From NCBI RefSeq assembly GCF_030127105.1, contig NZ_CP126161.1, forward strand, positions 2,356,001-2,420,000: DNA of 64,000 nt, read 5' to 3'. The notes under the pieces were generated by a model that searched no databases, had not been told where the DNA came from, and was given only the letters and a program-made list of their open reading frames with translations. The position numbers and the translations under genes are program-made. This DNA comes from Haloarcula pelagica (GTDB lineage Archaea > Halobacteriota > Halobacteria > Halobacteriales > Haloarculaceae). Shown piece after piece: positions 1 through 64,000 of this stretch (within the stretch, counting starts at the first letter, position 1; each line of letters starts with the position of its first letter).

Positions 1-114
1 GAACTCAAGCAGGTCACCAACGAAGTGGGCGGGGACATCGTCCAGAAGGACGACGACCAGCTCATCATCGCCCCCTCGGGCGTGGGCATCTCCCGCGACC
101 GGCTGGGTCGGTAA
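1..114 (+). CDS. sepF: Cell-division protein SepF, C-terminal end (partial)
   Basis: Only the last 37 codons are present; the 5' part lies outside the window. The tail contains GGDIVQKDDDQLIIAPSGVG and ends ISRDRLGR, which matches from memory the end of the archaeal SepF core (DUF552), where a GDI-Q-x-DDQLII-P-GV-ISR pattern is conserved. In haloarchaea SepF is the membrane anchor that recruits FtsZ2 to the division ring, and an ftsZ2 gene lies 45 kb away in this window. The family call rests on this short tail alone. Confidence 0.75.
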   Translation, partial: ELKQVTNEVGGDIVQKDDDQLIIAPSGVGISRDRLGR

Positions 115-182
115 CGCGGTACCAGGGGTCACACGCGCCCGGCTTCGACGTGTTTTTCGGCCTGCGAGCGCTTGGATAGACG

Positions 183-1127
183 ATGACCGAGCCGGCGATC
201 CGCGCCCGTGACGTACGCAAGCAGTACGGGGACGTGCAGGCACTCGACGGGCTGGAACTGACCGTCGAGCGTGGCGACTTCTTCGGTCTGTTGGGGCCAA
301 ACGGTGCGGGCAAGACCACGTTTATCAACACGCTGGTCGGCCTCGTCCGGAAAGACAGCGGGACCGCCGAGGTGTTCGGTTTCGATGTCGAGGACGACTA
401 CCGCGAGGTCCGTGACCGTATCGGCCTCGCTCCACAGGAGTTCAACGTCGACCGCTTCTTCCCGATCATCGAAGTACTGGAACACAAGGCCGGCTACCAC
501 GGCATCCCCAGCGCCGAGGCGACCGAACGCGCCGAGGAGGCGCTCAAGACCGTCGGCATCTGGGAGAAACGGGACACCCGTTTCGACTGGCTCTCGGGCG
601 GGATGAAACGCCGGTTCATGCTCGCGCGGGCGCTGGTCTCCGATCCCGACCTGTTGATCCTGGACGAACCGACGGCCGGGGTCGACGTGCAACTGCGCCA
701 CGACCTCTGGGACATCATCAACCGGATGAACGACGCCGGGACGACCATCGTGTTGACGACCCACTACATCGAGGAGGCCGAGCGGCTCTGTGACCGGGTC
801 GCGATCATGGACGACGGCCGGAAGGTCGAGGTGGCCGCACCCGGCGAACTGATGGCGCGGGGCACCGACACCGTCGCGGTCGAACTCGCGGACCCACCCC
901 GGACCGCCCCGACGCTCGATGTCGACGGCGTGACGGCGGTCGACGTGACCGAGGACGGCCTCAGCGTCACCGCCTCCGGCGGCAGCCAGACCGCACCGGC
1001 GATCCTGCGCACGCTCGAAGCACAGGGTCACACCGTCACGTCGCTGGACATCCGCCGGGCCTCGCTCGAAGAGGTGTTCGTCGACATGACCCGCGACGAA
1101 CGCGAGTACGCGGAGGTGTCCGCATGA
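183..1127 (+). CDS. ABC transporter ATP-binding protein (ABC-2 exporter type)
   Basis: A 314-residue ATPase subunit. Walker A GPNGAGKT is at residues 38-45, the signature LSGGMKRR at 137-144 and Walker B LLILDEP at 157-163. An extension of about 90 residues follows the nucleotide-binding core, as is common in ABC-2 ATPases of the DrrA/CcmA class. The ATG lies two codons after a TAG in the leader. The stop overlaps the start of the permease gene by 4 bases, so the two form one translationally coupled transporter. Substrate is unknown; drug, lipid or polymer export are the usual roles of this class. Confidence 0.9.
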   Translation: MTEPAIRARDVRKQYGDVQALDGLELTVERGDFFGLLGPNGAGKTTFINTLVGLVRKDSGTAEVFGFDVEDDYREVRDRIGLAPQEFNVDRFFPIIEVLEHKAGYHGIPSAEATERAEEALKTVGIWEKRDTRFDWLSGGMKRRFMLARALVSDPDLLILDEPTAGVDVQLRHDLWDIINRMNDAGTTIVLTTHYIEEAERLCDRVAIMDDGRKVEVAAPGELMARGTDTVAVELADPPRTAPTLDVDGVTAVDVTEDGLSVTASGGSQTAPAILRTLEAQGHTVTSLDIRRASLEEVFVDMTRDEREYAEVSA

Positions 1128-1891
1128 GCCACCAGACGACGCAGCTCCTGACACTGGTCCGGCGGGAGGTGCTCCGGTTCGTCCGCCGGCCGTACAACAC
1201 GTTCCTGCCGCCGATCATCACGAACTCGCTGTATTTCGCCGTCTTCGGCGTCATCCTGGGGAGCCGGATCGGTGAGATCGCCGGCGTGAGCTACATCCAG
1301 TTCGTCCTCCCGGGGCTGGTCGTGCTGGGTGCGATCTCCGACAGCTTCGAGAACGCCTCCTTTACGATCTTCCATGGCCGGTGGAACGAGTACATCCAGG
1401 CCGTGACCACATCCCCGATGGCGAACCGAGACATGGTCGCGGCCTACGTGAGCGCGAGCGCGCTGCGAGGGATCGTCACCTCGCTGTTGATCATCGGCGT
1501 CGGCCTCGTGTTCACGTCGGTGCCGGTCGCCAACCCCGTCTACCTGATCGCGTTCGTCCTCGTCATCACCACGCTGTTCGGCGGGCTCGGCGTGATCGGC
1601 GGGCTGTGGGCCAGTGACTTCGATTACCTCACCGTGATGAACCAGTTCATCCTCCGGCCGCTGGTGTTTTTCGGCGCCGTGTTCTACTCGCTTGAAGTCC
1701 TCCCGCCGGTCTGGCGGAGCGTCTCGCTGTTCAACCCGATGGTGTACATGGTCAACGGCGTCCGGTACGGCATGATCGGCGTGACCGAGATCGATCCCAA
1801 CACCTCGCTGGCCGTCCTGACCGGCGCGACGGTCGCGGTTCTGGCGGTCGATTTCCTGTTGTTCACGCGGGGCTACGGTCTCGCGGAGTAG
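1124..1891 (+). CDS. ABC-2 type transporter permease
   Basis: A 255-residue membrane protein with about six hydrophobic segments, including residues 28-47, 60-72, 112-132, 138-160, 176-190 and 228-246. The late NPMVYMVNGVRYGMIG segment (204-219) resembles the conserved end of ABC-2 permeases such as those paired with DrrA/NodI ATPases. It is translationally coupled to the upstream ATPase gene by an ATGA overlap and is presumably its membrane partner. Substrate cannot be read from the sequence. Confidence 0.88.
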   Translation: MSHQTTQLLTLVRREVLRFVRRPYNTFLPPIITNSLYFAVFGVILGSRIGEIAGVSYIQFVLPGLVVLGAISDSFENASFTIFHGRWNEYIQAVTTSPMANRDMVAAYVSASALRGIVTSLLIIGVGLVFTSVPVANPVYLIAFVLVITTLFGGLGVIGGLWASDFDYLTVMNQFILRPLVFFGAVFYSLEVLPPVWRSVSLFNPMVYMVNGVRYGMIGVTEIDPNTSLAVLTGATVAVLAVDFLLFTRGYGLAE

Positions 1892-2145
1892 TGAACGGAT
1901 CGAGAACGGAGATGACTGAGGGCTGGAGGGAGCCACCCTCCAGGAGGTCATCAACACATGACGTAGCAGCGCAACGCTGCCAGAGCCCGGATACTTGTGA
2001 GCGCCTCCGGGAACGGCGTATGTGAACGAACGGCACGAACGCATTTAGCCTTGACGGCCACGGTACTGGCGGCCAAAACACATATTCGATCCGGCCGTTT
2101 TCGGCCTTCTCGAACCCTATACCGACAAAACAGCTCTCCGCCGGT
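1892..2145. other. Intergenic region with two hairpins after the exporter operon
   Basis: No gene is supported here. Two perfect inverted repeats follow the permease stop: CTGGAGGG-AGCCA-CCCTCCAG (1923-1943) and GCAGCG-CAA-CGCTGC (1966-1980). They could fold in the exporter transcript as termination or processing structures. The region then becomes poorer in GC before the convergent DUF5611 gene. Confidence 0.4.
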
Positions 2146-2538
2146 TCAGACGTTGTCCGGCTTGTCCGCGTCGTCCTCGACCGACCGCTTCATCGAGTCC
2201 CGGCGTGCCTTCGCGTCGCGACCGGTGGCCGACTCCAGAAAGTCGTTCTTGACGGTCACTGCGTCTTCGGCCGCGTCGACGTGGCCCTCGGCGATGACCT
2301 TCTCGGCCGGCCGCTCGTCGATGTGCAGCGCCAGTTTGTCCTTCTTCCCGCTGTAGGTGACGGTGCCCGCGACGACCCGATCGAACACGGGGTTGTCCGG
2401 TTCGTCGACGACTAGCAGGTCGCTCCCGTTGTATTCCTCGGTGTCTGTCACCTCGCCGAAGTGCTCTTCGACGAACGCTTCCATATCCGGGACGCGGTCC
2501 TCCAGATGTTCGCCCCGTCGCATCTTGTACTCTCGCAT
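2146..2538 (-). CDS. DUF5611-like haloarchaeal protein
   Basis: A 130-residue acidic protein that I recall as the conserved haloarchaeal family DUF5611; no function is known. The start MREYKMRRGE was chosen because the homologues I recall begin this way; a second ATG lies five codons downstream. The body contains the well-conserved NPVFDRVVAGTVTYSGKKDK stretch and a C-terminal basic/acidic tail (RRDSMKRSVEDDADKPDNV). It lies just downstream of the zinc-ribbon gene on the same strand with a short gap, so the two may be co-transcribed. Confidence 0.75.
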   Translation of the reverse strand: MREYKMRRGEHLEDRVPDMEAFVEEHFGEVTDTEEYNGSDLLVVDEPDNPVFDRVVAGTVTYSGKKDKLALHIDERPAEKVIAEGHVDAAEDAVTVKNDFLESATGRDAKARRDSMKRSVEDDADKPDNV

Positions 2539-2576
2539 GGGTTGGATTTTGCGAGGCCCCGTCTTACCCTTTGTGT

Positions 2577-3326
2577 TCACTCGGTGGGTTCCGTGACCAG
2601 TGCGCCCTTCTGACACTCCGGGCAGAAATCGCCCGCCCGCAGCGACGAGGCTTCTACGTCCGTCGTGAAGCCACACTCGGGACAGCGAAACTGTCCGTTG
2701 GGGACTGTGACGGCCGTTCCCCCGAGGGGCTCGACATCCGGCCCGTCGTCGGTCTCGACCTCGGTCGACACCGGTTCCCAGTCGTCTTCCTGCGTCTCGT
2801 CGTCGCCCCTCGTCGCCTCCTCGGGCCACTCTCCGGGCTCCCGACCGGCGTCGTCGTCCGTCTCGTCGAGGATCACCGCGTCGTCTTCCTCGGGGTCGCG
2901 CTCGGGCATCGCGTCCGCCTCCGCATCGGGTACCTCGGTTGTCGTCGCCGGCTCGTCGAGTTCGGCGTCACCGCTCTCGACGCCGTCGTCGCTGTCCATG
3001 ATCTCGGCGTCGTCCTCGCCCGGCGGGGCCGGGGAGGGCGGTGTCGGGGTATCGCTGCTCTCGCTGTCCGTGTCGTTCTGTGACTCCTGTTCGATTGTGT
3101 CCGTCGCGTCGGTTTCGGTATCATCGACCACGTCGCCGGCGATGTCCGACGGTGTTTCGATCGCCGTCACTTCCTTGTTCTCGGAGACGACCCGCGTGTT
3201 GCCACACCGTGTGCAGGTCTCTGTCTCCTGAATAGTGATGACGACTTCGCTCCCCTGTTCTTCCCGGTCGCGCTCGACGGTGCTCTCACCGTACGTGTGC
3301 CCGAGGATGGAGCATTTGAGACCCAT
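2577..3326 (-). CDS. Two-zinc-ribbon protein with long acidic linker (DUF7093-like)
   Basis: A 249-residue protein. The N-terminal part carries a CTRCG half-knuckle within a strand-rich segment (ITIQETETCTRCGNTRVV). A roughly 130-residue Asp/Glu/Ser/Thr-rich linker follows, and the C-terminus has a zinc ribbon CPECGFTTD...FCPECQKG. The start MGLKCSILGH was chosen because relatives begin MGL-C---GH with another potential ligand; an upstream in-frame start would add 17 atypical residues. I recall the family as DUF7093. The role is unknown; the ribbons suggest a protein- or nucleic-acid-binding adaptor. Confidence 0.7.
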   Translation of the reverse strand: MGLKCSILGHTYGESTVERDREEQGSEVVITIQETETCTRCGNTRVVSENKEVTAIETPSDIAGDVVDDTETDATDTIEQESQNDTDSESSDTPTPPSPAPPGEDDAEIMDSDDGVESGDAELDEPATTTEVPDAEADAMPERDPEEDDAVILDETDDDAGREPGEWPEEATRGDDETQEDDWEPVSTEVETDDGPDVEPLGGTAVTVPNGQFRCPECGFTTDVEASSLRAGDFCPECQKGALVTEPTE

Positions 3327-3437
3327 TGCCAGTGTCTCCTCTCGTGACGTACTTAAACCCTCCCTGTCGCCCAACACGGCGGGGTTGTTCCGACTGAGAT
3401 CGAACGGAAAGAACTATATTTTCGGCCTTACGAACGA

Positions 3438-3447
3438 AATTTTATAC
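3438..3447 (+). promoter_or_regulatory. TATA element for the surface-protein gene
   Basis: The sequence AATTTTATAC is centred about 30 bases before the ATG at 3473. This is the haloarchaeal spacing for a leaderless transcript starting at that ATG, and it argues against the in-frame ATG at 3449, which would lie upstream of the transcription start. Confidence 0.6.
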
Positions 3448-3472
3448 CATGGGAGGCGGCGAACGGCTACCG

Positions 3473-5866
3473 ATGCGAACGAGTACGGTTGCTATCGTCG
3501 TCTTCGTGGTTGTCCTGTGTGGAACTGTCGTCGCATCGACGACCGTGGTCGCGAGCGACCCGCCGCTTGCCGACGCCGGACTCGACCAGACCGTCCCGCC
3601 GGGCACGACGGTCCACCTCGACGCGAACGGTTCGCGCGACCCCGACGGGCAGATCACGTCCGTTCGGTGGCGTATCGACGGACCGGCCGGCAGTTCGGCG
3701 ACACCAGCCTGTCGCACCTGCCGACAGACGACGTTCAGCCCGACGACCGTCGGACAGTACAACGTCACACTCACGGTCACCGACGACGACGGACAGAGCC
3801 GATCGGACACCCTCGAGGTCGTCGTCGAGCCCGCCGGTGGCCCCGGCGTGTCACTGTCCGGACCCGCGACCGCAACGCGCGGACGCCAGACGACCGTCAC
3901 GGCGGACGTGACCGCTCCATCGGGGCAACTCGATACGCTCGCGTGGGTCGTCGACGGGACGTTCGTCCGCCGCGAGCCAGTCACCGGGAGTGACGCGACG
4001 GTGTCGCTCACCCGCCAGTTCGACACGATCGGGCCAGCACGGATCCGTGCGATCGCGTACGACACTGCGGGTCGGCGCGGAGCCGCAACACACGGACTGT
4101 CCGTCACGCGGGCGTCGGGGCCGCCGACGACGCCGTCACCCCCGACACCGCCCACCGGCCCTACTCCCGGCCCGAGTCCTTCACCCGGTCCGACACCATC
4201 CCCCGGCCCGCCGTCGAGTCCGCCCTCGACGAACGGGTCGCGACCGGGTGGGACGGCACCATCGTTTACCGTCACCGAACTGACGGCACCGGCCCGGACG
4301 ACGACGAACTCGTCGGTCCCGGTCACGGCCACTGTCGAGAACACCGGGACCGCTCGCGGCACGTACCCGGCACGGCTGCTCGTCGACGGGACCCGGACCG
4401 GCCGGACGACCGTGGCGCTCGACCCCGCCGAGTCCGACATGGCGACGTTCCGCCACCGGTTCACACAGCCGGGGACGTACACCCTCACCGTCGGTGCCCG
4501 ATCGACGGTGATCGAGGTCGATCCGGCCGTCTCCGGCGGCGGACGGATCTTCGTCGATACGATCTACGTTCCCAGCGACATCCAGCAGGGGACGACCGCG
4601 ACGATCTACGGCAGCGTGGTCAACACGGACACCACGCCCCGGACGCTCGACACGCCGTTTGCTATCGACGGGCGGACGCTCGATAGCCGATCGCCGACGG
4701 TCGCGGCCGGCGAAACCAAGTACGTCGCCTTCAACGCCGAGTTCCTCGACTCCGGACGCCGGACTGTCAGCATCGGAACCGCGTCGACCTCGGTCGTCGT
4801 CACCCCGACCCGCGGTCCGGCGGCGTTCCGCGTCTCGCGTCTCACCGGCCCCAACCGGACGCTCGATATCGGCGAACGCGCCGCGTTCACTGCGACGATC
4901 CGGAACACCGGCCAGAGCCACGGAACGTACGACGCGACGCTGGCCGTCGACGGCACACCGGTCCAGAACCGATCCGTGTTCGTGTCTGTCGGCGGCGAGA
5001 AACGGGTTCGGTTCACCGAGTCGTTCGACCGCAGCGGCCAGTACTCCGTCAGCGTCGGCGATCGAAGTCGGTCGGTCGACGTGACCGACGCCGGCCGCCT
5101 CCAGGTCGCCAGTCTCGACGTACCGAACCGGGTCGACACCGGCGAGCGGTTCGACGTACGCGCCACGATCGAAAGCACGTACGACCGCGGGAAAGTGCAG
5201 AACTTCAAGCTCTACGTCGATGGGCGTATCGACGGCCGAAAGCAGTTCGTGACGATTTCCGGCGGCGGTCAGACGACCCTGGTGTGGAAGAACAGACACC
5301 TCACACACCGCGGTGCGTTCCCGCGGGAGTTCGAGGTCCGCCTCCGGGACCAGCGCCGGAACGTCACCGTCGTTCCGCCAGTCTCGGACGACACCAGCAA
5401 CGCTGGCTCGGCGTGTGATGGCGGCTACGTCTGGACGGACATGGAGGGCAACATGGTCGGCTGTCTGGACAAGAACAGCACGGATATCCACTACAGCGAC
5501 AACGGCAGCGAGGTCTGGATCGACGCGAACGGGGAAGACGGACTGCAGGTTTCACGGAACGGTGATTTGGTGACTGTCATGAACGACACAGAAATTAAAA
5601 AATTCGGAGGTAAAATCCCTGGAGAGACAGTTCAAGAAGAACTGGAAGAATCTGCGATTAACATATTCGACTCAAAAAACTCTGATGATGATGATGATGA
5701 ATCTACGTACAACCCCGGTCCAGTTTTTAAACCTGGTGATGACGGTGACTGTGGACCGATGGGATGCAGTACAAACCCCTCAGGAACAAACCAGAGCCGA
5801 ACCGATACTTACAGCCAGTACAGAGCTCCCATCAATAACCTAGTCATAGACAATGTGCCAAATTAA
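3473..5866 (+). CDS. Secreted PKD/CARDB-like surface protein with low-GC C-terminus
   Basis: A 797-residue exported protein. A signal peptide covers about residues 1-28 (MRTSTVAIVVFVVVLCGTVV). A PKD-like domain (about 30-120) contains LDANGSRDPDGQITSVRW and YNVTLTVTDDDGQ. A second Ig-like segment (125-210) leads to a Pro/Thr/Ser-rich linker (about 212-255), then four CARDB-like repeats marked by TATVENTGTARGTY, IYGSVVNTDTTPRTL, FTATIRNTGQSHGTY and VRATIESTYDRGK. The last 100 or so residues are unlike the rest: codons are A/T-rich, there is a (GAT)5 run at 5684-5698, and no domain is recognised. The start follows the TATA spacing. It is probably an adhesin or envelope protein. It overlaps the following lipoprotein gene by 14 bases. 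Confidence 0.8.
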   Translation: MRTSTVAIVVFVVVLCGTVVASTTVVASDPPLADAGLDQTVPPGTTVHLDANGSRDPDGQITSVRWRIDGPAGSSATPACRTCRQTTFSPTTVGQYNVTLTVTDDDGQSRSDTLEVVVEPAGGPGVSLSGPATATRGRQTTVTADVTAPSGQLDTLAWVVDGTFVRREPVTGSDATVSLTRQFDTIGPARIRAIAYDTAGRRGAATHGLSVTRASGPPTTPSPPTPPTGPTPGPSPSPGPTPSPGPPSSPPSTNGSRPGGTAPSFTVTELTAPARTTTNSSVPVTATVENTGTARGTYPARLLVDGTRTGRTTVALDPAESDMATFRHRFTQPGTYTLTVGARSTVIEVDPAVSGGGRIFVDTIYVPSDIQQGTTATIYGSVVNTDTTPRTLDTPFAIDGRTLDSRSPTVAAGETKYVAFNAEFLDSGRRTVSIGTASTSVVVTPTRGPAAFRVSRLTGPNRTLDIGERAAFTATIRNTGQSHGTYDATLAVDGTPVQNRSVFVSVGGEKRVRFTESFDRSGQYSVSVGDRSRSVDVTDAGRLQVASLDVPNRVDTGERFDVRATIESTYDRGKVQNFKLYVDGRIDGRKQFVTISGGGQTTLVWKNRHLTHRGAFPREFEVRLRDQRRNVTVVPPVSDDTSNAGSACDGGYVWTDMEGNMVGCLDKNSTDIHYSDNGSEVWIDANGEDGLQVSRNGDLVTVMNDTEIKKFGGKIPGETVQEELEESAINIFDSKNSDDDDDESTYNPGPVFKPGDDGDCGPMGCSTNPSGTNQSRTDTYSQYRAPINNLVIDNVPN

Positions 5867-6557
5867 AAAACCTGATGTAGGGAGGATACTCCTCATATGT
5901 CTGATCGCTGTTTCCATCTCAGTTGCGGGGTGCAGTAGCTTTGATGGAGAAGCCGATAAAACAGAAACATCTAGTGTAGTCCCTTCAGAACCTTCTGAAA
6001 CAAAAGAAACAGCAACAACGCCACAACGCCATACTACTGACCACCCTGAGCACACATCTATCTCGCCATCCACTAAAACCGAAAATCCAACCCAAACCAT
6101 AACTAAATCTCAAAGCGAAATCTTGGGAGAGCGTTATGACAAATACGAACAATATTCCGCTCGTTATATTGGAGCTATTACTGAAAGTTCAAATACGTCG
6201 CTTGAACTATCAGACATTGATACAGCAAACAAAACTATCAAAATTGTCCACTACGCTCCAACGAATAATACTTCAAAATATCTTTTGCAACAGGGCGTAA
6301 TTCTCACTTTATATAAATATTCGATTGATCGATACGCTGACGATGAAGGTACGTACGCAGATGTTGACCGCTCGTGGATTCCCCGCACGATCAACGTCAC
6401 CGTCCGCACACAAGATGGACGATTGTACGAACGTGCTCACATCAAATACGAATGGGGACTCGCGCGATTGAACGGGACGCTCACCGAACGCGAGTACGAA
6501 CTGCTATACATCGGCGAGGCCGAACCCGGGCCGGCACACCCAGAAGAGGGAATATAG
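5853..6557 (+). CDS. Putative lipoprotein, mosaic base composition
   Basis: A 234-residue lipoprotein. A hydrophobic segment ends in the lipobox SVAGC (Cys about residue 26), followed by a Thr/Ser/Pro-rich tether to about residue 90. No family is recognised. The first 160 or so codons are A/T-rich and unlike the rest of the window, whereas the last 70 (from DEGTYADVDRSW, with TINVTVRTQDGRLYERAHI) have normal G/C-rich haloarchaeal codons. The gene therefore looks like a hybrid. The start overlaps the 3' end of the surface-protein gene, which suggests coupling and possibly a shared envelope function. Confidence 0.7.
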   Translation: MCQIKKPDVGRILLICLIAVSISVAGCSSFDGEADKTETSSVVPSEPSETKETATTPQRHTTDHPEHTSISPSTKTENPTQTITKSQSEILGERYDKYEQYSARYIGAITESSNTSLELSDIDTANKTIKIVHYAPTNNTSKYLLQQGVILTLYKYSIDRYADDEGTYADVDRSWIPRTINVTVRTQDGRLYERAHIKYEWGLARLNGTLTEREYELLYIGEAEPGPAHPEEGI

Positions 6558-6652
6558 TCGCCGAGCGCGTACCAATCGCCTTCTCGCCGTCGACGGAACC
6601 GTTCGGTTCGATGAGGGACAAAGACAAGAACTAGCCAGTAATACAGGTACGT

Positions 6653-6946
6653 ATGAGAGCGAAGCCCGAGTACCGAGACCGGGACGATGCGGAGGTCGCG
6701 GTGCTCGACGCCCTCGCGGACCGCCACCAGGAGGGGATGACGGTGTTCGAACTCCGTTCTCGCGCGGATGTCAACATCGACCAAATCGAGGGGGCACTGG
6801 CCGCGTTGAAGGCGGACGACCTCATCGAGGTCGAGGACGACGGCGAGCGGACCGTCATCCGTCCGGAGGAACACGTCGTGGGGACACCGGACCCGGAGGA
6901 AGACGAATCGTTGCTCGAACAGTTACGGCGACGGTTGCCGTTGTAG
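6653..6946 (+). CDS. Small winged-helix-like protein (DUF6432-like)
   Basis: A 97-residue protein resembling a compact winged helix: EVAVLDALADRHQEGMTVFE and IDQIEGALAALKADDLIEVE fit a helix-turn-helix followed by a wing, with an acidic C-terminal tail ending RRRLPL. I recall this as the conserved haloarchaeal family DUF6432; no function is established. Its TAG is immediately followed by the stop of the convergent rhodanese gene, with no bases between. Confidence 0.75.
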   Translation: MRAKPEYRDRDDAEVAVLDALADRHQEGMTVFELRSRADVNIDQIEGALAALKADDLIEVEDDGERTVIRPEEHVVGTPDPEEDESLLEQLRRRLPL

Positions 6947-8119
6947 TCAGTCGTCCGCCGGCGTCGCCGCACAGTTGTTCGGACCGAGTTCGAGTTCGAA
7001 GGCGTCCTCGTCGTCGACAGCGGCGACGCCGAGGTTGATGTCGACGATGCGATCGAAGTTGGCCGGCCGCGGGGGTAGATCGTCACGGAGCCAGGTCACG
7101 AACGCGTCGCGGTCCATCCCGAACGCCGGCAGTCGGTCGCGGAGAGCGCCCAGGCGAGCGGTGTAGGTCCCGTCCTCGGCAGGAGGTGTCCGCTCGCCGT
7201 GGTGGCCCGGCGCGATCAGCGTGTCCGCCGGGAGGTCGGCGAGGCGCTCGGTCAGCGTTCGGTAGAGGTCCCGCGCGAGGGCCGTCGCGCCGTCGGTCCC
7301 GGCTTCGAGATCAGGGCGGGCGACGCTGTCGAGGAAGACGCTGTCGCCGGCGAGCAGTACGTCACCGACCAGTAGACCCGTCATCCCCGACGTGTGGCCG
7401 GGCAGGGGGACCGACTGGAGCGTCGCCGAACCGATGGCGAGCGACGCCTCGGGAGCCAGCGCGGTCACGTCGAAGGTGACGCCGCGTTCGATCGCCGGAG
7501 CGGGGAGGACCGGTTCGATGTCGGACTCGGCCGCGAGGGTTGGGAGACCGCTCACGTGGTCGGCGTGGACGTGGGTGTCGACCGCGGTGGTCAGCGTGGC
7601 ACCACGGTCGCGGGCGTCGGCGACGTACCGGTCGGCGAACGCACGCAGCGGGTCGACGACGGCGGCCTCGTCGCCGCTGACGACGAGATAGCTCAGACAG
7701 CCAGCGGCGGGGCGTTCGTACTGGAGGACAGTCGCGCTCGAACACGGGACCTCGGTGGCGACGTAGAGTCGGGCCCAGCCGTCCATCCCGTCGGCGAGGT
7801 TCCGGGCGGCGATACCGTTGTCTTCCAGCAGGCCGGCGACGAAGGCGCTCCCCTCGCCGCGGCCACAGACGACGGTGAGCGGTCCCTCGCCGGGGATCTC
7901 GTCGGTCAGATCCCCGATGCCGTCCGTGACCGACGCCTGGACGAACTTCGACAGCGGGAGCTGTGTCGCGGTGACCGACGGGCCGTCGATGTGCCACGTC
8001 TCGAACTCGTCGCGGTCCCGGACATCGAGGAGCCGGACCGGCTCGCCGCTCCGGAGCCGCTCGTGGAGTTCCGCTGGCGTCACCGAGGGAGCGTCTGTCG
8101 GGGGGGTTGGGTCGGCCAT
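6947..8119 (-). CDS. Rhodanese / metallo-beta-lactamase fusion protein
   Basis: A 390-residue cytoplasmic protein. The N-terminal rhodanese domain (about 10-118) has RLLDVRDRDEFETWHI and a catalytic-loop cysteine, C85, in CGRGEGS. The C-terminal metallo-beta-lactamase domain (about 135-360) carries the metal motif THVHADH (H183, H185, D187, H188) and the later ligands in LPGHTSG and APGHHGE. Persulfide dioxygenases (ETHE1-like) and sulfur-transfer hydrolases use this pairing, usually with the domains in the opposite order. Involvement in thiol/persulfide turnover is an inference from the domains; the neighbours give no further hint. Confidence 0.82.
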   Translation of the reverse strand: MADPTPPTDAPSVTPAELHERLRSGEPVRLLDVRDRDEFETWHIDGPSVTATQLPLSKFVQASVTDGIGDLTDEIPGEGPLTVVCGRGEGSAFVAGLLEDNGIAARNLADGMDGWARLYVATEVPCSSATVLQYERPAAGCLSYLVVSGDEAAVVDPLRAFADRYVADARDRGATLTTAVDTHVHADHVSGLPTLAAESDIEPVLPAPAIERGVTFDVTALAPEASLAIGSATLQSVPLPGHTSGMTGLLVGDVLLAGDSVFLDSVARPDLEAGTDGATALARDLYRTLTERLADLPADTLIAPGHHGERTPPAEDGTYTARLGALRDRLPAFGMDRDAFVTWLRDDLPPRPANFDRIVDINLGVAAVDDEDAFELELGPNNCAATPADD

Positions 8120-8189
8120 ACGGAACGTACGGTCCCGGCGGCGATAAATCGGGCGGAGGGTCTATACCGCTCTCGAACGCAGAGCCAGT

Positions 8190-8792
8190 ATGGACGCCGA
8201 CGGAGTCATCTCGACCGTCCGTGAGGAGCAGGCCACCGAACTGGATCGGCTGGGCTCGGAGAAGGCACTGATCGCGGCGACCGGTGCGACGCTGGAGGCT
8301 GACGCCGTTCTGGAAGCGGCGGCGACACGCGAACACGCGCTCGCGGCCGTCCTGTCCGACTGGGGGGAGGAGACCGACGGCGCCGTCGGCGGGGCGTTCG
8401 CCGGGGCCGCCGACGCGGCGGCAGCCCGTGCGACGACACTCGACGCGCCACCCGGTGACCCCGACGCGTTCGGGGCGCATCTGGGCGGACTCACGGGGAC
8501 GCCGGCGCGTGTCGGTGCCGGTCTCGTCGCCGCGCCGCTCGTTCTGGATCGGTTCTACCTCCAGGTGGTGAGCTTCTTCGTCAACGAGGCCAACGAGGCG
8601 AGAGCGGACCTCGCACGCGAGCTTCGAACCGACGCGAGCGATCTGGAGCGGGCACGCGACGTGCTCGGTATCCTCGCCGTCGAGGACCGCGAACACGCAC
8701 GCGACGCGGCGGTCGAAGCGATCGGTGTCGCCTACGCCGCCTACGCCGACACGCTGGCCGACATGGGACTGGACCCGAAGCCGATCTGTTAG
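8190..8792 (+). CDS. Rubrerythrin/ferritin-like helical protein
   Basis: A 200-residue, mostly helical, alanine-rich protein. Two separated Glu/His helices (AAATREHALAAVL and LAVEDREHARDA) carry the E-x-x-H spacing typical of ferritin-like proteins, although a full di-iron ligand set cannot be confirmed by eye. The homologues I recall in haloarchaea are labelled rubrerythrin-like. The gene stands alone: the ABC permease gene on the other strand overlaps its last bases. An oxidative-stress role would be a guess. Confidence 0.55.
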   Translation: MDADGVISTVREEQATELDRLGSEKALIAATGATLEADAVLEAAATREHALAAVLSDWGEETDGAVGGAFAGAADAAAARATTLDAPPGDPDAFGAHLGGLTGTPARVGAGLVAAPLVLDRFYLQVVSFFVNEANEARADLARELRTDASDLERARDVLGILAVEDREHARDAAVEAIGVAYAAYADTLADMGLDPKPIC

Positions 8793-10402
8793 TCGAGACG
8801 GTACGTAGCGACGCGGTTTCCGGCGTAGTAGAACCCGGCGAGTGCGCCCCCGCCGGCGAGGACAGCCGTTCCGAGGAGACCACCGACGAGCGTGACTGCC
8901 GGAGCGACTGCCACCGGGAAAGGGGTCCCGACGACCGCCAGATACGCGCCCGAGACGGGTGCGACGGCGACGACGAGGGCTGCGGCGTACAGGGCGAAGG
9001 CCCAGGTACTCGGGACGACGACCTCCCGGCCCCGGACCGAGGAGGACTCGAACTTCGGGAAGACGACGCCCGCACCGGCGGCGATCGCAGGGGCGCTCAC
9101 CGTCACGAGCAGGCCCGCGGTCAGCGCGACGGCGACGGCGAGCGGTGAGACGCCGGCAGCGACGCCGAAGCCGACCACCGACACTGCCACCCCGACGAGG
9201 CCGGGGAGCGCGCCCGCCAGAACGAGGCCGCCCACGAACGCACGCCCCGAGACGTTGGCGGTGAGAGTCAACGGAAGCACGCCCTCCTCGCCGCCCAGCG
9301 GGTTCAGCGTGAACGCCGCGCCGGCGGTGGCCCCGCTCGCCAGCCCGGCGGCGAGTGGCAGTGTCGGCGGGACGGTCCCGTCGAAGATGACGGTCTGCAA
9401 CTGGAACACCAGCAGGAAGACGGGGACGAGCGCGAACTGGACGGTGATCGGCGCCCGCCTGGCACGGAGCCATGACTTCTGGGCGACGACTCTGGTCGCC
9501 CGCGGGACCCAGCCCGACAGCAGCCGGTCCGAGAGCCGGCGGTCGTCGCTGTCGAACTCGTGGTCGGGCTGGATCGGGTCCGCGTACCAGACCCGTTCGG
9601 CCAGCCACAGCAGGGCGGCGACGCCGACAGGGACGCTCGCGAGGAGGACGCCGACCGCGGTCGCGGCCGCGAGCGGATCGGCGTCGACACCGGGGACCGC
9701 GAGCAGGAGCACGTCGGCGAGCCAGGACAGCGGCGACGCGGTGACGGCTTCGAGGGCGGCGGCCTGTGCCGACTGGGTCGTCCAGACGAGAACCCAGCCG
9801 CAGGCGAGAACGAGCGACGCGACCGTTCCGACGCTGCCGCGGTGGCGGGCGACGAACGCGACCTGGCCGACCAGGAGCTTCACGAGCAGGCCAACGCCGA
9901 GCCCGACGACTGTCCCGAGGACCAAAAGCGGAAACAGGACGGCCGGGACGACGACCGCGACGGCGACCGATCCCGTCCCGACCGCGAGGCCGCCGGTGAG
10001 GGCGAGCAGCGGGACGGCGAGCGCGGCCAGGACGCGGAGGAGTTCGGCGACGAGGACGCCACCGAGGATGTCCGCGGCGGGCGCTGTCGTCAACAGCCCG
10101 TCGAGGGCGTCGGGTTCGGCGGTCCGCTTGACGGCGTGTTGGCCCGTGCTGAACGCGACGAGCCCGAACAGCCCGACCGTGAGCCCGGTCATCGCCAGCC
10201 GCGCCGCGTCGAACTCGCCGCCGACCATCGCGCGGCCGACGAAAAAGGCGCCGCCGGCCCCGACGAGGCTGTACACCGCCAGGCCGGCGCCGCCGAGCAG
10301 CAACAGCAGGATTCCGCGGGTGCTCTCCCGGAGGTTTCGCCAGGTCCGGCGCAGTTCCGTCCGTGCGACCAGGCCGACACGCCGGGCTGTGGGCCGTCTC
10401 AT
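8789..10402 (-). CDS. ABC-2-like membrane permease
   Basis: A 537-residue polytopic membrane protein with roughly twelve hydrophobic stretches rich in Ala, Val, Leu and Gly. It begins MRRPTARRVGLVARTELRRT, typical of ABC-2 permeases that open with a cytosolic amphipathic helix. Its start overlaps the stop of the upstream ATPase gene by 4 bases, so the two probably form one exporter. There is no recognisable substrate signature. Confidence 0.75.
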   Translation of the reverse strand: MRRPTARRVGLVARTELRRTWRNLRESTRGILLLLLGGAGLAVYSLVGAGGAFFVGRAMVGGEFDAARLAMTGLTVGLFGLVAFSTGQHAVKRTAEPDALDGLLTTAPAADILGGVLVAELLRVLAALAVPLLALTGGLAVGTGSVAVAVVVPAVLFPLLVLGTVVGLGVGLLVKLLVGQVAFVARHRGSVGTVASLVLACGWVLVWTTQSAQAAALEAVTASPLSWLADVLLLAVPGVDADPLAAATAVGVLLASVPVGVAALLWLAERVWYADPIQPDHEFDSDDRRLSDRLLSGWVPRATRVVAQKSWLRARRAPITVQFALVPVFLLVFQLQTVIFDGTVPPTLPLAAGLASGATAGAAFTLNPLGGEEGVLPLTLTANVSGRAFVGGLVLAGALPGLVGVAVSVVGFGVAAGVSPLAVAVALTAGLLVTVSAPAIAAGAGVVFPKFESSSVRGREVVVPSTWAFALYAAALVVAVAPVSGAYLAVVGTPFPVAVAPAVTLVGGLLGTAVLAGGGALAGFYYAGNRVATYRLD

Positions 10403-11142
10403 CGTCGGTCGCTCGTCACGTCGAGGAAGACATCTTCCAGGGTCGACCCCGACTCGACGCTGTCGGTCAACTCCGCCGGGGCACCCTCCGCGACGAGGTC
10501 CCCGTCGGCGAGGACGCCGACGGTGTCGGCCAGTTCCTCGACGACCGGGAGGATATGCGTCGAGAGGAAGACGGTCGTCTCCTCGGCCGCCACCTCGCCG
10601 ATCGTGTTACGGACCGTCCTGGCGGCTCGCGGATCGAGCCCGCTCGTCGGTTCGTCGAGAAAGAGGACGCTCGGGTCGTGGAGGAGGGCCTGCACCAGGC
10701 CGAGCTTCTGTTTCATCCCCTTCGAGTACGTCCCCACCCGACGGTCGGCGTCCTCGCTGAGCTCGAACCGATCGAGCAGCGACTCGACCCGGCCCCAGTC
10801 GTCGTGGCCCCGCAGGCCGGCGATGTACTCCAGGTGTTCACGGCCGGTGAGTTCGTCGTAGACGGGCGGTTCCTCCGGGAGGACGCCGATGTGTTCGACG
10901 ACGCTGGCCCGGTCGGTCACCGACTCGCCGGCGACGTGGGCGGTCCCCGATGTCGGTTCGGTCAGCGTCGTCAGAATCCGGATGGTGGAGGTCTTCCCGG
11001 CGCCGTTGGGGCCGAGGAAACCGAACACCGAGCCCCGTTCGACGGTCAGGTCAAGATCCTCGACGGCGACGGCGTCGCCGTACCGTTTCGTCAGCCCCGC
11101 CGTCGAGATCGCCGGCGGGTCGGTGGAGGGGTGAGCGGCCAT
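10399..11142 (-). CDS. ABC transporter ATP-binding protein
   Basis: A 247-residue ATPase. Walker A GPNGAGKTS is at residues 44-52, Walker B VLFLDEP at 159-165, and the signature is the degenerate YSKGMKQK (139-146), usual in the CcmA/NatA class. The start MAAHPSTDPP was preferred over an ATG 13 codons upstream because the upstream segment (MDKSYPTALVRCG) is atypical and would extend into the promoter region. It is coupled to the permease gene, and the HxlR regulator is divergent from the pair and could control it. Confidence 0.88.
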   Translation of the reverse strand: MAAHPSTDPPAISTAGLTKRYGDAVAVEDLDLTVERGSVFGFLGPNGAGKTSTIRILTTLTEPTSGTAHVAGESVTDRASVVEHIGVLPEEPPVYDELTGREHLEYIAGLRGHDDWGRVESLLDRFELSEDADRRVGTYSKGMKQKLGLVQALLHDPSVLFLDEPTSGLDPRAARTVRNTIGEVAAEETTVFLSTHILPVVEELADTVGVLADGDLVAEGAPAELTDSVESGSTLEDVFLDVTSDRR

Positions 11143-11278
11143 ACCACATCGCACGAGCGCGGTCGGATAGCTCTTATCCATACCGGCTGTCGCCGACCCG
11201 CCGTGGATACCGGCTGCCTCGGACGGGGACCCCGCACACCGTGAGAACCATCCGCCTCGCTCGTCCCGACGGGGGTAG

Positions 11279-11286
11279 CTATTTTA
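11279..11286 (+). promoter_or_regulatory. TATA element for the HxlR gene
   Basis: TATTTTAC is centred about 27 bases before the ATG at 11309, which fits a leaderless transcript. Confidence 0.55.
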
Positions 11287-11308
11287 CGCGCGGTTCTGAA
11301 CTGATAGC

Positions 11309-11665
11309 ATGGCCGGCGAGGGAGAGACACGAGACAGCTACCCGAGTGACCGGGGCGGGGTCCGCCGGGCGACGGCGATTCTCGGCCGCAAGTGGCATCC
11401 GCTCCTGATAACGACGCTGCTGGCCGACGGCCCGCTGGGGTTCACCGAACTGAAGACGCACCTGGACGGCATCTCCGATAAGGTGCTCTCGGAGTGTCTC
11501 GACGAACTCCAGAACGACGGGCTGGTCGCCCGCGAGGTGATCGACGACAAGCCGGTTCGTGTCGAGTACTCCCTGACCGCCGCCGGCGAGGAGCTGGAGC
11601 CGGTGATCGAACTGCTCCGGGAGTGGAGCCGGGAACACCTCGGCGCCGTCGAGCAGGCCCCGTAG
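11309..11665 (+). CDS. HxlR-family winged-helix transcriptional regulator
   Basis: A 118-residue regulator with the family hallmark ILGRKWHPLLITTLLADGPL followed by FTELKTHLDGISDKVLSECL (recognition helix) and the wing LVAREVIDDKPVRVEYSLT. HxlR proteins bind DNA as dimers and often respond to redox or electrophile stress, but the sensing cysteine of bacterial HypR/HxlR members is not evident here. It is divergent from the ABC exporter operon, a plausible target, and its stop is one base from that of the convergent RNB ribonuclease gene. Confidence 0.85.
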   Translation: MAGEGETRDSYPSDRGGVRRATAILGRKWHPLLITTLLADGPLGFTELKTHLDGISDKVLSECLDELQNDGLVAREVIDDKPVRVEYSLTAAGEELEPVIELLREWSREHLGAVEQAP

Positions 11666-11666
11666 G

Positions 11667-13019
11667 TCAGGCCGACGCCTCGTCCGCTTCCTCGCTCTCG
11701 TCGTCGTCCGTCTCGTCGACGACTTCGATCCCCCGGTTGTTGACCGCCGAGGGGTCCAGCCCGACCTCCTGGAGGAAGTTCTTGTACTCGCGTTCGCACT
11801 GCTCGGCGTCTTTCTGGCGGTCGCTGGCCCGGTCACACAGCGCGATCAGGTCCTCGGGCACGTCGTTTGTGTAGACGATCCAGTGGTTGATCAGGTCCGA
11901 GAGCCGCCGGATCGGCGAGGTGAAGTGGCCGTAGATCTCGAAGTTCAGCGCGTGGTGGCCCCCGAAGGGGTCGTTCATGTACTTCGCCCGGGGCATCACC
12001 TTCATCACGGCCCACTGGATCTTGTCCAGTTGGCGCCCGGGAGCCTGCTCCAGCGTCGCGTTGACCGCCTTCCGGGGGTCGTCCCACGTGCTGCCGGGGA
12101 TCGAGACGCCGTCGAGTTCCTGGATCTCGACTAAGGCCTCGTCCCACTCCTCGGGGCTGGGCTGTGGGTGGACCCGATACATCGCCTCGACCCCGCGGTC
12201 CCACATCAGTTCGTGCGTGACGGCCTTGTTGGCCTTGAGCATGCACTCCTCGATGATCGTGTGGGCGCGGTCACGCGCCGGGTTCAGGACGAGCGAGCCG
12301 TCCTCCTTGCGCTGTTCGTGCATCCGGTCGGCGAGTTCCCAGACGAGTTCGGTCTTCTCGGCCAGGTCGACGCTCTGGTCTTCCAGGAGATCCGCGGCGC
12401 TGTCGGGGTCGTCGAGCAGCCGTTCGGCTTCCGTGTAGGTCAGGCGGGCGTCGCTCTCGATGACGGACTTGTAGATCTCGATGTTCTCGTAGGAGAGGTT
12501 CTCCTTGTCCAGGTGCATCTCGACGGTGTGGGCCAGGCGCTCCTCGTTGGGCACGAGCGAACAGACGGTCTCGGCGAGCACCGGCGGCAGCATGTGGATC
12601 GTGTAGGCCGGGAGATAGACGGTGTTGCCCCGTTCGACGGCTTCCTCCCACATCGCGGTGTCGGGGTTGACGTAGTGGGTCACGTCGGCGATGTGGACCC
12701 AGAGGACGTACTCGTCGTCCCGCTCCTCGACGGAGATGGCGTCGTCGAAGTCCTGGGCGTCGATGGGGTCGGTCGTCCAGGTGGTCATCTCCCGCAGGTC
12801 CTCGCGGTCGTCGATCTCGTCGCTGATCTCCTCTTGAACGCCCTCGGTCCGTGCCTCCGCCTCTTCGAGGACTTCCGGCGGGAACTCGTCGCGGATGCCG
12901 AACTTCTCGAACAGTTCTTCGCGCTTGTTTTCGAGGTGTCGGGCCATCTCCTCGTCGATCTCGACGGGGCCCTGCCCCTCGGCGGTACCGGCCGCCGCCT
13001 GGGCGTCGTCGGTAGTCAT
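11667..13019 (-). CDS. RNB-domain exoribonuclease (RNase II/R-like, compact)
   Basis: A 450-residue protein dominated by an RNB catalytic domain. The metal-binding motif DPIDAQDFDDA (residues 84-94) supplies the conserved aspartates D84, D90, D92 and D93; further family motifs are VLWVHIADVTHYV and the FTSPIRRLSDLINHW stretch. It lacks the N-terminal cold-shock domains and C-terminal S1 domain of bacterial RNase II/R. The compact form is common in haloarchaea, where an RNase R homologue performs 3'-5' RNA decay in place of an exosome. The C-terminus is strongly acidic. Confidence 0.9.
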   Translation of the reverse strand: MTTDDAQAAAGTAEGQGPVEIDEEMARHLENKREELFEKFGIRDEFPPEVLEEAEARTEGVQEEISDEIDDREDLREMTTWTTDPIDAQDFDDAISVEERDDEYVLWVHIADVTHYVNPDTAMWEEAVERGNTVYLPAYTIHMLPPVLAETVCSLVPNEERLAHTVEMHLDKENLSYENIEIYKSVIESDARLTYTEAERLLDDPDSAADLLEDQSVDLAEKTELVWELADRMHEQRKEDGSLVLNPARDRAHTIIEECMLKANKAVTHELMWDRGVEAMYRVHPQPSPEEWDEALVEIQELDGVSIPGSTWDDPRKAVNATLEQAPGRQLDKIQWAVMKVMPRAKYMNDPFGGHHALNFEIYGHFTSPIRRLSDLINHWIVYTNDVPEDLIALCDRASDRQKDAEQCEREYKNFLQEVGLDPSAVNNRGIEVVDETDDDESEEADEASA

Positions 13020-13060
13020 GGGGCCGGCTACGACCAGGGCGTAGTTAGGGCTGTCGGGCC

Positions 13061-13342
13061 CTACCGCTCGACGTTGCGCTCCTCGGAGAGTTCCCGGTAA
13101 CGCGAAAGGAACGTCTCCCGGTCGGTCTCGCCGGCGCCGGCCGCGTCGAGCGTCGTCTCCAGCCCGTCACGCGGCTGGCGGCAGAGGTCGCCGAAGCAGT
13201 CGGTACAGAAGAACTCGAACTCCTTTTGCTGTCGCTCCCATCGGTTGCCGTGCTTGTCGTACTCGCGGGCGTCCGACCGGGCGACGCTCTCGCCACAGCC
13301 GATGCAGGTCACCGTCTGCCGGTCGGGCCGGGACCCGAACAT
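13061..13342 (-). CDS. Small zinc-finger protein (DUF7562-like)
   Basis: A 93-residue protein with two CxxC pairs, CIGCG near the start and CTDCF, separated by a basic, aromatic segment (YDKHGNRWERQQKEFEFF). This fits a single four-cysteine zinc knuckle followed by a helical acidic tail. I recall this as a conserved haloarchaeal family (DUF7562) without known function. It lies 41 bases upstream of the RNB ribonuclease gene on the same strand and could be co-transcribed. Confidence 0.65.
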   Translation of the reverse strand: MFGSRPDRQTVTCIGCGESVARSDAREYDKHGNRWERQQKEFEFFCTDCFGDLCRQPRDGLETTLDAAGAGETDRETFLSRYRELSEERNVER

Positions 13343-13403
13343 ACGTGGCGGTAGCGACCACTCCGTAATAGCCTTTCCCCCGGGTCGCGGGAACTACCCC
13401 ACG

Positions 13404-13411
13404 ATTTATCC
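13404..13411 (+). promoter_or_regulatory. Candidate TATA element for the Bat-like regulator
   Basis: GATTTATC lies about 55 bases before the ATG at 13465, so the transcript would have a leader of roughly 30 bases. No other good TATA element is seen closer to the start. Confidence 0.4.
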
Positions 13412-13464
13412 GCGGCCCGTTGGTACTGTGGGTATCGACACCACGCCACGGTGCCGGATTCGCT

Positions 13465-15036
13465 ATGAGGGCATCACAGACACTCGCGCGCTCGACGCTG
13501 GACACGTTGCCGATGAACATTGCAGTGGTCGACAGGGACGGCACGATCCTGTTTACCAACCGGGCCTGGCGGGAGTTCGCCGGCGTCGAGGACGAGGAGA
13601 TCCGGGGAGTCAATTACTTCGAGACGACCGATGTCGAGGCCGACGAGTACGCCCAGGCCGCCGTCGACGGGATCAAGTCGGTCATCGCCGGGGAGAAAGA
13701 GCTGTTCACGCTGGAGTATCCGTGTCACACGCCCGACCAGCAGCAGTGGTTCCTGATGCGTGTGGCACCGCTCCCGCCGGAGGAGGCCGGAAGCGTCGTC
13801 ATCGCCCACATCGACATCACCCAGCGAAAGCTCGCGGAACTCGCGGCCGAGCGCCGGAGCGCCCAACTCGACGCACAGCGCCAGGACCTCGAACACTTGC
13901 TGTCGCGGATCGACGGACTCGTCCACTCGGTGCTCGACGACGTGATGTCGGCCGACTCCCGCGCGGAGGTCGAACGGACGATCTGTGATCGACTCGAAAC
14001 GGTCGACTCCTACCGGGTCGCCCGGATCGCGAGTTTCGACATCCGCCGGGAGACGCTCGAGCTCACGGCCGGGGACGATACGGCGGGGACGATCCCGCTC
14101 GACGCGGCCGACCCGGTCGCGACGGCCGCCCGGCGTCGGGAGATCCAGACGGTCACCGGGCAGTTCGAGGACACCCACGCGGCGATCGCTGGCCCGGAAT
14201 CGGGGTCGCTGGCCGCTGTCCCGCTGGCCTCCGGCGAATCGCTGTACGGCGTGTTGACGGTCTATGCCGACAGCTCGGACGTGTTCGATCCCCGCGAACG
14301 AGCGATCCTCGGCGTGATCGGACAGGCGGCGTCGAAGGCGATCGACGCCATCGAGACCAGCAGGATACTCACGGCCGACAACGTCACCGAACTCGAACTC
14401 CTGGTCACCGACGAGGAGACCTTCTTCGTCGCGGTCGCGACCGAACTGGACTGTCGGCTGGAGTACGGCGGGAGCGTCGCCGACCACGAGGAGACGGTCA
14501 TGTTTTTCACCGTCTCCACCGACGACCCGTCGGCGGTCTGTGCAGTGGCGGCCGACCATCCCGAGGTCACCGCCGTGACCCACGTCTCCTCCAGTGGGGA
14601 CACGTCGCTGTTCGAGTTCACCGTCGACGATCCGCCGGTCGTTTCGCTGCTCGCCGACCGCGGTGCCGAGACCCGGGATATCGTCGTCGAACCGGGACGG
14701 GCGGAAGTCACCGCGACGCTCTCGGCGGAGACGGAGACCCGTGCCGTCGTCGAACACGTCAGGGACCACTACGCCGAGACCGAACTGCTCTCGGTCCGGG
14801 AGCGCGACGAACCCCCGACGACCAGGGAAGCGTTTCTCACGTCCGTCGAGGACAACCTGACCAACCGGCAACTGACCGCACTCAGAAAGGGGTATCTGGG
14901 CGGGTTCTTCGAGTGGCCCCGGGATGTCGCCGGGGACGAACTCGCCGCGTCGATGGATATCACCCCCTCGACGTTCCACCAGCACCTCCGTGCGGGTGAG
15001 CGAAAGCTCCTCGCAGCGGTATTCGATGCCCGGTGA
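13465..15036 (+). CDS. Bat-type PAS-GAF-HTH regulator (bacterio-opsin activator family)
   Basis: A 523-residue sensor-regulator. A PAS domain (about 8-130) has LPMNIAVVDRDGTILFTNRA and a PAC-like end. A GAF domain follows (about 165-300), then the bacterio-opsin-activator GAF/HTH-associated region (about 310-450) and a C-terminal HTH_10 helix-turn-helix in which LTNRQLTALRKGYLGGFFEW leads into ITPSTFHQHLRAGERK. In Halobacterium salinarum, Bat senses oxygen/light and activates bop, crtB1, brp and blp. Here the gene lies directly upstream of crtB-crtY-brp, so control of retinal synthesis is a strong inference. The first ATG was chosen; an upstream in-frame TTG adds atypical residues. Confidence 0.82.
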   Translation: MRASQTLARSTLDTLPMNIAVVDRDGTILFTNRAWREFAGVEDEEIRGVNYFETTDVEADEYAQAAVDGIKSVIAGEKELFTLEYPCHTPDQQQWFLMRVAPLPPEEAGSVVIAHIDITQRKLAELAAERRSAQLDAQRQDLEHLLSRIDGLVHSVLDDVMSADSRAEVERTICDRLETVDSYRVARIASFDIRRETLELTAGDDTAGTIPLDAADPVATAARRREIQTVTGQFEDTHAAIAGPESGSLAAVPLASGESLYGVLTVYADSSDVFDPRERAILGVIGQAASKAIDAIETSRILTADNVTELELLVTDEETFFVAVATELDCRLEYGGSVADHEETVMFFTVSTDDPSAVCAVAADHPEVTAVTHVSSSGDTSLFEFTVDDPPVVSLLADRGAETRDIVVEPGRAEVTATLSAETETRAVVEHVRDHYAETELLSVRERDEPPTTREAFLTSVEDNLTNRQLTALRKGYLGGFFEWPRDVAGDELAASMDITPSTFHQHLRAGERKLLAAVFDAR

Positions 15037-15067
15037 CCGACCGACGGGACCCGTCTGTGCGCCCTGT

Positions 15068-15082
15068 CCAAAGTAGTTGGGT
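15068..15082. promoter_or_regulatory. Candidate Bat upstream activating sequence (UAS)
   Basis: CCAAAGTAGTTGGGT, read on the complementary strand as ACCCAACTACTTTGG, matches the Halobacterium Bat UAS consensus as I recall it (ACCcnactagTTnGG) at every defined base except one lower-case position. The site is nearly palindromic. It lies 6 bases before a TATA-like TTAAAG and between the Bat-like gene and crtB, the arrangement of known Bat targets. Confidence 0.6.
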
Positions 15083-15088
15083 ACACAG

Positions 15089-15095
15089 CTTAAAG
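15089..15095 (+). promoter_or_regulatory. TATA-like element of the crtB operon
   Basis: CTTAAAG follows the candidate UAS by 6 bases. It predicts transcription starting near 15118-15120 and a leader of about 180 bases before crtB. No convincing TATA element is seen nearer to crtB. Confidence 0.4.
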
Positions 15096-15298
15096 TCGCA
15101 GTGCCACTATTTGTCTGTAGATGACGTGTCATCTGGGTTCCAGCGGCCCGCGGCGTTTGGCTCTCCATCTCGGCGAGCGACAGCCCTCTCCGGGGCGAAC
15201 GGAGCGACCGCCGGGTGAAACCGTCCCGAACCCGCGAACGGGCCTGTCGACAATCGCGCCAGAGACACGACGTGCGTACTGACTGACACCGTAATTCA

Positions 15299-16270
15299 AT
15301 GCAATCTGATAATATCCAGGCCAGCAAGTCGATCCAGCAACGAACGGGCCGGACGTTCCACCTCGCCACCCGTCTGCTCCCCGAGCGTATCCGACACCCG
15401 ACCTACGTGATGTACGCCTTCTTCCGGGTCGCCGACGAGGTCGTCGACCAGCCCGAGGGGCCACCGCCGAACGTCCAGCACGAGCGACTCGAAGAGTTCC
15501 GCGAGATGGCGCTCGGCAACCGCGAGCCAGAGGACTCCGACGAGGGCGCGGTGCTTGCCGCCTTCCAGCAACTCCGCGAGGACAACGGCATCCCCGACGA
15601 GGAGGTCAACGTCTTCATCGACGCCATGGAGATGGACATCGCACAGGCGCGCTACGAGACCTTCGAGGACCTCCGCGAGTACATGCGTGGCTCCGCCGTC
15701 GCCGTGGGGAACATGATGACGATGGTGATGGACCCTCCGGAGAAAGAGACCGCGCTCCCACACGCACAGGCACTGGCCGAGGCGTTCCAGCTGACGAACT
15801 TCCTCCGGGACGTTCGCGAAGACATCCACGACTACGGCCGGGTGTACATCCCGCAGGAGACCCTGGAACACCACGGCGTCACGGAGGAACAACTGGCCGA
15901 CGCCGAGGTCGACGACGGGTTCCGGGCGGTGATGCAGACCGAACTGGCTCGCACCGAGGAACTGTATCGCGAGGGGGTCGCCGGCATCCGCTATCTCCCC
16001 GAAGACTGCCAGTTCGGCGTCCTGCTGTCGGCGGTACTGTACGCCGAACACCATCGGCTCATCCGGAGTCACGGCTACGACGTGCTCTCAGAGACGCCCG
16101 AACTGACTCGTAGACGGCGGCTGTGGTTGCTGGCCCGGACCTGGTGGCACTGGCGTCGCAACGGCGACCCCGAGGCGACGTTTTACGCGGTGAGTGCCGT
16201 CTCGGAACAGTCCCCCGGAACGGTTCCGGCGGAGGTCACCAGCCCCGGACAGCCGACCTGGCGCGGGTGA
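15299..16270 (+). CDS. crtB: Phytoene synthase
   Basis: A 323-residue squalene/phytoene synthase that condenses two geranylgeranyl diphosphates to phytoene, the first committed carotenoid step. Both Mg-diphosphate-binding aspartate motifs are present: DEVVD (46-50) and DVRED (171-175, within NFLRDVREDI). CrtY begins 19 bases after its stop and brp overlaps crtY, forming an operon from phytoene to retinal. Phytoene desaturase is not in the window. The ATG at 15299 is the only plausible start before the first motif. Confidence 0.92.
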   Translation: MQSDNIQASKSIQQRTGRTFHLATRLLPERIRHPTYVMYAFFRVADEVVDQPEGPPPNVQHERLEEFREMALGNREPEDSDEGAVLAAFQQLREDNGIPDEEVNVFIDAMEMDIAQARYETFEDLREYMRGSAVAVGNMMTMVMDPPEKETALPHAQALAEAFQLTNFLRDVREDIHDYGRVYIPQETLEHHGVTEEQLADAEVDDGFRAVMQTELARTEELYREGVAGIRYLPEDCQFGVLLSAVLYAEHHRLIRSHGYDVLSETPELTRRRRLWLLARTWWHWRRNGDPEATFYAVSAVSEQSPGTVPAEVTSPGQPTWRG

Positions 16271-16289
16271 GAACCGCCTCACCGCGTCG

Positions 16290-17015
16290 ATGACGGCTCT
16301 GCTCACCTATCTCCAGTTCCACGCGCTGTTCGTCGTCCCGGTGCTGGTGGGACTGGCAGTGACGACACCGTACCGGCTCGCCGGCCGCCGCACCGTCCTC
16401 ACGGCGACGGCGCTCCTCGCCGGCCTCGCGCTGGTGTACACGACGCCGTGGGACAACTACCTCATCGAACGCGGCGTCTGGTGGTACGGCGAGGGGACGG
16501 TCCTCGTCCGCGGGCGCTCCGCGCCCCTCGGCGAGTACCTCTTTTTCGTCTTCCAGCCGTTCCTGGTCGGCCTCTGGCTCGCTCGCTTCCGGATCGATAC
16601 GACGCCGTCGCTCCGGACGCCGGCCAGCGTCCGCGCGGTCGGTCTCGCAGCGGCGACCATCGTCGGTGCCGCGGGCCTCCTGCTCCTCGACCGACCCAGC
16701 GGACTGTATCTCGGGTCGCTGCTGGCCTGGGGGGCACCGATCCTCGCGATCCAGTGGACGTTCGGCTGGCAGTTCCTCGTCCGAGAGCGACGGACCGTCG
16801 CCGTCGGGACGCTGGTGCCGACGCTGTACCTCTGGCTGATCGACAGCGTGGCGCTTTCCCTGGACATCTGGTCGCTGTCGGACCGATACACCGTCGGCCT
16901 GGCGATTCCGCTCTTGAAGCTCCCGATCGAGGAAGCCGTCTTCTTCCTCCTCACGTCGCTGTTCGTCGTCCAGGGCATCGTCCTCTACGTCTGGGTGGTC
17001 GACAGATGGGCGTGA
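16290..17015 (+). CDS. crtY: Lycopene beta-cyclase (CrtYc/d-type membrane enzyme)
   Basis: A 241-residue membrane protein with about seven hydrophobic segments. It belongs to the archaeal/fungal CarR-like cyclase class, not the flavoprotein CrtY class. It carries family motifs such as YTTPWDNYLIERGVWWYGEG and the C-terminal LPIEEAVFFLLTSLFV, an internal-repeat motif seen in CrtYc and CrtYd. It cyclises the ends of lycopene to beta-carotene. The ATG after crtB was chosen because upstream in-frame codons overlap crtB and encode atypical residues. It overlaps brp by 10 bases. Confidence 0.9.
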   Translation: MTALLTYLQFHALFVVPVLVGLAVTTPYRLAGRRTVLTATALLAGLALVYTTPWDNYLIERGVWWYGEGTVLVRGRSAPLGEYLFFVFQPFLVGLWLARFRIDTTPSLRTPASVRAVGLAAATIVGAAGLLLLDRPSGLYLGSLLAWGAPILAIQWTFGWQFLVRERRTVAVGTLVPTLYLWLIDSVALSLDIWSLSDRYTVGLAIPLLKLPIEEAVFFLLTSLFVVQGIVLYVWVVDRWA

Positions 17016-18034
17016 GACAGCTCTCCCCGACCGGATCTGAGCGGCTCCGCAGTACAGGACTCGTTCCTTCGTGGGCTGTTATCCCCGTCGCCGTGGTGTT
17101 CTTGCTCGGCGTGTCGGTTCCGGCGTCGTTGCAGTACCTCCCACTGATCGTCAGCGTCGGCCTGCTGGGGCTGCCCCACGGTGCCGTCGACCACCTCGCC
17201 GTGGCGCGGGCACGCGGCCGGGAGCCGGACCGCCGGGCGATCGGCCGGGTCGTCGTCCTCTACGTCGTCGTCGGCGGTGCCTACGCAGTCGCGTGGTTCC
17301 TGGCGCCCGCGCTGTCGTTCGTCGTGTTCATCCTCGTCACCTGGTTCCACTGGGGCCAGGGCGACCTCTACGCGCTCGGAGGACTCGCCGGCGCCGACCA
17401 CCTCCGCTCGGTCCCGCAGCGACTTGCCACCGTCGTCGTCAGGGGCGGGCTCCCGATGCTGGTCCCGCTGCTCGCGTTCCCGGCGTGGTACCGCCGGGTC
17501 GCGACGGATCTCGTGGGCCTGTTCGCGCCGACCGCGGCGACGACGCTCCAGTGGGCGTTCCGGCCCGACGTGCGGGCCGGGCTGGCGGTCGGGTACGGCG
17601 TTCTCGCCGTCGGGACGCTCGCCGTCGGCTTCCACCGTGCCGACGACCGCCGGCCGTGGCTGCTCGACGCTGGCGAGACGGCGGGGCTGGTCGCGTACTT
17701 CGCCGTCGTTCCGCCGGTGCTGGCCATCGGGCTCTACTTCTGTCTGTGGCACTCGCTGCGCCACGTTGCGCGGCTGCTGGCGGTCGACGACGCCGCGGTC
17801 GCGGCGCTGGAGGCCGACGACATCGCGGGAGCGTTCGCCCGGTTCGCCCGCGACGCGGCGCCGCTGACGCTCGTCTCGCTCGTGTTACTGGGCGGCCTCT
17901 CTCTGGTCGTCCCGAACCGCCCCGGGACGGTCGCCGAGGCGGTCGCGCTGTACCTGGTCTTTATCGCCGTCGTCACGCTGCCCCACGTGGTCGTGGTGAC
18001 AGTGATGGATCGGGAGCAAAGCGTCTGGTCGTAA
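17006..18034 (+). CDS. brp: Beta-carotene 15,15'-dioxygenase, Brp/Blh family
   Basis: A 342-residue polytopic membrane protein that cleaves beta-carotene to two retinals. The histidines thought to bind iron sit in the family positions GLPHGAVDH, TWFHWGQGD, LWHSLRHVAR and TLPHVVVV. It begins inside the end of crtY and ends the carotenoid operon. Retinal is needed by rhodopsins, but no opsin gene is in this window. The 20 bases spanning its stop codon are repeated just downstream (18051-18070). Confidence 0.9.
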   Translation: MGVRQLSPTGSERLRSTGLVPSWAVIPVAVVFLLGVSVPASLQYLPLIVSVGLLGLPHGAVDHLAVARARGREPDRRAIGRVVVLYVVVGGAYAVAWFLAPALSFVVFILVTWFHWGQGDLYALGGLAGADHLRSVPQRLATVVVRGGLPMLVPLLAFPAWYRRVATDLVGLFAPTAATTLQWAFRPDVRAGLAVGYGVLAVGTLAVGFHRADDRRPWLLDAGETAGLVAYFAVVPPVLAIGLYFCLWHSLRHVARLLAVDDAAVAALEADDIAGAFARFARDAAPLTLVSLVLLGGLSLVVPNRPGTVAEAVALYLVFIAVVTLPHVVVVTVMDREQSVWS

Positions 18035-18070
18035 CTCTTCGGGTCGGCCAGGAGCAAGGCGTCTGGTCGT
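18013..18070. repeat. Imperfect direct repeat spanning the brp stop codon
   Basis: GGAGCAAAGCGTCTGGTCGT at 18013-18032 recurs with one mismatch at 18051-18070. The first copy encodes the last residues of Brp up to the first base of its stop codon; the second is noncoding. It looks like a small tandem duplication. Confidence 0.7.
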
Positions 18071-18089
18071 GCTCTGCTCTTCGAGCGCG

Positions 18090-18094
18090 AAAAA
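18090..18094 (-). terminator. Oligo-T terminator for L15e
   Basis: AAAAA on the plus strand reads TTTTT on the coding strand about 17 bases after the L15e stop, in the style of archaeal U-tract termination. Confidence 0.4.
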
Positions 18095-18110
18095 CCGCTG
18101 CGGAGTCGCG

Positions 18111-18701
18111 TTACTTGCCCTTGCCGCGGTTCGAACGCAGGGACGGGCGGGTCTTCTCGGTGCCCTTGCCCTTCGAGCCGAGGCCGCGGTTGCGCTTGCC
18201 GGCGCCGGTCAGTCCACGGAAGACGCGGTCCGTGTGGTCGTCGTCACAGATCCACGAGAGGTCGTCGTCGTTCTCGATGGCCGGGTGTTCCGGGTCGACG
18301 AGGATGATCTCGTGCCACTTCTGGCGGCCGTCCTGGCCGACGGAGTAGCTGTTGAGCACGCGCAGGTTCGGGTAGACGCGTGCGGCGCGTTCCTCGGCGA
18401 CACGCCGGATGTCTTTCCGGCGGGTGATGCGGGTCACGCCCTGGCGCTTGGACCGACGCCCGGCGGTGAACCGCTGCTTGCGAGCCCCGCCCTTGCGGAC
18501 GGAGACGCGGGCGACGACGACGCCCTGTTTGGCCTTGTAGCCCTGCGAGCGGGCCTTGTCGAGGCGGGTCGGGCGCTCGATGCGCTCGACGGCGCCCTCG
18601 TTGCGCCAGTCCTGCTGTCGCTGCCACTGTAGTTCCGCGAGCTTTCCGTCGCCCGGGTTCTTCCAGGCGTCTCGAATGTAGGAGTATGCACTTCGTGCCA
18701 T
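18111..18701 (-). CDS. rpl15e: 50S ribosomal protein L15e
   Basis: A 196-residue, highly basic ribosomal protein of the archaeal/eukaryotic L15e family. It begins MARSAYSYIRDAWKNPGDGK and includes VSVRKGGARKQRFTAGRRSK, YPNLRVLNSYSVGQDGR and the C-terminal SLRSNRGKGK. It binds 23S rRNA in the large subunit. It stands alone, and a leader of about 100 bases with direct repeats precedes it. Confidence 0.96.
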   Translation of the reverse strand: MARSAYSYIRDAWKNPGDGKLAELQWQRQQDWRNEGAVERIERPTRLDKARSQGYKAKQGVVVARVSVRKGGARKQRFTAGRRSKRQGVTRITRRKDIRRVAEERAARVYPNLRVLNSYSVGQDGRQKWHEIILVDPEHPAIENDDDLSWICDDDHTDRVFRGLTGAGKRNRGLGSKGKGTEKTRPSLRSNRGKGK

Positions 18702-18773
18702 GGTGTCTCACCACGGGCGTTGTGTGGTTCAAGTCCCGAGTGGGACTCACATCCCGACCTGCACACGCAGGTG

Positions 18774-18830
18774 CCCGCTGGTGCCCGTCCGCCAGCGAGT
18801 TGTCGACTGTTTCCCGCTGGTGCCCTTAAG
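18774..18830 (-). promoter_or_regulatory. L15e promoter/leader with 13-base direct repeats
   Basis: The 13-mer CCCGCTGGTGCCC occurs at 18774-18786 and 18813-18825. A TATA-like CTTAAG (18825-18830) on the L15e coding strand would start transcription near 18802, leaving a leader of about 100 bases. A GAGT-CCC-ACTC hairpin lies further along the leader. No function is demonstrated. Confidence 0.35.
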
Positions 18831-18861
18831 ATGTTCGAACCGGCCCCGGTGTGTCACCCGC

Positions 18862-19932
18862 TCACGAGAAGGTCACGGACACGTCGGGCATCGCGCCCAG
18901 CAGGCCGCCGAAGGCCATCTCGTAGCCCTCGTGGCGGGCGGTCTGGGGCTGTGCGGTCACCGTCAGGGCCAGTTCGTCGCCCGTGGCCACGCTGTCGACG
19001 ACGGCGCCGTAGTGATAGCCCAGGTCGGGGTCCAGTGTCCGCTGGAACCGCCCGTCGTACACCGTCTCGCCGCCGCTTTCCAGCGTCCCCGACAGCCCCA
19101 TCGCCGGAATGACCATCTCGTTGTAGCGGGTCCGCGCGGAGACGGCGACGTAGCTGCCCTCGGCGTCGATCCCGGCCGGCGGCGCGTCGAGTGTCGTCAC
19201 GACGAGGCGGGCGTCGTTGCTCATGGCGCTCCCCCGGACCGTGCCGGGCAGTTCGTCCTCGCTGGGGGCCAGCGAGTCGGGGATCATCTCCATCGCCATC
19301 GGCTCGACCGCGCCGGGGTCGCCCGCGTTGTCGAGCGTCCGGTACATGAGTTCGTCCCGTGCGGACTGGCTGTACGTGAACGGGATCTCTGCGGTCGTGG
19401 GCTCGCCGAACCGGTCGGCGAAGCCGCCGGTCCGCCGGGTCGACATCGCGCCGACGCTGAGGACGACCCGGTAGTCGCCGTCGCCGTCGAGGCCGAAGTT
19501 CGCGCCGTAGTGGAACCCCATCGGCTGGGAGAGCATCGGGTAGATGGCCTCCTGTGAGACCAGCGACTCGCCCTGGTAGATCTCGACGGTCAGCCCGGTG
19601 TCCGGGAGGATCATCCCCGTTTCGGGGTCCCAGACGGCCGACATCAGGTGTACGTCGTCGTCCGAGCCGATCGGTGTCATCGACCCGGAACTGCCGTTGA
19701 TGTTCCAGAACCGGTGGGGGTAGCTGTACATCAGCCCGAAGGCGTAGTCGCCCGACTCCGCCATCCCGACCATCTCCATCCCTTCGAGGTGGGTCGGGTA
19801 GTAGACGGCGTCGGGCCGGTCCTCGACAAGCGGCGGTGCGCGGGTGCTCTGTGTTTCGAGGCCACCGAGACAGCCGGCGACGGCGGCCAGCGCCCCGGCA
19901 CTGCCAGCACGGAGGAACGAGCGGCGGTCCAT
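18862..19932 (-). CDS. Tat-type lipoprotein, P19/Tp34-like metal-binding (DUF7350-like)
   Basis: A 356-residue exported protein. It begins with a twin-arginine signal, MDRRSFLRAGSAG, and has a lipobox AVAGC. The mature N-terminal half is rich in Met and contains EGMEMVGMAESGDYAFGLMY, SDDDVHLMSAVW, and QPMGFHYGANFGLDGDGDYR, which resembles the Fe/Cu-binding P19/Tp34 family motif around HYG-N--L-G-G-Y. The C-terminal half repeats a beta-rich domain. A periplasm-like metal-capture role is an inference; no permease (FTR1-like) lies beside it. Confidence 0.6.
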   Translation of the reverse strand: MDRRSFLRAGSAGALAAVAGCLGGLETQSTRAPPLVEDRPDAVYYPTHLEGMEMVGMAESGDYAFGLMYSYPHRFWNINGSSGSMTPIGSDDDVHLMSAVWDPETGMILPDTGLTVEIYQGESLVSQEAIYPMLSQPMGFHYGANFGLDGDGDYRVVLSVGAMSTRRTGGFADRFGEPTTAEIPFTYSQSARDELMYRTLDNAGDPGAVEPMAMEMIPDSLAPSEDELPGTVRGSAMSNDARLVVTTLDAPPAGIDAEGSYVAVSARTRYNEMVIPAMGLSGTLESGGETVYDGRFQRTLDPDLGYHYGAVVDSVATGDELALTVTAQPQTARHEGYEMAFGGLLGAMPDVSVTFS

Positions 19933-20051
19933 ACCCCGTGTTGGCTCTGGATCGTAAATACGGATTCTGGTCCGGCCGTCGAATCACACGCCGTCGACTG
20001 TTCCGGGCACCCCTGGCGGCGAGTTCCTACCGGCTGGGAAGACGGGGGGCC

Positions 20052-20060
20052 GTTATATGT
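20052..20060 (+). promoter_or_regulatory. TATA element for the dehydrogenase gene
   Basis: GTTATATGT is centred about 27 bases before the ATG at 20082, which fits a leaderless transcript. Confidence 0.55.
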
Positions 20061-20081
20061 TGGGGGGCCCACGTGACACGT

Positions 20082-21044
20082 ATGCCACGCGTGGTCGCCA
20101 GTGACGACCCGATGATCGACGTACCGTTGCTCCGCGAGGAACTCGACGCCGAAGTCGTCGCCGCGGACACGACCGACGAGGCCGCGTTCCGCGAGGCGGC
20201 GACCGGCGCCGACGCCGTCGTCGTCGACGTGAACACGCCGGTGACGGCCGCCGTCCTCGACGATCTGGACCAGCTCGCTATCGTCGCCCGCGCGGGCGTC
20301 GGTATCGACAACATCGACGTGCCGGCCGCGGCCCGTAACGACATCACGGTGACGAACGTCCCGACCTACTGCACGGACGAGGTCGCGACCCACACCGTGA
20401 CGCTCCTGCTGGACTGTATCCGCGACGTAGCCGCCTACGACCGGGATGTCCGGGCGGGAACGTGGAGCTGGAACCGCGGCCGGGACATCCACCGCCTGGC
20501 CGGTCGGACGCTCGGACTCGTCTCCTACGGGCCGATCGCCCGGCGCACCCGCGAGCAGCTCCGCGGGTTCGACCTCGATGTCGTCGCGTACGACCCCTAC
20601 GTCGACGCTGCGGAGATGGCCGAGGACGATGTCGAGAAAGTGACGCTCGAAGCGCTGTACGAGCGGGCGGACTACGTCTCCCTGCACGCGCCGCTGACCG
20701 ACGAGACCGAGGGGATGGCCGACGCCGATGCCTTCGCAGCCATGCAGGACCACGCCGTCCTGGTCAACACCGGCCGCGGCGGTCTCGTCGACGAGCGCGC
20801 GCTGGCCGACGCCCTGACTACGGGGGAGATCGCGGCGGCGGGGCTGGATGTCCTTCGGGACGAACCGCCGGCCGAGGACAACCCGCTCGTGGGGCTGGAC
20901 AACTGCACCCTGACGCCACACGCCGGGTGGTACTCCGTCGAGGCGCGCGAGGACCTGAACGCGACCGTCGCGGCGAACCTCCGGGCGGCCTTCGCCGGCG
21001 AGACGCCCCCCGACCGGATCGACCCCGAAACCGACTGGCTGTAG
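20082..21044 (+). CDS. D-isomer-specific 2-hydroxyacid dehydrogenase (SerA/CtBP-like)
   Basis: A 320-residue NAD-dependent dehydrogenase. The catalytic triad is present as R232 (NTGRGGLVDE), E261 (VLRDEPP) and H280 (LTPHAGWYS). The substrate loop RAGVGIDNIDVPAA is also present. The dinucleotide-binding motif is unusual: GLVSYGPIA (145-153) has Ser148 and Ala153 where GxxGxGxxG normally has glycine. Phosphoglycerate, glyoxylate or other 2-oxoacids are possible substrates. It stands alone with its own TATA element and is followed by a lipoprotein gene. Confidence 0.82.
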   Translation: MPRVVASDDPMIDVPLLREELDAEVVAADTTDEAAFREAATGADAVVVDVNTPVTAAVLDDLDQLAIVARAGVGIDNIDVPAAARNDITVTNVPTYCTDEVATHTVTLLLDCIRDVAAYDRDVRAGTWSWNRGRDIHRLAGRTLGLVSYGPIARRTREQLRGFDLDVVAYDPYVDAAEMAEDDVEKVTLEALYERADYVSLHAPLTDETEGMADADAFAAMQDHAVLVNTGRGGLVDERALADALTTGEIAAAGLDVLRDEPPAEDNPLVGLDNCTLTPHAGWYSVEAREDLNATVAANLRAAFAGETPPDRIDPETDWL

Positions 21045-21091
21045 TCCACGGGTCGGACGGCCTGCTACGCCGTTTCATTCCACCGTACTAA

Positions 21092-21099
21092 CTTATATC
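21092..21099 (+). promoter_or_regulatory. TATA element for the DUF7537-like lipoprotein gene
   Basis: CTTATATC is centred 26-27 bases before the ATG at 21122. Confidence 0.55.
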
Positions 21100-21121
21100 A
21101 GGGTGGTGCGTCAGTAGCGCC

Positions 21122-21988
21122 ATGAGAAACATACGGATTACTACACTTCTCGTGGTGTTGACCGTCGTCGTCGCTGGCTGTGGGGGGATGGGCGTCGGTG
21201 ACGGGGCGTCGAACGGTGACGGCGCCAGCGGGTCGGACGGTGGGGCAAGCGACGGATCGTCGAGCGACGGCGCGAGCGGTTCCGACGGTGGAAGCAGTGC
21301 TGACGGCGCTGCCGGCGACGGCGCGGCGGCCACGACCGACGAGTTCGCCGTCGGCGACGCCGACCGGCTCCTCCGTGATGCCGGCAGTTTCACCGCCGAG
21401 TGGTCGTTCGCCGTGACCGAGAGCGACGGCAACACGTCGACGGTCACCAACACCTACCGGGTGAACCTCGCCGAGAACCGATCGTACGAGGCCTTCGAGA
21501 CGGCCGGCACGGACGGCGCTGTCGCCTACGAGTCGTTCTACGCCGACGACATGACCTACACCAAGTACGGGGACGACACGGAGTCGTTCTACCAGGTCGC
21601 CCCCCAGCAGACGACCGTCTTCGACAACGCCCGCAACCGGGCGCTGTACGACTACGACGACTTCGAAGACGCGCAGTTCGTCGGCACAGAGCAGTTCGAC
21701 GGCGTCACCGTCGAGCGCTACGAGTACTCCGACCCGACCGTCTGGCGGAACTACGGCGCCGGAGCGTTTGGCTCCGACGAGAACGTGACGATCAACGACT
21801 TCACCGTGGTCGTCCTGGTCGACGAGGACGGGCTGGCGCGCTCGACGGAGTGGACCGTCCGCGGTGTCACCGACACCGGCGAACCGGTCTCTGCAGCCTG
21901 GTCGTACACGCTGACCGATGTCGGCTCGACCACCGTCGCCGACCCGGACTGGCTCGACGACGCGAAGGCCCAGTCACAGGGCGCCTGA
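21122..21988 (+). CDS. DUF7537-like haloarchaeal lipoprotein
   Basis: A 288-residue lipoprotein with signal RNIRITTLLVVLTVVVAGCG (lipobox VAGC). A Gly/Ser/Asp linker of about 50 residues follows, then a beta-rich domain of about 200 residues with repeated Tyr-rich strands (NTYRVNLAENRSYEAFETAG; TYTKYGDDTESFYQV). The fold resembles LolA/outer-membrane lipoprotein-sorting proteins; I recall the haloarchaeal label DUF7537. It is probably anchored outside the membrane; function is unknown. Confidence 0.72.
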   Translation: MRNIRITTLLVVLTVVVAGCGGMGVGDGASNGDGASGSDGGASDGSSSDGASGSDGGSSADGAAGDGAAATTDEFAVGDADRLLRDAGSFTAEWSFAVTESDGNTSTVTNTYRVNLAENRSYEAFETAGTDGAVAYESFYADDMTYTKYGDDTESFYQVAPQQTTVFDNARNRALYDYDDFEDAQFVGTEQFDGVTVERYEYSDPTVWRNYGAGAFGSDENVTINDFTVVVLVDEDGLARSTEWTVRGVTDTGEPVSAAWSYTLTDVGSTTVADPDWLDDAKAQSQGA

Positions 21989-21989
21989 A

Positions 21990-22778
21990 CTACGTTCCTT
22001 CGTAGGCATCGAGCCACGACGTGACCGTTCGCTGTAGCGCGCCGGTGGTCGTCCCGAGGTTCAGCAACTGGTAGCCGTCGGCGGCTTTCTCGTTGACATC
22101 GTCCATCCCGAAGCCCAGACCACCGACCGGCACGCCCGCCTCGACGGCCGCCGCGCGGACCGTCTCGACCGCGTCGAGGACCTCGGGGTGGTCCAGTTCG
22201 CCGGGGTGGCCAAGCGAGATCGACAGATCCAGCGGGCCGATGAACACGAACCCCAGGTCAGGCACGTCCAGGATCGCGTCGATGTTCTCGACCGCGGCGG
22301 CCGTCTCGACGGTCGTCCCGACCAGCGTCTCGGCGTCTTCCGTCTCGATGTAGTCGTCGGCCAACCCCCACCGTCTCGCTCGCGGTGCCGCCAGCCCGCG
22401 GTCGCCCGGGCCGTCCTCGTAGCGAAAGCGGGCCGACCGGACCGCCGCTTCGACCTCTGCGGCCGACTCGACACGCGGGAGAAAGACGGTCCTGACGCCG
22501 ATGTCGAGCGCCTTCCGGACCAGCGTCGGCTCGGTGTCGGGCAGGCGGACGACCAGTTCCACGCCGCTGCGTTCGGCGGCCCGCAGCAGGTGCTCGATGG
22601 CGTCGGCGTCCCAGGGGTCCGGCCCGCCGTGTTCGAGGTCGATCCAGACGTAGTCGACGCCCAGATCGCCGTAGAACTCCACGAGCGTCGGGCTGTACGT
22701 GTTGTCGAGGATACCGAGCGCGACGCCGCCGTCGTCGAGTCGCGCCCGGAGTCCGTTCGTCGGTGCTGACGGTGCCAT
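21990..22778 (-). CDS. HpcH/HpaI-family aldolase
   Basis: A 262-residue TIM-barrel aldolase. Family motifs include DYVWIDLEHGGPDPWDAD, VVRLPDTEPTLVRKALDIGV, the metal-region segment GFVFIGPLDLSISLGHPGEL and VGGLGFGMDDVNEKAADGYQ. Members retro-aldol cleave 4-hydroxy-2-oxoacids to pyruvate plus an aldehyde, using a divalent metal bound by Glu and Asp. It lies 41 bases downstream of the cupin gene on the same strand, possibly in one transcript. The natural substrate is unknown. Confidence 0.85.
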   Translation of the reverse strand: MAPSAPTNGLRARLDDGGVALGILDNTYSPTLVEFYGDLGVDYVWIDLEHGGPDPWDADAIEHLLRAAERSGVELVVRLPDTEPTLVRKALDIGVRTVFLPRVESAAEVEAAVRSARFRYEDGPGDRGLAAPRARRWGLADDYIETEDAETLVGTTVETAAAVENIDAILDVPDLGFVFIGPLDLSISLGHPGELDHPEVLDAVETVRAAAVEAGVPVGGLGFGMDDVNEKAADGYQLLNLGTTTGALQRTVTSWLDAYEGT

Positions 22779-22818
22779 ACCCGATCTTGTCGGCTGGCGA
22801 CAATAACTGCACCGCCGC

Positions 22819-23139
22819 CTACGGTAGCGGGCAGAGACTCGCGGTCAGGACCGCCCTCCCGTCGCTCTCGTTGCGCGCGCCGTGGACCTGCCCGCGCTCG
22901 TTCAGGACGACGCCGGGCGCGGTGATCGTCGCTTCCTCGTCGTCGCGCGTCACGGTGACCGTCCCGGTCAGGACGTGGAAGACGTTCGTCGCGTCGGCGT
23001 GTTCGTGCGGGTCGATCGACGCGCCCGGGCCGAGGGCGAACGCCTTCACGAGCACGTCGTCGGTCACTGCCAGTTCCGTGTCGAGGAGTTCGCCGGGCGC
23101 CGGGTCGAGGTCGGCGTCGGCGAGCAGGTCGAGCGCCAT
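22819..23139 (-). CDS. Single-domain cupin protein
   Basis: A 106-residue cupin. The first motif, ASIDPHEHADATNVFHVLTG, supplies His and Glu metal ligands, and the second motif is less regular (GVVLNERGQVHGA, with one His). Such small cupins bind metals and act as isomerases, dioxygenases or sensors. It precedes the aldolase gene on the same strand. Confidence 0.82.
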   Translation of the reverse strand: MALDLLADADLDPAPGELLDTELAVTDDVLVKAFALGPGASIDPHEHADATNVFHVLTGTVTVTRDDEEATITAPGVVLNERGQVHGARNESDGRAVLTASLCPLP

Positions 23140-23163
23140 ACCGGCCTGTCGGTCCGGCGACCC

Positions 23164-23583
23164 TTAGCCCCTTTCCGTCCGCGCGTCCTTCCGAACGTCG
23201 GCGACGAGGTCGGAGAGGACGTGGAGGTACAGCGTCAGCCCGACGACGACCGCCCACGCCTGTTCGCCCAGCGCGACCAGGCCGAAGACGGCCAGGCCCG
23301 CGAGCACGGCGTGGCTGAGGAGCCGCTGGAGCTCAGAGAGGTCGTCGGGGTCGAAGATCGCCCCCTGATCGAGGAGGACGATCCGGGGGTCGCGGACGAC
23401 CCGGCGCAGGTTCTTCGTCGACCCAGTGTTCAGGTACGCCACGAGGAAGTGATCGAAGTCGATCCCGACGCCGATAGCGACGACGACGGGGAGCAACACG
23501 GCCGGACGGGCCGGCGCGACCGACACCAGCAGGAGAACGACGCCCAGCGCAAGCGAGCCGAGTGCGTGGTCCCGGGAGTACAC
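23164..23583 (-). CDS. Small membrane protein, YdjM-like (putative metal-dependent hydrolase class)
   Basis: A 139-residue protein with about four hydrophobic segments. The polar features are YSRDHALGSLALG at the start, GVGIDFDHFLVAYLN between segments one and two, LSHAVLAG, and LHVLSDLVADVRKD near the end. The spaced His/Asp residues resemble YdjM-type membrane hydrolases of unclear activity. No substrate can be assigned. Confidence 0.5.
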   Translation of the reverse strand: MYSRDHALGSLALGVVLLLVSVAPARPAVLLPVVVAIGVGIDFDHFLVAYLNTGSTKNLRRVVRDPRIVLLDQGAIFDPDDLSELQRLLSHAVLAGLAVFGLVALGEQAWAVVVGLTLYLHVLSDLVADVRKDARTERG

Positions 23584-23620
23584 ACCGCCAGTTCGCCCGG
23601 CCGAACAATAAAGCCGAGTC

Positions 23621-24955
23621 TCAGTCCATGGCGTCGTCGAGCAGCGAGCGTGCGGCCGCCAGCAGTTCGTCGGCCCGCTCGGGGTCGCGGGACTCTGCGG
23701 TCAGGCGGACGAGCGGCTGAGTGCCCGAGGGCCGGACGAGGAACCAGCCGTCGTCGGTGCCGACACGGAGACCGTCCAGGTCGGTCACGTCGTCGTACTC
23801 GGCCCTGATCCGGTCTTCGGCGGCCGCCATCACGGCCTCTTTGCGGTCGGTCTCGACACTCGCCCGTCGGATCGGGTACCGCTCGATCCGATCGAGCCGC
23901 GCAGAGAGCGGTTCGGTGGCCGCCAGGACGGCCAGTTTCACGGCGGCCAGCGGCCCGTCGGGGCAGTACGTCTCCTCGGGGAAGATCCAGGCGCCCGAGG
24001 GCTCCCCGCCGAAGGCGACGCCCTCGTCGCGGGTCCGCTCTGCGACGTAGACATCGCCCACGCGGGTCCGGACCACGTCGGCACCGACCTCCGCGAGCGC
24101 GTCGTCGACCGCCAGACTCGTATCGACCGGTGCGGCGACCGACTCCCCGTCGCCGGCCTCCTCGCGGCCGAACATCGCGAGCAACAGGTCGCCGGGGACG
24201 AACGCCCCACCGTCGGCGACGGCCATCATCCGGTCCGCGTCGCCGTCGTGGGCGATTCCGAGGTCGGCCCCGGTCGCCTCGACGGTCGTCGCCAGCGTCT
24301 CGCAGGTCTCGGCTGTCGGTTCGCTGGGCCGCCCCGGGAACCGGCCGTCGGGCTGTGCGTTGAGCGTCTCCACGTCGGCCCCGAGTTCGTGTAACGCGTC
24401 GGCGCTGACCCCGCCCATCCCGTTCCCGAGGTCGACGACGACCGAAAAGCCGTCGAGGGAAACGCCGGCGGCGTCGGCGGTGCGTTGGCCCGCCTCGGCG
24501 AGCGCCCGCCGGTGGACGGCGCCGGCATCGGGCCACTCCCGACAGACTCCCTGTCCGTCCCAGCCCGCGAGGTCGTAGTCGCTCGCCTCGATCCGGGCCT
24601 CGATCTCGTCCTGCTGGGCCGTCGAGAACGCCTGGCCCGAGGGCGTCCACAGTTTCAACCCGTTGTCGGGCGAGGGGTTGTGCGACGCGGTCACGACGAT
24701 CCCGGCGTCGGCGTCCCGGTGGGCGATCCCCCGGGCGACCGTCGGCGTCGCCGCGGTTCCGGCGTCGACGACATCGGTTCCGGTCTCCTGGAGGCCGGCG
24801 ACCACCGCGTCCCTGAGCATCCGGCCGGAGTCCCGGGCGTCGCGGCCGACCACCACGCGGCCGGCGTCGGTGCCGACCGCGCGGCCGATGTCAAGCGCCA
24901 CTGCTGCCGTGATCCGTTCCCCGACTGGGCCGCGAACGCCGCTCGTTCCGAACAT
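23621..24955 (-). CDS. glmM: Phosphohexomutase, GlmM-type (phosphoglucosamine/phosphomannomutase)
   Basis: A 444-residue alpha-D-phosphohexomutase. The phosphoserine loop is TASHNPSPDNGLKLW (S91), the metal loop HDGDADRMMAV, the sugar-specificity loop FGGEPSGAWIFP and the phosphate-binding loop RPSGTQPLVRL. GlmM-type enzymes make glucosamine-1-P for UDP-GlcNAc; a phosphomannomutase role is possible. The start MFGTSGVRGP is the family's canonical beginning and lies about 28 bases after a TATTTT-like TATA, which rejects the ATG nine codons upstream. Confidence 0.85.
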   Translation of the reverse strand: MFGTSGVRGPVGERITAAVALDIGRAVGTDAGRVVVGRDARDSGRMLRDAVVAGLQETGTDVVDAGTAATPTVARGIAHRDADAGIVVTASHNPSPDNGLKLWTPSGQAFSTAQQDEIEARIEASDYDLAGWDGQGVCREWPDAGAVHRRALAEAGQRTADAAGVSLDGFSVVVDLGNGMGGVSADALHELGADVETLNAQPDGRFPGRPSEPTAETCETLATTVEATGADLGIAHDGDADRMMAVADGGAFVPGDLLLAMFGREEAGDGESVAAPVDTSLAVDDALAEVGADVVRTRVGDVYVAERTRDEGVAFGGEPSGAWIFPEETYCPDGPLAAVKLAVLAATEPLSARLDRIERYPIRRASVETDRKEAVMAAAEDRIRAEYDDVTDLDGLRVGTDDGWFLVRPSGTQPLVRLTAESRDPERADELLAAARSLLDDAMD

Positions 24956-24980
24956 GCACGGGACGACGAGTCCCGACCGC

Positions 24981-24986
24981 ATAAAA
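24981..24986 (-). promoter_or_regulatory. TATA element for glmM
   Basis: TTTTAT on the minus strand is centred about 28 bases before the ATG whose first base is 24955, giving a leaderless transcript. Confidence 0.5.
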
Positions 24987-25071
24987 CAGACCGACCCGCC
25001 GTCTCCGCGGACAACCGGCAGACGTTCGGTGCACCGATAGCTTCAGGCACCACTCGACGCATCAGTGGTGT

Positions 25072-25482
25072 ATGACCGAGCGGCACCTGCACGCGACGGT
25101 GAGCATCCGTGGGGTCCTCCGGGCGCCCGACGGCGACGTGCTCTTGCTCCGGCGGGCCAGCAACGGCGGCTGGGAGCTCCCCGGCGGCCGGCTCAACGCT
25201 GACGACGACGACGTTCCCGCCGGGCTCCACCGCGAGATCAGCGAGGAGACCGGGCTGGACGCGACCATCTACGAGCCGGTCCACGCCGTCTCCTGGCGAA
25301 ACGAGGCGGACGAGGGGCGGTTCGCGGTCTACTACCACTGCCGGGTCACGGATCGGGCGGTCTCGGTCAGTGCCGAACACACGGCCCACGACTGGCTTCC
25401 CGTTGGGGAGGCGACCGACCGGCTCAGCGATCCGCAGGCGACCGCGGCCGAACGTGTCGCCGACGCCGCCTCGGGGGACTAG
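25072..25482 (+). CDS. Nudix hydrolase
   Basis: A 136-residue Nudix protein. The Nudix box is GGRLNADDDDVPAGLHREIS followed by EETGLD; the catalytic REISEETGL core is intact, but the first Glu of the box is replaced by Asp and the spacing is one residue longer than the consensus. It hydrolyses a nucleoside diphosphate linked to some moiety; substrate unknown. The downstream methyltransferase gene starts 5 bases after its stop, so the two are probably co-transcribed. Confidence 0.85.
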   Translation: MTERHLHATVSIRGVLRAPDGDVLLLRRASNGGWELPGGRLNADDDDVPAGLHREISEETGLDATIYEPVHAVSWRNEADEGRFAVYYHCRVTDRAVSVSAEHTAHDWLPVGEATDRLSDPQATAAERVADAASGD

Positions 25483-25487
25483 CCGGC

Positions 25488-26123
25488 GTGTCCACCGAAC
25501 CGGACGACCCCGACCACCGGCTGTTCGCGGCCATCTACGACCCGGCGACCGCGCTCGTCGAACGGACGCTCCTCCGGCCCCACCGCCGATACCTCGCCCG
25601 AGACCTCGACGGGACGGTGTTGGATCTCGGGGCCGGAACCGGTGCGACGTTCCCGTATCTGGCAGACAGCGGTCTGGTCCTCCACGCCGTCGAACCCGAC
25701 GACCACATGCGCCGGCGGGCCGCCGAACGGGCGCGCGCTCTGGGGCTCGACATCGACCTCCGATCGGCCGGCGCGACCGATCTGCCGTACGCCGACGACA
25801 CGTTCGACACGGTGATCGCGTCGATGGTGTTCTGTACGATCGGCGACCCGGAGGCGGCACTGGACGAGGCCGCACGCGTGCTCCGGCCCGGCGGGGAGTT
25901 CCGTTTCCTCGAACACGTCGCCGACGACGGCTGGCGCGAACACGTCCAGCACGCCCTGGCACCGCTGTGGCGGCGCCTCGCGGGCGGCTGTCACCTCACC
26001 CGGCGGACGGCGGCACTCTTTGCTTCCCACCCCGCGTTCGACGTGGTCGAACTCGAACGGCGGAATCTCGGTCTGACACCGGTCCGCCCGTTCGTCCGGG
26101 GGCGGCTCCGCAGGCGTGCCTGA
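25488..26123 (+). CDS. Class I SAM-dependent methyltransferase
   Basis: A 211-residue methyltransferase with SAM motif I VLDLGAGTGATFPYL, the acidic residue in VEPDDHM, motif II-like YADDTFDTVIASMVFCTI and motif III VLRPGGEFRFLEHV. The C-terminal RRTAALFASH and VELERRNLGLTPVRPFV resemble UbiE/phospholipid methyltransferase relatives. It starts with GTG right after the Nudix gene. The methyl acceptor is unknown. Confidence 0.83.
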   Translation: MSTEPDDPDHRLFAAIYDPATALVERTLLRPHRRYLARDLDGTVLDLGAGTGATFPYLADSGLVLHAVEPDDHMRRRAAERARALGLDIDLRSAGATDLPYADDTFDTVIASMVFCTIGDPEAALDEAARVLRPGGEFRFLEHVADDGWREHVQHALAPLWRRLAGGCHLTRRTAALFASHPAFDVVELERRNLGLTPVRPFVRGRLRRRA

Positions 26124-26156
26124 CCGGCGGCGCCACCGACCCGTCCTGGTCCACCG

Positions 26157-26164
26157 GGTATTTA
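26157..26164 (+). promoter_or_regulatory. TATA element for the epimerase gene
   Basis: GGTATTTATCC contains TATTTAT centred about 29 bases before the ATG at 26190. Confidence 0.55.
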
Positions 26165-26189
26165 TCCCGGCCGCGACATCCTCCGGGCA

Positions 26190-27104
26190 ATGACTGAGAC
26201 GCCAACTGGTCGGCAGGTGCTGGTCACCGGCGGCGCCGGGTTCATCGGGAGCCACATCGCCGACGCCTTCCTCCCGGAGAACGACGTTCGGATCCTCGAC
26301 GACTTCTCCTCGGGATCACGGGAGCGGTGTCCGGCCGGCGCGACCGTGATCGAAGGCGACATCCGCGACCGAGAGACGATCGAGACGGCCATGGACGGCG
26401 TCGACCTGGTCTTCCACGAGGCGGCCGTCGTCAGCGTCGCCCAGTCCGTCGAGGACCCCGAGACGAGCCACGCGACAAACGTCGACGCGACGCTCTCGAT
26501 CCTGGAGGCCGCTCGCCGCGCTGACGCCCGCGTGGTCTTTGCTTCCAGCGCGGCGATCTACGGCGCGCCCGAGTCGATCCCCATCGCCGAGGACGACCGC
26601 AAAGAGCCAAGCTCCCCGTACGGCCTGGAGAAACTCAGCGGCGACCACTACTGCCGGCTGTACCACGACCTCTACGGCCTCGAGACGGTCCCGCTGCGGT
26701 ACTTCAACGTCTACGGACCCGGTCAGACTGGCGGCGACTACGCCGGCGTCATCAACGTCTTCACCGACCAGGCCCGCGACGGCGGGCCGCTGACCGTCGA
26801 CGGCGACGGCGAGCAGTACCGCGATTTCGTCCACATCGACGACATCGTCCAGGCGAACGTGCTCGCGGCGACGACAGACGCCACCGGCCGAGCCTACAAC
26901 GTCGGCACCGGCGAGCGGACGACGATCCGCGAACTCGCCGAGGCGATCCGCGACCGGATCGACCCCGACGCCGACATCGTCCACACCGACCCCCGGCCGG
27001 GCGACATCCGTGAGAGCCGGCCCGACATCTCGCGGGCGCGCGACCAGTTGGGCTACGAGCCGACCGTCTCGCTCGGCGACGGGCTGGACGACCTGCTGGG
27101 CTAA
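26190..27104 (+). CDS. NAD-dependent sugar epimerase/dehydratase (GalE-like)
   Basis: A 304-residue extended SDR protein. The NAD motif is VTGGAGFIGSHIAD, and the catalytic pieces are ASSAAIYG and YGLEKLSGDHYC (Tyr-x3-Lys). Substrate-binding signatures PLRYFNVYGPGQ, YRDFVHIDDIVQA and DPRPGDIRESRPDI place it among UDP-glucose 4-epimerases and related nucleotide-sugar enzymes. It is leaderless with its own TATA element. It could supply sugars for N-glycosylation or polysaccharide, but no glycosyltransferase is adjacent. Confidence 0.86.
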   Translation: MTETPTGRQVLVTGGAGFIGSHIADAFLPENDVRILDDFSSGSRERCPAGATVIEGDIRDRETIETAMDGVDLVFHEAAVVSVAQSVEDPETSHATNVDATLSILEAARRADARVVFASSAAIYGAPESIPIAEDDRKEPSSPYGLEKLSGDHYCRLYHDLYGLETVPLRYFNVYGPGQTGGDYAGVINVFTDQARDGGPLTVDGDGEQYRDFVHIDDIVQANVLAATTDATGRAYNVGTGERTTIRELAEAIRDRIDPDADIVHTDPRPGDIRESRPDISRARDQLGYEPTVSLGDGLDDLLG

Positions 27105-27868
27105 CGGCGCTCGACAGGCGTCGAACAGCGCATACAGAGCGTGTTGTTGCCCGCCCAGTTGACATCGGTCGACTCGCAGGCCGGACAGCGGTGGTTGTCG
27201 TTGTTGTACTCGGTCGTCCCGCGTGGCGCCGCCAGATACCCCGATTCGACCACCCGATCGACGAGGCTCGGGAACCGCCGTCGCTTGTAGCTGGCACGGT
27301 GTGCGAGGAAGGCGCCGGCGTCGGCGGGGTCGCTCCCGTGGAGGTCCTCCCACTTGATCGCGATCTCGCCGTCGTCGAGGCTGCGCGCGACCTGTTTGAT
27401 CGGTCCCGCGGCGGCGTCGAACAGCGGCGTCGTCCCGACTGCCTGTGGGCTGTCGACCCCGTCGCCGGCCCCCTCGTAGGCCGATTCGGCGTCCCGGTAC
27501 GCGTCGGCGACGCCGCTCATGTCTCCTGCCGTCCGGAAGTCGGCGACGAACTCGTCGAGACAGGCCCGCTGGACCGGCCGGTCGAGCCCCTGCTTGAGGT
27601 CTTTCGCCACCGAGACCCCCTCGACGCCCCGACGGGTCGCTCGTGCGCCCCGGCCGGCCACCCGGTAGGCGATGGCGGCCACACAGAGAAATTGGAGTCC
27701 CGCCCCGACCCACCCCTTCTCGTCCGCGTCGAAGGGGGACTGCTCCGCCCGAGGTGTCGCGAGCCTGTGCCAGGCCGCTCGTGTGTACTCGTTGCCGGCC
27801 CGTTCGTACTCTCGCCGGGCGAGCGCACCGATCGCACGCTGGCGGTTCTCGCTGCCGTCGTCGGTCAT
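27101..27868 (-). CDS. Haloarchaeal protein with C-terminal zinc ribbon
   Basis: A 255-residue protein. The N-terminal 150 residues are helical and TPR-like (RAIGALARREYERAGNEYTR; FRTAGDMSGVADAYRDAESA). A linker and a basic helix (HRASYKRRRFPSLVDRVVES) follow, then a zinc ribbon, CPACESTD and CMRCSTP, at the end. The start MTDDGSENRQ was chosen because the upstream in-frame codons are atypical. It overlaps the end of the convergent epimerase gene by 4 bases. Function unknown; conserved in haloarchaea as far as I recall. Confidence 0.65.
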   Translation of the reverse strand: MTDDGSENRQRAIGALARREYERAGNEYTRAAWHRLATPRAEQSPFDADEKGWVGAGLQFLCVAAIAYRVAGRGARATRRGVEGVSVAKDLKQGLDRPVQRACLDEFVADFRTAGDMSGVADAYRDAESAYEGAGDGVDSPQAVGTTPLFDAAAGPIKQVARSLDDGEIAIKWEDLHGSDPADAGAFLAHRASYKRRRFPSLVDRVVESGYLAAPRGTTEYNNDNHRCPACESTDVNWAGNNTLCMRCSTPVERR

Positions 27869-27943
27869 ACCCCCAGTTGGACCGGGGACGGATAGGCACC
27901 CCGGTTGGCCAAGACTCACAGCCGTCCAGCCCGTATCCGGACC

Positions 27944-28546
27944 ATGGACCGAAACGACGTTCGAGCGGCCTGGGACGCGGTGTCCGAGACGTACGCCCGG
28001 TCGCGTGACCCGAGCGGTTCCGACGCCGCGTTACTCGACGATTTTCTGGCGGGACTCCCTGCCGACCCGGTCGTCCTCGATGTCGGGTGTGGCGACGGCG
28101 CGCGGACGCTCGCCAACCTCCCGCCCGGGAGCCTCGGCCTGGACTTCTCCCGGGCCGGCCTCGATCTGGCGGCCGAGACCGTCCCGCAGGCTCGCCTCCT
28201 CCAGGCAGATATGACTGCGATCCCGCTGGCCGCGGACACGGTGGACGGCGTCACCGCCTACCACGCGGTGTTCCACGTCCCGCGGGACCAGCAACGCGGT
28301 GTCTTCGCGGAGTTCGCCCGGGTCCTCAGACCCGGCGGTGTCCTGCTCATGACGCTGCCGGGCGGGCGCTTCGAGACGGTCCGGCGGGGCTGGATGGGCG
28401 GCGAGATGTTCTTCTCCTCGCCCGGCCGGGCGACCACGCTGGAGTGGCTCCGCGAGGCCGGGTTCGACGACCTTCGGACCACGACCGCCGACGATCCGCT
28501 CGGATCGAGTACGGAGTTCGTCTTCGCGACGCTCGCCCGGGACTGA
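27944..28546 (+). CDS. Class I SAM-dependent methyltransferase
   Basis: A 200-residue methyltransferase from MDRNDVRAAWDAVSETYARS, a beginning shared with UbiE-like small-molecule methyltransferases. Motif I is VLDVGCGDGARTLANL, followed by LGLDFSRAGLDLA, ADMTAIPLAADTVDGVTAYH and LRPGGVLLMTLPGG. The first ATG was chosen; an upstream TTG in frame adds a basic, unlikely extension. The acceptor is unknown. Confidence 0.82.
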   Translation: MDRNDVRAAWDAVSETYARSRDPSGSDAALLDDFLAGLPADPVVLDVGCGDGARTLANLPPGSLGLDFSRAGLDLAAETVPQARLLQADMTAIPLAADTVDGVTAYHAVFHVPRDQQRGVFAEFARVLRPGGVLLMTLPGGRFETVRRGWMGGEMFFSSPGRATTLEWLREAGFDDLRTTTADDPLGSSTEFVFATLARD

Positions 28547-28580
28547 CGCCGGACTGTCGTGGCGTCGTCGCTGGCGAAGG

Positions 28581-28591
28581 TTATTAAATAA
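28581..28591. promoter_or_regulatory. A/T-rich palindrome upstream of the metal ATPase
   Basis: TTATTAAATAA is a perfect 11-base palindrome (TTATT-A-AATAA). It could be an operator for a metalloregulator or simply an upstream TATA-like element; it lies about 90 bases before the ATPase start. Confidence 0.35.
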
Positions 28592-28607
28592 TCCGAGATA
28601 CTTTAGC

Positions 28608-28625
28608 AAGTAGTTGGGTCCAACG
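28608..28625. promoter_or_regulatory. Motif shared with the crtB promoter region
   Basis: AAGTAGTTGGGT (28608-28619) is identical to 12 bases of the candidate Bat UAS upstream of crtB. It continues into a dyad GTTGG-GT-CCAAC (28613-28624). It lies about 25 bases before the ATPase TATA element. Confidence 0.4.
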
Positions 28626-28642
28626 GCCCATTTTTAACAGCC

Positions 28643-28651
28643 AGTTTAATA
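28643..28651 (+). promoter_or_regulatory. TATA element for the P1B ATPase gene
   Basis: AGTTTAATA is centred about 28 bases before the ATG at 28677, supporting that start over an in-frame GTG seven codons upstream. Confidence 0.5.
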
Positions 28652-28676
28652 ATCTGTGGCGAACTACGTTCACACA

Positions 28677-31223
28677 ATGAGCCCCCCTGATTCGGACCAC
28701 GAAACATCGACCGGCACGACGATCCGGCTCTCGGTCCCCGACATGGACTGTGCCTCCTGTGCGGGGAAGGTAGCGAGCGGGCTCGACCGGGTCGACGGTG
28801 TCCTCGACTACGAGACACGGCCGACCACCGGCCGAGTAGTCGTCACTTACGACCGGGCGCGGGCGACCGAGTCCGATATCGTCGACGCTATCGAGGGCGC
28901 TGGCTACGAGGTCGTCGACAGCGACGGCGACGAAACGATCACGCTCTCGGTTCCGGAGATGGACTGTGCCTCCTGTGCCGGGAAGGTGGAGACCAGCCTC
29001 GACCGGGTCGACGGCGTCACGGGCTACGAGACCCGGCCGACGACGGGGCGCGTGATCGTCTCGTACGACGCCGGGCGCACGAGCGAGGCCACCCTCGTCG
29101 ACGCCATCGAGAGCGCTGGCTACGAGGTCGTCGACAGCGACGGCGGGGGTACCGACGATAGCGACCGTGAACAGGGGGCCACAGCCGGCGTCTGGCGCAG
29201 CACGCGGGCGAAAAAGACCGCCGTCGGCGCCGTCTTCCTCGCTGCCGGGCTGGCACTGGAGTTTCTCGTCGGCGGCGCCAACCCCGAACTCGCGACCGTC
29301 CTCGGCGAACCGCTGTTGCTCGCCGACGTGCTGTTTCTGGTCGCTGTCGCGGTCGCCGGCCAGTCGATCGTCCGGAACGGCTACTACTCCGCGAAGAGCC
29401 TGAACCTCGACATCGACTTCCTGATGAGCGTCGCGATCCTGGGCGCGCTGGCGGCCAGTCTGGCCTTCGGCGAGGCGCTGTACTTCGAGGCCGCGACGCT
29501 GGCGACGCTGTTTAGCTTCGCCGAACTCCTCGAACGCGTCTCGATGGACCGCGCCCGCGACTCGCTACAGGAACTGATGGACCTCTCGCCCGACGAGGCG
29601 ACGGTCAAGCGCGGCGAGGACACGGAGACCGTCCCCGTCGAAGCCGTCGCCGTCGGTGACGTGGTCGTCGTCAGGCCCGGCGAGAAGATCCCGATGGACG
29701 GCGACGTGGTCGACGGAAACAGCGCGGTCAATCAGGCCCCCATCACCGGCGAATCGGTACCGATCGACAAGACCACCGGCGACGAGGTGTACGCCGGGAC
29801 GATCAACGAGGGTGGATACCTCGAAGTCGAGGTCACCTCCGCCGCGAGCGACAACACCCTCTCCCGGATCGTCGAGATGATCGAGGACGCCCAGTCGAAC
29901 AAGACCGACCGCGAGCAGTTCGTCGAGCGCTTCGCCGCCTACTACACGCCTGCCGTGGTCGCGTTCGCGGTCCTCGTGACGGTCGGCGGGCCGTTCCTTC
30001 TGGGGACGACGTGGTCCGAGGCGTTCGTCAACGGCCTGACGCTGCTCGTGTTGGCCTGTCCCTGTGCCTTCGTCATCTCGACGCCCGTCTCGGTCGTGTC
30101 GGGGCTCACGAGCGCCGCGAAGAACGGCGTCCTGATCAAGGGCGGTTCCCACCTCGAAGCGATGGGTGCGGTCGACGCCGTCGCCTTCGACAAGACCGGG
30201 ACCCTCACCAAGGGCGAACTGACGGTGACCGACGTAGTGGCGCTCAACGGGAACACCGAAGCGGACGTGTTGCGGTGTGCCCGCGGGCTCGAAACCCGGA
30301 GCGAACACCCCATCAGCGAAGCGATCGTCCAGCGGGCCGAGGGGGCCGACCTCGACGAACGCGAGGTCGACGACTTCGAGAGTATCACCGGCAAAGGGGT
30401 CCGGGCCGAACTCGACGGGACGCCCCACTACGCCGGCAAGCCAGGGCTCTTCGCCGAACTCGGGTTCGACCTCTCGCACGTCCACGCGACGACCGACGGC
30501 GGCGTCGTCACCCGGACCAGCCAGCAGTTGTGCGAGCGAAACGACTGTCTCGATCTGCTCGCCGACACCGTCCCCACACTCCAGTCGGAGGGCAAGACCG
30601 TCGTGCTCGTCGGGACCGAGGACGAACTGGAAGGGGTCATCGCCGTCGCCGACGAGGTTCGGCCCGAGGCCGCGGCGGCCATCGAGCGGCTGAAAGCCCT
30701 CGGTGTCGAGCGGACGGTGATGTTGACCGGCGACAACGACCGGACCGCGGCGGCGATCGCCGAGCGGGTCGGCGTCGACGACTACCGCGCCGAACTGCTC
30801 CCCGACGAGAAGGTCGCGGCCGTCGAGGCGCTGGTCGAGGAGTTAGAGGGCGGCGCGGCGATGGTCGGCGACGGGATCAACGACGCTCCGGCGATGGCGA
30901 CGGCGACCGTCGGCGTGGCGATGGGCGCGGCCGGCACCGACACCGCACTGGAGACGGCCGACGTGGCGCTGATGGGCGACGACCTCTCGAAACTGCCCTA
31001 CCTCTACGAACTCGCGGGCAAAGCCAACGGTGTCATCCGGCAGAACATCGGCGCGAGCCTCCTCGTCAAGGCCGGCCTCGCGCTCGCGGTACCGTTCCAG
31101 CTCGTCCCCATCTGGCTCGCGGTGCTCGCCGGCGACGCCGGGATGACCGTCGGCGTCACCGGCAACGCGATGCGACTCTCCCGCGTCCGGGCGGACGGAG
31201 TCAGTCTCGACGCGAGCGACTGA
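28677..31223 (+). CDS. Heavy-metal P1B-type ATPase (probably Zn/Cd)
   Basis: An 848-residue metal pump. Two N-terminal heavy-metal-associated domains each carry DMDCASC/EMDCASC (C25/C28 and C97/C100). Eight membrane segments, the A-domain ITGES, the phosphorylated D505 in DKTGTLTKGE, the SEHPIS nucleotide-domain motif and GDGINDAPA are all present. The membrane motif is CPCAFVISTP (C461, C463); the ISTP ending and a late AVLAGDAGMT aspartate point to the Zn/Cd/Pb group, not the Cu group (CPCALGLATP). An insertion in the N-domain has two extra cysteines (QLCERNDCLD). Export from the cytosol is expected. Confidence 0.9.
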   Translation: MSPPDSDHETSTGTTIRLSVPDMDCASCAGKVASGLDRVDGVLDYETRPTTGRVVVTYDRARATESDIVDAIEGAGYEVVDSDGDETITLSVPEMDCASCAGKVETSLDRVDGVTGYETRPTTGRVIVSYDAGRTSEATLVDAIESAGYEVVDSDGGGTDDSDREQGATAGVWRSTRAKKTAVGAVFLAAGLALEFLVGGANPELATVLGEPLLLADVLFLVAVAVAGQSIVRNGYYSAKSLNLDIDFLMSVAILGALAASLAFGEALYFEAATLATLFSFAELLERVSMDRARDSLQELMDLSPDEATVKRGEDTETVPVEAVAVGDVVVVRPGEKIPMDGDVVDGNSAVNQAPITGESVPIDKTTGDEVYAGTINEGGYLEVEVTSAASDNTLSRIVEMIEDAQSNKTDREQFVERFAAYYTPAVVAFAVLVTVGGPFLLGTTWSEAFVNGLTLLVLACPCAFVISTPVSVVSGLTSAAKNGVLIKGGSHLEAMGAVDAVAFDKTGTLTKGELTVTDVVALNGNTEADVLRCARGLETRSEHPISEAIVQRAEGADLDEREVDDFESITGKGVRAELDGTPHYAGKPGLFAELGFDLSHVHATTDGGVVTRTSQQLCERNDCLDLLADTVPTLQSEGKTVVLVGTEDELEGVIAVADEVRPEAAAAIERLKALGVERTVMLTGDNDRTAAAIAERVGVDDYRAELLPDEKVAAVEALVEELEGGAAMVGDGINDAPAMATATVGVAMGAAGTDTALETADVALMGDDLSKLPYLYELAGKANGVIRQNIGASLLVKAGLALAVPFQLVPIWLAVLAGDAGMTVGVTGNAMRLSRVRADGVSLDASD

Positions 31224-31443
31224 TCCCGAGCGGGGCTACCGACCCGGCACTGCACCGACTACTCCGACGGATTCTCGACTGGTAGCTTGCCCTGGACAGA
31301 CACACCCCAGTAGACACAACACACTGCGCCCGCCGCTCTTCGAGGGCATTCCGCGCGATGGCGGATTTGATATCGTGGCATAAAGTTTATCGCCGTCCGC
31401 TGCCGGAGTCCCCTGTCGATTTCGGGTCCCGGCCAGAAACGGG
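31224..31443. other. Intergenic region between convergent genes
   Basis: No gene is supported. It holds the palindrome ATAAAGTTTAT (31380-31390), which could be a bidirectional TATA-like element, but there is no convincing coding sequence on either side of it. Confidence 0.3.
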
Positions 31444-32352
31444 CTACTCGGTGTATGCGGCCAGTTCTTCGAACTCGCCCGCGGCGATCGCGCCCGCGAG
31501 CGCGTCCGTATCGACCGACCCGACGAGTGCGGGGTACTTCCGCTTGAAGTAGTTCACGATGTTCTCGATGTCGCGGGTCAACAGTTCCCGCGCGTTCTCG
31601 TGGTCCGTCGGGACGGCCTGGGGCCAGTCGAAGACGACGACACCTTGCTCGGTGACGAAGACGTTGTACTCGCTCATATCGGCGTGGACGAACCCCGCGT
31701 CGTAGGCGGTCCCCATCTCGTCGAGGACCAGTTCCAGGACGGGCACCACCTGTGGGTCCGAGAGTTTGGTCCGGGAGAGTTCGACGCCGTCGATCTTCTC
31801 CATGACGATCGCGTGGCGGTTCGTGTCGACCGGCTGTGGGACGGACACGTCGGGATACAGCGTCTCCAGGGCTTCGTACTCCCGTTCGGCGGCCTTGCGG
31901 GCCGTGTACTGCCAGGAGACGTGTTCCCGGTCGGCGGTGTACTCGCGTTCTTTCATCACCTCCCGGAAGTTCGTGTACCCTTCGCGGTGGAACTTCAGGG
32001 CCAGTGGCTTGTACGACTGGGCCTCGTAGACATCGCTCTCCTTGCCGACCCCCAGGGGCGCGCCGACACCTTCGAGCGTCTCGCGCTGGGCGAAGGTGTG
32101 GAGCGCGAGCGCGTCGTACCCCTCGAAGGTGAGCTTGAACCCCTGGTACTGGATGGTCTTGCGCTCGACGAGGCCGCGGTCCTCACACCGATCCAGCCGG
32201 TAGTCGACCTCCTCCGCGGTCAGCCGGGAGAACTCGACGAGTTTCTCGCGGGCGACGTACTCCGAGAACCGCATCCCGTGTTCGACCCCCGACAGCAGGT
32301 TGATGTCGTCCTGCTCCAGCTCGGCGACCACCGGGGCGACGTTTTCGACCAT
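31444..32352 (-). CDS. rio2: RIO2-family serine/threonine protein kinase
   Basis: A 302-residue atypical kinase. An N-terminal winged helix (about 1-85; LLSGVEHGMRFSEYVAREKL) precedes the RIO kinase fold. The P-loop is LGVGKESDVYEA, the catalytic loop VHADMSEYNVFV and the metal loop VVFDWPQAV. Archaeal Rio2 acts in late 40S-like small-subunit maturation. The ATG at 32352 (MVENVAPVVAELE) was chosen since relatives begin MV-N---L--LE; an in-frame GTG at 32409 lies upstream of the probable transcription start. Confidence 0.88.
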   Translation of the reverse strand: MVENVAPVVAELEQDDINLLSGVEHGMRFSEYVAREKLVEFSRLTAEEVDYRLDRCEDRGLVERKTIQYQGFKLTFEGYDALALHTFAQRETLEGVGAPLGVGKESDVYEAQSYKPLALKFHREGYTNFREVMKEREYTADREHVSWQYTARKAAEREYEALETLYPDVSVPQPVDTNRHAIVMEKIDGVELSRTKLSDPQVVPVLELVLDEMGTAYDAGFVHADMSEYNVFVTEQGVVVFDWPQAVPTDHENARELLTRDIENIVNYFKRKYPALVGSVDTDALAGAIAAGEFEELAAYTE

Positions 32353-32410
32353 TACACGCTCGTACTCGCCGGACTGGTAAAAGCTCGGCGCGTCGGACGG
32401 GCCGACCACG

Positions 32411-32420
32411 ATATATCTTA
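32411..32420 (-). promoter_or_regulatory. TATA element for rio2
   Basis: TAAGATATAT on the minus strand would start transcription near 32388, about 36 bases before the ATG at 32352. A second A/T element lies at 32426-32432. Confidence 0.4.
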
Positions 32421-32532
32421 TCTCGCTATACAGAATGGTGATCGGTCGCCTGCCCGATCGGGGCCGTCGACGCTACTCGCGTCTGGTCCGACCCGGCACA
32501 AAGTGTTTTCCGACGGACCACCGAGAGACGCC

Positions 32533-33222
32533 ATGGTCCTTCCGCTGGAGATGGGGTGGCGACACCTCCTGTTCGAGAACTGGCCGGTCGACCCGGACGT
32601 GATGGACGCACATCTCCCGGCGGTGCTGGAACCGGACGTTCACGACGGCACTGCCTGGCTCTCTGCTGTCCCGTTCACGAACGTCGCCGTCAGACCGAAA
32701 GGCCTGCCGGAACCGCTCGGGATCAGGCTCCCGGAACTGAACCTCAGAACGTACGTCACCCACCGGGGTGTCCCCAGCGTCTACTTCTTCAGCCTGGACG
32801 CACAGGGGGTCGCAAGCGTCGTCGGCGCACGCCTGTTCCACCACTTGCCGTACTTCTACGCCCGAATCGGGCTGCGATGGGAGCAGGGACGTGTTCGGTT
32901 CACCAGCCGCCGGCACCACCCGGGGGCACGTCCTGCTCGCTACGAGGGGACGTACTGGCCGAGCGGTGAGCCGTTCTCCGCGCCGTCGGACCCGCTCGCG
33001 GCGTTTCTCGTCGAGCGCTATCGGTTCTACACGCAGGCACCGGACGGCTCGATCCGCTACACCGATGTCGACCACGACCCCTGGACGCTCTACCCGGCTG
33101 AGGCCGATATCGGCACGGACACGCTTCTCGCCTCGGCCGGGTTCGCACGCCCAGACGCGGACCCGGTCTACTACTACAGCCCCGGGTTGGATGTCGTCGC
33201 GTCACGGAGCAAGCGGCTCTGA
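32533..33222 (+). CDS. DUF2071 (YqjF-like) protein
   Basis: A 229-residue protein of the DUF2071/YqjF family, related in fold to acetoacetate decarboxylase. Family signatures are MGWRHLLFENWPVDPDVMDA, WLSAVPFTNVAVRPKGLPEP and ELNLRTYVTHRGVPSVYFFS. No catalytic lysine of acetoacetate decarboxylase can be assigned by eye. It stands alone and converges on the RCK gene. Function unknown. Confidence 0.82.
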   Translation: MVLPLEMGWRHLLFENWPVDPDVMDAHLPAVLEPDVHDGTAWLSAVPFTNVAVRPKGLPEPLGIRLPELNLRTYVTHRGVPSVYFFSLDAQGVASVVGARLFHHLPYFYARIGLRWEQGRVRFTSRRHHPGARPARYEGTYWPSGEPFSAPSDPLAAFLVERYRFYTQAPDGSIRYTDVDHDPWTLYPAEADIGTDTLLASAGFARPDADPVYYYSPGLDVVASRSKRL

Positions 33223-33229
33223 GACACGA

Positions 33230-33883
33230 CTACCCCCGGAGGAGGTTCATGACCTCGTCGACGACATCGGGCTCGACAGCGACGACGTACCGGCGACCGG
33301 GACGGAGTTCCGTGTCCGGCTGGGCGATTCGATCGCCGTCCTCGTCGGAGATGACGAGCGTTCCGGCCGGGAACCGGACGTTGGCGAGCTGTTTCCCCGC
33401 GGCCGGTGCGCCTTCCTCGACGAGCACTTCCATGATGTCGAGGGTCCCGGTTACGTCGGCCAGTGTCTGCACGTCGCTGCCGACGATCTCGTTGGCGGCG
33501 ACGCGCGCACCCGACCGTTCGGGGTAGACGATGGCGTCGACGAACTCCTCGTAGCCGGCTCCGTCCCCGTGGTCGATCCGCGCGACGGTTCGGGTGTCCG
33601 GCGACAGCCGGGTCGCCATCATACAGACCGCGAGGTTCACCCCGGTCAAGCCGGTCAGGCCGGCGACGACATCCGCTTTCTCCAGGCCTCCCTGGGCGAG
33701 GATCTCCGGGTTCGTCGCGTCGCCCTTGATGACCGTCGCGAGCCACTCGTCGGTCAGTGCCTCACAGACGGCAGGGTCGCGCTCGACGATCGTGATCTTG
33801 TGACCGCGGTCGTCGAGTAACTCCGCTGTCTGGAAGCCGACACGCCCACCGCCGACGATGATGACCGATATGTCCTGTGTCAT
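33230..33883 (-). CDS. TrkA/RCK-type regulatory subunit (RCK_N + RCK_C)
   Basis: A 217-residue cytosolic regulator. The N-terminal NAD(P)-binding Rossmann domain has IIVGGGRVGFQTAELL and TIVERDPAVCEAL. The C-terminal RCK_C/TrkA-C domain (about 140-217) has MEVLVEEGAPAAGKQLANVR and LRPGRRYVVAVEP. Such proteins bind NADH, ATP or c-di-AMP and gate K+ channels/transporters. Its start is one base from the stop of the upstream APC permease gene, so it probably regulates that permease. Confidence 0.85.
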   Translation of the reverse strand: MTQDISVIIVGGGRVGFQTAELLDDRGHKITIVERDPAVCEALTDEWLATVIKGDATNPEILAQGGLEKADVVAGLTGLTGVNLAVCMMATRLSPDTRTVARIDHGDGAGYEEFVDAIVYPERSGARVAANEIVGSDVQTLADVTGTLDIMEVLVEEGAPAAGKQLANVRFPAGTLVISDEDGDRIAQPDTELRPGRRYVVAVEPDVVDEVMNLLRG

Positions 33884-33884
33884 G

Positions 33885-35324
33885 TTAGTCGTCCTCCGCG
33901 GCCGCTCGTTCCGTCTCGGCCTCCTCCGCCGATGTCCTGAGTGTCGTCAATCCGTAGTATGCGACGACACCGAGGCCGATCCAGCCGCCGCTCAAAAGCA
34001 GTGCGAGCACGTCCGTCCGGAGCAGGTAGACCACGAGCACGCCGGTCAACAGCAGGTTCAGGGCGATCCCCAGGACGGGCGGAACCGGGTAGTACGGCAG
34101 TTCGTACGGCCGTGCCATATCGGGCCGCTCGCGCCGGAGCTTGATGACCGAGCCGTTGACGATGACGAAAGAGAGCAGGAAGAACAGACTCGACATGTTC
34201 CCGGCGCTCTGGGTCGGCAACACGACCGAACTCAACATCACCACCGCGCTCGCGAGGATCGCCCAGAACGGCGTCCCGAACCGGTGGTGGAGCTGGCCGA
34301 ACGAGGGGAGCAACTGGCCCTCACGCCCCATCGAGAACGCCACCCGCGAGGAGGCGATCACCACCGCGTTCAGTGCCGTCAGCGTCGAGAACACCGCGCC
34401 GAAGACGATGACGGCGCCGCCGTTGCCGATGACCGGGAACTGCGGCATGAAGTTCGTCGCGGCCTCCGCGATGCCGGCCTCGCCGGCGCGTGCTAGGTCG
34501 ACCCAGCCGAGTGTGCCGATGGCGACACTGACAACGGCGATGTAGACGACGAGCGTCACGGCCAGACTGATGAAGATGGCTTTGGGGATGTTCTCTCGCG
34601 GGTTCTTGACCTCCTCGGTGACCGTCGTGATGAGGTCGTACCCCTCGAAGGCGATGAACGTCAGGCCCATCGCCGGGAGGATGCTGAACGCGGTCTTGTC
34701 CCCGGGAAAGAGCGGCTGGAACTCCGCGCCGGAGAACTGTGGCGAGGTGACGCCGTAGCCGACGAACACGACGAGGATACTCACCTTGATCGCCGTGAAG
34801 ATCGTCTCGACGCTCCCGCTGGCGGCCGTCGAGGCGGCGTTCAGCGACACGAGCAGGAGGACCGCCAGGAACGCCAGTCCGACCGCGACGGGCACGCCGA
34901 CCCCGAGAGCGGGGATCGCGACGGATCCGACCTCGCCGGGCGCGGCCGTCAGCCCGTAGACGTGCAGCAACTCAAGGAAGTTCGGCGCGAACCCGAGCGC
35001 GTACAGTCCGCCGGCGACCATGTACGCGAACCAGAGTAACCACCCCATCATGAACGACGGCAGGTCCGCGAACACCTCGCGGACGAAGGCGTAGCCACCG
35101 CCGCTCTTGGGGATCGCCGAAGCCAGTTCGGCGTACGACAGCGCCGTGAAGGCGGTGACGATCCCGTTGAGGACGAAGACGAGCAACGCTGCCGGGCCGG
35201 CGATCTCTGCGGCCAACCCGGTCAGGACGAAGATGCCGGCGCCGATCATCGCGCCCATCCCGATCATCGTCGCGTCGAGCAGGCCGAGTTCGGCCTCCGG
35301 GGCGCGTTTGCCGTGACTACTCAT
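33885..35324 (-). CDS. APC-superfamily permease
   Basis: A 479-residue transporter with about twelve membrane segments. The first helix contains the APC signature MIGMGAMIGAGIFVLTGLAA, the second a conserved ALSYAELASAIPKSGGGYAF, and helix six GLTFIAFEGYDLITTVTEEV, all typical of amino-acid permeases of the APC family. The start MSSHGKRAPE was chosen because the upstream in-frame region is not coding-like. Coupling to an RCK-type subunit is unusual for amino-acid permeases and leaves K+ import (as in KimA-like APC members) open. Confidence 0.83.
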   Translation of the reverse strand: MSSHGKRAPEAELGLLDATMIGMGAMIGAGIFVLTGLAAEIAGPAALLVFVLNGIVTAFTALSYAELASAIPKSGGGYAFVREVFADLPSFMMGWLLWFAYMVAGGLYALGFAPNFLELLHVYGLTAAPGEVGSVAIPALGVGVPVAVGLAFLAVLLLVSLNAASTAASGSVETIFTAIKVSILVVFVGYGVTSPQFSGAEFQPLFPGDKTAFSILPAMGLTFIAFEGYDLITTVTEEVKNPRENIPKAIFISLAVTLVVYIAVVSVAIGTLGWVDLARAGEAGIAEAATNFMPQFPVIGNGGAVIVFGAVFSTLTALNAVVIASSRVAFSMGREGQLLPSFGQLHHRFGTPFWAILASAVVMLSSVVLPTQSAGNMSSLFFLLSFVIVNGSVIKLRRERPDMARPYELPYYPVPPVLGIALNLLLTGVLVVYLLRTDVLALLLSGGWIGLGVVAYYGLTTLRTSAEEAETERAAAEDD

Positions 35325-35586
35325 CGCTCGCTGTCCGGGCTTCCCGCTGCTGTCGTGTCCTTGACGCCCCGGTTCGCGCTGTCGCCGGTCGACTGTCCTA
35401 GGTCCATGCGCGTGATCGTGTCTAGCAAGGGCTCTCAATTCAAACTGTGGGTGCGTCCGAAGCGTGTACCCCAGCGAGCGGGACGACGCCCCATCGACGT
35501 TTCCTATCGTGACAACAGGTGTATAGCGTCAGACGCACAGTCCGGCCGCTCGACACGAGTGCTACTCGAAAACCGGCCGCTGGCCG
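35325..35586. other. Intergenic region upstream of the APC permease
   Basis: About 260 bases between the permease start and the end of the thioesterase gene, both on the minus strand. It should hold the permease promoter, but no TATA element stands out and no gene is supported. Confidence 0.3.
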
Positions 35587-36009
35587 CTACAACCCTTCGA
35601 ACTGGCCGATCGACTCGCGCCAACTGTCGGGGATCGGGACGGGGGCCTGCTCGTCGCGACCGTAGGTGACGACGGTCGTCTCGCCGGTCGCCGCGACCGT
35701 GTCGTCGTTCCGGACCTCGTACTCGAAGAGGAAGCTCTTCTCGCCCAAGCGTGGGACCCGGACGCCGACGGTGACGCTGTCTGTCATCCGGATCGGCTGT
35801 TCGAAGTCGAGCTCTAGGTTGGCGATGACGATGCCGGTCCCGCCACCGGTCGCGGTCAGCAAGTCGTCCTCGCCGCTGCCGACGACATCGGCTAGATAGT
35901 CGATCCGCGCCTCTTCGAGATAGGTCCCGTAGCGGACGTTGTTGACGTGACCGTACGTGTCCAGATCGTCGTACCGCACCGAGACTTCCGTCGTGTACTC
36001 GAAGCTCAT
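35587..36009 (-). CDS. Hotdog-fold acyl-CoA thioesterase (4HBT family)
   Basis: A 140-residue thioesterase. The active-site motif VRYDDLDTYGHVNNVRYGTY includes the Asp and the HVNN of the 4-hydroxybenzoyl-CoA thioesterase family, and ELDFEQPIRMTDSVTVGVRV follows. It hydrolyses an acyl-CoA; the substrate is unknown. Its ATG overlaps the end of msrA by 4 bases, so the two are co-translated. Confidence 0.87.
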   Translation of the reverse strand: MSFEYTTEVSVRYDDLDTYGHVNNVRYGTYLEEARIDYLADVVGSGEDDLLTATGGGTGIVIANLELDFEQPIRMTDSVTVGVRVPRLGEKSFLFEYEVRNDDTVAATGETTVVTYGRDEQAPVPIPDSWRESIGQFEGL

Positions 36010-36530
36010 GCCAGGAGTTCCGCGTGTTTCTGCTTGAGCTTCTCGATCTTCGGCGGGATCGTCATGGTGCAGTAGGCCTGGTTGGGGTTCTTCTCGAAGT
36101 AGTCCTGGTGGTACTCCTCGGCGGGGTAGAACGTCTCCAGGGGTTCGACTTCGGTGACGATGTCGTCGTCGTAGCCCGGCTGGATCTCCTCGATGAACGC
36201 CTCGACGGCAGTCCGTTGGGCCTCGTCGTGGTAGAACACGGCCGAGCGGTACTGTGTCCCCACGTCGTTGCCCTGACGGTTCAGCGTCGTCGGGTTGTGC
36301 GTCGTGAAAAAGACCGCAAGCAGGTCCTCGTAGCTCACAACGTCCGGGTCGTACGTGATCTGGACACACTCGGCGTGACCGGTCTCCTCCCGACAGACCG
36401 CCTCGTAGCTGGGGTCTTCGACGTGGCCGCCGGCGTACCCCGAGACGACTCTCTCGACGCCCCTGACTTGCTTGAAGACGGACTCGGTACACCAGAAACA
36501 GCCGCCCGCGAACGTCGCCTGTGCTGTCAT
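36006..36530 (-). CDS. msrA: Peptide methionine-(S)-sulfoxide reductase
   Basis: A 174-residue MsrA that repairs S-sulfoxides of methionine. The catalytic motif GGCFWCTESVF gives C11 (nucleophile) and C14; other family motifs are VVSGYAGGHVEDPSYEAVC, TGHAECVQITYDP and FFTTHNPTTLNRQGNDVGTQ. A further cysteine near the end (QAYCTMTIPPKI) could resolve the disulfide. It is the first gene of a two-gene unit with the thioesterase. Confidence 0.95.
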   Translation of the reverse strand: MTAQATFAGGCFWCTESVFKQVRGVERVVSGYAGGHVEDPSYEAVCREETGHAECVQITYDPDVVSYEDLLAVFFTTHNPTTLNRQGNDVGTQYRSAVFYHDEAQRTAVEAFIEEIQPGYDDDIVTEVEPLETFYPAEEYHQDYFEKNPNQAYCTMTIPPKIEKLKQKHAELLA

Positions 36531-36597
36531 ACTCTCGCGTACGCGCGCGAACTACAAAAGGCGACGGCCGAGAGGCGACACGCCGACACCCGGGTCG

Positions 36598-38241
36598 CTA
36601 CCGGTCGACATCGCCCATGATCGGGTCGAGACTGCCGATACTGGCGACCAGGTCCGGGATGAACTCGCCCTCGGAGATCGCCGGGAGCACCTGGACGTGT
36701 GAGAAGGAGGGGCCACGGATCTTGAACCGGGCGGGTTTCTCGGTACCGTCCGAACGCATGTAGATCCCCAGTTCGCCTTTCGCGGACTCGACGGCGCGGT
36801 AGAGTTCCGTGTCCGGATCGGGCCGTAGCGTCCGCGGGACGTTGGCCTGGATCTCGCGGTCCTCCTCGGGCCACTCTTCGAGGAGATCGACACACTGCTC
36901 GATGATCTTCGCCGACTCCTCGACCTCGCGCATCCGGACCAGCACGCGGGCGAAGTTGTCGCCGCTCTGCTCGGTTGCGACCGACCACTCCAGTTCGTCG
37001 TAGTAGCCGTAGGAGTCGTCCCGCCGGAGATCGTAGTCGACGCCCGACCCCCGCGCGACCGGCCCGGTACAGCCGTAGGCCTTGGCGGTCTCGGCCGCGA
37101 GGTGTCCGGTGTCGACGGTCCGCTTTTGAAACACCTCGTTGCTGGTCAGCATGTCGTGGTACTCGGTGAGTTTCCGGGGGAGCGAATCGACGAACGTCCG
37201 GATCTTCTCGAAAAAGTCCGCGCGGGGTTCGGGCAGGTCCCAGGCGACGCCGCCGACCCGGAAGTAGTTGAACATCAGCCGCTGGCCGGTGAGGTCTTCG
37301 AGGATGTTCTGGACGATCTCTCTGTCCCGAATCCCCCACTGGAAGACGGCGGTGAACTCGCTGATCACGTCCAGCGCGTAGGTCGCGACCGCGAGCATGT
37401 GCCCGAGGATGCGGGAGAACTCGGCGCTCATCGTCCGGATCACCTGGGCGTACTCGGGCACGTCGATGTCGGCCATGTCCTCGATGACACGGGCGTATGC
37501 CCACTCGTTACAGAGGCCGGCGCCGCTCCAGTCCCAGCGGTCGGGGTAGGGCATGATCTGGTGGCGGTAGGTCCCTTGCTCGCACATCTGTTCCTCACAG
37601 CGGTGGATGTAGCCGATGTCTGGGTCCACGTCCGCGACCGTCTCCCCGTCCAGCGTGACGTTCAGGTGGAGGACGCCGTGAGTCGAGGGGTGGTGTGGCC
37701 CCATGTTGATGTGCATGGTGTCGGGCCCCTCGCGGCGGTCTTCGAGGATGCGCTCGTGTTCGCGGTAGGTGACGATCTGGGGCTGGTTCTGGTCGTAGTC
37801 GGGCGAGAGCGGGTGGCCCTGCCAGGTCTCGGGCAGGAGGATGCGTCGCAGGTCTGGGTGGCCGTCGTACTCGATGCCGACCAGATCGTAGGCCTCCCGC
37901 TCGTGCCACCCGGCGGTCGGGTACACCGGCGCAGCCGACTCGTTGTGTGGGTCGTCGGTCGGCGAGGGGACGACCACGGACAGTTCCTTCGTGGGATCGT
38001 CGTAGCTCCGGAGGTGGTAGATGCTCTCGTAACGGTCCTCGTAGGCCTGGGCGGTGACACAGGCACAGTGGTCCAGCCCGGCCTCCGTCTTCAGCGTCGA
38101 GAGGACGTTCTGGACCTCGTCTGCGCGGACGACGACTGCGGGGGCGTTCCCGTGGTGCTCGGTCTCCAAGACGTGTTCGCGGATCGGCGCGACGAGCGCC
38201 GACTCCCCTGCCTGGTCGGCGACGGCGACTGTCCGGGACAT
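36598..38241 (-). CDS. nuoCD: NADH dehydrogenase-like complex subunit NuoCD (fused)
   Basis: A 547-residue fusion of NuoC (about 1-170; GWHEREAYDLVGIEYDGHPD) and NuoD (about 185-547). NuoD has MGPHHPSTHGVLHLNVTLDG and GYIHRCEEQMCEQGTYRHQI, then RTMSAEFSRILGHMLAVATY and the C-terminal FKIRGPSFSHVQVLP. The NuoCD fusion is usual in haloarchaea, where the NDH-1-like complex oxidises an electron carrier and reduces menaquinone. What is odd is the position: no other nuo gene adjoins it, whereas nuoA-B-CD-H-I usually cluster. It may be a second copy. The start was chosen at MSRTVAVADQ. Confidence 0.9.
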   Translation of the reverse strand: MSRTVAVADQAGESALVAPIREHVLETEHHGNAPAVVVRADEVQNVLSTLKTEAGLDHCACVTAQAYEDRYESIYHLRSYDDPTKELSVVVPSPTDDPHNESAAPVYPTAGWHEREAYDLVGIEYDGHPDLRRILLPETWQGHPLSPDYDQNQPQIVTYREHERILEDRREGPDTMHINMGPHHPSTHGVLHLNVTLDGETVADVDPDIGYIHRCEEQMCEQGTYRHQIMPYPDRWDWSGAGLCNEWAYARVIEDMADIDVPEYAQVIRTMSAEFSRILGHMLAVATYALDVISEFTAVFQWGIRDREIVQNILEDLTGQRLMFNYFRVGGVAWDLPEPRADFFEKIRTFVDSLPRKLTEYHDMLTSNEVFQKRTVDTGHLAAETAKAYGCTGPVARGSGVDYDLRRDDSYGYYDELEWSVATEQSGDNFARVLVRMREVEESAKIIEQCVDLLEEWPEEDREIQANVPRTLRPDPDTELYRAVESAKGELGIYMRSDGTEKPARFKIRGPSFSHVQVLPAISEGEFIPDLVASIGSLDPIMGDVDR

Positions 38242-38295
38242 ACGCGTACCCACGCGGGCAACCCCCGTCGAACTGGTGCCTCTGATGCGAGGCGC

Positions 38296-38303
38296 ATTTA
38301 TAC
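38296..38303 (+). promoter_or_regulatory. TATA element for the second Bat-type regulator
   Basis: ATTTATAC is centred about 25 bases before the GTG at 38324, which argues for that GTG as the start over the ATG at 38285. Confidence 0.55.
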
Positions 38304-38323
38304 GTGGCACCGAAACGACAGCT

Positions 38324-38998
38324 GTGAAGTACGTTCGGCTCTCGCTGGCGATGGGCCCCGAGATCCGCCACCCGATGCACCAGTTCCTCGTCGAGACGGA
38401 GGGGTACGACGCCAGCTACATGCTGCGGGGCAACAGCGTCGGCGAGGAACTCCAGACGCTCCTCTTTCACGTCGACGGCTTCCCGCCCGACCCCTACCGG
38501 GCGGCTCTGGAGGCGACCGACATCGTCGTCGACTACGCCATCACGACGTGTCCGGACGAGACGTTCTACCTCTACGTCCAGGACCGCCCGAGCGAGACCG
38601 ACGCGGCGCTCGTCGAGGCGCTGACGCGGGCCCGCCTGGTCGTCGTCTCGCCGATCGCGTACCTGGCCGACGGCACCGTCGAACTGACGCTGGTCGGGCC
38701 GGGACAGGCCGTCCAGCGCGCCGTCGAGGCCGTCCCCGATTCGATCGACGTGGACGTACTGGAGGTCGGCACGTACGACAGCAGGCGGCTGGACACCGGG
38801 AGCACGCTCACCGACCGGCAGTTCGCGGCCGTCGCGGCCGCCGTCGAGACCGGCTACTACGACAATCCGCGGGGCGGTAGCGTCGCGGATGTCGCAGAGC
38901 GCATCGACTGTGCGCCCGGGACCGCGGCCGAACACCTCCGGAAGGCGGAGGCCCGCGTGATGGCCGGGCTCGTCGATTCGGACGCCGGGCCGGTGTGA
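38324..38998 (+). CDS. HTH-10 (bacterio-opsin activator-like) regulator
   Basis: A 224-residue regulator without a PAS domain. The N-terminal 150 residues match the bacterio-opsin activator-associated domain (VRLSLAMGPEIRHPMHQFLV; RLVVVSPIAYLADGTVELTL). The C-terminal HTH_10 domain reads LTDRQFAAVAAAVETGYYDN leading into CAPGTAAEHLRKAEARV. It starts with GTG, supported by TATA spacing. It is divergent from nuoCD, a plausible target, with a shared 82-base promoter region. Confidence 0.82.
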   Translation: MKYVRLSLAMGPEIRHPMHQFLVETEGYDASYMLRGNSVGEELQTLLFHVDGFPPDPYRAALEATDIVVDYAITTCPDETFYLYVQDRPSETDAALVEALTRARLVVVSPIAYLADGTVELTLVGPGQAVQRAVEAVPDSIDVDVLEVGTYDSRRLDTGSTLTDRQFAAVAAAVETGYYDNPRGGSVADVAERIDCAPGTAAEHLRKAEARVMAGLVDSDAGPV

Positions 38999-39046
38999 TC
39001 GGGGCGGTCCGGAACCTCTTTGGCCGGTCGAACCCGATCCAGCGGT

Positions 39047-39877
39047 ATGCTCAGAGTGGGTGCACACACTTCTATCGCTGGCGGCGCGTACAACGCCGTC
39101 GACGAGCAGGTCGACTACGGCGGCAACTGCGGCCAGATCTTCTCCCATTCACCACAGGTCTGGCAGGACCCCAACATCGAGGACGACGAGGCGGCGAAGT
39201 TCCGAGACCGCTCGGCCGAACACGACGTGGGGCCGTGGGTCATCCACTCCTCGTACCTGGTCAACCTCTGTACGCCCAAAGACGACCTCCGCGAGAAATC
39301 CGTCGACTCGATGCAAAAGGAGGTCGACGCCGCCGCGAAACTCGACATCGACTACGTCAACGTCCATCTGGGCGCCCACACCGGCGCCGGCGTCGACGGC
39401 GGCCTCGACAACGCCGCCTCGGCGCTCGACGAACTGGACGTGCCCGAGGGCGTCACCGTCCTCGTCGAGTCCGACGCCGGCAGCGGGACGAAACTGGGCG
39501 GCGACTTCGAACACCTGGCGACGGTCCAGGAACGGACCGGCCTCGACATCGAGTTCTGTCTGGACACCGCCCACGCCTTCGCCGCCGGCTACGACCTCTC
39601 GACCCCCGAGGGGGTCGAGGAGACGTTCGCCGAGTTCGACGCGGTCGTCGGGCTGGAGGATCTGGCCTGTGTCCATCTCAACGACTCGAAACACGCCTGC
39701 GGGACGAACAAGGACGAACACGCCCACATCGGCGAGGGCGAGATCGGCAAGGCGGGGATGCGTGCGTTCCTCAACCACGACGCCGTCGCCGACGTGCCCC
39801 TCGTCCTCGAGACGCCGACCGAGAACGGCAAGAGCTTCGACTGGAACATCGACCGAGTCCGGGAACTCCGGGAATAG
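39047..39877 (+). CDS. nfo: Endonuclease IV (AP endonuclease)
   Basis: A 276-residue TIM-barrel endonuclease that incises abasic sites in base-excision repair. The trinuclear-zinc ligands sit in [83 protein letters not shown] and VLETPTENG, all recognisable as family positions. Length is normal. The methyltransferase gene follows 17 bases downstream. Confidence 0.95.
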
Positions 39878-39894
39878 ATCCTTCGAAGGAACCC

Positions 39895-40683
39895 GTGCGA
39901 CAGTTCACTGCGGACTACCTGGAAGCCACCCGAACGGGGATGTGGGCCGACTCCCGCGAGGCGCTCGCCGACCTCGGGCTCGCCGACGCCGACCGCGTGC
40001 TCGACGTGGGCTGTGGCACCGGCGAACTCACCCGCGTCCTCCGGGAGGAGACGGACGGGACCGTCGTCGGCGTCGACGCCGACGCCGACCTGCTGGCCGC
40101 GGTCGGCCAGCCGACGGTCCAGGGCGACGCCACCAGGCTCCCCTTCGCCGACGACAGTTTCGATCTGGTGGTCTGTCAGGCACTGCTGATCAACCTCCCG
40201 GACCCGGGCGCGGCGGTCCGGGAGTTCGCCCGCGTGGCCACCGACCGGATCGCGGCCGTCGAACCGGACAACGCGGCGGTCACCGTCGAGTCGACGGTCG
40301 CGGCCGAACCGCCGCTGGCCCGGCGGGCCCGACGGTTCTACCTCGACGGCGTTGACACCGACGTGGCGCTCGGCGACGACGCGGCCGACCTCTTCCGGGG
40401 GGCCGGCCTGTCGGTGGTCTCGACGCGCCGGTACGACCAGGTCCGAGAGATCGCCCCGCCGTACGGCGAGCAGGCGGTCCGCGCGGCGCGTCGGAAAGCG
40501 ACAGGAGAGGGGCTGGAGAGCGACCGTGAGACGATCTTGGACGGCGAGACCACTCCGGAAGAACTCGACCGTCTGCGTGAGCGGTGGCGGAAGATGGGCC
40601 GGACCGTCGTCGATCAGATGGGCGACCGGGCGTACGAGCGCCGCGAGACGGTCCCCTTCTTCGTCACCGTCGGGCGGGTGTAG
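39895..40683 (+). CDS. Class I SAM-dependent methyltransferase
   Basis: A 262-residue methyltransferase. Motif I is VLDVGCGTGELTRVL, then VVGVDADADLLAAV, GDATRLPFADDSFDLVVCQA and VEPDNAAVTVEST. The C-terminal segment around RWRKMGRTVVDQMGDRAYER is conserved in a haloarchaeal group. It starts with GTG 17 bases after the nfo stop and may be co-transcribed with it. Substrate unknown. Confidence 0.8.
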   Translation: MRQFTADYLEATRTGMWADSREALADLGLADADRVLDVGCGTGELTRVLREETDGTVVGVDADADLLAAVGQPTVQGDATRLPFADDSFDLVVCQALLINLPDPGAAVREFARVATDRIAAVEPDNAAVTVESTVAAEPPLARRARRFYLDGVDTDVALGDDAADLFRGAGLSVVSTRRYDQVREIAPPYGEQAVRAARRKATGEGLESDRETILDGETTPEELDRLRERWRKMGRTVVDQMGDRAYERRETVPFFVTVGRV

Positions 40684-41385
40684 TCAGACTACGTCGCCCC
40701 GCACCGACGGCCCGTCCTGGCGTTCCCGGGAGGTACGGACCGCGTCGGCGGCCTCACTGGCCTCGGCTTCCTCCATCCCGAGCATCTCCAGGGCGCCCGA
40801 CAGCGTCGGGAGGACGAACTCGCCGTTGCGCAGTTTCTCGAAGGCCTCGGCCGACCGCTGTCCACCGTCGGACGCGTCCGACGAGGATCGCCCCGCTCCG
40901 CTCGCCTCACCCCCTACCCACAGGCAGGCACCCCGCGGGTCGAGGAGTTGCTCGTAGTCGTCGCGGGCCATCGCCCCCTTGAGCCGCTGGGTGACGTTGT
41001 CGTCGAAGGAGGCGTTACACACCTCCAAGTGGATCGGCTCGTCTGTGTCGGGCAGGAGGTGGGCGGCCAGGCACTTCTCGGGCGCGGCGTGGCCGTTGGC
41101 GTTGGCCCGCAGGTAGTCGGGGAACTCCTCGGCCCACGCGGCCCGGACCGTCTTGCCGACGCCGTCGACGCCGTGGCTCCGCTGGAACTCCTCGGCCCGG
41201 TCGGGGGCGTCTTTGAACAGGATGTCCTTGGTGACGTAGACATCCAGGCGGTCGATCGGATCGAGTCCCAGCGCAACGTCGCCGAACACCCACACCTCCC
41301 GGACTGGAACCGCCATCCGTTCGTCCTCGACGGTCGCGACGATCTCCTCGACGCGCTCGACGGCCGTCGAACGGTCCATGCTCAT
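40684..41385 (-). CDS. Conserved haloarchaeal protein (DUF7095-like)
   Basis: A 233-residue protein I recall as DUF7095. It has VREVWVFGDVALGLDPIDRL followed by VYVTKDILFK, reminiscent of a nucleotidyltransferase-like strand, then a helical middle (AAPEKCLAAHLLP; HLEVCNASFDDNVTQRLKG), a Ser/Gly linker and a C-terminal helix (LPTLSGALEMLGMEEAEASE). Two ATGs two codons apart (MSMDRS) could start it. The stop abuts that of the convergent methyltransferase gene. Function unknown. Confidence 0.72.
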   Translation of the reverse strand: MSMDRSTAVERVEEIVATVEDERMAVPVREVWVFGDVALGLDPIDRLDVYVTKDILFKDAPDRAEEFQRSHGVDGVGKTVRAAWAEEFPDYLRANANGHAAPEKCLAAHLLPDTDEPIHLEVCNASFDDNVTQRLKGAMARDDYEQLLDPRGACLWVGGEASGAGRSSSDASDGGQRSAEAFEKLRNGEFVLPTLSGALEMLGMEEAEASEAADAVRTSRERQDGPSVRGDVV

Positions 41386-41472
41386 TGACGGTGCGTAGGA
41401 CGCGGTCGCTGAAAACCCTGCCTCTCCGTCGCGGGGGACGGTTTTTTCACCGACGGTGCCCCAGCGCCGTCC

Positions 41473-42171
41473 ATGCAGATCCGGGTGTACGACGACGGCG
41501 CCGAGCAGGACTGTCTCCTCGTGTTGGGCTGGGGGAACCGCTGTCGCCACGAGAACGTCCAGTGGCTCGTCGACCGGGTCGCCCGTGAGTACCGGACCCA
41601 CGTGGTCGAACTCCCCACCCACATCACCGACCTCCAGCGCGAGTGGGTCGATCCCGTCCGTGAGTACGCCGCCGACCTCGGCGAGTTCCCGATCCTCGCC
41701 CACAGCGCCGGCGGACTCACGACGGCCTTCCTCGACGATCCGGGCGTGACGAACCGCGTCTACCTTTCGCCGTGGTGGGGCAGCGACCTCCCGCTGCCCG
41801 ACGCGGTCGTCGATTTCGTGACGAGTCTCCCGGTCTCGAAACCGGTCGTCCCGACCGGGAACCTGGAGGGCGACGCTATCGGCGACCTGGCGACCGAGGC
41901 ACAACTGGCCGACGGCCCCGACGCTGCCTCGCCGGCCTTCCTGCGGACGACCGGCCGCGCCCACGACCGCCTCCCGCCCGCCCGCGAGGACGCCGTCGCC
42001 TTCTGTACGCTCACTGACCGGGTCGTCGATCCCCGCGCCGTCGGCCGGCGACTCCACGCCGACCGCATCCGACTGTACCAGGGCGGGCACGAACTGTTCT
42101 CCTCGTCGAGTCGGGAGCGACACATCGACACCGTGCTCGCCGCGCTGGACCGGGGCCCCGCTGCGCTCTGA
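41473..42171 (+). CDS. Alpha/beta-hydrolase-fold protein
   Basis: A 232-residue protein with the nucleophile elbow ILAHSAGGLTTAFL (Ser in AHSAGG), an oxyanion region VLGWGNRCRHE, a late Asp (TLTDRVVDPRAV) and a C-terminal His (YQGGHELFSS). These complete a Ser-Asp-His triad. The start lies about 27 bases after a T-rich element (GTTTTTTCAC). Substrate unknown. Its stop abuts that of the convergent DUF4442 gene. Confidence 0.75.
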   Translation: MQIRVYDDGAEQDCLLVLGWGNRCRHENVQWLVDRVAREYRTHVVELPTHITDLQREWVDPVREYAADLGEFPILAHSAGGLTTAFLDDPGVTNRVYLSPWWGSDLPLPDAVVDFVTSLPVSKPVVPTGNLEGDAIGDLATEAQLADGPDAASPAFLRTTGRAHDRLPPAREDAVAFCTLTDRVVDPRAVGRRLHADRIRLYQGGHELFSSSSRERHIDTVLAALDRGPAAL

Positions 42172-42639
42172 TCAGGCGCGTTTGTCCTCGTCGGTGCTGA
42201 CGTGGACGGTCTTCTCGACGGTCGCGTAGACGACGCCCTCGCTGTCGACGAGGTCGACGGTGTACTCCCGGTCGACCGATTCCTGATCTGTCAGTGCTGT
42301 TTCGATGCGCTCGACCTCCACGTCGGGCATCTCGAAGGTCGCGTACAGCGTCTCGGTCGCGGGCTTGCGAAAGCGGATGGCGGCGTCTTTGTCCCAGACG
42401 ACGTACTCCTCGGAGAGCCGTCGCATGAGCATCACCATGTAGAAGGGGTCGACAGCACTGTAGAGACTCCCGCCGAAGATGGTGCCGACGATGTTTCGGG
42501 TCCGCCAGGACAGCGGGAGTTTCAGGTGGATCTCCGACCAGTCGTCCTCGATGTGTGTCACCCGGCCACCGGTCCCCAGATAGGAGGGCCACCAGTTGAA
42601 CACCACCCGCTCTAATCTCGTCCGCAGGGACTCGCCCAT
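42172..42639 (-). CDS. DUF4442 hotdog-fold protein
   Basis: A 155-residue protein of the DUF4442 family (YiiD-like thioesterase fold). Signatures are NWWPSYLGTGGRVTHIEDDW, HLKLPLSWRTRNIVGTIFGG and SAVDPFYMVMLM, which match the conserved core. The start MGESLRTRLE was chosen over one eight codons upstream. The family is thought to act on acyl thioesters but activity is not proven. Confidence 0.82.
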   Translation of the reverse strand: MGESLRTRLERVVFNWWPSYLGTGGRVTHIEDDWSEIHLKLPLSWRTRNIVGTIFGGSLYSAVDPFYMVMLMRRLSEEYVVWDKDAAIRFRKPATETLYATFEMPDVEVERIETALTDQESVDREYTVDLVDSEGVVYATVEKTVHVSTDEDKRA

Positions 42640-42750
42640 TACACACAGCAGGGGGCCAGACACACATCACGGTTTCCCTCTCGAAACAACTCGTACGAGG
42701 TTCCAAACCGAGACGAAACCCTCACCACTGCCCACGCGAAAGCAGGGGTA

Positions 42751-43743
42751 ATGGAGTGTGACAAGTGCGGTGCGGACGCGGTGCTGCACGCGGCCTACTC
42801 GGGGCTCTATCTCTGTGAGGACCACCTCTGTCGGGCCGTCGAGAAACGGGTCCGCCGCCGGATCCGCGAGGACGGGCTGGTCCCCGACGACGCGACGCCG
42901 GAGGACCCCGAGACGTGGGTCGTCGGGCTCTCCGGGGGGAAAGACAGCGTCGTCCTGACGGAGATCCTGACCGATGTCTTCGAGCAGGACCCACGGATCG
43001 AACTCGTCGCGCTCTCGATCCACGAGGGCATCGAGGGCTACCGCGACGAGAGTCTAGACGCCAGCCGGGAGCTGACAGACGCGCTGGGCATCCGCCACGA
43101 GGTCGTCGGCTACGAGTCCGAGTTCGGCGTCCGGATGGACGAGGTCGTCGAGGACGACCCCGAAGGGATGGCCGCCTGTGCCTACTGCGGCGTGTTCCGC
43201 CGGGACGTGCTCTCGCGGTACGCCGAGAAACTGGACGCTGACAAACTGCTGACCGGCCACAATCTCGACGACGAGGCCGAGACGGCGCTGATGAACTTCT
43301 TGGAGGGCGATGTCGCACAGATGGCGAAACACTTCGACGCCTCGCTGGGCCCCTTCGAGGGCGACGGGGACGCGCCGACCGACCGCGCCCGCGAAACACA
43401 GGACCACCACGTCCCGCGGGCCAAACCCCTGCGTGACATCCCCGAGAAGGAGGTCGCGCTGTACGCTCGCTTCCGGGACCTGCCGGCCCACATCACCGAG
43501 TGTCCCCACGCCGAGGAGGCCTACCGGGGAGAGATCCAGGAGCTGATGCTGGGCCTCGAACAGAACCACCCCGGGACGCGCCACTCGATCATGGCTGGCT
43601 ACGAGAAACTGGCCGCCCTGGCGGCCGACACCTACGGCGGTGACGACGCCGAGGCCGACTTCGGGGAGTGTGAGAACTGCGGCGCGCCGACCGCCCGCGA
43701 CCGCTGCCGGAAGTGCAACCTGCTGGACGCGCTGGACGCCTGA
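42751..43743 (+). CDS. ncsA: tRNA 2-thiolation protein NcsA (TtuA/Ncs6 family)
   Basis: A 330-residue PP-loop ATPase that thiolates U34 of tRNAs using sulfur relayed from a SAMP ubiquitin-like carrier. An N-terminal zinc finger (CDKC...CEDHLC) precedes the PP-loop SGGKDS (61-66). The catalytic CAYCG (C143, C146) and the later LTGHNLDDEAETALMNFLEG motif are present, and a C-terminal zinc finger (CENCG...CRKC) closes the protein. The architecture is complete. Confidence 0.92.
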   Translation: MECDKCGADAVLHAAYSGLYLCEDHLCRAVEKRVRRRIREDGLVPDDATPEDPETWVVGLSGGKDSVVLTEILTDVFEQDPRIELVALSIHEGIEGYRDESLDASRELTDALGIRHEVVGYESEFGVRMDEVVEDDPEGMAACAYCGVFRRDVLSRYAEKLDADKLLTGHNLDDEAETALMNFLEGDVAQMAKHFDASLGPFEGDGDAPTDRARETQDHHVPRAKPLRDIPEKEVALYARFRDLPAHITECPHAEEAYRGEIQELMLGLEQNHPGTRHSIMAGYEKLAALAADTYGGDDAEADFGECENCGAPTARDRCRKCNLLDALDA

Positions 43744-43782
43744 GACCGTTGTCAACTTCGATACTGTCCCGTTGATACTATC

Positions 43783-43791
43783 ACCGTTCGA
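43783..43791 (+). promoter_or_regulatory. TATA-like element for the pilin-like gene
   Basis: GATACTATC is centred about 27 bases before the ATG at 43814. Confidence 0.4.
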
Positions 43792-43813
43792 GTACTACTT
43801 CCCACTCGATACG

Positions 43814-45091
43814 ATGGTCCCCGGGGTCTCTTTCGCCAGTGAGCGGAGCGTCTCGCCGGTCGTCGGCGGTGTCCTCATGCTCGGTATCGTGGTGTTGCTG
43901 GTGGGGGCGTCCGCCGTGTTCGTCTTCCAGTTGACCGAGGAACAGACGCCCGCCCCGGAGACGGCCTTCGACCTCGAACGGACCGACAGCGGCGCCTACG
44001 AACTCGTCCACGAGGCCGGGCCGGAACTCGACGGCGACCGCGTCACGCTCCGTGGCGTCGCCGATCCTGATGTCCTCCGCGGTCGGACGCTTTCGGCCGG
44101 CCAGTCGGTCGTCGTCTTCCCCCAGGACGAGACCGTCCGGATCGTCTGGATCGAATCCGAGGGGGAACCGTCCTCCTACATCCTCTCGCGGTTCGACATC
44201 GGGGCGACGGTCGCCTCCGGTCGGTTCCCCGGCGGGACGATCTTCACCGGCAACGCCACCGAGATCACCACCATCGCCGGCGACGGCGGCACCGTCAGCG
44301 TGGTCCCGAACGCCAGCGGGATCGAAGCCATCGGCCCGCCAAACGCCGATGTCACCGGCGACGGCGCACCGGGTGTCCCGTACGTCAACGGGAGCGGGGC
44401 CGTCAAACTCGTCGACGCGACCGGGGACGTGACCACCGTCACGACCAGCGCGACCGTCCCCGATGTCACCGAAGACAAGACGCGCCTGGCCACCGGCTCC
44501 TGGAACGGGAGCCCGCCGTCGGTGTTTTTCGTCAACGACACGAGCCCGTCGGCCATCTACCGAGCGACGCCCGCCGGCGGCGGGACCGTCGTCGCGGCGC
44601 CGGGCGACGGGGCGAACGCGGTCGTCGGACCGGGCGACATCGACGGCGACGGCACGGACGAACTCGTCTTCGTCGACGCGAGCCAGACGGTCCAGTATCT
44701 CGAACCCGGCGGCAGCGTCCAGGATACGTCGGTCAGTCTCGGCTCCAGTACCGGCATCGGTGCCGGGACGATGGCCGACTTCGACGGCGACGGCGCGGTC
44801 CGAGTCGCCAGTGTCGACGGCGGCAACGATATCGTCCTCACGGACGACACCGGCGGGGACACGGTGACGAGCGGCGACGTGACGGGCGGGTCGGCACCCA
44901 CCGCACAGAAAGCGACCACGGCGGCTGCCGATGTCGACGGCGACAGCACTCCCGAACTGGTCTACCTGGAAGAGAGCACCGGCGACGTGAAGTATCTCGA
45001 CGACATCGGCAGCGGGACGATCGACATCGAGTTCCTGAACGACGCGGACGGCGACCGGATCGACGGCTACGCACAGACGGGCGTGGCCTGA
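43814..45091 (+). CDS. Type IV pilin-like protein with FG-GAP/VCBS-like repeats
   Basis: A 425-residue secreted protein. The N-terminus ERSVSPVVGGVLMLGIVVLL followed by a hydrophobic stretch is the archaeal type IV pilin (DUF1628-like) signal, processed by a PibD-type prepilin peptidase. The body is much longer than a usual pilin (about 120-160 residues). It holds at least four calcium-loop repeats of the FG-GAP/VCBS kind: DVTGDGAPGVPYV, DIDGDGTDELVFV, DFDGDGAVRVASV and DVDGDSTPELVYL. These suggest a partial beta-propeller displayed on a pilus-like or membrane-anchored stalk. Confidence 0.78.
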   Translation: MVPGVSFASERSVSPVVGGVLMLGIVVLLVGASAVFVFQLTEEQTPAPETAFDLERTDSGAYELVHEAGPELDGDRVTLRGVADPDVLRGRTLSAGQSVVVFPQDETVRIVWIESEGEPSSYILSRFDIGATVASGRFPGGTIFTGNATEITTIAGDGGTVSVVPNASGIEAIGPPNADVTGDGAPGVPYVNGSGAVKLVDATGDVTTVTTSATVPDVTEDKTRLATGSWNGSPPSVFFVNDTSPSAIYRATPAGGGTVVAAPGDGANAVVGPGDIDGDGTDELVFVDASQTVQYLEPGGSVQDTSVSLGSSTGIGAGTMADFDGDGAVRVASVDGGNDIVLTDDTGGDTVTSGDVTGGSAPTAQKATTAAADVDGDSTPELVYLEESTGDVKYLDDIGSGTIDIEFLNDADGDRIDGYAQTGVA

Positions 45092-45110
45092 CGGCGTCGC
45101 TGGTCGGGCG

Positions 45111-45116
45111 AAAAAA
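45111..45116 (-). terminator. Oligo-T terminator after ftsZ2
   Basis: AAAAAA on the plus strand is TTTTTT on the ftsZ2 coding strand, 31 bases after its stop. Confidence 0.5.
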
Positions 45117-45146
45117 CGGGAGAAGTGGGGGTCGGGAGTCGACGGG

Positions 45147-46388
45147 TTACTCGTTGGTCCGGATCACGTCGAGACCGTTGTTGGTCTCGACCTCGCTGCG
45201 CCCGCCGTCGGTCTCGCCGTAGCCCGCGGAGTGGCCGCTGCTGCTCCGACCACCGCTCTGGCCGCCGGCGCTCGCGCCACCGGTTTCGACGTTCTCGCTG
45301 GCGTCGAAGGAGGTGTCGTCGCCGACCTCCTGGATGGCCTCACGGGACTTGTTGGCCTGCTTCTGGGTCGTCGGCCCCAGGACCTGTGCGGACTGGACGC
45401 CGGTCATGATCGCCATGACGCGGACCTTGCCCTTGTACTCTTCCTGGATGCGGGCGCCCCAGATGACGTTCGCCGAGGCCTCCAGGCGCTCGGTGATGTT
45501 CTGGGCGATGCCCTCGGCCTCCTTCAGCGTGAGGTCCGGGCCGCCGGTGATGTGGACCAGGCCGCCGCTGGCGCCGCGGTAGTCCACGTCCAGCAGCGGG
45601 TGGTTCATCGCGTCCTTGACGACCTCCTGTGTCTTGTTCTTGTCCTGGGTCTCGCCGACCAGCATGACGGCGACGCCGCCCTGGTTCATGATCGATGTCA
45701 TGTCGGCGTAGTCCAGGTTGATCAGGCTCGGTTGGGTGATCGTCTCGGAGATCCCCTTGACGGTTTCGGCGATGATCTGGTCCATCACCGAGAAGGCCTT
45801 CCCGATCGGCAGGTTCGGGACGTAGTCGAGCAGGCGGTTGTTGTCCAGGACGATGATCGAGTCGGCTTCCTGGCGGAGCTTCTCCAGCCCTTCTTCTGCC
45901 TTGACGGTGCGGGCACGCTCGACGTTGAACGGCGTCGACACCATGCCGACGACGATCGCGCCCTGCTCTTTGGCGATCTTCGAGACCACGGGGGCGGCAC
46001 CCGTCCCGGTCCCGCCACCCATACCGGCGGTGACGAAGACCAGGTCGGCGTCGCCCAGGACTTCCTTGATCGTGCCCTGGGCCATCTCGGTCGCCCGCTC
46101 GCCCATCGAGGGGTCGCCACCGGCACCGAGGCCGTTGGTCAGGGACTTCCCGACGAGGATCTTCGTGTCGGCCTCGATCATCTTGAGGTGCTGCTTGTCC
46201 GTGTTGATCGCCACGGTGTCGGCACCTTCGACGCCGATGTTGTACAGGCGGTTGACCGTGTTGTTCCCGGCGCCACCGCAGCCGACGATGACGATACGGG
46301 GGTCACCGAACCCGTCGACATCTTCGTCCGACAGCTGCTTCTGTTCTTGCTCGTCGCGTTCGAGGGCTTCGTTGACGATATCCTGCAT
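45147..46388 (-). CDS. ftsZ2: Cell-division GTPase FtsZ2
   Basis: A 413-residue tubulin homologue. N-terminal nucleotide contacts [19 protein letters not shown], the signature [20 protein letters not shown] and the T7-loop region [20 protein letters not shown] are complete. The start [10 protein letters not shown] and the sequence around [20 protein letters not shown] match haloarchaeal FtsZ2, not FtsZ1. FtsZ2 drives ring constriction after FtsZ1 scaffolds the site. The tail is a Gly/Ser linker ending LDVIRTNE, a likely binding tail. It starts 2 bases after an RHH gene and is its operon partner. Confidence 0.95.
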
Positions 46389-46390
46389 CG

Positions 46391-46570
46391 TTATGCCCTC
46401 GCCCAGCTCCGCTTGCGGTTCCCGGTCCGCTCGGAGTTCTCCTGCTCGGCGAGCATCTCACGAACAGCGGCCCGGATCGCCTCGCTCCGGTTGGGGTACT
46501 CCCCCGTCGCGACCATCTGTTCGACCTCTTCGATCTGCTGTTTCGGAATCCGTAGTGTCACACGCTCCAT
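46391..46570 (-). CDS. Ribbon-helix-helix (CopG/MetJ-like) protein in the ftsZ2 operon
   Basis: A 59-residue RHH protein. The strand [20 protein letters not shown] and helices [19 protein letters not shown] form the complete DNA-binding fold, with a short basic tail ([11 protein letters not shown]). RHH proteins bind operators as dimers and often autoregulate. Only 2 bases separate its stop from ftsZ2, so the two are certainly co-transcribed. An inverted repeat near the predicted transcription start is a candidate operator. Confidence 0.88.
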
Positions 46571-46589
46571 GTTCGTATTTCCCCTTTGG

Positions 46590-46596
46590 GTAAGAC
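46590..46596. promoter_or_regulatory. Third copy of the GTAAGAC half-site
   Basis: GTAAGAC lies 20 bases before the RHH start codon; it is the same heptamer as in the arms of the inverted repeat at 46687-46709. Confidence 0.4.
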
Positions 46597-46686
46597 GACT
46601 CGGTCCGGTGCCGTACGCGGCCCGGGCCGACTGTTTACACGGCGAAACCGCCGGACTGCGGCGTCCATGCCGCCCCGGCGACCGCC

Positions 46687-46709
46687 GCGTAAGACAAGCC
46701 GTCTTACGC
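46687..46709. promoter_or_regulatory. Candidate operator of the RHH-ftsZ2 operon
   Basis: A perfect 9-base inverted repeat, GCGTAAGAC-AAGCC-GTCTTACGC, overlaps the transcription start predicted from the TATA element at about 46735. Its size and symmetry suit a dimer-of-dimers RHH repressor, or the stem of a hairpin at the extreme 5' end of the mRNA. Confidence 0.5.
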
Positions 46710-46729
46710 AACCTGTACCACAGACCGTT

Positions 46730-46740
46730 ATGTATTAAAA
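46730..46740 (-). promoter_or_regulatory. TATA element of the RHH-ftsZ2 operon
   Basis: TTTTAATACAT on the minus strand predicts a start near 46708 and a leader of about 140 bases before the RHH start codon. Confidence 0.45.
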
Positions 46741-46808
46741 CTTTCCCCGGTCGTATGACATCGGGACGTTTCCGACGCAAACGGGGCTGTCTGTGGCGTA
46801 CACGGCGT

Positions 46809-47414
46809 TTACGAATTATCGAGAACGTCGGCTGCTGGCGTCCGGCGGCCACAACTCGGGCAGAATCCCCAGTCCGACCGGAGCTCGTCACCGCACTCAC
46901 AGAACACGCGGCGGGACGCTTTTTCCCCACAGTTCGGGCAGTAAACGTGGGACGACGACACCGTCTCACCACACTGGGCACAGTCACGTGCCACGCTCGA
47001 CTCGGCGGTTTCGTCGGCGGCCGAGTCCGTCTTACGTGACTCAGCGTCGTGTGACACATCCGCCGACGGGTCGTGTGACACGCCGTCGGCGCCGTCGGAC
47101 TCGGACTCCGAATCCGGCGTCACAGACCGCGAGTCGCCGTCAAGCGTGATGTTTACGTTCACGTCCTGTGCGCGCTGACGGCTGGGGGCGTCGTCGAGTC
47201 TGTCGGCGATGATCGTGTCGACACGCTCCGCGATGAACTCGTCGATGCTGTCCATGTCCGTCGACGTGGGAGACACGGCACCGTCGGCCGTCGAAGGCGT
47301 GCCCTCTCCCAGGTACTCCCGGAGGGCTTCCCGCATGACCTCGCTCTTGGAGGCGTCGAACTCCTCGAGCCGTGCGACGAGGTCGTCGTCGGCGCGGAAC
47401 GTGATCTTGCTCAT
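46809..47414 (-). CDS. RHH protein with C-terminal double zinc ribbon
   Basis: A 201-residue protein. The N-terminus [20 protein letters not shown] and [17 protein letters not shown] form an RHH domain. An acidic Ser/Asp linker of about 90 residues follows, including [13 protein letters not shown]. Two zinc ribbons close the protein: [20 protein letters not shown] and [20 protein letters not shown]. The start MSKITFR was chosen since the RHH strand begins there. It lies upstream of the RHH-ftsZ2 operon on the same strand, separated by a promoter region, and may regulate it. Confidence 0.8.
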
Positions 47415-47482
47415 CCGACTCGTCAGACACGATGGCGCCCGAGTAATTAAATCTTCCCGCGCTGTCTGACGGCTGTCTGTCG

Positions 47483-47704
47483 TCAGTCGTCTCGGGGGTC
47501 GAACCCGACTTCCCAGTCGTCCCCGCAGTTCGGACATGTAACCGAGTAGGTGTCTGATCTGAGGAGATGCGACTCGACGGTCACCTCGAAGCCCTCGATG
47601 TCACGCGCGCACTCGACGTGGAACCCCTCTCCGCAGTGATCGCACGTGACGGACTTCTTGGCGTTGGTCAAGCGGTCGTTGCAGTATGGGCAGTCCCCGA
47701 GCAC
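47483..47704 (-). CDS. Small zinc-ribbon protein
   Basis: A 73-residue protein with three CxxC knuckles: CPYCNDRL, CDHCGEGFHVEC and CPNCGDDW. The first two could form one RING/treble-clef-like site (CPYC...CDHC...HVEC). A GTG at 47704 was chosen because the TATA element at 47732-47739 predicts transcription beginning near 47709; the GTG at 47725 used in a longer reading would lie upstream of that point. Function unknown. Confidence 0.6.
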   Translation of the reverse strand: MLGDCPYCNDRLTNAKKSVTCDHCGEGFHVECARDIEGFEVTVESHLLRSDTYSVTCPNCGDDWEVGFDPRDD

Positions 47705-47731
47705 CGTACCACTGTCTACGCCCACCGTCAG

Positions 47732-47739
47732 TAATATTC
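47732..47739 (-). promoter_or_regulatory. TATA element for the small zinc-ribbon gene
   Basis: GAATATTA on the minus strand, centred about 31 bases before the GTG at 47704. Confidence 0.45.
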
Positions 47740-47792
47740 TTTCGTGCGATTCGCCCGTGTGACGGTCAGCCGCACCCCTGTCGAATAATAAC

Positions 47793-47800
47793 CCTTAAGT
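47793..47800 (+). promoter_or_regulatory. TATA element for tRNA-Tyr
   Basis: CCTTAAGT lies about 31 bases before the 5' end of the tRNA, consistent with a short 5' leader. Confidence 0.5.
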
Positions 47801-47827
47801 CTTGACAGCGGGTCGTTTCTCACGTAA

Positions 47828-47901
47828 CCGCCCTTAGCTCAGACTGGTAGAGCAGTCGACTGTAGATCGACTTGTCCCCCGTTCAAATCGGGGAGGGCGG
47901 A
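47828..47901 (+). tRNA. tRNA-Tyr (GTA anticodon)
   Basis: A complete 74-base cloverleaf without intron. Acceptor stem CCGCCCT/AGGGCGG with discriminator A, D stem GCTC/GAGC, anticodon stem GTCGA/TCGAC around loop CTGTAGA, and T stem CCCCG/CGGGG around TTCAAAT. The C1-G72 pair is the archaeal tyrosine identity feature. CCA is not encoded, as usual in archaea. Confidence 0.97.
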
Positions 47902-48057
47902 CTTCTCCAGCGAACGACGTGAGCAGTAAAATCTCCGCAAACGGTCGTTTGTGGGCTATAAGGTCCAGTTTCCCAGAGTGTCACAATACTAATTCCGGTC
48001 GACCCGTGGACCGACACTCGCTCCCCGACGGTGCCAGGCAGTCCGACTGTTCCGTGG
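47902..48057. other. Region after tRNA-Tyr with a hairpin
   Basis: No gene is supported. CAAACG-GT-CGTTTG (47938-47951) can form a small hairpin downstream of the tRNA. A CTATAAGG element follows but leads to no coding sequence. Confidence 0.3.
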
Positions 48058-49626
48058 TCACTCGCTCAGTCGACTCGCAGTCCGTGAGATCTCGTCGACG
48101 GTCGCGGCCTGTTGTTCGGTCGCGGCGGCGATCTGCTCGACCTCCGCGACGACGGTGTCGCTCTGTTCGACGAGTTCGTCGAGCATACTCGCGATCGCTT
48201 CGGTCGTCGCGGCCTGGTCGTCTGTCGCCGCCGAGACCTCTTTGATACCGTCGGCCGTCTCGCGGACCGCATCGGTGATGTCAGCGAGCAGGTCCATCGC
48301 CTCCCCGACCCGTTCGATCCCGCGTTCGATCTGCTCGGTCGTGGTGTCGAGACTCTCGACCGTCTCGGTGGTGTCGGCCTGGATGTCGGCGACCAACGTC
48401 TCGATCTCGCTGGCACGGGCCTGCGAGTCGCCGGCCAGGGACTTCACCTCGTCGGCGACGACGGCGAACCCCGACCCGGCCTCCCCGGCACGCGCCGCCT
48501 CGATCGAGGCGTTGAGCGCGAGGATGTTGGTCTGCTCGGCGATGTCGTTGATGACCTCGACGACTTCGTCGATCTCACTGACGCGGTCCCGGAGATCGTC
48601 GACATCGTCGGCGACCTCGTCCACGGCCGAACTGACACCGTCCATCACGTCCACGGCCTCGTCAGCAGCGGTCTGGCCCTCTTCGGCGAGGTCGCGGGCG
48701 CGTGTACTACTGGTCTCGACCTGTGACGCGCTGGCGGCGACCTCCTCGATGGTCGCACTCATCCCGGAGACCTCCCTGGCGATGGTGTCGACGTGCGCCG
48801 CCTGGTCGTCGGTCAACCCCGAGATCTGTTGTGTTCGCTGGGCGATATCGTCCGCCGAGCGACGGAGCTCGGCCAGTGGTTCCTCTAGGTCTTCCTCCAC
48901 CTCCGTCGCCAGGCGCTCGCGGCGGGCGGCCTCCGCCTGGACTTTCTCGTTGTACGAGTGGATGTACGTGTCCGCGACGACCTGCATATCGAGGTTGATG
49001 ATGCGCAGCACCGACAGCAACTCCCGTCCGAACGCCGTGATCTCCTCGTCGAGAGCCGACTCGACCGAGTCGGGGAGGTCGGTCGACTCGTCGCCCGACG
49101 CCGCCGCGGTGCCGCCGTCGGCCGCCGTCCCGGGCCACTCCGAGGCCAGGCGGTCGCTGACACGCGATTCGAGTCGGTCGGCGAGCAGTGGCAGGATCAG
49201 GTCGTAGTACACCCCGTACTGGCCGATGTAGTGTTTCATCGGCATCTCCAGAACGTCGTGGAGTTTGCCGATCCGGGCACGGTTCCGGAAGTACTCCTCC
49301 CCGTAGTCCCCGCCCGCGAGGGTCGTGAAGTACGCTTCCTGAGTCTGTTTGAGCGCGTCGATCGCTTTCGGCGACCGCTCGATGACTTCGACAGTCTGGT
49401 CGTGTTCGAGGAGGTTCTCGTAGAACTGCTCGCCGATCGTTTCGGCGTGGTCCTCGAACGTCTCCTGCAGCGTCAGCAACCGATCTACGTCGGCGTCGTC
49501 GAACCCGACGAACGACTTGCGCCATGCGATCTCCGATTCGTCGAGGCCGATGTCGGACAGCAAGGCGTCCGCGTCGACCTGATCGTTCAGTCCGCCCCGA
49601 CCGAACAGATTCGCGTAGTCGCTCAT
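48058..49626 (-). CDS. hemAT: HemAT-like globin-coupled chemotaxis transducer
   Basis: A 522-residue soluble transducer. The globin sensor (about 15-190) has [20 protein letters not shown] and the haem-proximal region [20 protein letters not shown], where the His is the expected ligand. A linker of about 45 residues leads to the MCP signalling domain, whose hairpin tip is [20 protein letters not shown]. No membrane segment is present, as in HemAT. It senses O2 and signals to CheA. MSDYANLF was taken as the start; MSSRS five codons upstream is possible. Confidence 0.88.
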
Positions 49627-49777
49627 ACTACGAGACGACATCGGTTTCGCAAAACAGTTTGCATCTGCTTCCCGATGCCGACGCGGATACGGCTGCGGAC
49701 GGTCCCGTCGACCGGCCCCGTCTCGGCGAACAAATCGGGAGACTCCAGCCGCGTAAAATGGCGTGAACGATCTCCGG

Positions 49778-49786
49778 TTTTTATAC
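49778..49786 (+). promoter_or_regulatory. TATA element for the 52-residue zinc-ribbon gene
   Basis: GTTTTTATA predicts transcription near 49810, a few bases before the ATG at 49819. Confidence 0.5.
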
Positions 49787-49818
49787 CGCCGTGGCGAGTA
49801 CGGTTGACGTGGTCGTCG

Positions 49819-49977
49819 ATGGGTGTCTTTGACAAGGCGAAAGTCGTCTCCGGGTTGGGCACAGCGGACCGACAGCCGTACGTCTGTCTGTCCTGCCGGA
49901 GCGCCTTCGAGATCCAATACCACTCCTGTCCGGTCTGCGGTGGGTACGACATCCGCCGGGCGAAGTGGGTCGAGTAG
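49819..49977 (+). CDS. 52-residue zinc-ribbon protein
   Basis: A very small protein, easily missed by gene callers: [19 protein letters not shown] then [20 protein letters not shown] and [12 protein letters not shown]. The four cysteines (CLSC, CPVC) form one zinc ribbon. A well-placed TATA element and G/C-rich third positions support it as real. Many haloarchaea encode such micro-zinc-finger proteins; their roles are largely unknown. Confidence 0.75.
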
Positions 49978-50085
49978 CTGTCGGCGTCCACATGGCACGT
50001 CCGCCGCGACCCGCACGCGGGCTCACGCCCGTTTTTCCACGCGCTCGGAGGAAGGCATTAGTGCCGACCGCCGCTATCGCGAGGT

Positions 50086-51075
50086 GTGAACCACCGACCA
50101 CTCGGTTCGACCGGTTACGAAGTGACAGACGTTGGCTTTGGAACTTGGAACATCGGCGGTGATTGGGGAGATGTCGACGCCGAGGAGGGGCGCGAGGCGG
50201 TTCGGGCCGCACTCGACGCCGGCATCGACTTCATCGACACCGCCGATGTCTACGGCGACGGCTTCAGCGAACAACGGATCGCCGAGGTACTTGACGAGCG
50301 AGGGGTCCGCGACGAGGTCACCGTCGCGACGAAGGCCGGACGGCGCCTGGACCCCCACACCGCCGACCGCTACAACTACGAGAACCTCTCGCGGTTCGTC
50401 GACCGTTCTCGGGAGTACCTCGGGACCGATACCCTCGAACTGGTGCAGTTGCACTGCCCGCCGACGGAGGCGTACTACCAGCCGGAGACCTTCGAGGCCC
50501 TGGAACGCCTGCAGGAGGAAGGGAAGGTCGACCACTACGGCGTCAGCGTCGAGAAAGTCGAGCAGGCCCTGAAAGCTATCGAGTACCCCGGGGTCGAGAC
50601 CGTCCAGATCATCTTCAACATGTTCCGCCAGCGCCCGGCGGAGCTGTTCTTCGAGGAGGCCGCCCGGCGTGATATCGGTGTCATCGCACGGGTGCCACTC
50701 GCCTCCGGACTGCTGACCGGGACGCTCTCGCGGGACATGGAGTTCCCCGAGAACGATCACCGGAACTTCAACGTCGACGGGGAGGCCTTCGACCGCGGAG
50801 AGACCTTCGCGGGTCTCCCCGTCGAGGACGGCTTCGACGCCGTCGACGCGCTCCGGGAGCACGTGCCCGAGCGGATGACCATGGCACAGATGGCGCTGCG
50901 CTGGATCCTCGACCACGACGCGGTGTCGACGGTCATCCCGGGGTCGACGACCCCGGAACACGTCCAGGCCAACGCGGCGGTCAGCGGGATGGAACCGCTG
51001 TCGAACCAGACCCACGGCGCGGTGCGTGACATCTACGAGGACACTGTTTACGACGGTGTCCACCACCGCTGGTAA
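50086..51075 (+). CDS. Aldo/keto reductase
   Basis: A 329-residue AKR of the YajO/PdxI-like class. The tetrad is visible as Asp in DFIDTADVYGDGFSE, Tyr in the same segment, Lys in TVATKAGRRLDP and His in ELVQLHCPPTEAYY. The NADPH-binding end is VSTVIPGSTTPEHVQANAA. It starts with GTG (NHRPLGSTGYEVTDVGFGTW, canonical for the family) after a short leader. Substrate unknown. Confidence 0.9.
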   Translation: MNHRPLGSTGYEVTDVGFGTWNIGGDWGDVDAEEGREAVRAALDAGIDFIDTADVYGDGFSEQRIAEVLDERGVRDEVTVATKAGRRLDPHTADRYNYENLSRFVDRSREYLGTDTLELVQLHCPPTEAYYQPETFEALERLQEEGKVDHYGVSVEKVEQALKAIEYPGVETVQIIFNMFRQRPAELFFEEAARRDIGVIARVPLASGLLTGTLSRDMEFPENDHRNFNVDGEAFDRGETFAGLPVEDGFDAVDALREHVPERMTMAQMALRWILDHDAVSTVIPGSTTPEHVQANAAVSGMEPLSNQTHGAVRDIYEDTVYDGVHHRW

Positions 51076-51368
51076 CGAACTCCTCTCGGTTTACGTATCA
51101 CTTTTCGATCCGTATACTGATCCCAGCCACGCCGATCGCCCGGTCGACAGAGTGGAACTCACCCGAGCATTGTCTTGCGGTTTAGGTACTCGATCTGACT
51201 GTATACGGCCGAAGAAACATACAAAATATGGTAGCTTCTCCGATCCACAGTAATCGAAGACTGACACTTGTCTGACGCCGAACTATCAGAACCCCTTGAT
51301 ATCTGCCGACCGGCACCGACGCCGCTCTCACCGCACCGTTCAAGTACGATTGCAGTAACTACGCGAAC
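51076..51368. other. Lower-GC intergenic region
   Basis: About 290 bases with more A/T than its surroundings, especially 51180-51255. Open frames here lack G/C-rich third positions and no homology is recognised. It may hold the promoter of the cobalamin operon or a decayed insertion. Confidence 0.3.
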
Positions 51369-51989
51369 GTGGCACTCTCGTTCGACCTGTTCGGGACACT
51401 GGTGACGGCCGACAGGCCCGACGCCCCCTGGGACGCCGTCGCCGACGCCCTGGCCGATCGCGGGGTCACGGTCCCGGACGACTGGGAGGACGCCTATCGG
51501 TGTTCCCACCGCGAGTACGAGCGGGGCCGGGAGGCACCACTCCCAGAGCACGTCCGACTCGCGCTCGCGAGTCGCGGCGTCGACGCATCCGACCGGGTCG
51601 CGCGAGCGGCAGTTCTCGACGCTTTCGATACACCAGTGCGCGTCCGGCCGGACGCCGAGGCGGCGGTCGCCGCGGCACGCGAGCGGGGGCCGGTCGCGGT
51701 CTGTTCGAACTGTAGCGTCCCGGGCCTGGTCGGCCGGACACTCGATCGGACTTCGCTCGGTCCGTTCGACGCCGTCGTCACGAGCGTGGACTGTGGCTGG
51801 CGGAAACCCCACCGCGAGAGCTTCGTGGCGACGGCCGACGCCCTCGGCGTCGCGCTGGCCGACCTCGTCCACGTCGGTGACGACGCCCGGACCGACGGCG
51901 GTGCGGGGCGGGCCGGTGCGCGGTCGGTCCTGCTCGACGAGACACCGCTCGCGACCGTTGCGAGCCGCTGTCGGGAGGGATCGCTGTGA
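51369..51989 (+). CDS. HAD-superfamily hydrolase at the head of the cobalamin operon
   Basis: A 206-residue HAD protein. Motif I is SFDLFGTLV (D then F at the +2 position, where phosphatases normally have Asp), motif II VAVCSNCS, motif III Lys in GWRKPHRESF and motif IV HVGDDARTDGGAGRAGA. It starts with GTG and overlaps cbiB by 4 bases (GTGA). Context suggests a step in nucleotide-loop assembly, such as dephosphorylation of alpha-ribazole-phosphate or cobalamin-phosphate, but the Phe in motif I makes classic phosphatase chemistry uncertain. Confidence 0.78.
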   Translation: MALSFDLFGTLVTADRPDAPWDAVADALADRGVTVPDDWEDAYRCSHREYERGREAPLPEHVRLALASRGVDASDRVARAAVLDAFDTPVRVRPDAEAAVAAARERGPVAVCSNCSVPGLVGRTLDRTSLGPFDAVVTSVDCGWRKPHRESFVATADALGVALADLVHVGDDARTDGGAGRAGARSVLLDETPLATVASRCREGSL

Positions 51990-52908
51990 GTCGAGCCGCG
52001 GTCCTGGCTGTCCTCGTCGCTGTTATCCTGGAGGGTGCCGTCGGCGAGCCCCCGACGCGCTGGCACCCGGTCGCCTGGCTGGGTGCGCTCGTCGGCGTCG
52101 TCGACCGGGAGTGGAACCGGCCGCTGGTCGCGGGCGCGCTCGCCGCTGTGGTGCTCCCGCTCGGGACCGCACTCGCCGTCGGATCGCTCGTCGCCGCGGC
52201 GGCCGCGCTCGCGGCGCCCCTCGGTATCGCCGTCGCTGGCGTGGCGCTGTTCCTCTCGGCGAGTCTCCGACGGCTCCTGTCGGCAGCGAACGACGTGATC
52301 CGCGACAGCGACCGTGCTGTCGACGCGGCCCGCGCGGGACTCCTGGCACTCGCCGGCCGCGACGCTGCCGACCTCTCGCCCGGGCACCTGCGAAGCGCGG
52401 CCGTCGAGAGCGCTGCCGAGAACCTCGCGGACGGGCTGGTCGGGCCCCTCGGCGCGTTCGCGGTCGCGCTCGTCCTCGCCCCGCTGGTCGGGCTCCCACC
52501 GCTCCCGGCGGCCGCCGCGGCCGGCGCCTGGGTCAAGGCCGTCAACACGATGGACTCGATGCTTGGCTACCGCTCGAAACTGGTCGGGACGCCCGCGGCC
52601 CGACTCGACGACGCGGTGATGTGGCTCCCGGCCCGGCTCAGCGCACTGTTGCTGGCCGTGGGCTTCCAGGACTGGGGAGTCTCTGGCGAGCCTCCCGGTG
52701 GCTCGACCGGGTCCCCTCGCCCAACTCCGGGTGGCCGATGGGCGTCGCCGCGGCAGCCCTGGGCGCTCGGCTGGAGAAGCCAGGCGTCTACGTCCTCAAC
52801 GCCGACCGCGACCTCCCGTCGGTCGCCGGTGCACGCCGGGCCGTCCGCCGGGTCGGTGCGGCGGGCGTGCTGGCGTATCTCCTGGTCGGGGTGGTCGCGT
52901 GGCTCTGA
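51986..52908 (+). pseudogene. cbiB: cbiB, adenosylcobinamide-phosphate synthase, interrupted by a frameshift
   Basis: The first 230 or so codons encode CbiB (SRAAVLAVLVAVILEGAVGE; WVKAVNTMDSMLGYRSKLVG; RLDDAVMWLPARLSALLLAV). Family sequence then jumps to another frame: SLWRASRWLDRVPSPNSGWP, ALGARLEKPGVYVLNADRDL, ending LAYLLVGVVAWL with a TGA at 52906. One missing base in the GGGG run at 52674-52677 explains the shift; five Gs would read GFQDWGSLWRASRW in one frame. CbiB joins aminopropanol-phosphate to cobyric acid. The intact neighbours suggest a sequencing indel as readily as a real mutation. It overlaps cobS by 10 bases. Confidence 0.85.
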
Positions 52909-53672
52909 GCGCGCTCCGGGGTGCACTCGGCTTCCTTTCGCGGCTCCCGGTCGGCCACAGCGAGGCGGCGTGGGAGGCCTTCACCGCGAGTCCGACGGCG
53001 TTTCCGCTGGCGGGCTACGTCGTCGGGGCGCTCGTCGCCGTCCCGTTCCTGGCCGCCGGGACGCTTCCGGCGCCGGTCGTGGCGGCGGGCTACCTGGCTG
53101 CGGTCGTCCTCGTCGTCGGGGTCAACCACGCCGACGGCCTCGCCGACCTCGGGGACGCCGCCGCGGTCCACGGCGATCCGAGCGAGCGACGCGAGGTGAT
53201 GCGGGACACGACCGTCGGCGTCGGCGCGGTGCTGGCGCTGGGGGCCGCTCTCGCCGCGCTTGCGCTCGGGGCGCTCGCGGCAGCCGCGCTCCCGGCGTTC
53301 GTCGCCGTCGCACTCGTCGTCGCCGCCGAGGTGAGCGCGAAACTCGCGATGGCGGCGGTCGCGTGTCTGGGCCGACCGAGCCACGAGGGGTTCGGCGCGA
53401 CCGTGGCCGGCGACAAGCGACCGGCCGACCTGCTCGGTCCGCTGGCGGTGGTCGTCCCGGTCGCCGTCCTCGTGGTCCCCGCGACCGCGGTCGCAGTCGT
53501 CGCGGGACTGGGCGTCGCGGTGCTGGCCCGCCGGTGGGCACACGCCCGTCTCGACGGCGTCGGCGGCGATGTCCTCGGTGCGACCAACGAACTCGCCCGC
53601 GTCGGCGCGCTCCACGCCGGGGTCGCGGCGACGGCGCTGTTCGGGGAGGTGGCGCTGTGGACGCGCTGGTGA
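52899..53672 (+). CDS. cobS: Cobalamin synthase (adenosylcobinamide-GDP ribazoletransferase)
   Basis: A 257-residue membrane enzyme that joins the activated cobinamide to alpha-ribazole. The metal-binding motif VVGVNHADGLADLGDAAAVH and the following RREVMRDTTVGVGAV match CobS; later family pieces include GDKRPADLLGPLAV and GDVLGATNELARVGAL. It is strongly hydrophobic and Ala-rich. A GTG start inside the end of cbiB was chosen (ALSALRGALGFLSRLPVG). Confidence 0.92.
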   Translation: MALSALRGALGFLSRLPVGHSEAAWEAFTASPTAFPLAGYVVGALVAVPFLAAGTLPAPVVAAGYLAAVVLVVGVNHADGLADLGDAAAVHGDPSERREVMRDTTVGVGAVLALGAALAALALGALAAAALPAFVAVALVVAAEVSAKLAMAAVACLGRPSHEGFGATVAGDKRPADLLGPLAVVVPVAVLVVPATAVAVVAGLGVAVLARRWAHARLDGVGGDVLGATNELARVGALHAGVAATALFGEVALWTRW

Positions 53673-54211
53673 TGTGTGGCGGCCGCGGGACCCGACTGGC
53701 CACCGACGGGGAGAAGCCCCTGTTTCGGGTCGACGGCGTCCCGATGGTCGATCGGGTGCGACGGGCGCTCCGCGAGAGCGGCGTCGACCGCGTCTATGCT
53801 GTGACCTCGCCACACGCCCCGGAGACCCGCGCCCACCTCGGCGCGCCGATCATCGAGACGCCGGGTGAGGGGTACGTCACGGACCTAGACGCGGCGCTGG
53901 CGGACGAGCGGGTGTCGACACCGGTGCTGACCGTCGCCGCGGACCTGCCGCTGCTTGACGGCCCGACCGTCGATCGAGTCCTCGACCGCTACGACGCCGG
54001 ATCGCTGACGGCCCTGGTCCCGGCGGAACTGAAACGCGAGTTGGGTGTCAGCGACGACACGACGTTTCTCCGTGAGGGCCGCGAGGTCGCCCCGACCGGC
54101 GTCAACGTCGTCGGCGACGAGGGCGACGACGCGGTCCTGTTCCGCGAGCCGCGGCTGGCGGTCAACGTCAACACGCTGGCCGACGCCCGAGTCGCAAAGC
54201 GCCGGCTGTAG
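53657..54211 (+). CDS. cobY: Adenosylcobinamide-phosphate guanylyltransferase, archaeal CobY type
   Basis: A 184-residue NTP transferase that activates adenosylcobinamide-phosphate with GTP, the archaeal replacement for CobU. The nucleotide-binding start DALVMCGGRGTRL, EKPLFRVDGVPMVDRV, VYAVTSPHAPETRAHL and VLTVAADLPLLDGPTV are family motifs. A GTG start overlaps cobS by 16 bases. Because of the cbiB frameshift this gene is in the same open frame as cbiB; the apparent fusion is not real. Confidence 0.9.
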   Translation: MDALVMCGGRGTRLATDGEKPLFRVDGVPMVDRVRRALRESGVDRVYAVTSPHAPETRAHLGAPIIETPGEGYVTDLDAALADERVSTPVLTVAADLPLLDGPTVDRVLDRYDAGSLTALVPAELKRELGVSDDTTFLREGREVAPTGVNVVGDEGDDAVLFREPRLAVNVNTLADARVAKRRL

Positions 54212-54251
54212 GCTCGAAAGGTTCTCCACGCTGCCGGCCGTCCGGAGCGAC

Positions 54252-55298
54252 ATGGATCCCGAGACGGTCCGAGGGCTGCGGGCACGGGGCGGGGCCGACG
54301 GCGCTATCGACGCTGACGGCCGGGTGCCCCACGGCAGCAGCGACGACCCCGCGGTGCTGGATTTCAGCGCCAACACCAATCCGGAGACGCCGCCGGACGT
54401 GGCGGCTGTCTTCGCGGACGCGCTCGACCGTGCGCGGACGTACCCGAACGACGGCTACCCCGACTTTCGCGCGGCCGCTGCCGCGTTCGTCGACTGCGAG
54501 CCCGGCCAGGTCGTCCCGACCGCCGGCGGACTGGAGGCGATCCGGCTGGCGATCCAGACGACGGTCCGGGCCGGCGACTCCGTCCTCCTCCCGCGACCGA
54601 GTTTCGGCGAGTACGCACGGGAGGTCCGTCTCCAGGGTGCCGAGCCCGCCTTCGTCGCTCACGACGACCTGCTCGATGCGGAGCCCGGCCCCCACGCGCT
54701 CGCGGTGGTCTGTACCCCGAACAACCCGACCGGCGAGACCGCCGACCCCGACGCACTGCGGGCCTTCGCCGACCGCTGTCGGGCCGCCGGGACGACGCTG
54801 CTGGCCGACGAGGCCTTTCTGGGTTTTACCGACGAGCCGTCGCTGGCCGGCCGACCGGGCGTCGTCGTCGCCCGCTCGCTGACGAAACTGTTCGGGCTCC
54901 CCGGCGTCCGGATGGGCTACGCCGTCGGGACCGGCGACCACCTGGCACGGCTCCGGACGGCCCGGCGCGCGTGGTCGATGAGCACCGCCGCGGCCGTCGT
55001 CGGGGCGCACTGCTACCGGCAGTCGGCGTTCGTCGACCGCACGCGCGAGCGGGTCGACAGCGAACGCGAACGGATGCGCGAGCGCCTGCGGAGCCGCTTC
55101 GATGTCTTCCCGTCGGACGCTCCCTTCCTCCTGCTGTCGGTGTCGGACACCGATGTCGACGCCCTCCTGACCGAGGCGGGCGAGGCGGGGATCGCGGTGC
55201 GGGACGCGCGCACGTTCCGCGGACTGGACAGCCACGTCCGCGTGGCGGTTCGCACACCGACGGACAACGACACGCTGCTGGAGGCACTGGGCGTGTGA
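54252..55298 (+). CDS. cobD: Threonine-phosphate decarboxylase-like aminotransferase (CobD/CobC)
   Basis: A 348-residue class I/II PLP enzyme. It has LDFSANTNPETPPDV at the start, the PLP-region ALAVVCTPNNPTGETADPDA, the Lys in VARSLTKLFGLPGVRMGY and the Arg in VRVAVRTPTDND. In this operon it should make aminopropanol-phosphate from threonine-phosphate for CbiB; histidinol-phosphate aminotransferase is the close alternative, rejected by context. It overlaps cbiZ by 4 bases. Confidence 0.88.
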   Translation: MDPETVRGLRARGGADGAIDADGRVPHGSSDDPAVLDFSANTNPETPPDVAAVFADALDRARTYPNDGYPDFRAAAAAFVDCEPGQVVPTAGGLEAIRLAIQTTVRAGDSVLLPRPSFGEYAREVRLQGAEPAFVAHDDLLDAEPGPHALAVVCTPNNPTGETADPDALRAFADRCRAAGTTLLADEAFLGFTDEPSLAGRPGVVVARSLTKLFGLPGVRMGYAVGTGDHLARLRTARRAWSMSTAAAVVGAHCYRQSAFVDRTRERVDSERERMRERLRSRFDVFPSDAPFLLLSVSDTDVDALLTEAGEAGIAVRDARTFRGLDSHVRVAVRTPTDNDTLLEALGV

Positions 55299-55999
55299 CC
55301 TTCGAGACGACCGTCCGCGAGGGGATCTGTCAGCTCCGTCGGCCGGACACGCGCTGGCTGTCGACGGCCTGGGACGGCGGCTACGAGCGGGCCGACGCCG
55401 GCTACAACGTCACCGTTCCGACGGGGTTCGACCGGACCGACCTCGACAGCTATCGGGCCGAACGGCTCGGTGCCGCGGGCGTTCCGGTCGGGCCGACGTT
55501 ACTGACCGGCGTCCGGATGGACAACGCCCGCCGCGCTCGGGACGGACCGGTGACGGTGGTCGCGACGGCCGGACTCTCCAATCCGGCGGTGCTTCCGGTC
55601 GACGGCGACGGGGCGACGAGCGGGACCGGCGACGGTGCCGATACGGCGGCGTGGCGCCCCGGGACGGTCAACCTCCTCGTCGGCGTCGAGCGGGCGCTGG
55701 GCGACGGCGCGCTCGCGACGCTGCTGGCGACGGCCGTCGAAGCCAAGGCCGCGACACTCCGGGCGCTCGCCGGCGTCCCGGGGACCACCTCCGACGCAGT
55801 GCTCGTCGGGACCGCCCCTGACTGCGAGCGGGCCGCGTTCGCCGGGAGCGCGACCCCGGTCGGCGCCGCGACCCGGGCGTGTGTCCGGGACGCCGTCGCG
55901 GCGAGCATCGACAGCCACTACGACGACGGGCCGCCCGCGCCGGCGACCACCGATTACGGCGTCGTCACTGACCGTCAGACAGATGTCGACAGGCCGTAA
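55295..55999 (+). CDS. cbiZ: Adenosylcobinamide amidohydrolase
   Basis: A 234-residue CbiZ that removes the aminopropanol side chain of scavenged adenosylcobinamide, returning cobyric acid to the pathway. Family motifs are WLSTAWDGGYERADAGYNVT, VTVVATAGLSNPAVLP, the loop TVNLLVGVERALGDGALATL and SDAVLVGTAPD. A GTG start inside the stop of cobD was chosen. It marks the cluster as capable of corrinoid salvage. Confidence 0.9.
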   Translation: MTFETTVREGICQLRRPDTRWLSTAWDGGYERADAGYNVTVPTGFDRTDLDSYRAERLGAAGVPVGPTLLTGVRMDNARRARDGPVTVVATAGLSNPAVLPVDGDGATSGTGDGADTAAWRPGTVNLLVGVERALGDGALATLLATAVEAKAATLRALAGVPGTTSDAVLVGTAPDCERAAFAGSATPVGAATRACVRDAVAASIDSHYDDGPPAPATTDYGVVTDRQTDVDRP

Positions 56000-56008
56000 C
56001 CCCCCGGT

Positions 56009-56659
56009 ATGGACGCCAACGACGCCGGCCCGACCGCCGAACCGATCGAACCGGCCAGCCCGGAGGAGTTCGGCCTCGTCCAGGTCTGGTGGGGCGACGG
56101 GAAGGGAAAGACCACCGCCGCACTCGGGATGGCGACCAGAGCCGTCGGCCACGGCTACCGGGTCCACTTCCTCCAGTTCATGAAAGGCGGCACCGGCACC
56201 GTCGAGGACGTGCGTGGCGAGTACAACGCCATCGCGGCGCTGCCGGGCTTCTCCTACGAGAACGCGGGTCACTACGGCTGGCACGGCTTCCTCGACGGCA
56301 GCGACGACGACGAACACGCCGCCCGGGCGAAGGGGGCGCTCGACCGGGCCCAAGCGATCGTCGACGCGACGGCCGAGGCAGCCACAGCCGACCCGTTTCC
56401 CGCCGACGGGCCGGCCGACGCGGGCGTCGACATGCTCGTCCTCGACGAGGTGCTGTACGCCGCCAACCGCGGCCTGATCGACCCCGAGGCGCTCCTCGAC
56501 CTGATCGAGAGCAAACCCGACTCGCTCGAACTTGTCCTCACGGGCGGGCACGACCGGCCCGACTACGTCCTCGACCACGCGGATCTCGTCAGCGAGGTCG
56601 CCAAGGTCAAACACCCGCTGGAGGCCGGCCACTCCGCGCGCAAGGGAACCGAGTACTGA
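56009..56659 (+). CDS. cobA: Cob(I)yrinic acid a,c-diamide adenosyltransferase (CobA/BtuR type)
   Basis: A 216-residue P-loop adenosyltransferase that attaches the 5'-deoxyadenosyl group to cobalt. The P-loop GDGKGKTTAALGMATRA (P-loop residues 29-36), FLQFMKGG and VDMLVLDEVLYAANRGLI are diagnostic, as are LELVLTGGHDRPDYVLDHAD and VKHPLEAGHSARKG. It starts 9 bases after cbiZ and probably ends the first cobalamin transcript. Confidence 0.95.
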   Translation: MDANDAGPTAEPIEPASPEEFGLVQVWWGDGKGKTTAALGMATRAVGHGYRVHFLQFMKGGTGTVEDVRGEYNAIAALPGFSYENAGHYGWHGFLDGSDDDEHAARAKGALDRAQAIVDATAEAATADPFPADGPADAGVDMLVLDEVLYAANRGLIDPEALLDLIESKPDSLELVLTGGHDRPDYVLDHADLVSEVAKVKHPLEAGHSARKGTEY

Positions 56660-56660
56660 C

Positions 56661-56921
56661 TCACTCCGCGAGCAGTGCCGTAACGAGCGACTGGGCTCGA
56701 TCGAGGTGGTCGTCAGCGACCGGATCGCCCGTCTCCTCGACTTCCGAGAGGAGGCTCGCGACGGTTGCGAGGCGCTCTCTCCGCACTTCGCGGCCGAGGT
56801 CGCTCCTGGCTAGATCGCGGGCGATGGCCTCCGCCTCGCCGAGCCAGTGGCTCGCCGTCCGCTCGACGGGGCGCTCGGCCGTCGCGGCGAGGTGTTCGTA
56901 GAGGCGGTCCCGGTCGTTCAC
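56661..56921 (-). CDS. Small helical protein on the opposite strand within the cobalamin cluster
   Basis: An 86-residue, largely helical protein ([40 protein letters not shown]) starting with GTG. Its stop is two bases from the cobA stop and it is divergent from cbiP. I recall similar small haloarchaeal proteins (DUF7553-like) but cannot assign it. G/C-rich third positions support coding. No link with cobalamin is visible. Confidence 0.6.
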
Positions 56922-56995
56922 ACTCCCCGTTGGTCTCTCGGAGCGAAAAGCCCGCCGCCGAATCACTCTTGTCCGCCCCGCCCCGACCTCCAGCG

Positions 56996-58474
56996 ATGCC
57001 GGACGCACGGACGGTCCTGGTCGCCGGGACGGCCTCCCACGTGGGAAAGAGCACGATAGCGGCCGGTATCTGTCGCTATCTCGCCGACCGGAGCGTCTCG
57101 GTCGCTCCCTACAAGGCCCAGAACATGAGCACCAACGCCCGCGCGACGCCGGGCGGCGAGATCGGCGTCTCCCAGTACGTCCAGGCGCGGGCCGCTCGCG
57201 TCCCGCCGACGACGGATCACAACCCCGTCCTGCTGAAGCCCCGCGGCGACGGCGAGTCACAACTGATCGTCGACGGGCAGGCAGTCGCGGACCTGTCGGC
57301 GGGCCAGTACTACGACGAGCACTGGGACGACGCGCTGACGGCCGCTCGCGAGGCACACCGCCGACTCGCCGCCGCACACGACGTGATCGTCGCCGAGGGC
57401 GCGGGCTCGATCGCGGAGATCAACCTCCACGACCGGGACCTGGCCAACGTCGAGACGGCCCGGTTTGCCGACGCCGACGTTCTCCTCGTGGCCGACATCG
57501 AGCGCGGGGGCGTGTTCGCGTCGCTGGTCGGAACACTGGCGTTGCTGCCCGCCGACCTCCGGGAGCGGGTCGCCGGTGCGGTGATCACGAAGTTCCGGGG
57601 CGACCGGTCGTTGCTCGCGCCAGGGGTCGACGAGTTCGAGGACCGCACCGGCGTCCCGGTCCTGGGCGTCGTCCCCTACGACGACCCGGGACTTCCCGAA
57701 GAAGACAGCGTCGCGCTCCCACCGGTCGGCGGCCGAGCGGTCGAGGGAGCAGACGACGGCGTCGCCGACGCGGACGCGATCACGGTCGCGGTCCCGCGGG
57801 TGCCACACATCTCGAACTTCACCGACCTCCAGCCTCTCGCCGCGACGCCGGGTGTCCGTGTCGCCTACGTTCCCCTCTCCGCATCGCTCGCCGACGCCGA
57901 CGCCGTCGTGCTTCCGGGGAGTAAGAACACCGTCGACGATCTCCTGGCGCTCCGGGAGGCGGGCTTCGACGCGGCGCTGTCGGCGTTCGACGGCCCGATA
58001 GTGGGCCTCTGTGGTGGCTACCAGATGCTCGGCGAGCGGATCACGAACGCCGATATCGAGGGCACCGGCGACAGCGAGACGGTCGCGGGACTGGGGCTGT
58101 TGCCGGTCGAGACGGCGTTCTCGCCGGACAAGACGGTCGAACGCGTCAGCCGCCGGCTCGACGGAGTCGGTCCGCTGGCCGGCGCGACCGGCGTCGTCGA
58201 GGGATACGAGATCCACATGGGCGAGACGGAGCCACTCGACGACATCGACCGGCCGTTTCCCTCCAGCGGTGCCGCGACCGACGACGTTCTCGGGACCTAC
58301 CTCCACGACCTCTTTGCGAACGACGAGGCGCGAACTGCCTTCGTGAAAAACACGCTCGATGCGGCCGGCAGCGACGTTCGAGTCGATCGCGGTCGCGGTC
58401 GAGACGACCCGTACGACCGTGCTGAGGCCCTCGTGACCGATCACGTCGACCTGGAGTCGCTGGGGCTGCGGTGA
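56996..58474 (+). CDS. cbiP: Adenosylcobyric acid synthase (glutamine-hydrolysing)
   Basis: A 492-residue amidotransferase that amidates four side chains of the corrin ring. The synthetase half begins [20 protein letters not shown] and has [40 protein letters not shown] and [19 protein letters not shown]. The glutaminase half has [11 protein letters not shown], the nucleophile Cys in [10 protein letters not shown] and [12 protein letters not shown]. It completes the cluster after the small divergent gene. Confidence 0.95.
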
Positions 58475-58475
58475 G

Positions 58476-58481
58476 TTTTTT
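58476..58481 (+). terminator. Oligo-T terminator after cbiP
   Basis: TTTTTT begins one base after the cbiP stop codon. Confidence 0.45.
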
Positions 58482-58501
58482 CGACCGAATTATCTGCGAA
58501 C

Positions 58502-58510
58502 TTTTTTATG
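58502..58510 (+). promoter_or_regulatory. TATA element of the MinD-like operon
   Basis: TTTTTTATG is centred about 27 bases before the ATG at 58533. Confidence 0.5.
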
Positions 58511-58532
58511 CGAGGGCGGAAGGAGAACTGGC

Positions 58533-59300
58533 ATGGTCGAAGTCTTCGCCGTCGCCAGCGGGAAGGGTGGGACCGGGAAGACCACCAGCACGGTCGCCCT
58601 GGGGATGGCACTGGCCGAGCGCTACGACGTGACCGTCGTCGACGCCGACACCGGGATGGCGAACCTCCTCTTTCACGCCGGCCTCTCGGACGCGGAGACG
58701 ACACTCCACGACGTGCTCGCCGGCGATCGGTCGGTCCGTGCGGCGGCCTACGACCGCTTCGGGATGACGGTCGTCCCCTGCGGGACGAGCCTCGACGGCT
58801 TCCGCGACGCCGACCCGCAGCGGCTCCGTGAGGCCGTCGCGACGCTTGCGGCCGACACCGATGTCCTTCTGCTGGACTCCCCGCCGGCACTGGACAGCCG
58901 TGCGTCGGTCCTCCCCATCGTGATGGCCGACCGGATCGTCGTCGTCCTCCAGCCCACGATCCCCGCGATCTCGGACGGGCTGAAGGTCCAGGAGTACGGG
59001 AGTTCCTACGGAACCGATGTCGCGGGCGTCCTGTTCAACAAGGTCCGATCCGACGCGGATATCGAGGGCATCGCCCGGAAGACCGAGCGATACTTCGACG
59101 GACCGACCCTGGCGACCGTCCCCGAGAGCGAACAGGTTCGCGAGGCCCGTCGGGCGGGACGGCCGCTGCTCGCACACGCACCGGCGTGTGACGCGGCCGA
59201 GGCCTTCCGCCGCACGGCGGACGCGATCTCTCCCCGTCAGGTCCCCTCGGAGACAGTCGCCGACCGCGTTCGAAGCGCCGTCATCCCGGAACCGCCATGA
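58533..59300 (+). CDS. MinD/ParA-family ATPase
   Basis: A 255-residue deviant Walker ATPase. The P-loop ASGKGGTGKTTSTVALGM has the signature lysine K11 and K16; switch I is VDADTGMANLLFHAGL and the Walker B region DVLLLDSPPALDSRA. It is closest to MinD by overall pattern, but the C-terminus lacks a clear amphipathic membrane-targeting helix. Haloarchaea carry several MinD paralogues that position envelope machineries such as chemoreceptors and archaella. It is translationally coupled to the next gene. Confidence 0.85.
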   Translation: MVEVFAVASGKGGTGKTTSTVALGMALAERYDVTVVDADTGMANLLFHAGLSDAETTLHDVLAGDRSVRAAAYDRFGMTVVPCGTSLDGFRDADPQRLREAVATLAADTDVLLLDSPPALDSRASVLPIVMADRIVVVLQPTIPAISDGLKVQEYGSSYGTDVAGVLFNKVRSDADIEGIARKTERYFDGPTLATVPESEQVREARRAGRPLLAHAPACDAAEAFRRTADAISPRQVPSETVADRVRSAVIPEPP

Positions 59301-59839
59301 ACCTGCCGGCGGGTCGTCTGGAGAAGTCACGTGTCGTCGCCGATCCGCGGGACACGCTGGCCGAGGCGCTCGACCGGGCGTTCACCGGCTACGCGGTCTT
59401 CGAATCCCAGGACGCGCTGCTACTCGACGCCGAGGGGCAGGGAGTCGTCGTCTTCGAGGAGGGTGTCCCGACGCGGGCGTATCACACTGGGACCGAACGG
59501 GGCGGCCCGCCGGCGCTCGCGGACCTCGCGGTCCCCGGTCCCTACCACGTCGCGATGCACGCGACGGCGCAGTCGGCACTCCCGAACGCGACGGCCGACG
59601 AGATCCCCCCCGGCATGGCCGCGGAGCGACTCGCCGGTGATCCCGCGCTGGCCCGGAGCACGCGTCGGGCGTCCCCCGCCGACCAGTCAGCACCCGCGAC
59701 ACACGGTGAGGACGACTCCACGGCGGCATCACCACAGGGGGCAGTCGAAGCGTTCTTAGAGAACGAAGCGAAGATCGAAGCGATCCGCGAACAGGCCCGT
59801 ACGGAGGCACAGGAACGAGCCGAGGAGTGGGACCTCTAG
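59297..59839 (+). CDS. MinD-coupled protein, DUF2226/PATAN-like
   Basis: A 180-residue protein that overlaps the MinD-like gene by 4 bases. The N-terminal 100 residues (LAEALDRAFTGYAVFESQDA; GVVVFEEGVPTRAYHTGTE) resemble the archaeal DUF2226/PATAN-type domain that follows the pattern GY-----EG-GVV-FE-G. A Thr/Ser/Ala linker follows, and the C-terminus is a charged helix (EAFLENEAKIEAIREQARTE) able to form a coiled coil. It is a likely partner or effector of the ATPase; function unknown. Confidence 0.65.
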   Translation: MNLPAGRLEKSRVVADPRDTLAEALDRAFTGYAVFESQDALLLDAEGQGVVVFEEGVPTRAYHTGTERGGPPALADLAVPGPYHVAMHATAQSALPNATADEIPPGMAAERLAGDPALARSTRRASPADQSAPATHGEDDSTAASPQGAVEAFLENEAKIEAIREQARTEAQERAEEWDL

Positions 59840-60069
59840 TCGGTCCGGACCGGGATCCACCAGACCCGCGAGCGCCCGCCCACCTTCTTGCTCGTGATGT
59901 CCGTCTCGTCTTCCAGCGCGTGTAACTTGTTCAGTGCCGTCCGGCGCGAACAGCCCAGTCGATCGGCGATCTCGGACGCAGTCAACGGCTCGGCGTAATC
60001 CTCGCGCTGTTTGAACACCTCGATGACATCCGACTCAGTGTACTGGACTTCCCGTCCGGGTGGTGACAT
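59836..60069 (-). CDS. Small winged-helix DNA-binding protein
   Basis: A 77-residue protein. Helices DVIEVFKQREDYAEPLTASE, IADRLGCSRRTALNKLHAL and the wing VGGRSRVWWIPV form a complete winged helix of the haloarchaeal DUF7343/MarR-like kind. The start is placed by a TATA element about 28 bases upstream (GTATAAG at 60094-60100), so the gene is leaderless. It converges on the MinD-coupled gene, overlapping its end by 4 bases. Target unknown. Confidence 0.75.
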   Translation of the reverse strand: MSPPGREVQYTESDVIEVFKQREDYAEPLTASEIADRLGCSRRTALNKLHALEDETDITSKKVGGRSRVWWIPVRTD

Positions 60070-60093
60070 ATCTACACCGACGCTCCGGTGGTA

Positions 60094-60100
60094 CTTATAC
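60094..60100 (-). promoter_or_regulatory. TATA element for the small winged-helix gene
   Basis: GTATAAG on the minus strand, centred 28 bases before the start codon at 60069. Confidence 0.55.
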
Positions 60101-60173
60101 GATATGCACGGCGGAACGTGTTGGGCTCCGCTCGACCAGTGCTGGCGTGGCGCCGTGGGTCGACAACAACGAC

Positions 60174-60211
60174 TGTTACTGGTGCTGTAACATGTCCCGA
60201 GTCCCGTAACA
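60174..60211. promoter_or_regulatory. Cluster of TGTTAC/GTAACA half-sites
   Basis: TGTTAC (60174-60179) and GTAACA (60187-60192) form a perfect 6-base inverted repeat with a 7-base spacer. A third GTAACA follows at 60206-60211, 19 bases after the second. They lie upstream of the small winged-helix gene and downstream of the second HTH regulator gene and could be binding sites for either. Confidence 0.4.
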
Positions 60212-60341
60212 TAGTGTGGGCCGTAGGTATAGGATGGTACGGCGACTAACGTCTACTGCCCTTCCGGTGCGGCAGGTGTCCCGTGACGCTTCGGCCCTAC
60301 CTCCACCCGGGAGACCGCCGCCACCAGTTCTCCTACTGCCG

Positions 60342-61139
60342 TCACTCCGGTGCCGACAGCACGGTCTCCAGCGGTGTCGCGTCCTCGCGGTAGCGGTGGA
60401 ACCGGTCGAGGGCCCACTCTCGCGCGGCCGGGTCCTCGACGACCAGTGTCACCCGGAGGTTGTTGCTGTCGTCGTACGCACCGAGACAGCAGCCGCGGTC
60501 GTCGACGACGAGACCGAAATCGAGCGACGTTTCGTAGACGTAGAACTCGATCGACTCGTCGTCGACCCCCCGCGCCAGTGCGTCGTCGAACTCCCGTTCG
60601 GACCGCTCTAACACGCTGTGGTCGATGATGGATTCGATTCTGGTTCCCTGCTCCAGCAGGGTCGTCGCGGTGTTGTTGAATATCGCGGCCACGATCGGTG
60701 AGACCGTCTTGACATCGCCTTCGGCGGCCGCGAACCACTCGGTGAGTCGGTTGACAGGCGCCAACGGGGTCTGTTCACTGCCGACCGTGATCGTTCCGGT
60801 GTCCAGAACGACATCCGGGAGCTCGTCGCCGATCGGTCCGAGGTGTTCCGCGAGCGGGCCGAACTGTTTGGCTCGTTCGGTTTCGGCAAGCAGCGACTCG
60901 TAGCGTTCGTACACCCGCCGACCGGTCAGTGTCAGTCGGTAGTCACCGTCGACCTTCCGGACCCACTGTCGGTCGCTGTAGCCGGCCAGGATCCGCTGGA
61001 TCGTCGTCCGCGTCGCGTCGATCCGGTCACAGAGCTCACAGGGGCGGGCCGGGGACTCGGCCAGTGCGGACAACACGGCGAACCGCGCCGGTGAGCCAGT
61101 CAGGAACTGAACGTCCCCGTGGACTGAATCCCGCGTCAT
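60342..61139 (-). CDS. Winged-helix regulator with FilR1-like effector domain
   Basis: A 265-residue haloarchaeal regulator. The N-terminal winged helix has VQFLTGSPARFAVLSALAES, CDRIDATRTTIQRILAGYSD and the wing VRKVDGDYRLTLTGRRVYER. The C-terminal half (about 100-265) resembles the effector domain of methanogenesis-regulator FilR1-type proteins (FNNTATTLLEQGTRIESIID; DFGLVVDDRGCCLGAYDDSN). ATG at 61139 was chosen over the in-frame GTG two codons upstream. Ligand and targets unknown. Confidence 0.75.
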   Translation of the reverse strand: MTRDSVHGDVQFLTGSPARFAVLSALAESPARPCELCDRIDATRTTIQRILAGYSDRQWVRKVDGDYRLTLTGRRVYERYESLLAETERAKQFGPLAEHLGPIGDELPDVVLDTGTITVGSEQTPLAPVNRLTEWFAAAEGDVKTVSPIVAAIFNNTATTLLEQGTRIESIIDHSVLERSEREFDDALARGVDDESIEFYVYETSLDFGLVVDDRGCCLGAYDDSNNLRVTLVVEDPAAREWALDRFHRYREDATPLETVLSAPE

Positions 61140-61189
61140 TACCACGACATACGGTCGTACGGTAATGAGTGACTCGATCGAGATCGACT

Positions 61190-61715
61190 TCAGCCGGCGA
61201 CGGTGACGACCACCGTGACACGAGTGGTCCCACGGCGTGTCGTGACGGCCACGTCGAACCCGACCGCGAGCACGTGGGTCCGGCCAGCGCGCTCCTGGAC
61301 GACGACGGCCCGATCCGTCTCACAGGGGCCGAACGCACGGTTCGGACCGCCCGGGCAGCGCGCGCTGCCAGGCCGCCGCGGCCGTCGTGTTGTAGCTGAC
61401 GTTCCGGACCGTTCCGTCCCGAACACGCCCCGTCCGGAGCCTGTCGAGCGTCGGCGCGAGGTCCCCACGGACAGCACTGACAGCACCACGGCGCCGGGCC
61501 CACCCGTACTCCCCGGGGACGTTCGCACTGGCGACCGGTACCGCGCGGTCGAGGACGCGCAGTGTCGCGGCTGTCGGTTCGTCGTGGTCGGCGGTCGCGC
61601 GGACATCCTCGTGGTACCCGAGCTGCAAGGCTGCGAGTACCAGCGGTGCGACCGCGACCGCGACCAGTATCGCCGCGACCAAGACGAGCTGTCCGCGCTG
61701 TCTCACGCGTACCAC
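61190..61715 (-). pseudogene. Pilin-like protein (DUF7261-like), frameshifted
   Basis: The first frame gives VRQRGQLVLVAAILVAVAVA (a pilin-like hydrophobic start) and runs to VRNVSYNTTAAAAWQRA. The family's C-terminal part continues in another frame: GPNRAFGPCETDRAVVVQER, HVLAVGFDVAVTTRRGTTRV, ending VTVAG. The shift lies in the (GC)4 run at 61358-61365 and needs one base fewer or two more. The restored product would be about 175 residues. The other genes of the operon are intact, so a sequencing indel is likely. Confidence 0.75.
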
Positions 61716-62107
61716 ACCTCGATCCTGACCCGTCCGATCCCGGTGGGGATAACGGCCGTTCCCGTCGTCGTCTGTCGCGGCCGGGCGAGCCCGACCGTTC
61801 CGTGTGGCGTCTCGACCCGGAACAGGACGTTCTCGGGGAGGATCCGCTCGACGCGCCGTTCGAGCGCACCCCGTTCCCGATCGAACGTCGCCTCGCTGGC
61901 GAGAACCTCCCGGAGCCGCGTCGAACCGCCGTGGCGCGGCTGTTCGTTGGCCAGCACCGTCGCCACGTCGCTGGCGTACGCGTCCAGCTGTGGGCCGCGG
62001 GTGTCCGCCGCCGGCGGCCCCAACGCAAAGCCCAGCGTGACGCTCAGGATCACCACGACACCGATCGCTACTTCCAGCACCGACAGCGGGAGCTGACCCC
62101 TACCCAT
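61703..62107 (-). CDS. Pilin-like membrane-anchored protein (DUF7262-like)
   Basis: A 134-residue protein with one N-terminal hydrophobic segment (LSVLEVAIGVVVILSVTLGF) preceded by MGRGQLP, as in pseudopilins, and an extracellular domain with VLFRVETPHGTVGLARPRQT. It overlaps both neighbours by a few bases in the operon. I recall similar haloarchaeal proteins as DUF7262. It is probably a minor pilin or assembly component. Confidence 0.68.
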   Translation of the reverse strand: MGRGQLPLSVLEVAIGVVVILSVTLGFALGPPAADTRGPQLDAYASDVATVLANEQPRHGGSTRLREVLASEATFDRERGALERRVERILPENVLFRVETPHGTVGLARPRQTTTGTAVIPTGIGRVRIEVWYA

Positions 62108-62801
62108 CGACGGTCACCTCGAGTGTCGCTTTCGTCGTCCGCGGGGGCGCGTAGGCCACCGTCACCGATCCCGTGGGGACGGTCCCGGCCCCCTCGAACC
62201 GTAGCTCCGTCGTCTCGTAGGGCACCAGCGACACGGTGAACGTCCCCGCTAACCCGCTTCGGTTGTGCAACAGGATTCGATCGCCGGCCCTGACCGTCCA
62301 CAGTTCCGTGCCGGGCGGCGTCGAGATCGAGATCGTCGCCGTCGTCGTCCGGCGCGGCAGCGTCACCGACCCGGTCCCGGTCACGTTCGGCGTGACACTT
62401 CTGGTCGTCCGGCGTTCGACGAGGACGATCCGCCGGACCGTCGCCCCACCGTCCGGTGTTCCGGTCGAGGCGAGCCTCGACCCGTTCAGCGACACCGTCA
62501 CTGTTGCGTTCCGTGCCGGCGGGACCGCCCGGACGAGTCGGGACCGGTCGAACGCGTCGACCTGTGTCGCGTTGAGGACGTTGGCACGCGCTGCCAGCGG
62601 TCCGGTCGGATCGACCAGCCGTTCAGCGGTGGCCGCGGCAACCCGCTGTTCGTCGGGCGTCCGGTCGTGACGCGCCAGCGTCCCGTCCGCGACCGAAAGC
62701 GCCAGCCCGGTGACAACCGTCAGCAGGACCAACGCGACGGCGAGCGACGGGAGCGATGTCTGTGCACGGGTCCCGTTCCGGCGGTCGCCTGTGACTCCCA
62801 T
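62100..62801 (-). CDS. Pilin-like membrane-anchored protein (DUF7263-like)
   Basis: A 233-residue protein with a hydrophobic segment TSLPSLAVALVLLTVVTGLA after a short charged N-terminus, then a beta-rich extracellular domain dense in Thr and Arg (VTVSLNGSRLASTGTPDGG; TISISTPPGTELWTVRAGDR). It has translation overlaps with both neighbouring genes. I recall the family as DUF7263. It is likely a subunit of the same pilus-like machine. Confidence 0.68.
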   Translation of the reverse strand: MGVTGDRRNGTRAQTSLPSLAVALVLLTVVTGLALSVADGTLARHDRTPDEQRVAAATAERLVDPTGPLAARANVLNATQVDAFDRSRLVRAVPPARNATVTVSLNGSRLASTGTPDGGATVRRIVLVERRTTRSVTPNVTGTGSVTLPRRTTTATISISTPPGTELWTVRAGDRILLHNRSGLAGTFTVSLVPYETTELRFEGAGTVPTGSVTVAYAPPRTTKATLEVTVDG

Positions 62802-63244
62802 CAACTCCCCTCCAGGGTCACTGTCACGTTCCCTCGCCCACCGTCGACGGTGACGACCGTCCGCTCGCCGCTCTCCCAGGTTCCGTCGAAGGAACTAACC
62901 CGTGGCGGGAGGACCGGACGAACGCGCCCGCCGATCGACGGGTCCGGGTGGTCCAGGACGAGCGCGCCGCCGTCCGTCCGGATCGTGTACGCCGTGCCGT
63001 CGATGGTCGCCGGCAGATCGACCCGGACCCCAGCGGTGACGTGTCGCGCCCGTGGCGGAACCGCCCCCTCGACCCGCGCCGCGGACTGCACCAGCGTTCG
63101 TTCGCCCAGCTCCGTCCCAACTGCGGACCGGTACTCGGGGACCACGCCGCCGTACAACGTGGTCGTCAGGAGCCCGATGTAGAGGACGACGACACCGAGT
63201 CCCAGCAGCCGCTCGACGACGGTACTGAGCCCGCGGCTATCCAT
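62801..63244 (-). CDS. Pilin-like membrane-anchored protein (DUF7266-like)
   Basis: A 147-residue protein beginning MDSRGLSTVVERLLGLGVVV, an archaeal pilin-type N-terminus with a single hydrophobic helix, followed by a beta-rich domain (TAGVRVDLPATIDGTAYTIR). Its ATG overlaps the end of the preceding gene and its stop overlaps the next start, so it is co-translated. I recall the family as DUF7266. Confidence 0.68.
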   Translation of the reverse strand: MDSRGLSTVVERLLGLGVVVLYIGLLTTTLYGGVVPEYRSAVGTELGERTLVQSAARVEGAVPPRARHVTAGVRVDLPATIDGTAYTIRTDGGALVLDHPDPSIGGRVRPVLPPRVSSFDGTWESGERTVVTVDGGRGNVTVTLEGS

Positions 63245-63950
63245 GTGCCACCTCCGTGCGCATGTCGTGGCCGATCAGATAGACCGTCTCCCGTCCGCCC
63301 ACACTGGCGACGACACTCGGCGTCCCGTCGCCGTCGATGTCGCGGATCGTCGTCGATAGCCCGATCCGCCGGAAGTATCGCCCGAAGGCCTCCGGTGTCC
63401 GGGTCTCGATCGCGACCCGGTAGTCGTCGCTGGGAAGCCGCTCCCGGGTGTGCGTGACGTTCGTCCGAACCCGCGCGGTGACAGCGTCGCCGGCGACTGC
63501 ACCGCCGCTGGCGTTGACCCGTGGCGCGCCGACGACCAGCGTGTCGTTGGTCCGGGTGACGGTCACCGGCGGATCGCTGACGAGCCACCCCTCCCCGGGT
63601 TGCCCTCGGGTGACGGCCCCGGCGACGAAGGCGGCCCGGGCGCCGCCGGCGGTGTAGATGAGCGCGTCGATCCGGACGACACGGACGACGCCGCTCCCGT
63701 TCAACACCCGGAGGTCCCGCTGTGCAGTCGTCAGCCGTCCGTCGGTGAACTGGACCCGTGTCGTTCCCGGGCCGGTCTGTGCGACGGGCTCCAGCCCGTT
63801 CCGGAACGTGTCCGCGACACGGGTCGCGTCTGCCGTGGCCGTCTGGCCATCGATAACGGTCCCGACCGTGGCCGTAAGCCCGCCCAGTGCGAGGACGGTC
63901 AACCCCAGCAGGAGGACGACACCGACGACGTGTGACTGGGCGCGCCTCAC
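63237..63950 (-). CDS. Type IV pilin-like protein (DUF7289-like)
   Basis: A 237-residue protein with the archaeal pilin signal RRAQSHVVGVVLLLGLTVLA, where QSHVVG is the prepilin-peptidase region, then an extracellular domain with LPSDDYRVAIETRTPEAFGR and DIDGDGTPSVVASVGGRE. It starts with GTG, 4 bases inside the end of the upstream membrane-protein gene. It is the largest pilin-like subunit of the operon. The family label DUF7289 is from memory. Confidence 0.72.
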   Translation of the reverse strand: MRRAQSHVVGVVLLLGLTVLALGGLTATVGTVIDGQTATADATRVADTFRNGLEPVAQTGPGTTRVQFTDGRLTTAQRDLRVLNGSGVVRVVRIDALIYTAGGARAAFVAGAVTRGQPGEGWLVSDPPVTVTRTNDTLVVGAPRVNASGGAVAGDAVTARVRTNVTHTRERLPSDDYRVAIETRTPEAFGRYFRRIGLSTTIRDIDGDGTPSVVASVGGRETVYLIGHDMRTEVAHG

Positions 63951-64000
63951 AGCAGTCCCACCCCGGCGTAGACGACGTAGCCGAGCACGACCAGCAGGCT
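63947..64000 (-). CDS. C-terminal end of a membrane protein, probably TadC/PilC-like (partial)
   Basis: Only 17 codons and the stop are in the window: SLLVVLGYVVYAGVGLL, a hydrophobic helix ending the protein. Its stop overlaps the start of the pilin-like gene by 4 bases. In haloarchaea such pilin-like operons usually follow a type II/IV secretion ATPase and a TadC/PilC-like membrane platform, so this is probably the platform protein. The fragment alone cannot prove it. Confidence 0.4.
   Translation of the reverse strand, partial: SLLVVLGYVVYAGVGLL

Follow-up and report, generated by a model that had tools for sequence, protein, structure and literature searches.

The 64,000-nucleotide window analyzed here comes from the 4.46-Mb genome of Haloarcula pelagica, a member of the Haloarcula group, and contains a gene for a bat-like regulator (BatL) followed on the same strand by crtB, crtY and brp (Table 1). 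The bat-like gene ends 31 bp before a dyad element (UAS), and the sequence ACACAG (15083-15088) separates the UAS from a TATA-like element. The gap between crtB and crtY is 19 bp, and crtY and brp overlap by 10 bp, which argues that the three genes are probably carried on a single transcript.

Table 1. Features of the crtB locus (positions in the window) and candidate sites elsewhere in the genome (positions in the genome).
Feature	Position	Strand	Basis
Bat-like regulator (BatL), 523 aa, PAS_4-GAF-BAT-HTH_10	13465..15036	+	Pfam; without receiver domain, without LOV signature
UAS dyad CCAAAGTAGTTGGGT, gene-direction reading	15068..15082	+	Sequence, matrix score, conservation in relatives
TATA-like element CTTAAA, 6 bp after the UAS	15089..15094	+	Sequence; YTTAWM in relatives, near-fixed spacing
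Expected transcript start	15117..15121	+	Inferred from TATA distance and leaderless bop architecture
Expected crtB 5' leader, ~178 nt	15121..15298	+	crtB ATG conserved in relatives
crtB, phytoene synthase, 323 aa	15299..16270	+	SQS_PSY, E 2.5e-70
crtY, lycopene cyclase (CarR domain)	16290..17015	+	TIGR03462, E 7.9e-38
brp/blh, beta-carotene 15,15'-dioxygenase	17006..18034	+	TIGR03753, E 5.1e-76; PF15461, E 1.1e-85
Bop-type UAS before the DUF7563 gene	G000:C1:1645329-1645343 (L006:1501-1515, L169)		Matrix
UAS-like site before the photolyase gene	G000:C1:386168-386193	-	L172, L215-L240

The original prediction had held that this 15-mer, read as its reverse complement, was nearly identical to the Halobacterium consensus, and that it lay 6 bases before a TATA-like element and downstream of a PAS-GAF-HTH_10 gene. 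The positions and the domain order were correct, and ACCCAACTACTTTGG, the reverse complement of CCAAAGTAGTTGGGT, indeed matches the consensus ACCcnactagTTnGG except for a single lower-case base. The choice of orientation, on the other hand, did not stand. We compared this consensus with sites taken from the genome sequence of H. salinarum DSM 3754 (bop, TACCATACTGATTGGGT / TACCATACTGATTGGGTCGTAGAGTTA; brp, TACCCCACTAGCTTGGGTCTTTTTT; crtB1, CACCCAAACTGATGGGGTGTCGGTTTGAG), and these align with the window site when it is read in the direction of the gene, the TATA box lying downstream, a reading that is also kept in relatives. Because the element is a dyad, it looks like the consensus in both readings; the reverse complement has fewer mismatches with the consensus as given in the prediction, yet it is the gene-direction reading that is conserved with respect to the TATA box. 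The presence of the element before crtB is confirmed, and the site looks functional. In the DSM 3754 assembly, bop itself seems to be broken close to the 5' end, where a contig boundary falls (L162, start of G001:C1), and the remainder of the bop cluster lies on another contig (L181).

Taken without its context, the 15-mer pattern ACCNNNCTANTTNGG has three matches genome-wide, compared to four of its backwards control, and when two mismatches were allowed the counts in the window and in the genome were not above those of controls. The string alone, as common as its control, is of no significance. Addition of the TATA element at the given spacing left one exact match genome-wide, at the crtB locus, for a pattern that had been partly shaped after inspection of the crtB sites. 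We also scored the 64-kb window and selected loci outside it with a 30-column matrix built from 31 sites, 28 of them at bop promoters in other genomes and three in H. salinarum (effective number 15); every crtB site of the Haloarcula clade was excluded from the training. The crtB UAS scored 23.4 bits; the next best site on either strand of the window scored 8.0 bits, and the maxima in 12 Markov-random windows ranged from 6.7 to 12.9 bits. Frequent occurrence at random sites, named beforehand as a ground for refuting the prediction, applies to the bare 15-mer alone; the matrix score singles out the crtB site within the window, and the TATA spacing does so in the genome. A near-match at position 28605 of the window was dismissed as chance, since its conserved GG half carries two mismatches and it is absent from the top matrix scores, and a pair of sites on the C4 plasmid (126210 and 126238), which are tandem copies lacking the usual TATA context, was set aside.

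Fourteen of the 16 crtB loci of the Haloarcula clade (L032-L047) scored at least 14 bits, and the regulator gene adjoins crtB in 14 of these 16 loci. Nearly all Haloarcula relatives have the element, with its TATA spacing, ahead of crtB, in keeping with the original prediction. The two exceptions are L032, where BatL is retained but the dyad is without its left half, and L040, which has a one-base indel in the element and whose genome has no BatL match. L047, from a possibly incomplete MAG, has an intact element and no BatL match. About a dozen crtB loci of other genera reached at least 13 bits, including those of Haladaptatus (28.3 and 21.1), Haloquadratum (20.5) and several Halorientalis (13-20). 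Within the alignment, the mean share of the top base was 0.80 for the UAS columns, compared to 0.47 upstream and 0.60 downstream, making the UAS the best-conserved part of the promoter. The 6-bp spacing between UAS and TATA is common to the crtB promoters of relatives and nearly so to those of bop. In Halapricum sp. CBA1109 the crtB-linked bat gene is split over two frames (L286:5644-7256), by a frameshift or a sequencing error, and the crtB element still scores 14.6 bits.

Three rhodopsin genes are present in the genome. The bop product is closest in sequence to cruxrhodopsin-3 and to a second solved chain named bacteriorhodopsin, and its gene, located in the ATP-synthase cluster, carries a UAS (TACCAAACTGTTTGGGTA / TACCAAACTGTTTGGGTATATGTAACTTTG; 25.8 bits) approximately 42 bp before the ATG. 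No obvious UAS was seen within 250 bp upstream of the two remaining rhodopsin genes. Most of 29 other bop loci in the family have a site at ~42 bp, with degenerate centers in Haloarcula proper. Since the distance from the UAS GG to the bop ATG is ~42 bp in this genome and in relatives, applying it at crtB predicts a transcript start at about position 15120. Haloarchaeal transcripts are mostly leaderless, and a leader of the length expected for crtB is unusual. We rejected a structured or riboswitch-like leader, as folding was no better than that of shuffles (z-scores of +0.08 to -1.14) and revealed no unusual RNA structure. A 53-aa leaderless ORF starting at 15121, at the expected start, was likewise rejected, its frame and start codon not being conserved in relatives. 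The position of bop in other genera had raised the idea that the leader is a decayed bop 5' end, which was dropped since local alignment was no better than for shuffles.

A tree of the GAF-BAT-HTH region placed the window regulator and H. salinarum Bat in one clade with support of 97/97, together with other crtB-linked proteins, a Haloplanus protein and eight bop-linked proteins; no other paralog from the same genome that was included in the tree joined this clade. Forcing one such paralog, L111, together with H. salinarum Bat was marginally rejected (p-AU 0.048). The best BLAST match of the window regulator in the H. salinarum genome is Bat, and in the reverse search Bat preferred L111 (212 bits) over the window regulator (186 bits). 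Reciprocal best matches were for this reason abandoned as proof of orthology and the tree was used instead. The recognition helix reads PSTFHQHL in the window regulator and PSTYHQHL in H. salinarum Bat. One more HTH_10-type match, a weak one, is found in the window at 38426-38980 on the forward strand (E 5e-4 when compared with the bat-like protein). A UAS-like site of 16.5 bits (G000:C1:1589339-1589368; L213:7340) has L111, a Bat-like paralog, on one side and on the other a divergent operon that includes a large membrane-protein gene, possibly NrfD-like.

From the conserved element, two further genes are predicted to belong to the regulon, and both predictions are open to checking. A gene for a 49-aa DUF7563 zinc-ribbon protein (C1:1645409) has the UAS CACCAAACTAGTTGGGCACAC 65 nt before its ATG, at 22.2 bits, and this site was the top-scoring one of the whole 3-kb locus in all 26 genomes of the genus that were compared. 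These data point to the DUF7563 gene as a candidate new member of the Bat regulon. In H. salinarum, bop and crtB1 are controlled in part by Brz, a different small zinc-finger protein (PMC2253796); Brz and DUF7563 are likened here as small zinc proteins, with no homology between them implied. A UAS-like site scoring 16.5 bits precedes the ATG of the photolyase gene by 36 bp and ranked first in 15 of 26 genomes; the right half and the TATA element are conserved in relatives and the left half is variable. Photolyase would thus be a weaker candidate target of Bat than DUF7563.

Comparison supports the Bat/UAS reading of the original prediction: the element is found again at bop in this genome, its presence before crtB is conserved, and the neighboring regulator falls in the Bat clade. 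Counting against it are the preference of H. salinarum Bat for L111 in BLAST, the intact element without a BatL match in L047, the half-lost element beside a retained BatL in L032, and the unusual length of the expected crtB leader. The product of this neighbor quite probably binds the UAS and drives crtB-crtY-brp as one unit, coupled to bop. It would contact the dyad CC-N-AA-N4/5-TT-N-GG beside the TATA box via its C-terminal HTH_10 domain and, once bound, would help to recruit TBP/TFB, and the promoter would drive the three genes together. The supply of retinal would be coupled in this way to that of bacterio-opsin, as bop in this genome bears the element too, with identical spacing.

The UAS could also be genuine and be occupied by a different factor, either another HTH_10 paralog, such as L110 or L111 of the same genome, or a small zinc-finger protein of the Brz type. 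The regulator has 23 matches in its own genome, many with HTH_10, of which L111 is the best BLAST match of H. salinarum Bat; Brz, with its role at bop and crtB1, might act at the same UAS (PMC2253796), and L047 has the element without a BatL match. This possibility is nevertheless unlikely, because among the paralogs of this genome included in the tree the window regulator alone falls in the Bat clade and alone has the PST[FY]HQHL helix, and because its gene adjoins the element in most relatives. Still less probable is a role for the block as a constitutive part of the promoter (for example an extended TFB-recognition region) or as the bat terminator, with no specific activator involved. The block does abut the TATA box and follows the bat stop codon closely, but the dyad is also found at bop promoters elsewhere and at crtB genes with no adjacent bat, and the bop element of H. 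salinarum was defined as regulatory by mutagenesis (reviewed in PMC1447603). As to chance resemblance to a degenerate 15-mer, the pattern alone is no rarer than its control, but the independent matrix score, the near-fixed TATA spacing and the conservation in many species leave this explanation with almost no probability; conservation refutes it, unless that conservation has another cause.

The Bat/UAS reading, in which the neighboring regulator acts at the UAS, does not extend to the sensor part of the protein. The original prediction had spoken of the same circuit as in H. salinarum; by sequence comparison this holds for the DNA element and the DNA-binding module, and fails for the LOV-type PAS and the receiver-like domain of the H. 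salinarum regulator, both of which are absent here. In the alignment, the PAS domain of the window regulator lacked the LOV motif NxRFLQG and the N/N/Q flavin contacts. The motif and the flavin contacts are absent from the crtB-linked Bats of Haloarcula and Halapricum in general, whose PAS domain has almost no sequence ahead of it, and the motif is present in bop-linked Bats. The bop-linked Bats of other genera (L276-L281, L283, L284) contain a LOV domain in which the adduct Cys is usually kept (motifs such as NCRFLQG and NCNFMQG), and the Bats of H. salinarum and Haloplanus have His in its place. Several bop-linked Bats also carry a receiver domain (Response_reg, E 2e-13 in L277 and E 8e-5 in H. 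salinarum Bat). No Response_reg domain was found in the window regulator or in the L033 and L041 proteins, and only about five residues precede the PAS domain of the window regulator.

Since the LOV Cys is still present in L207/L284, the closest bop-linked relative by the tree, the LOV change is most simply placed on the branch to the Haloarcula/Halapricum clade. With the LOV domain and the receiver gone, the LOV-type light sensing of other Bats cannot be the input in this clade, and the likelier one would be redox state or oxygen, sensed by the PAS and GAF domains that remain. A direct light response of Bat has been suggested and not definitively established (PMC4682037). Judging from the other Bats compared, in which the PAS is of LOV type, this type of PAS may be the mark of a subgroup rather than of the Bat family. 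Bats with the LOV Cys, with Cys replaced by His and without LOV all apparently read one DNA element and form a natural comparison, so that an exchange of regulators among genera could test directly what the LOV domain does.

We consider the chances even that Haloarcula and Halapricum share a regulon in which the DNA element and the DNA-binding module were kept, the LOV domain gave way to a non-LOV PAS, crtB entered the former slot of bop, and DUF7563 and possibly photolyase became new members. A search of the open-access literature, with subscription papers mostly outside its scope, found no report of a LOV-less Bat or of this element in Haloarcula; such silence is weak evidence of novelty.

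Among the closest known systems is the H. salinarum Bat/UAS regulon of bop, brp and crtB1, which has the same dyad beside a TATA box and the same pathway of target genes, with a Bat of the same clade and the same GAF-BAT-HTH_10 architecture. The two differ in that a single bat / crtB-crtY-brp cluster is present here, with bop far off in the ATP-synthase cluster, in that a leader of ~178 nt is expected for crtB, and in that the window regulator is without the receiver-like domain and the LOV-type PAS. The altered sensor has a parallel in BAT-LOV*, the Cys-less LOV domain of a haloarchaeal Bat (PMC4682037), which belongs to the same family; BAT-LOV* still binds flavin (PMC4682037), in contrast to what is seen here, where the PAS is devoid of the motif and of the flavin contacts. 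The bat-bop-crtY-brp clusters of other genera of the family (L277, L278, L280, L281) have the same order of bat, UAS and then crtY-brp in one direction, with Bats that, unlike the window regulator, contain LOV domains with the adduct-forming Cys. In these clusters bop stands behind the UAS, whereas here it is crtB; by comparison of gene order, crtB in Haloarcula is in the slot that bop holds in other genera, which would fit the long leader expected for crtB.
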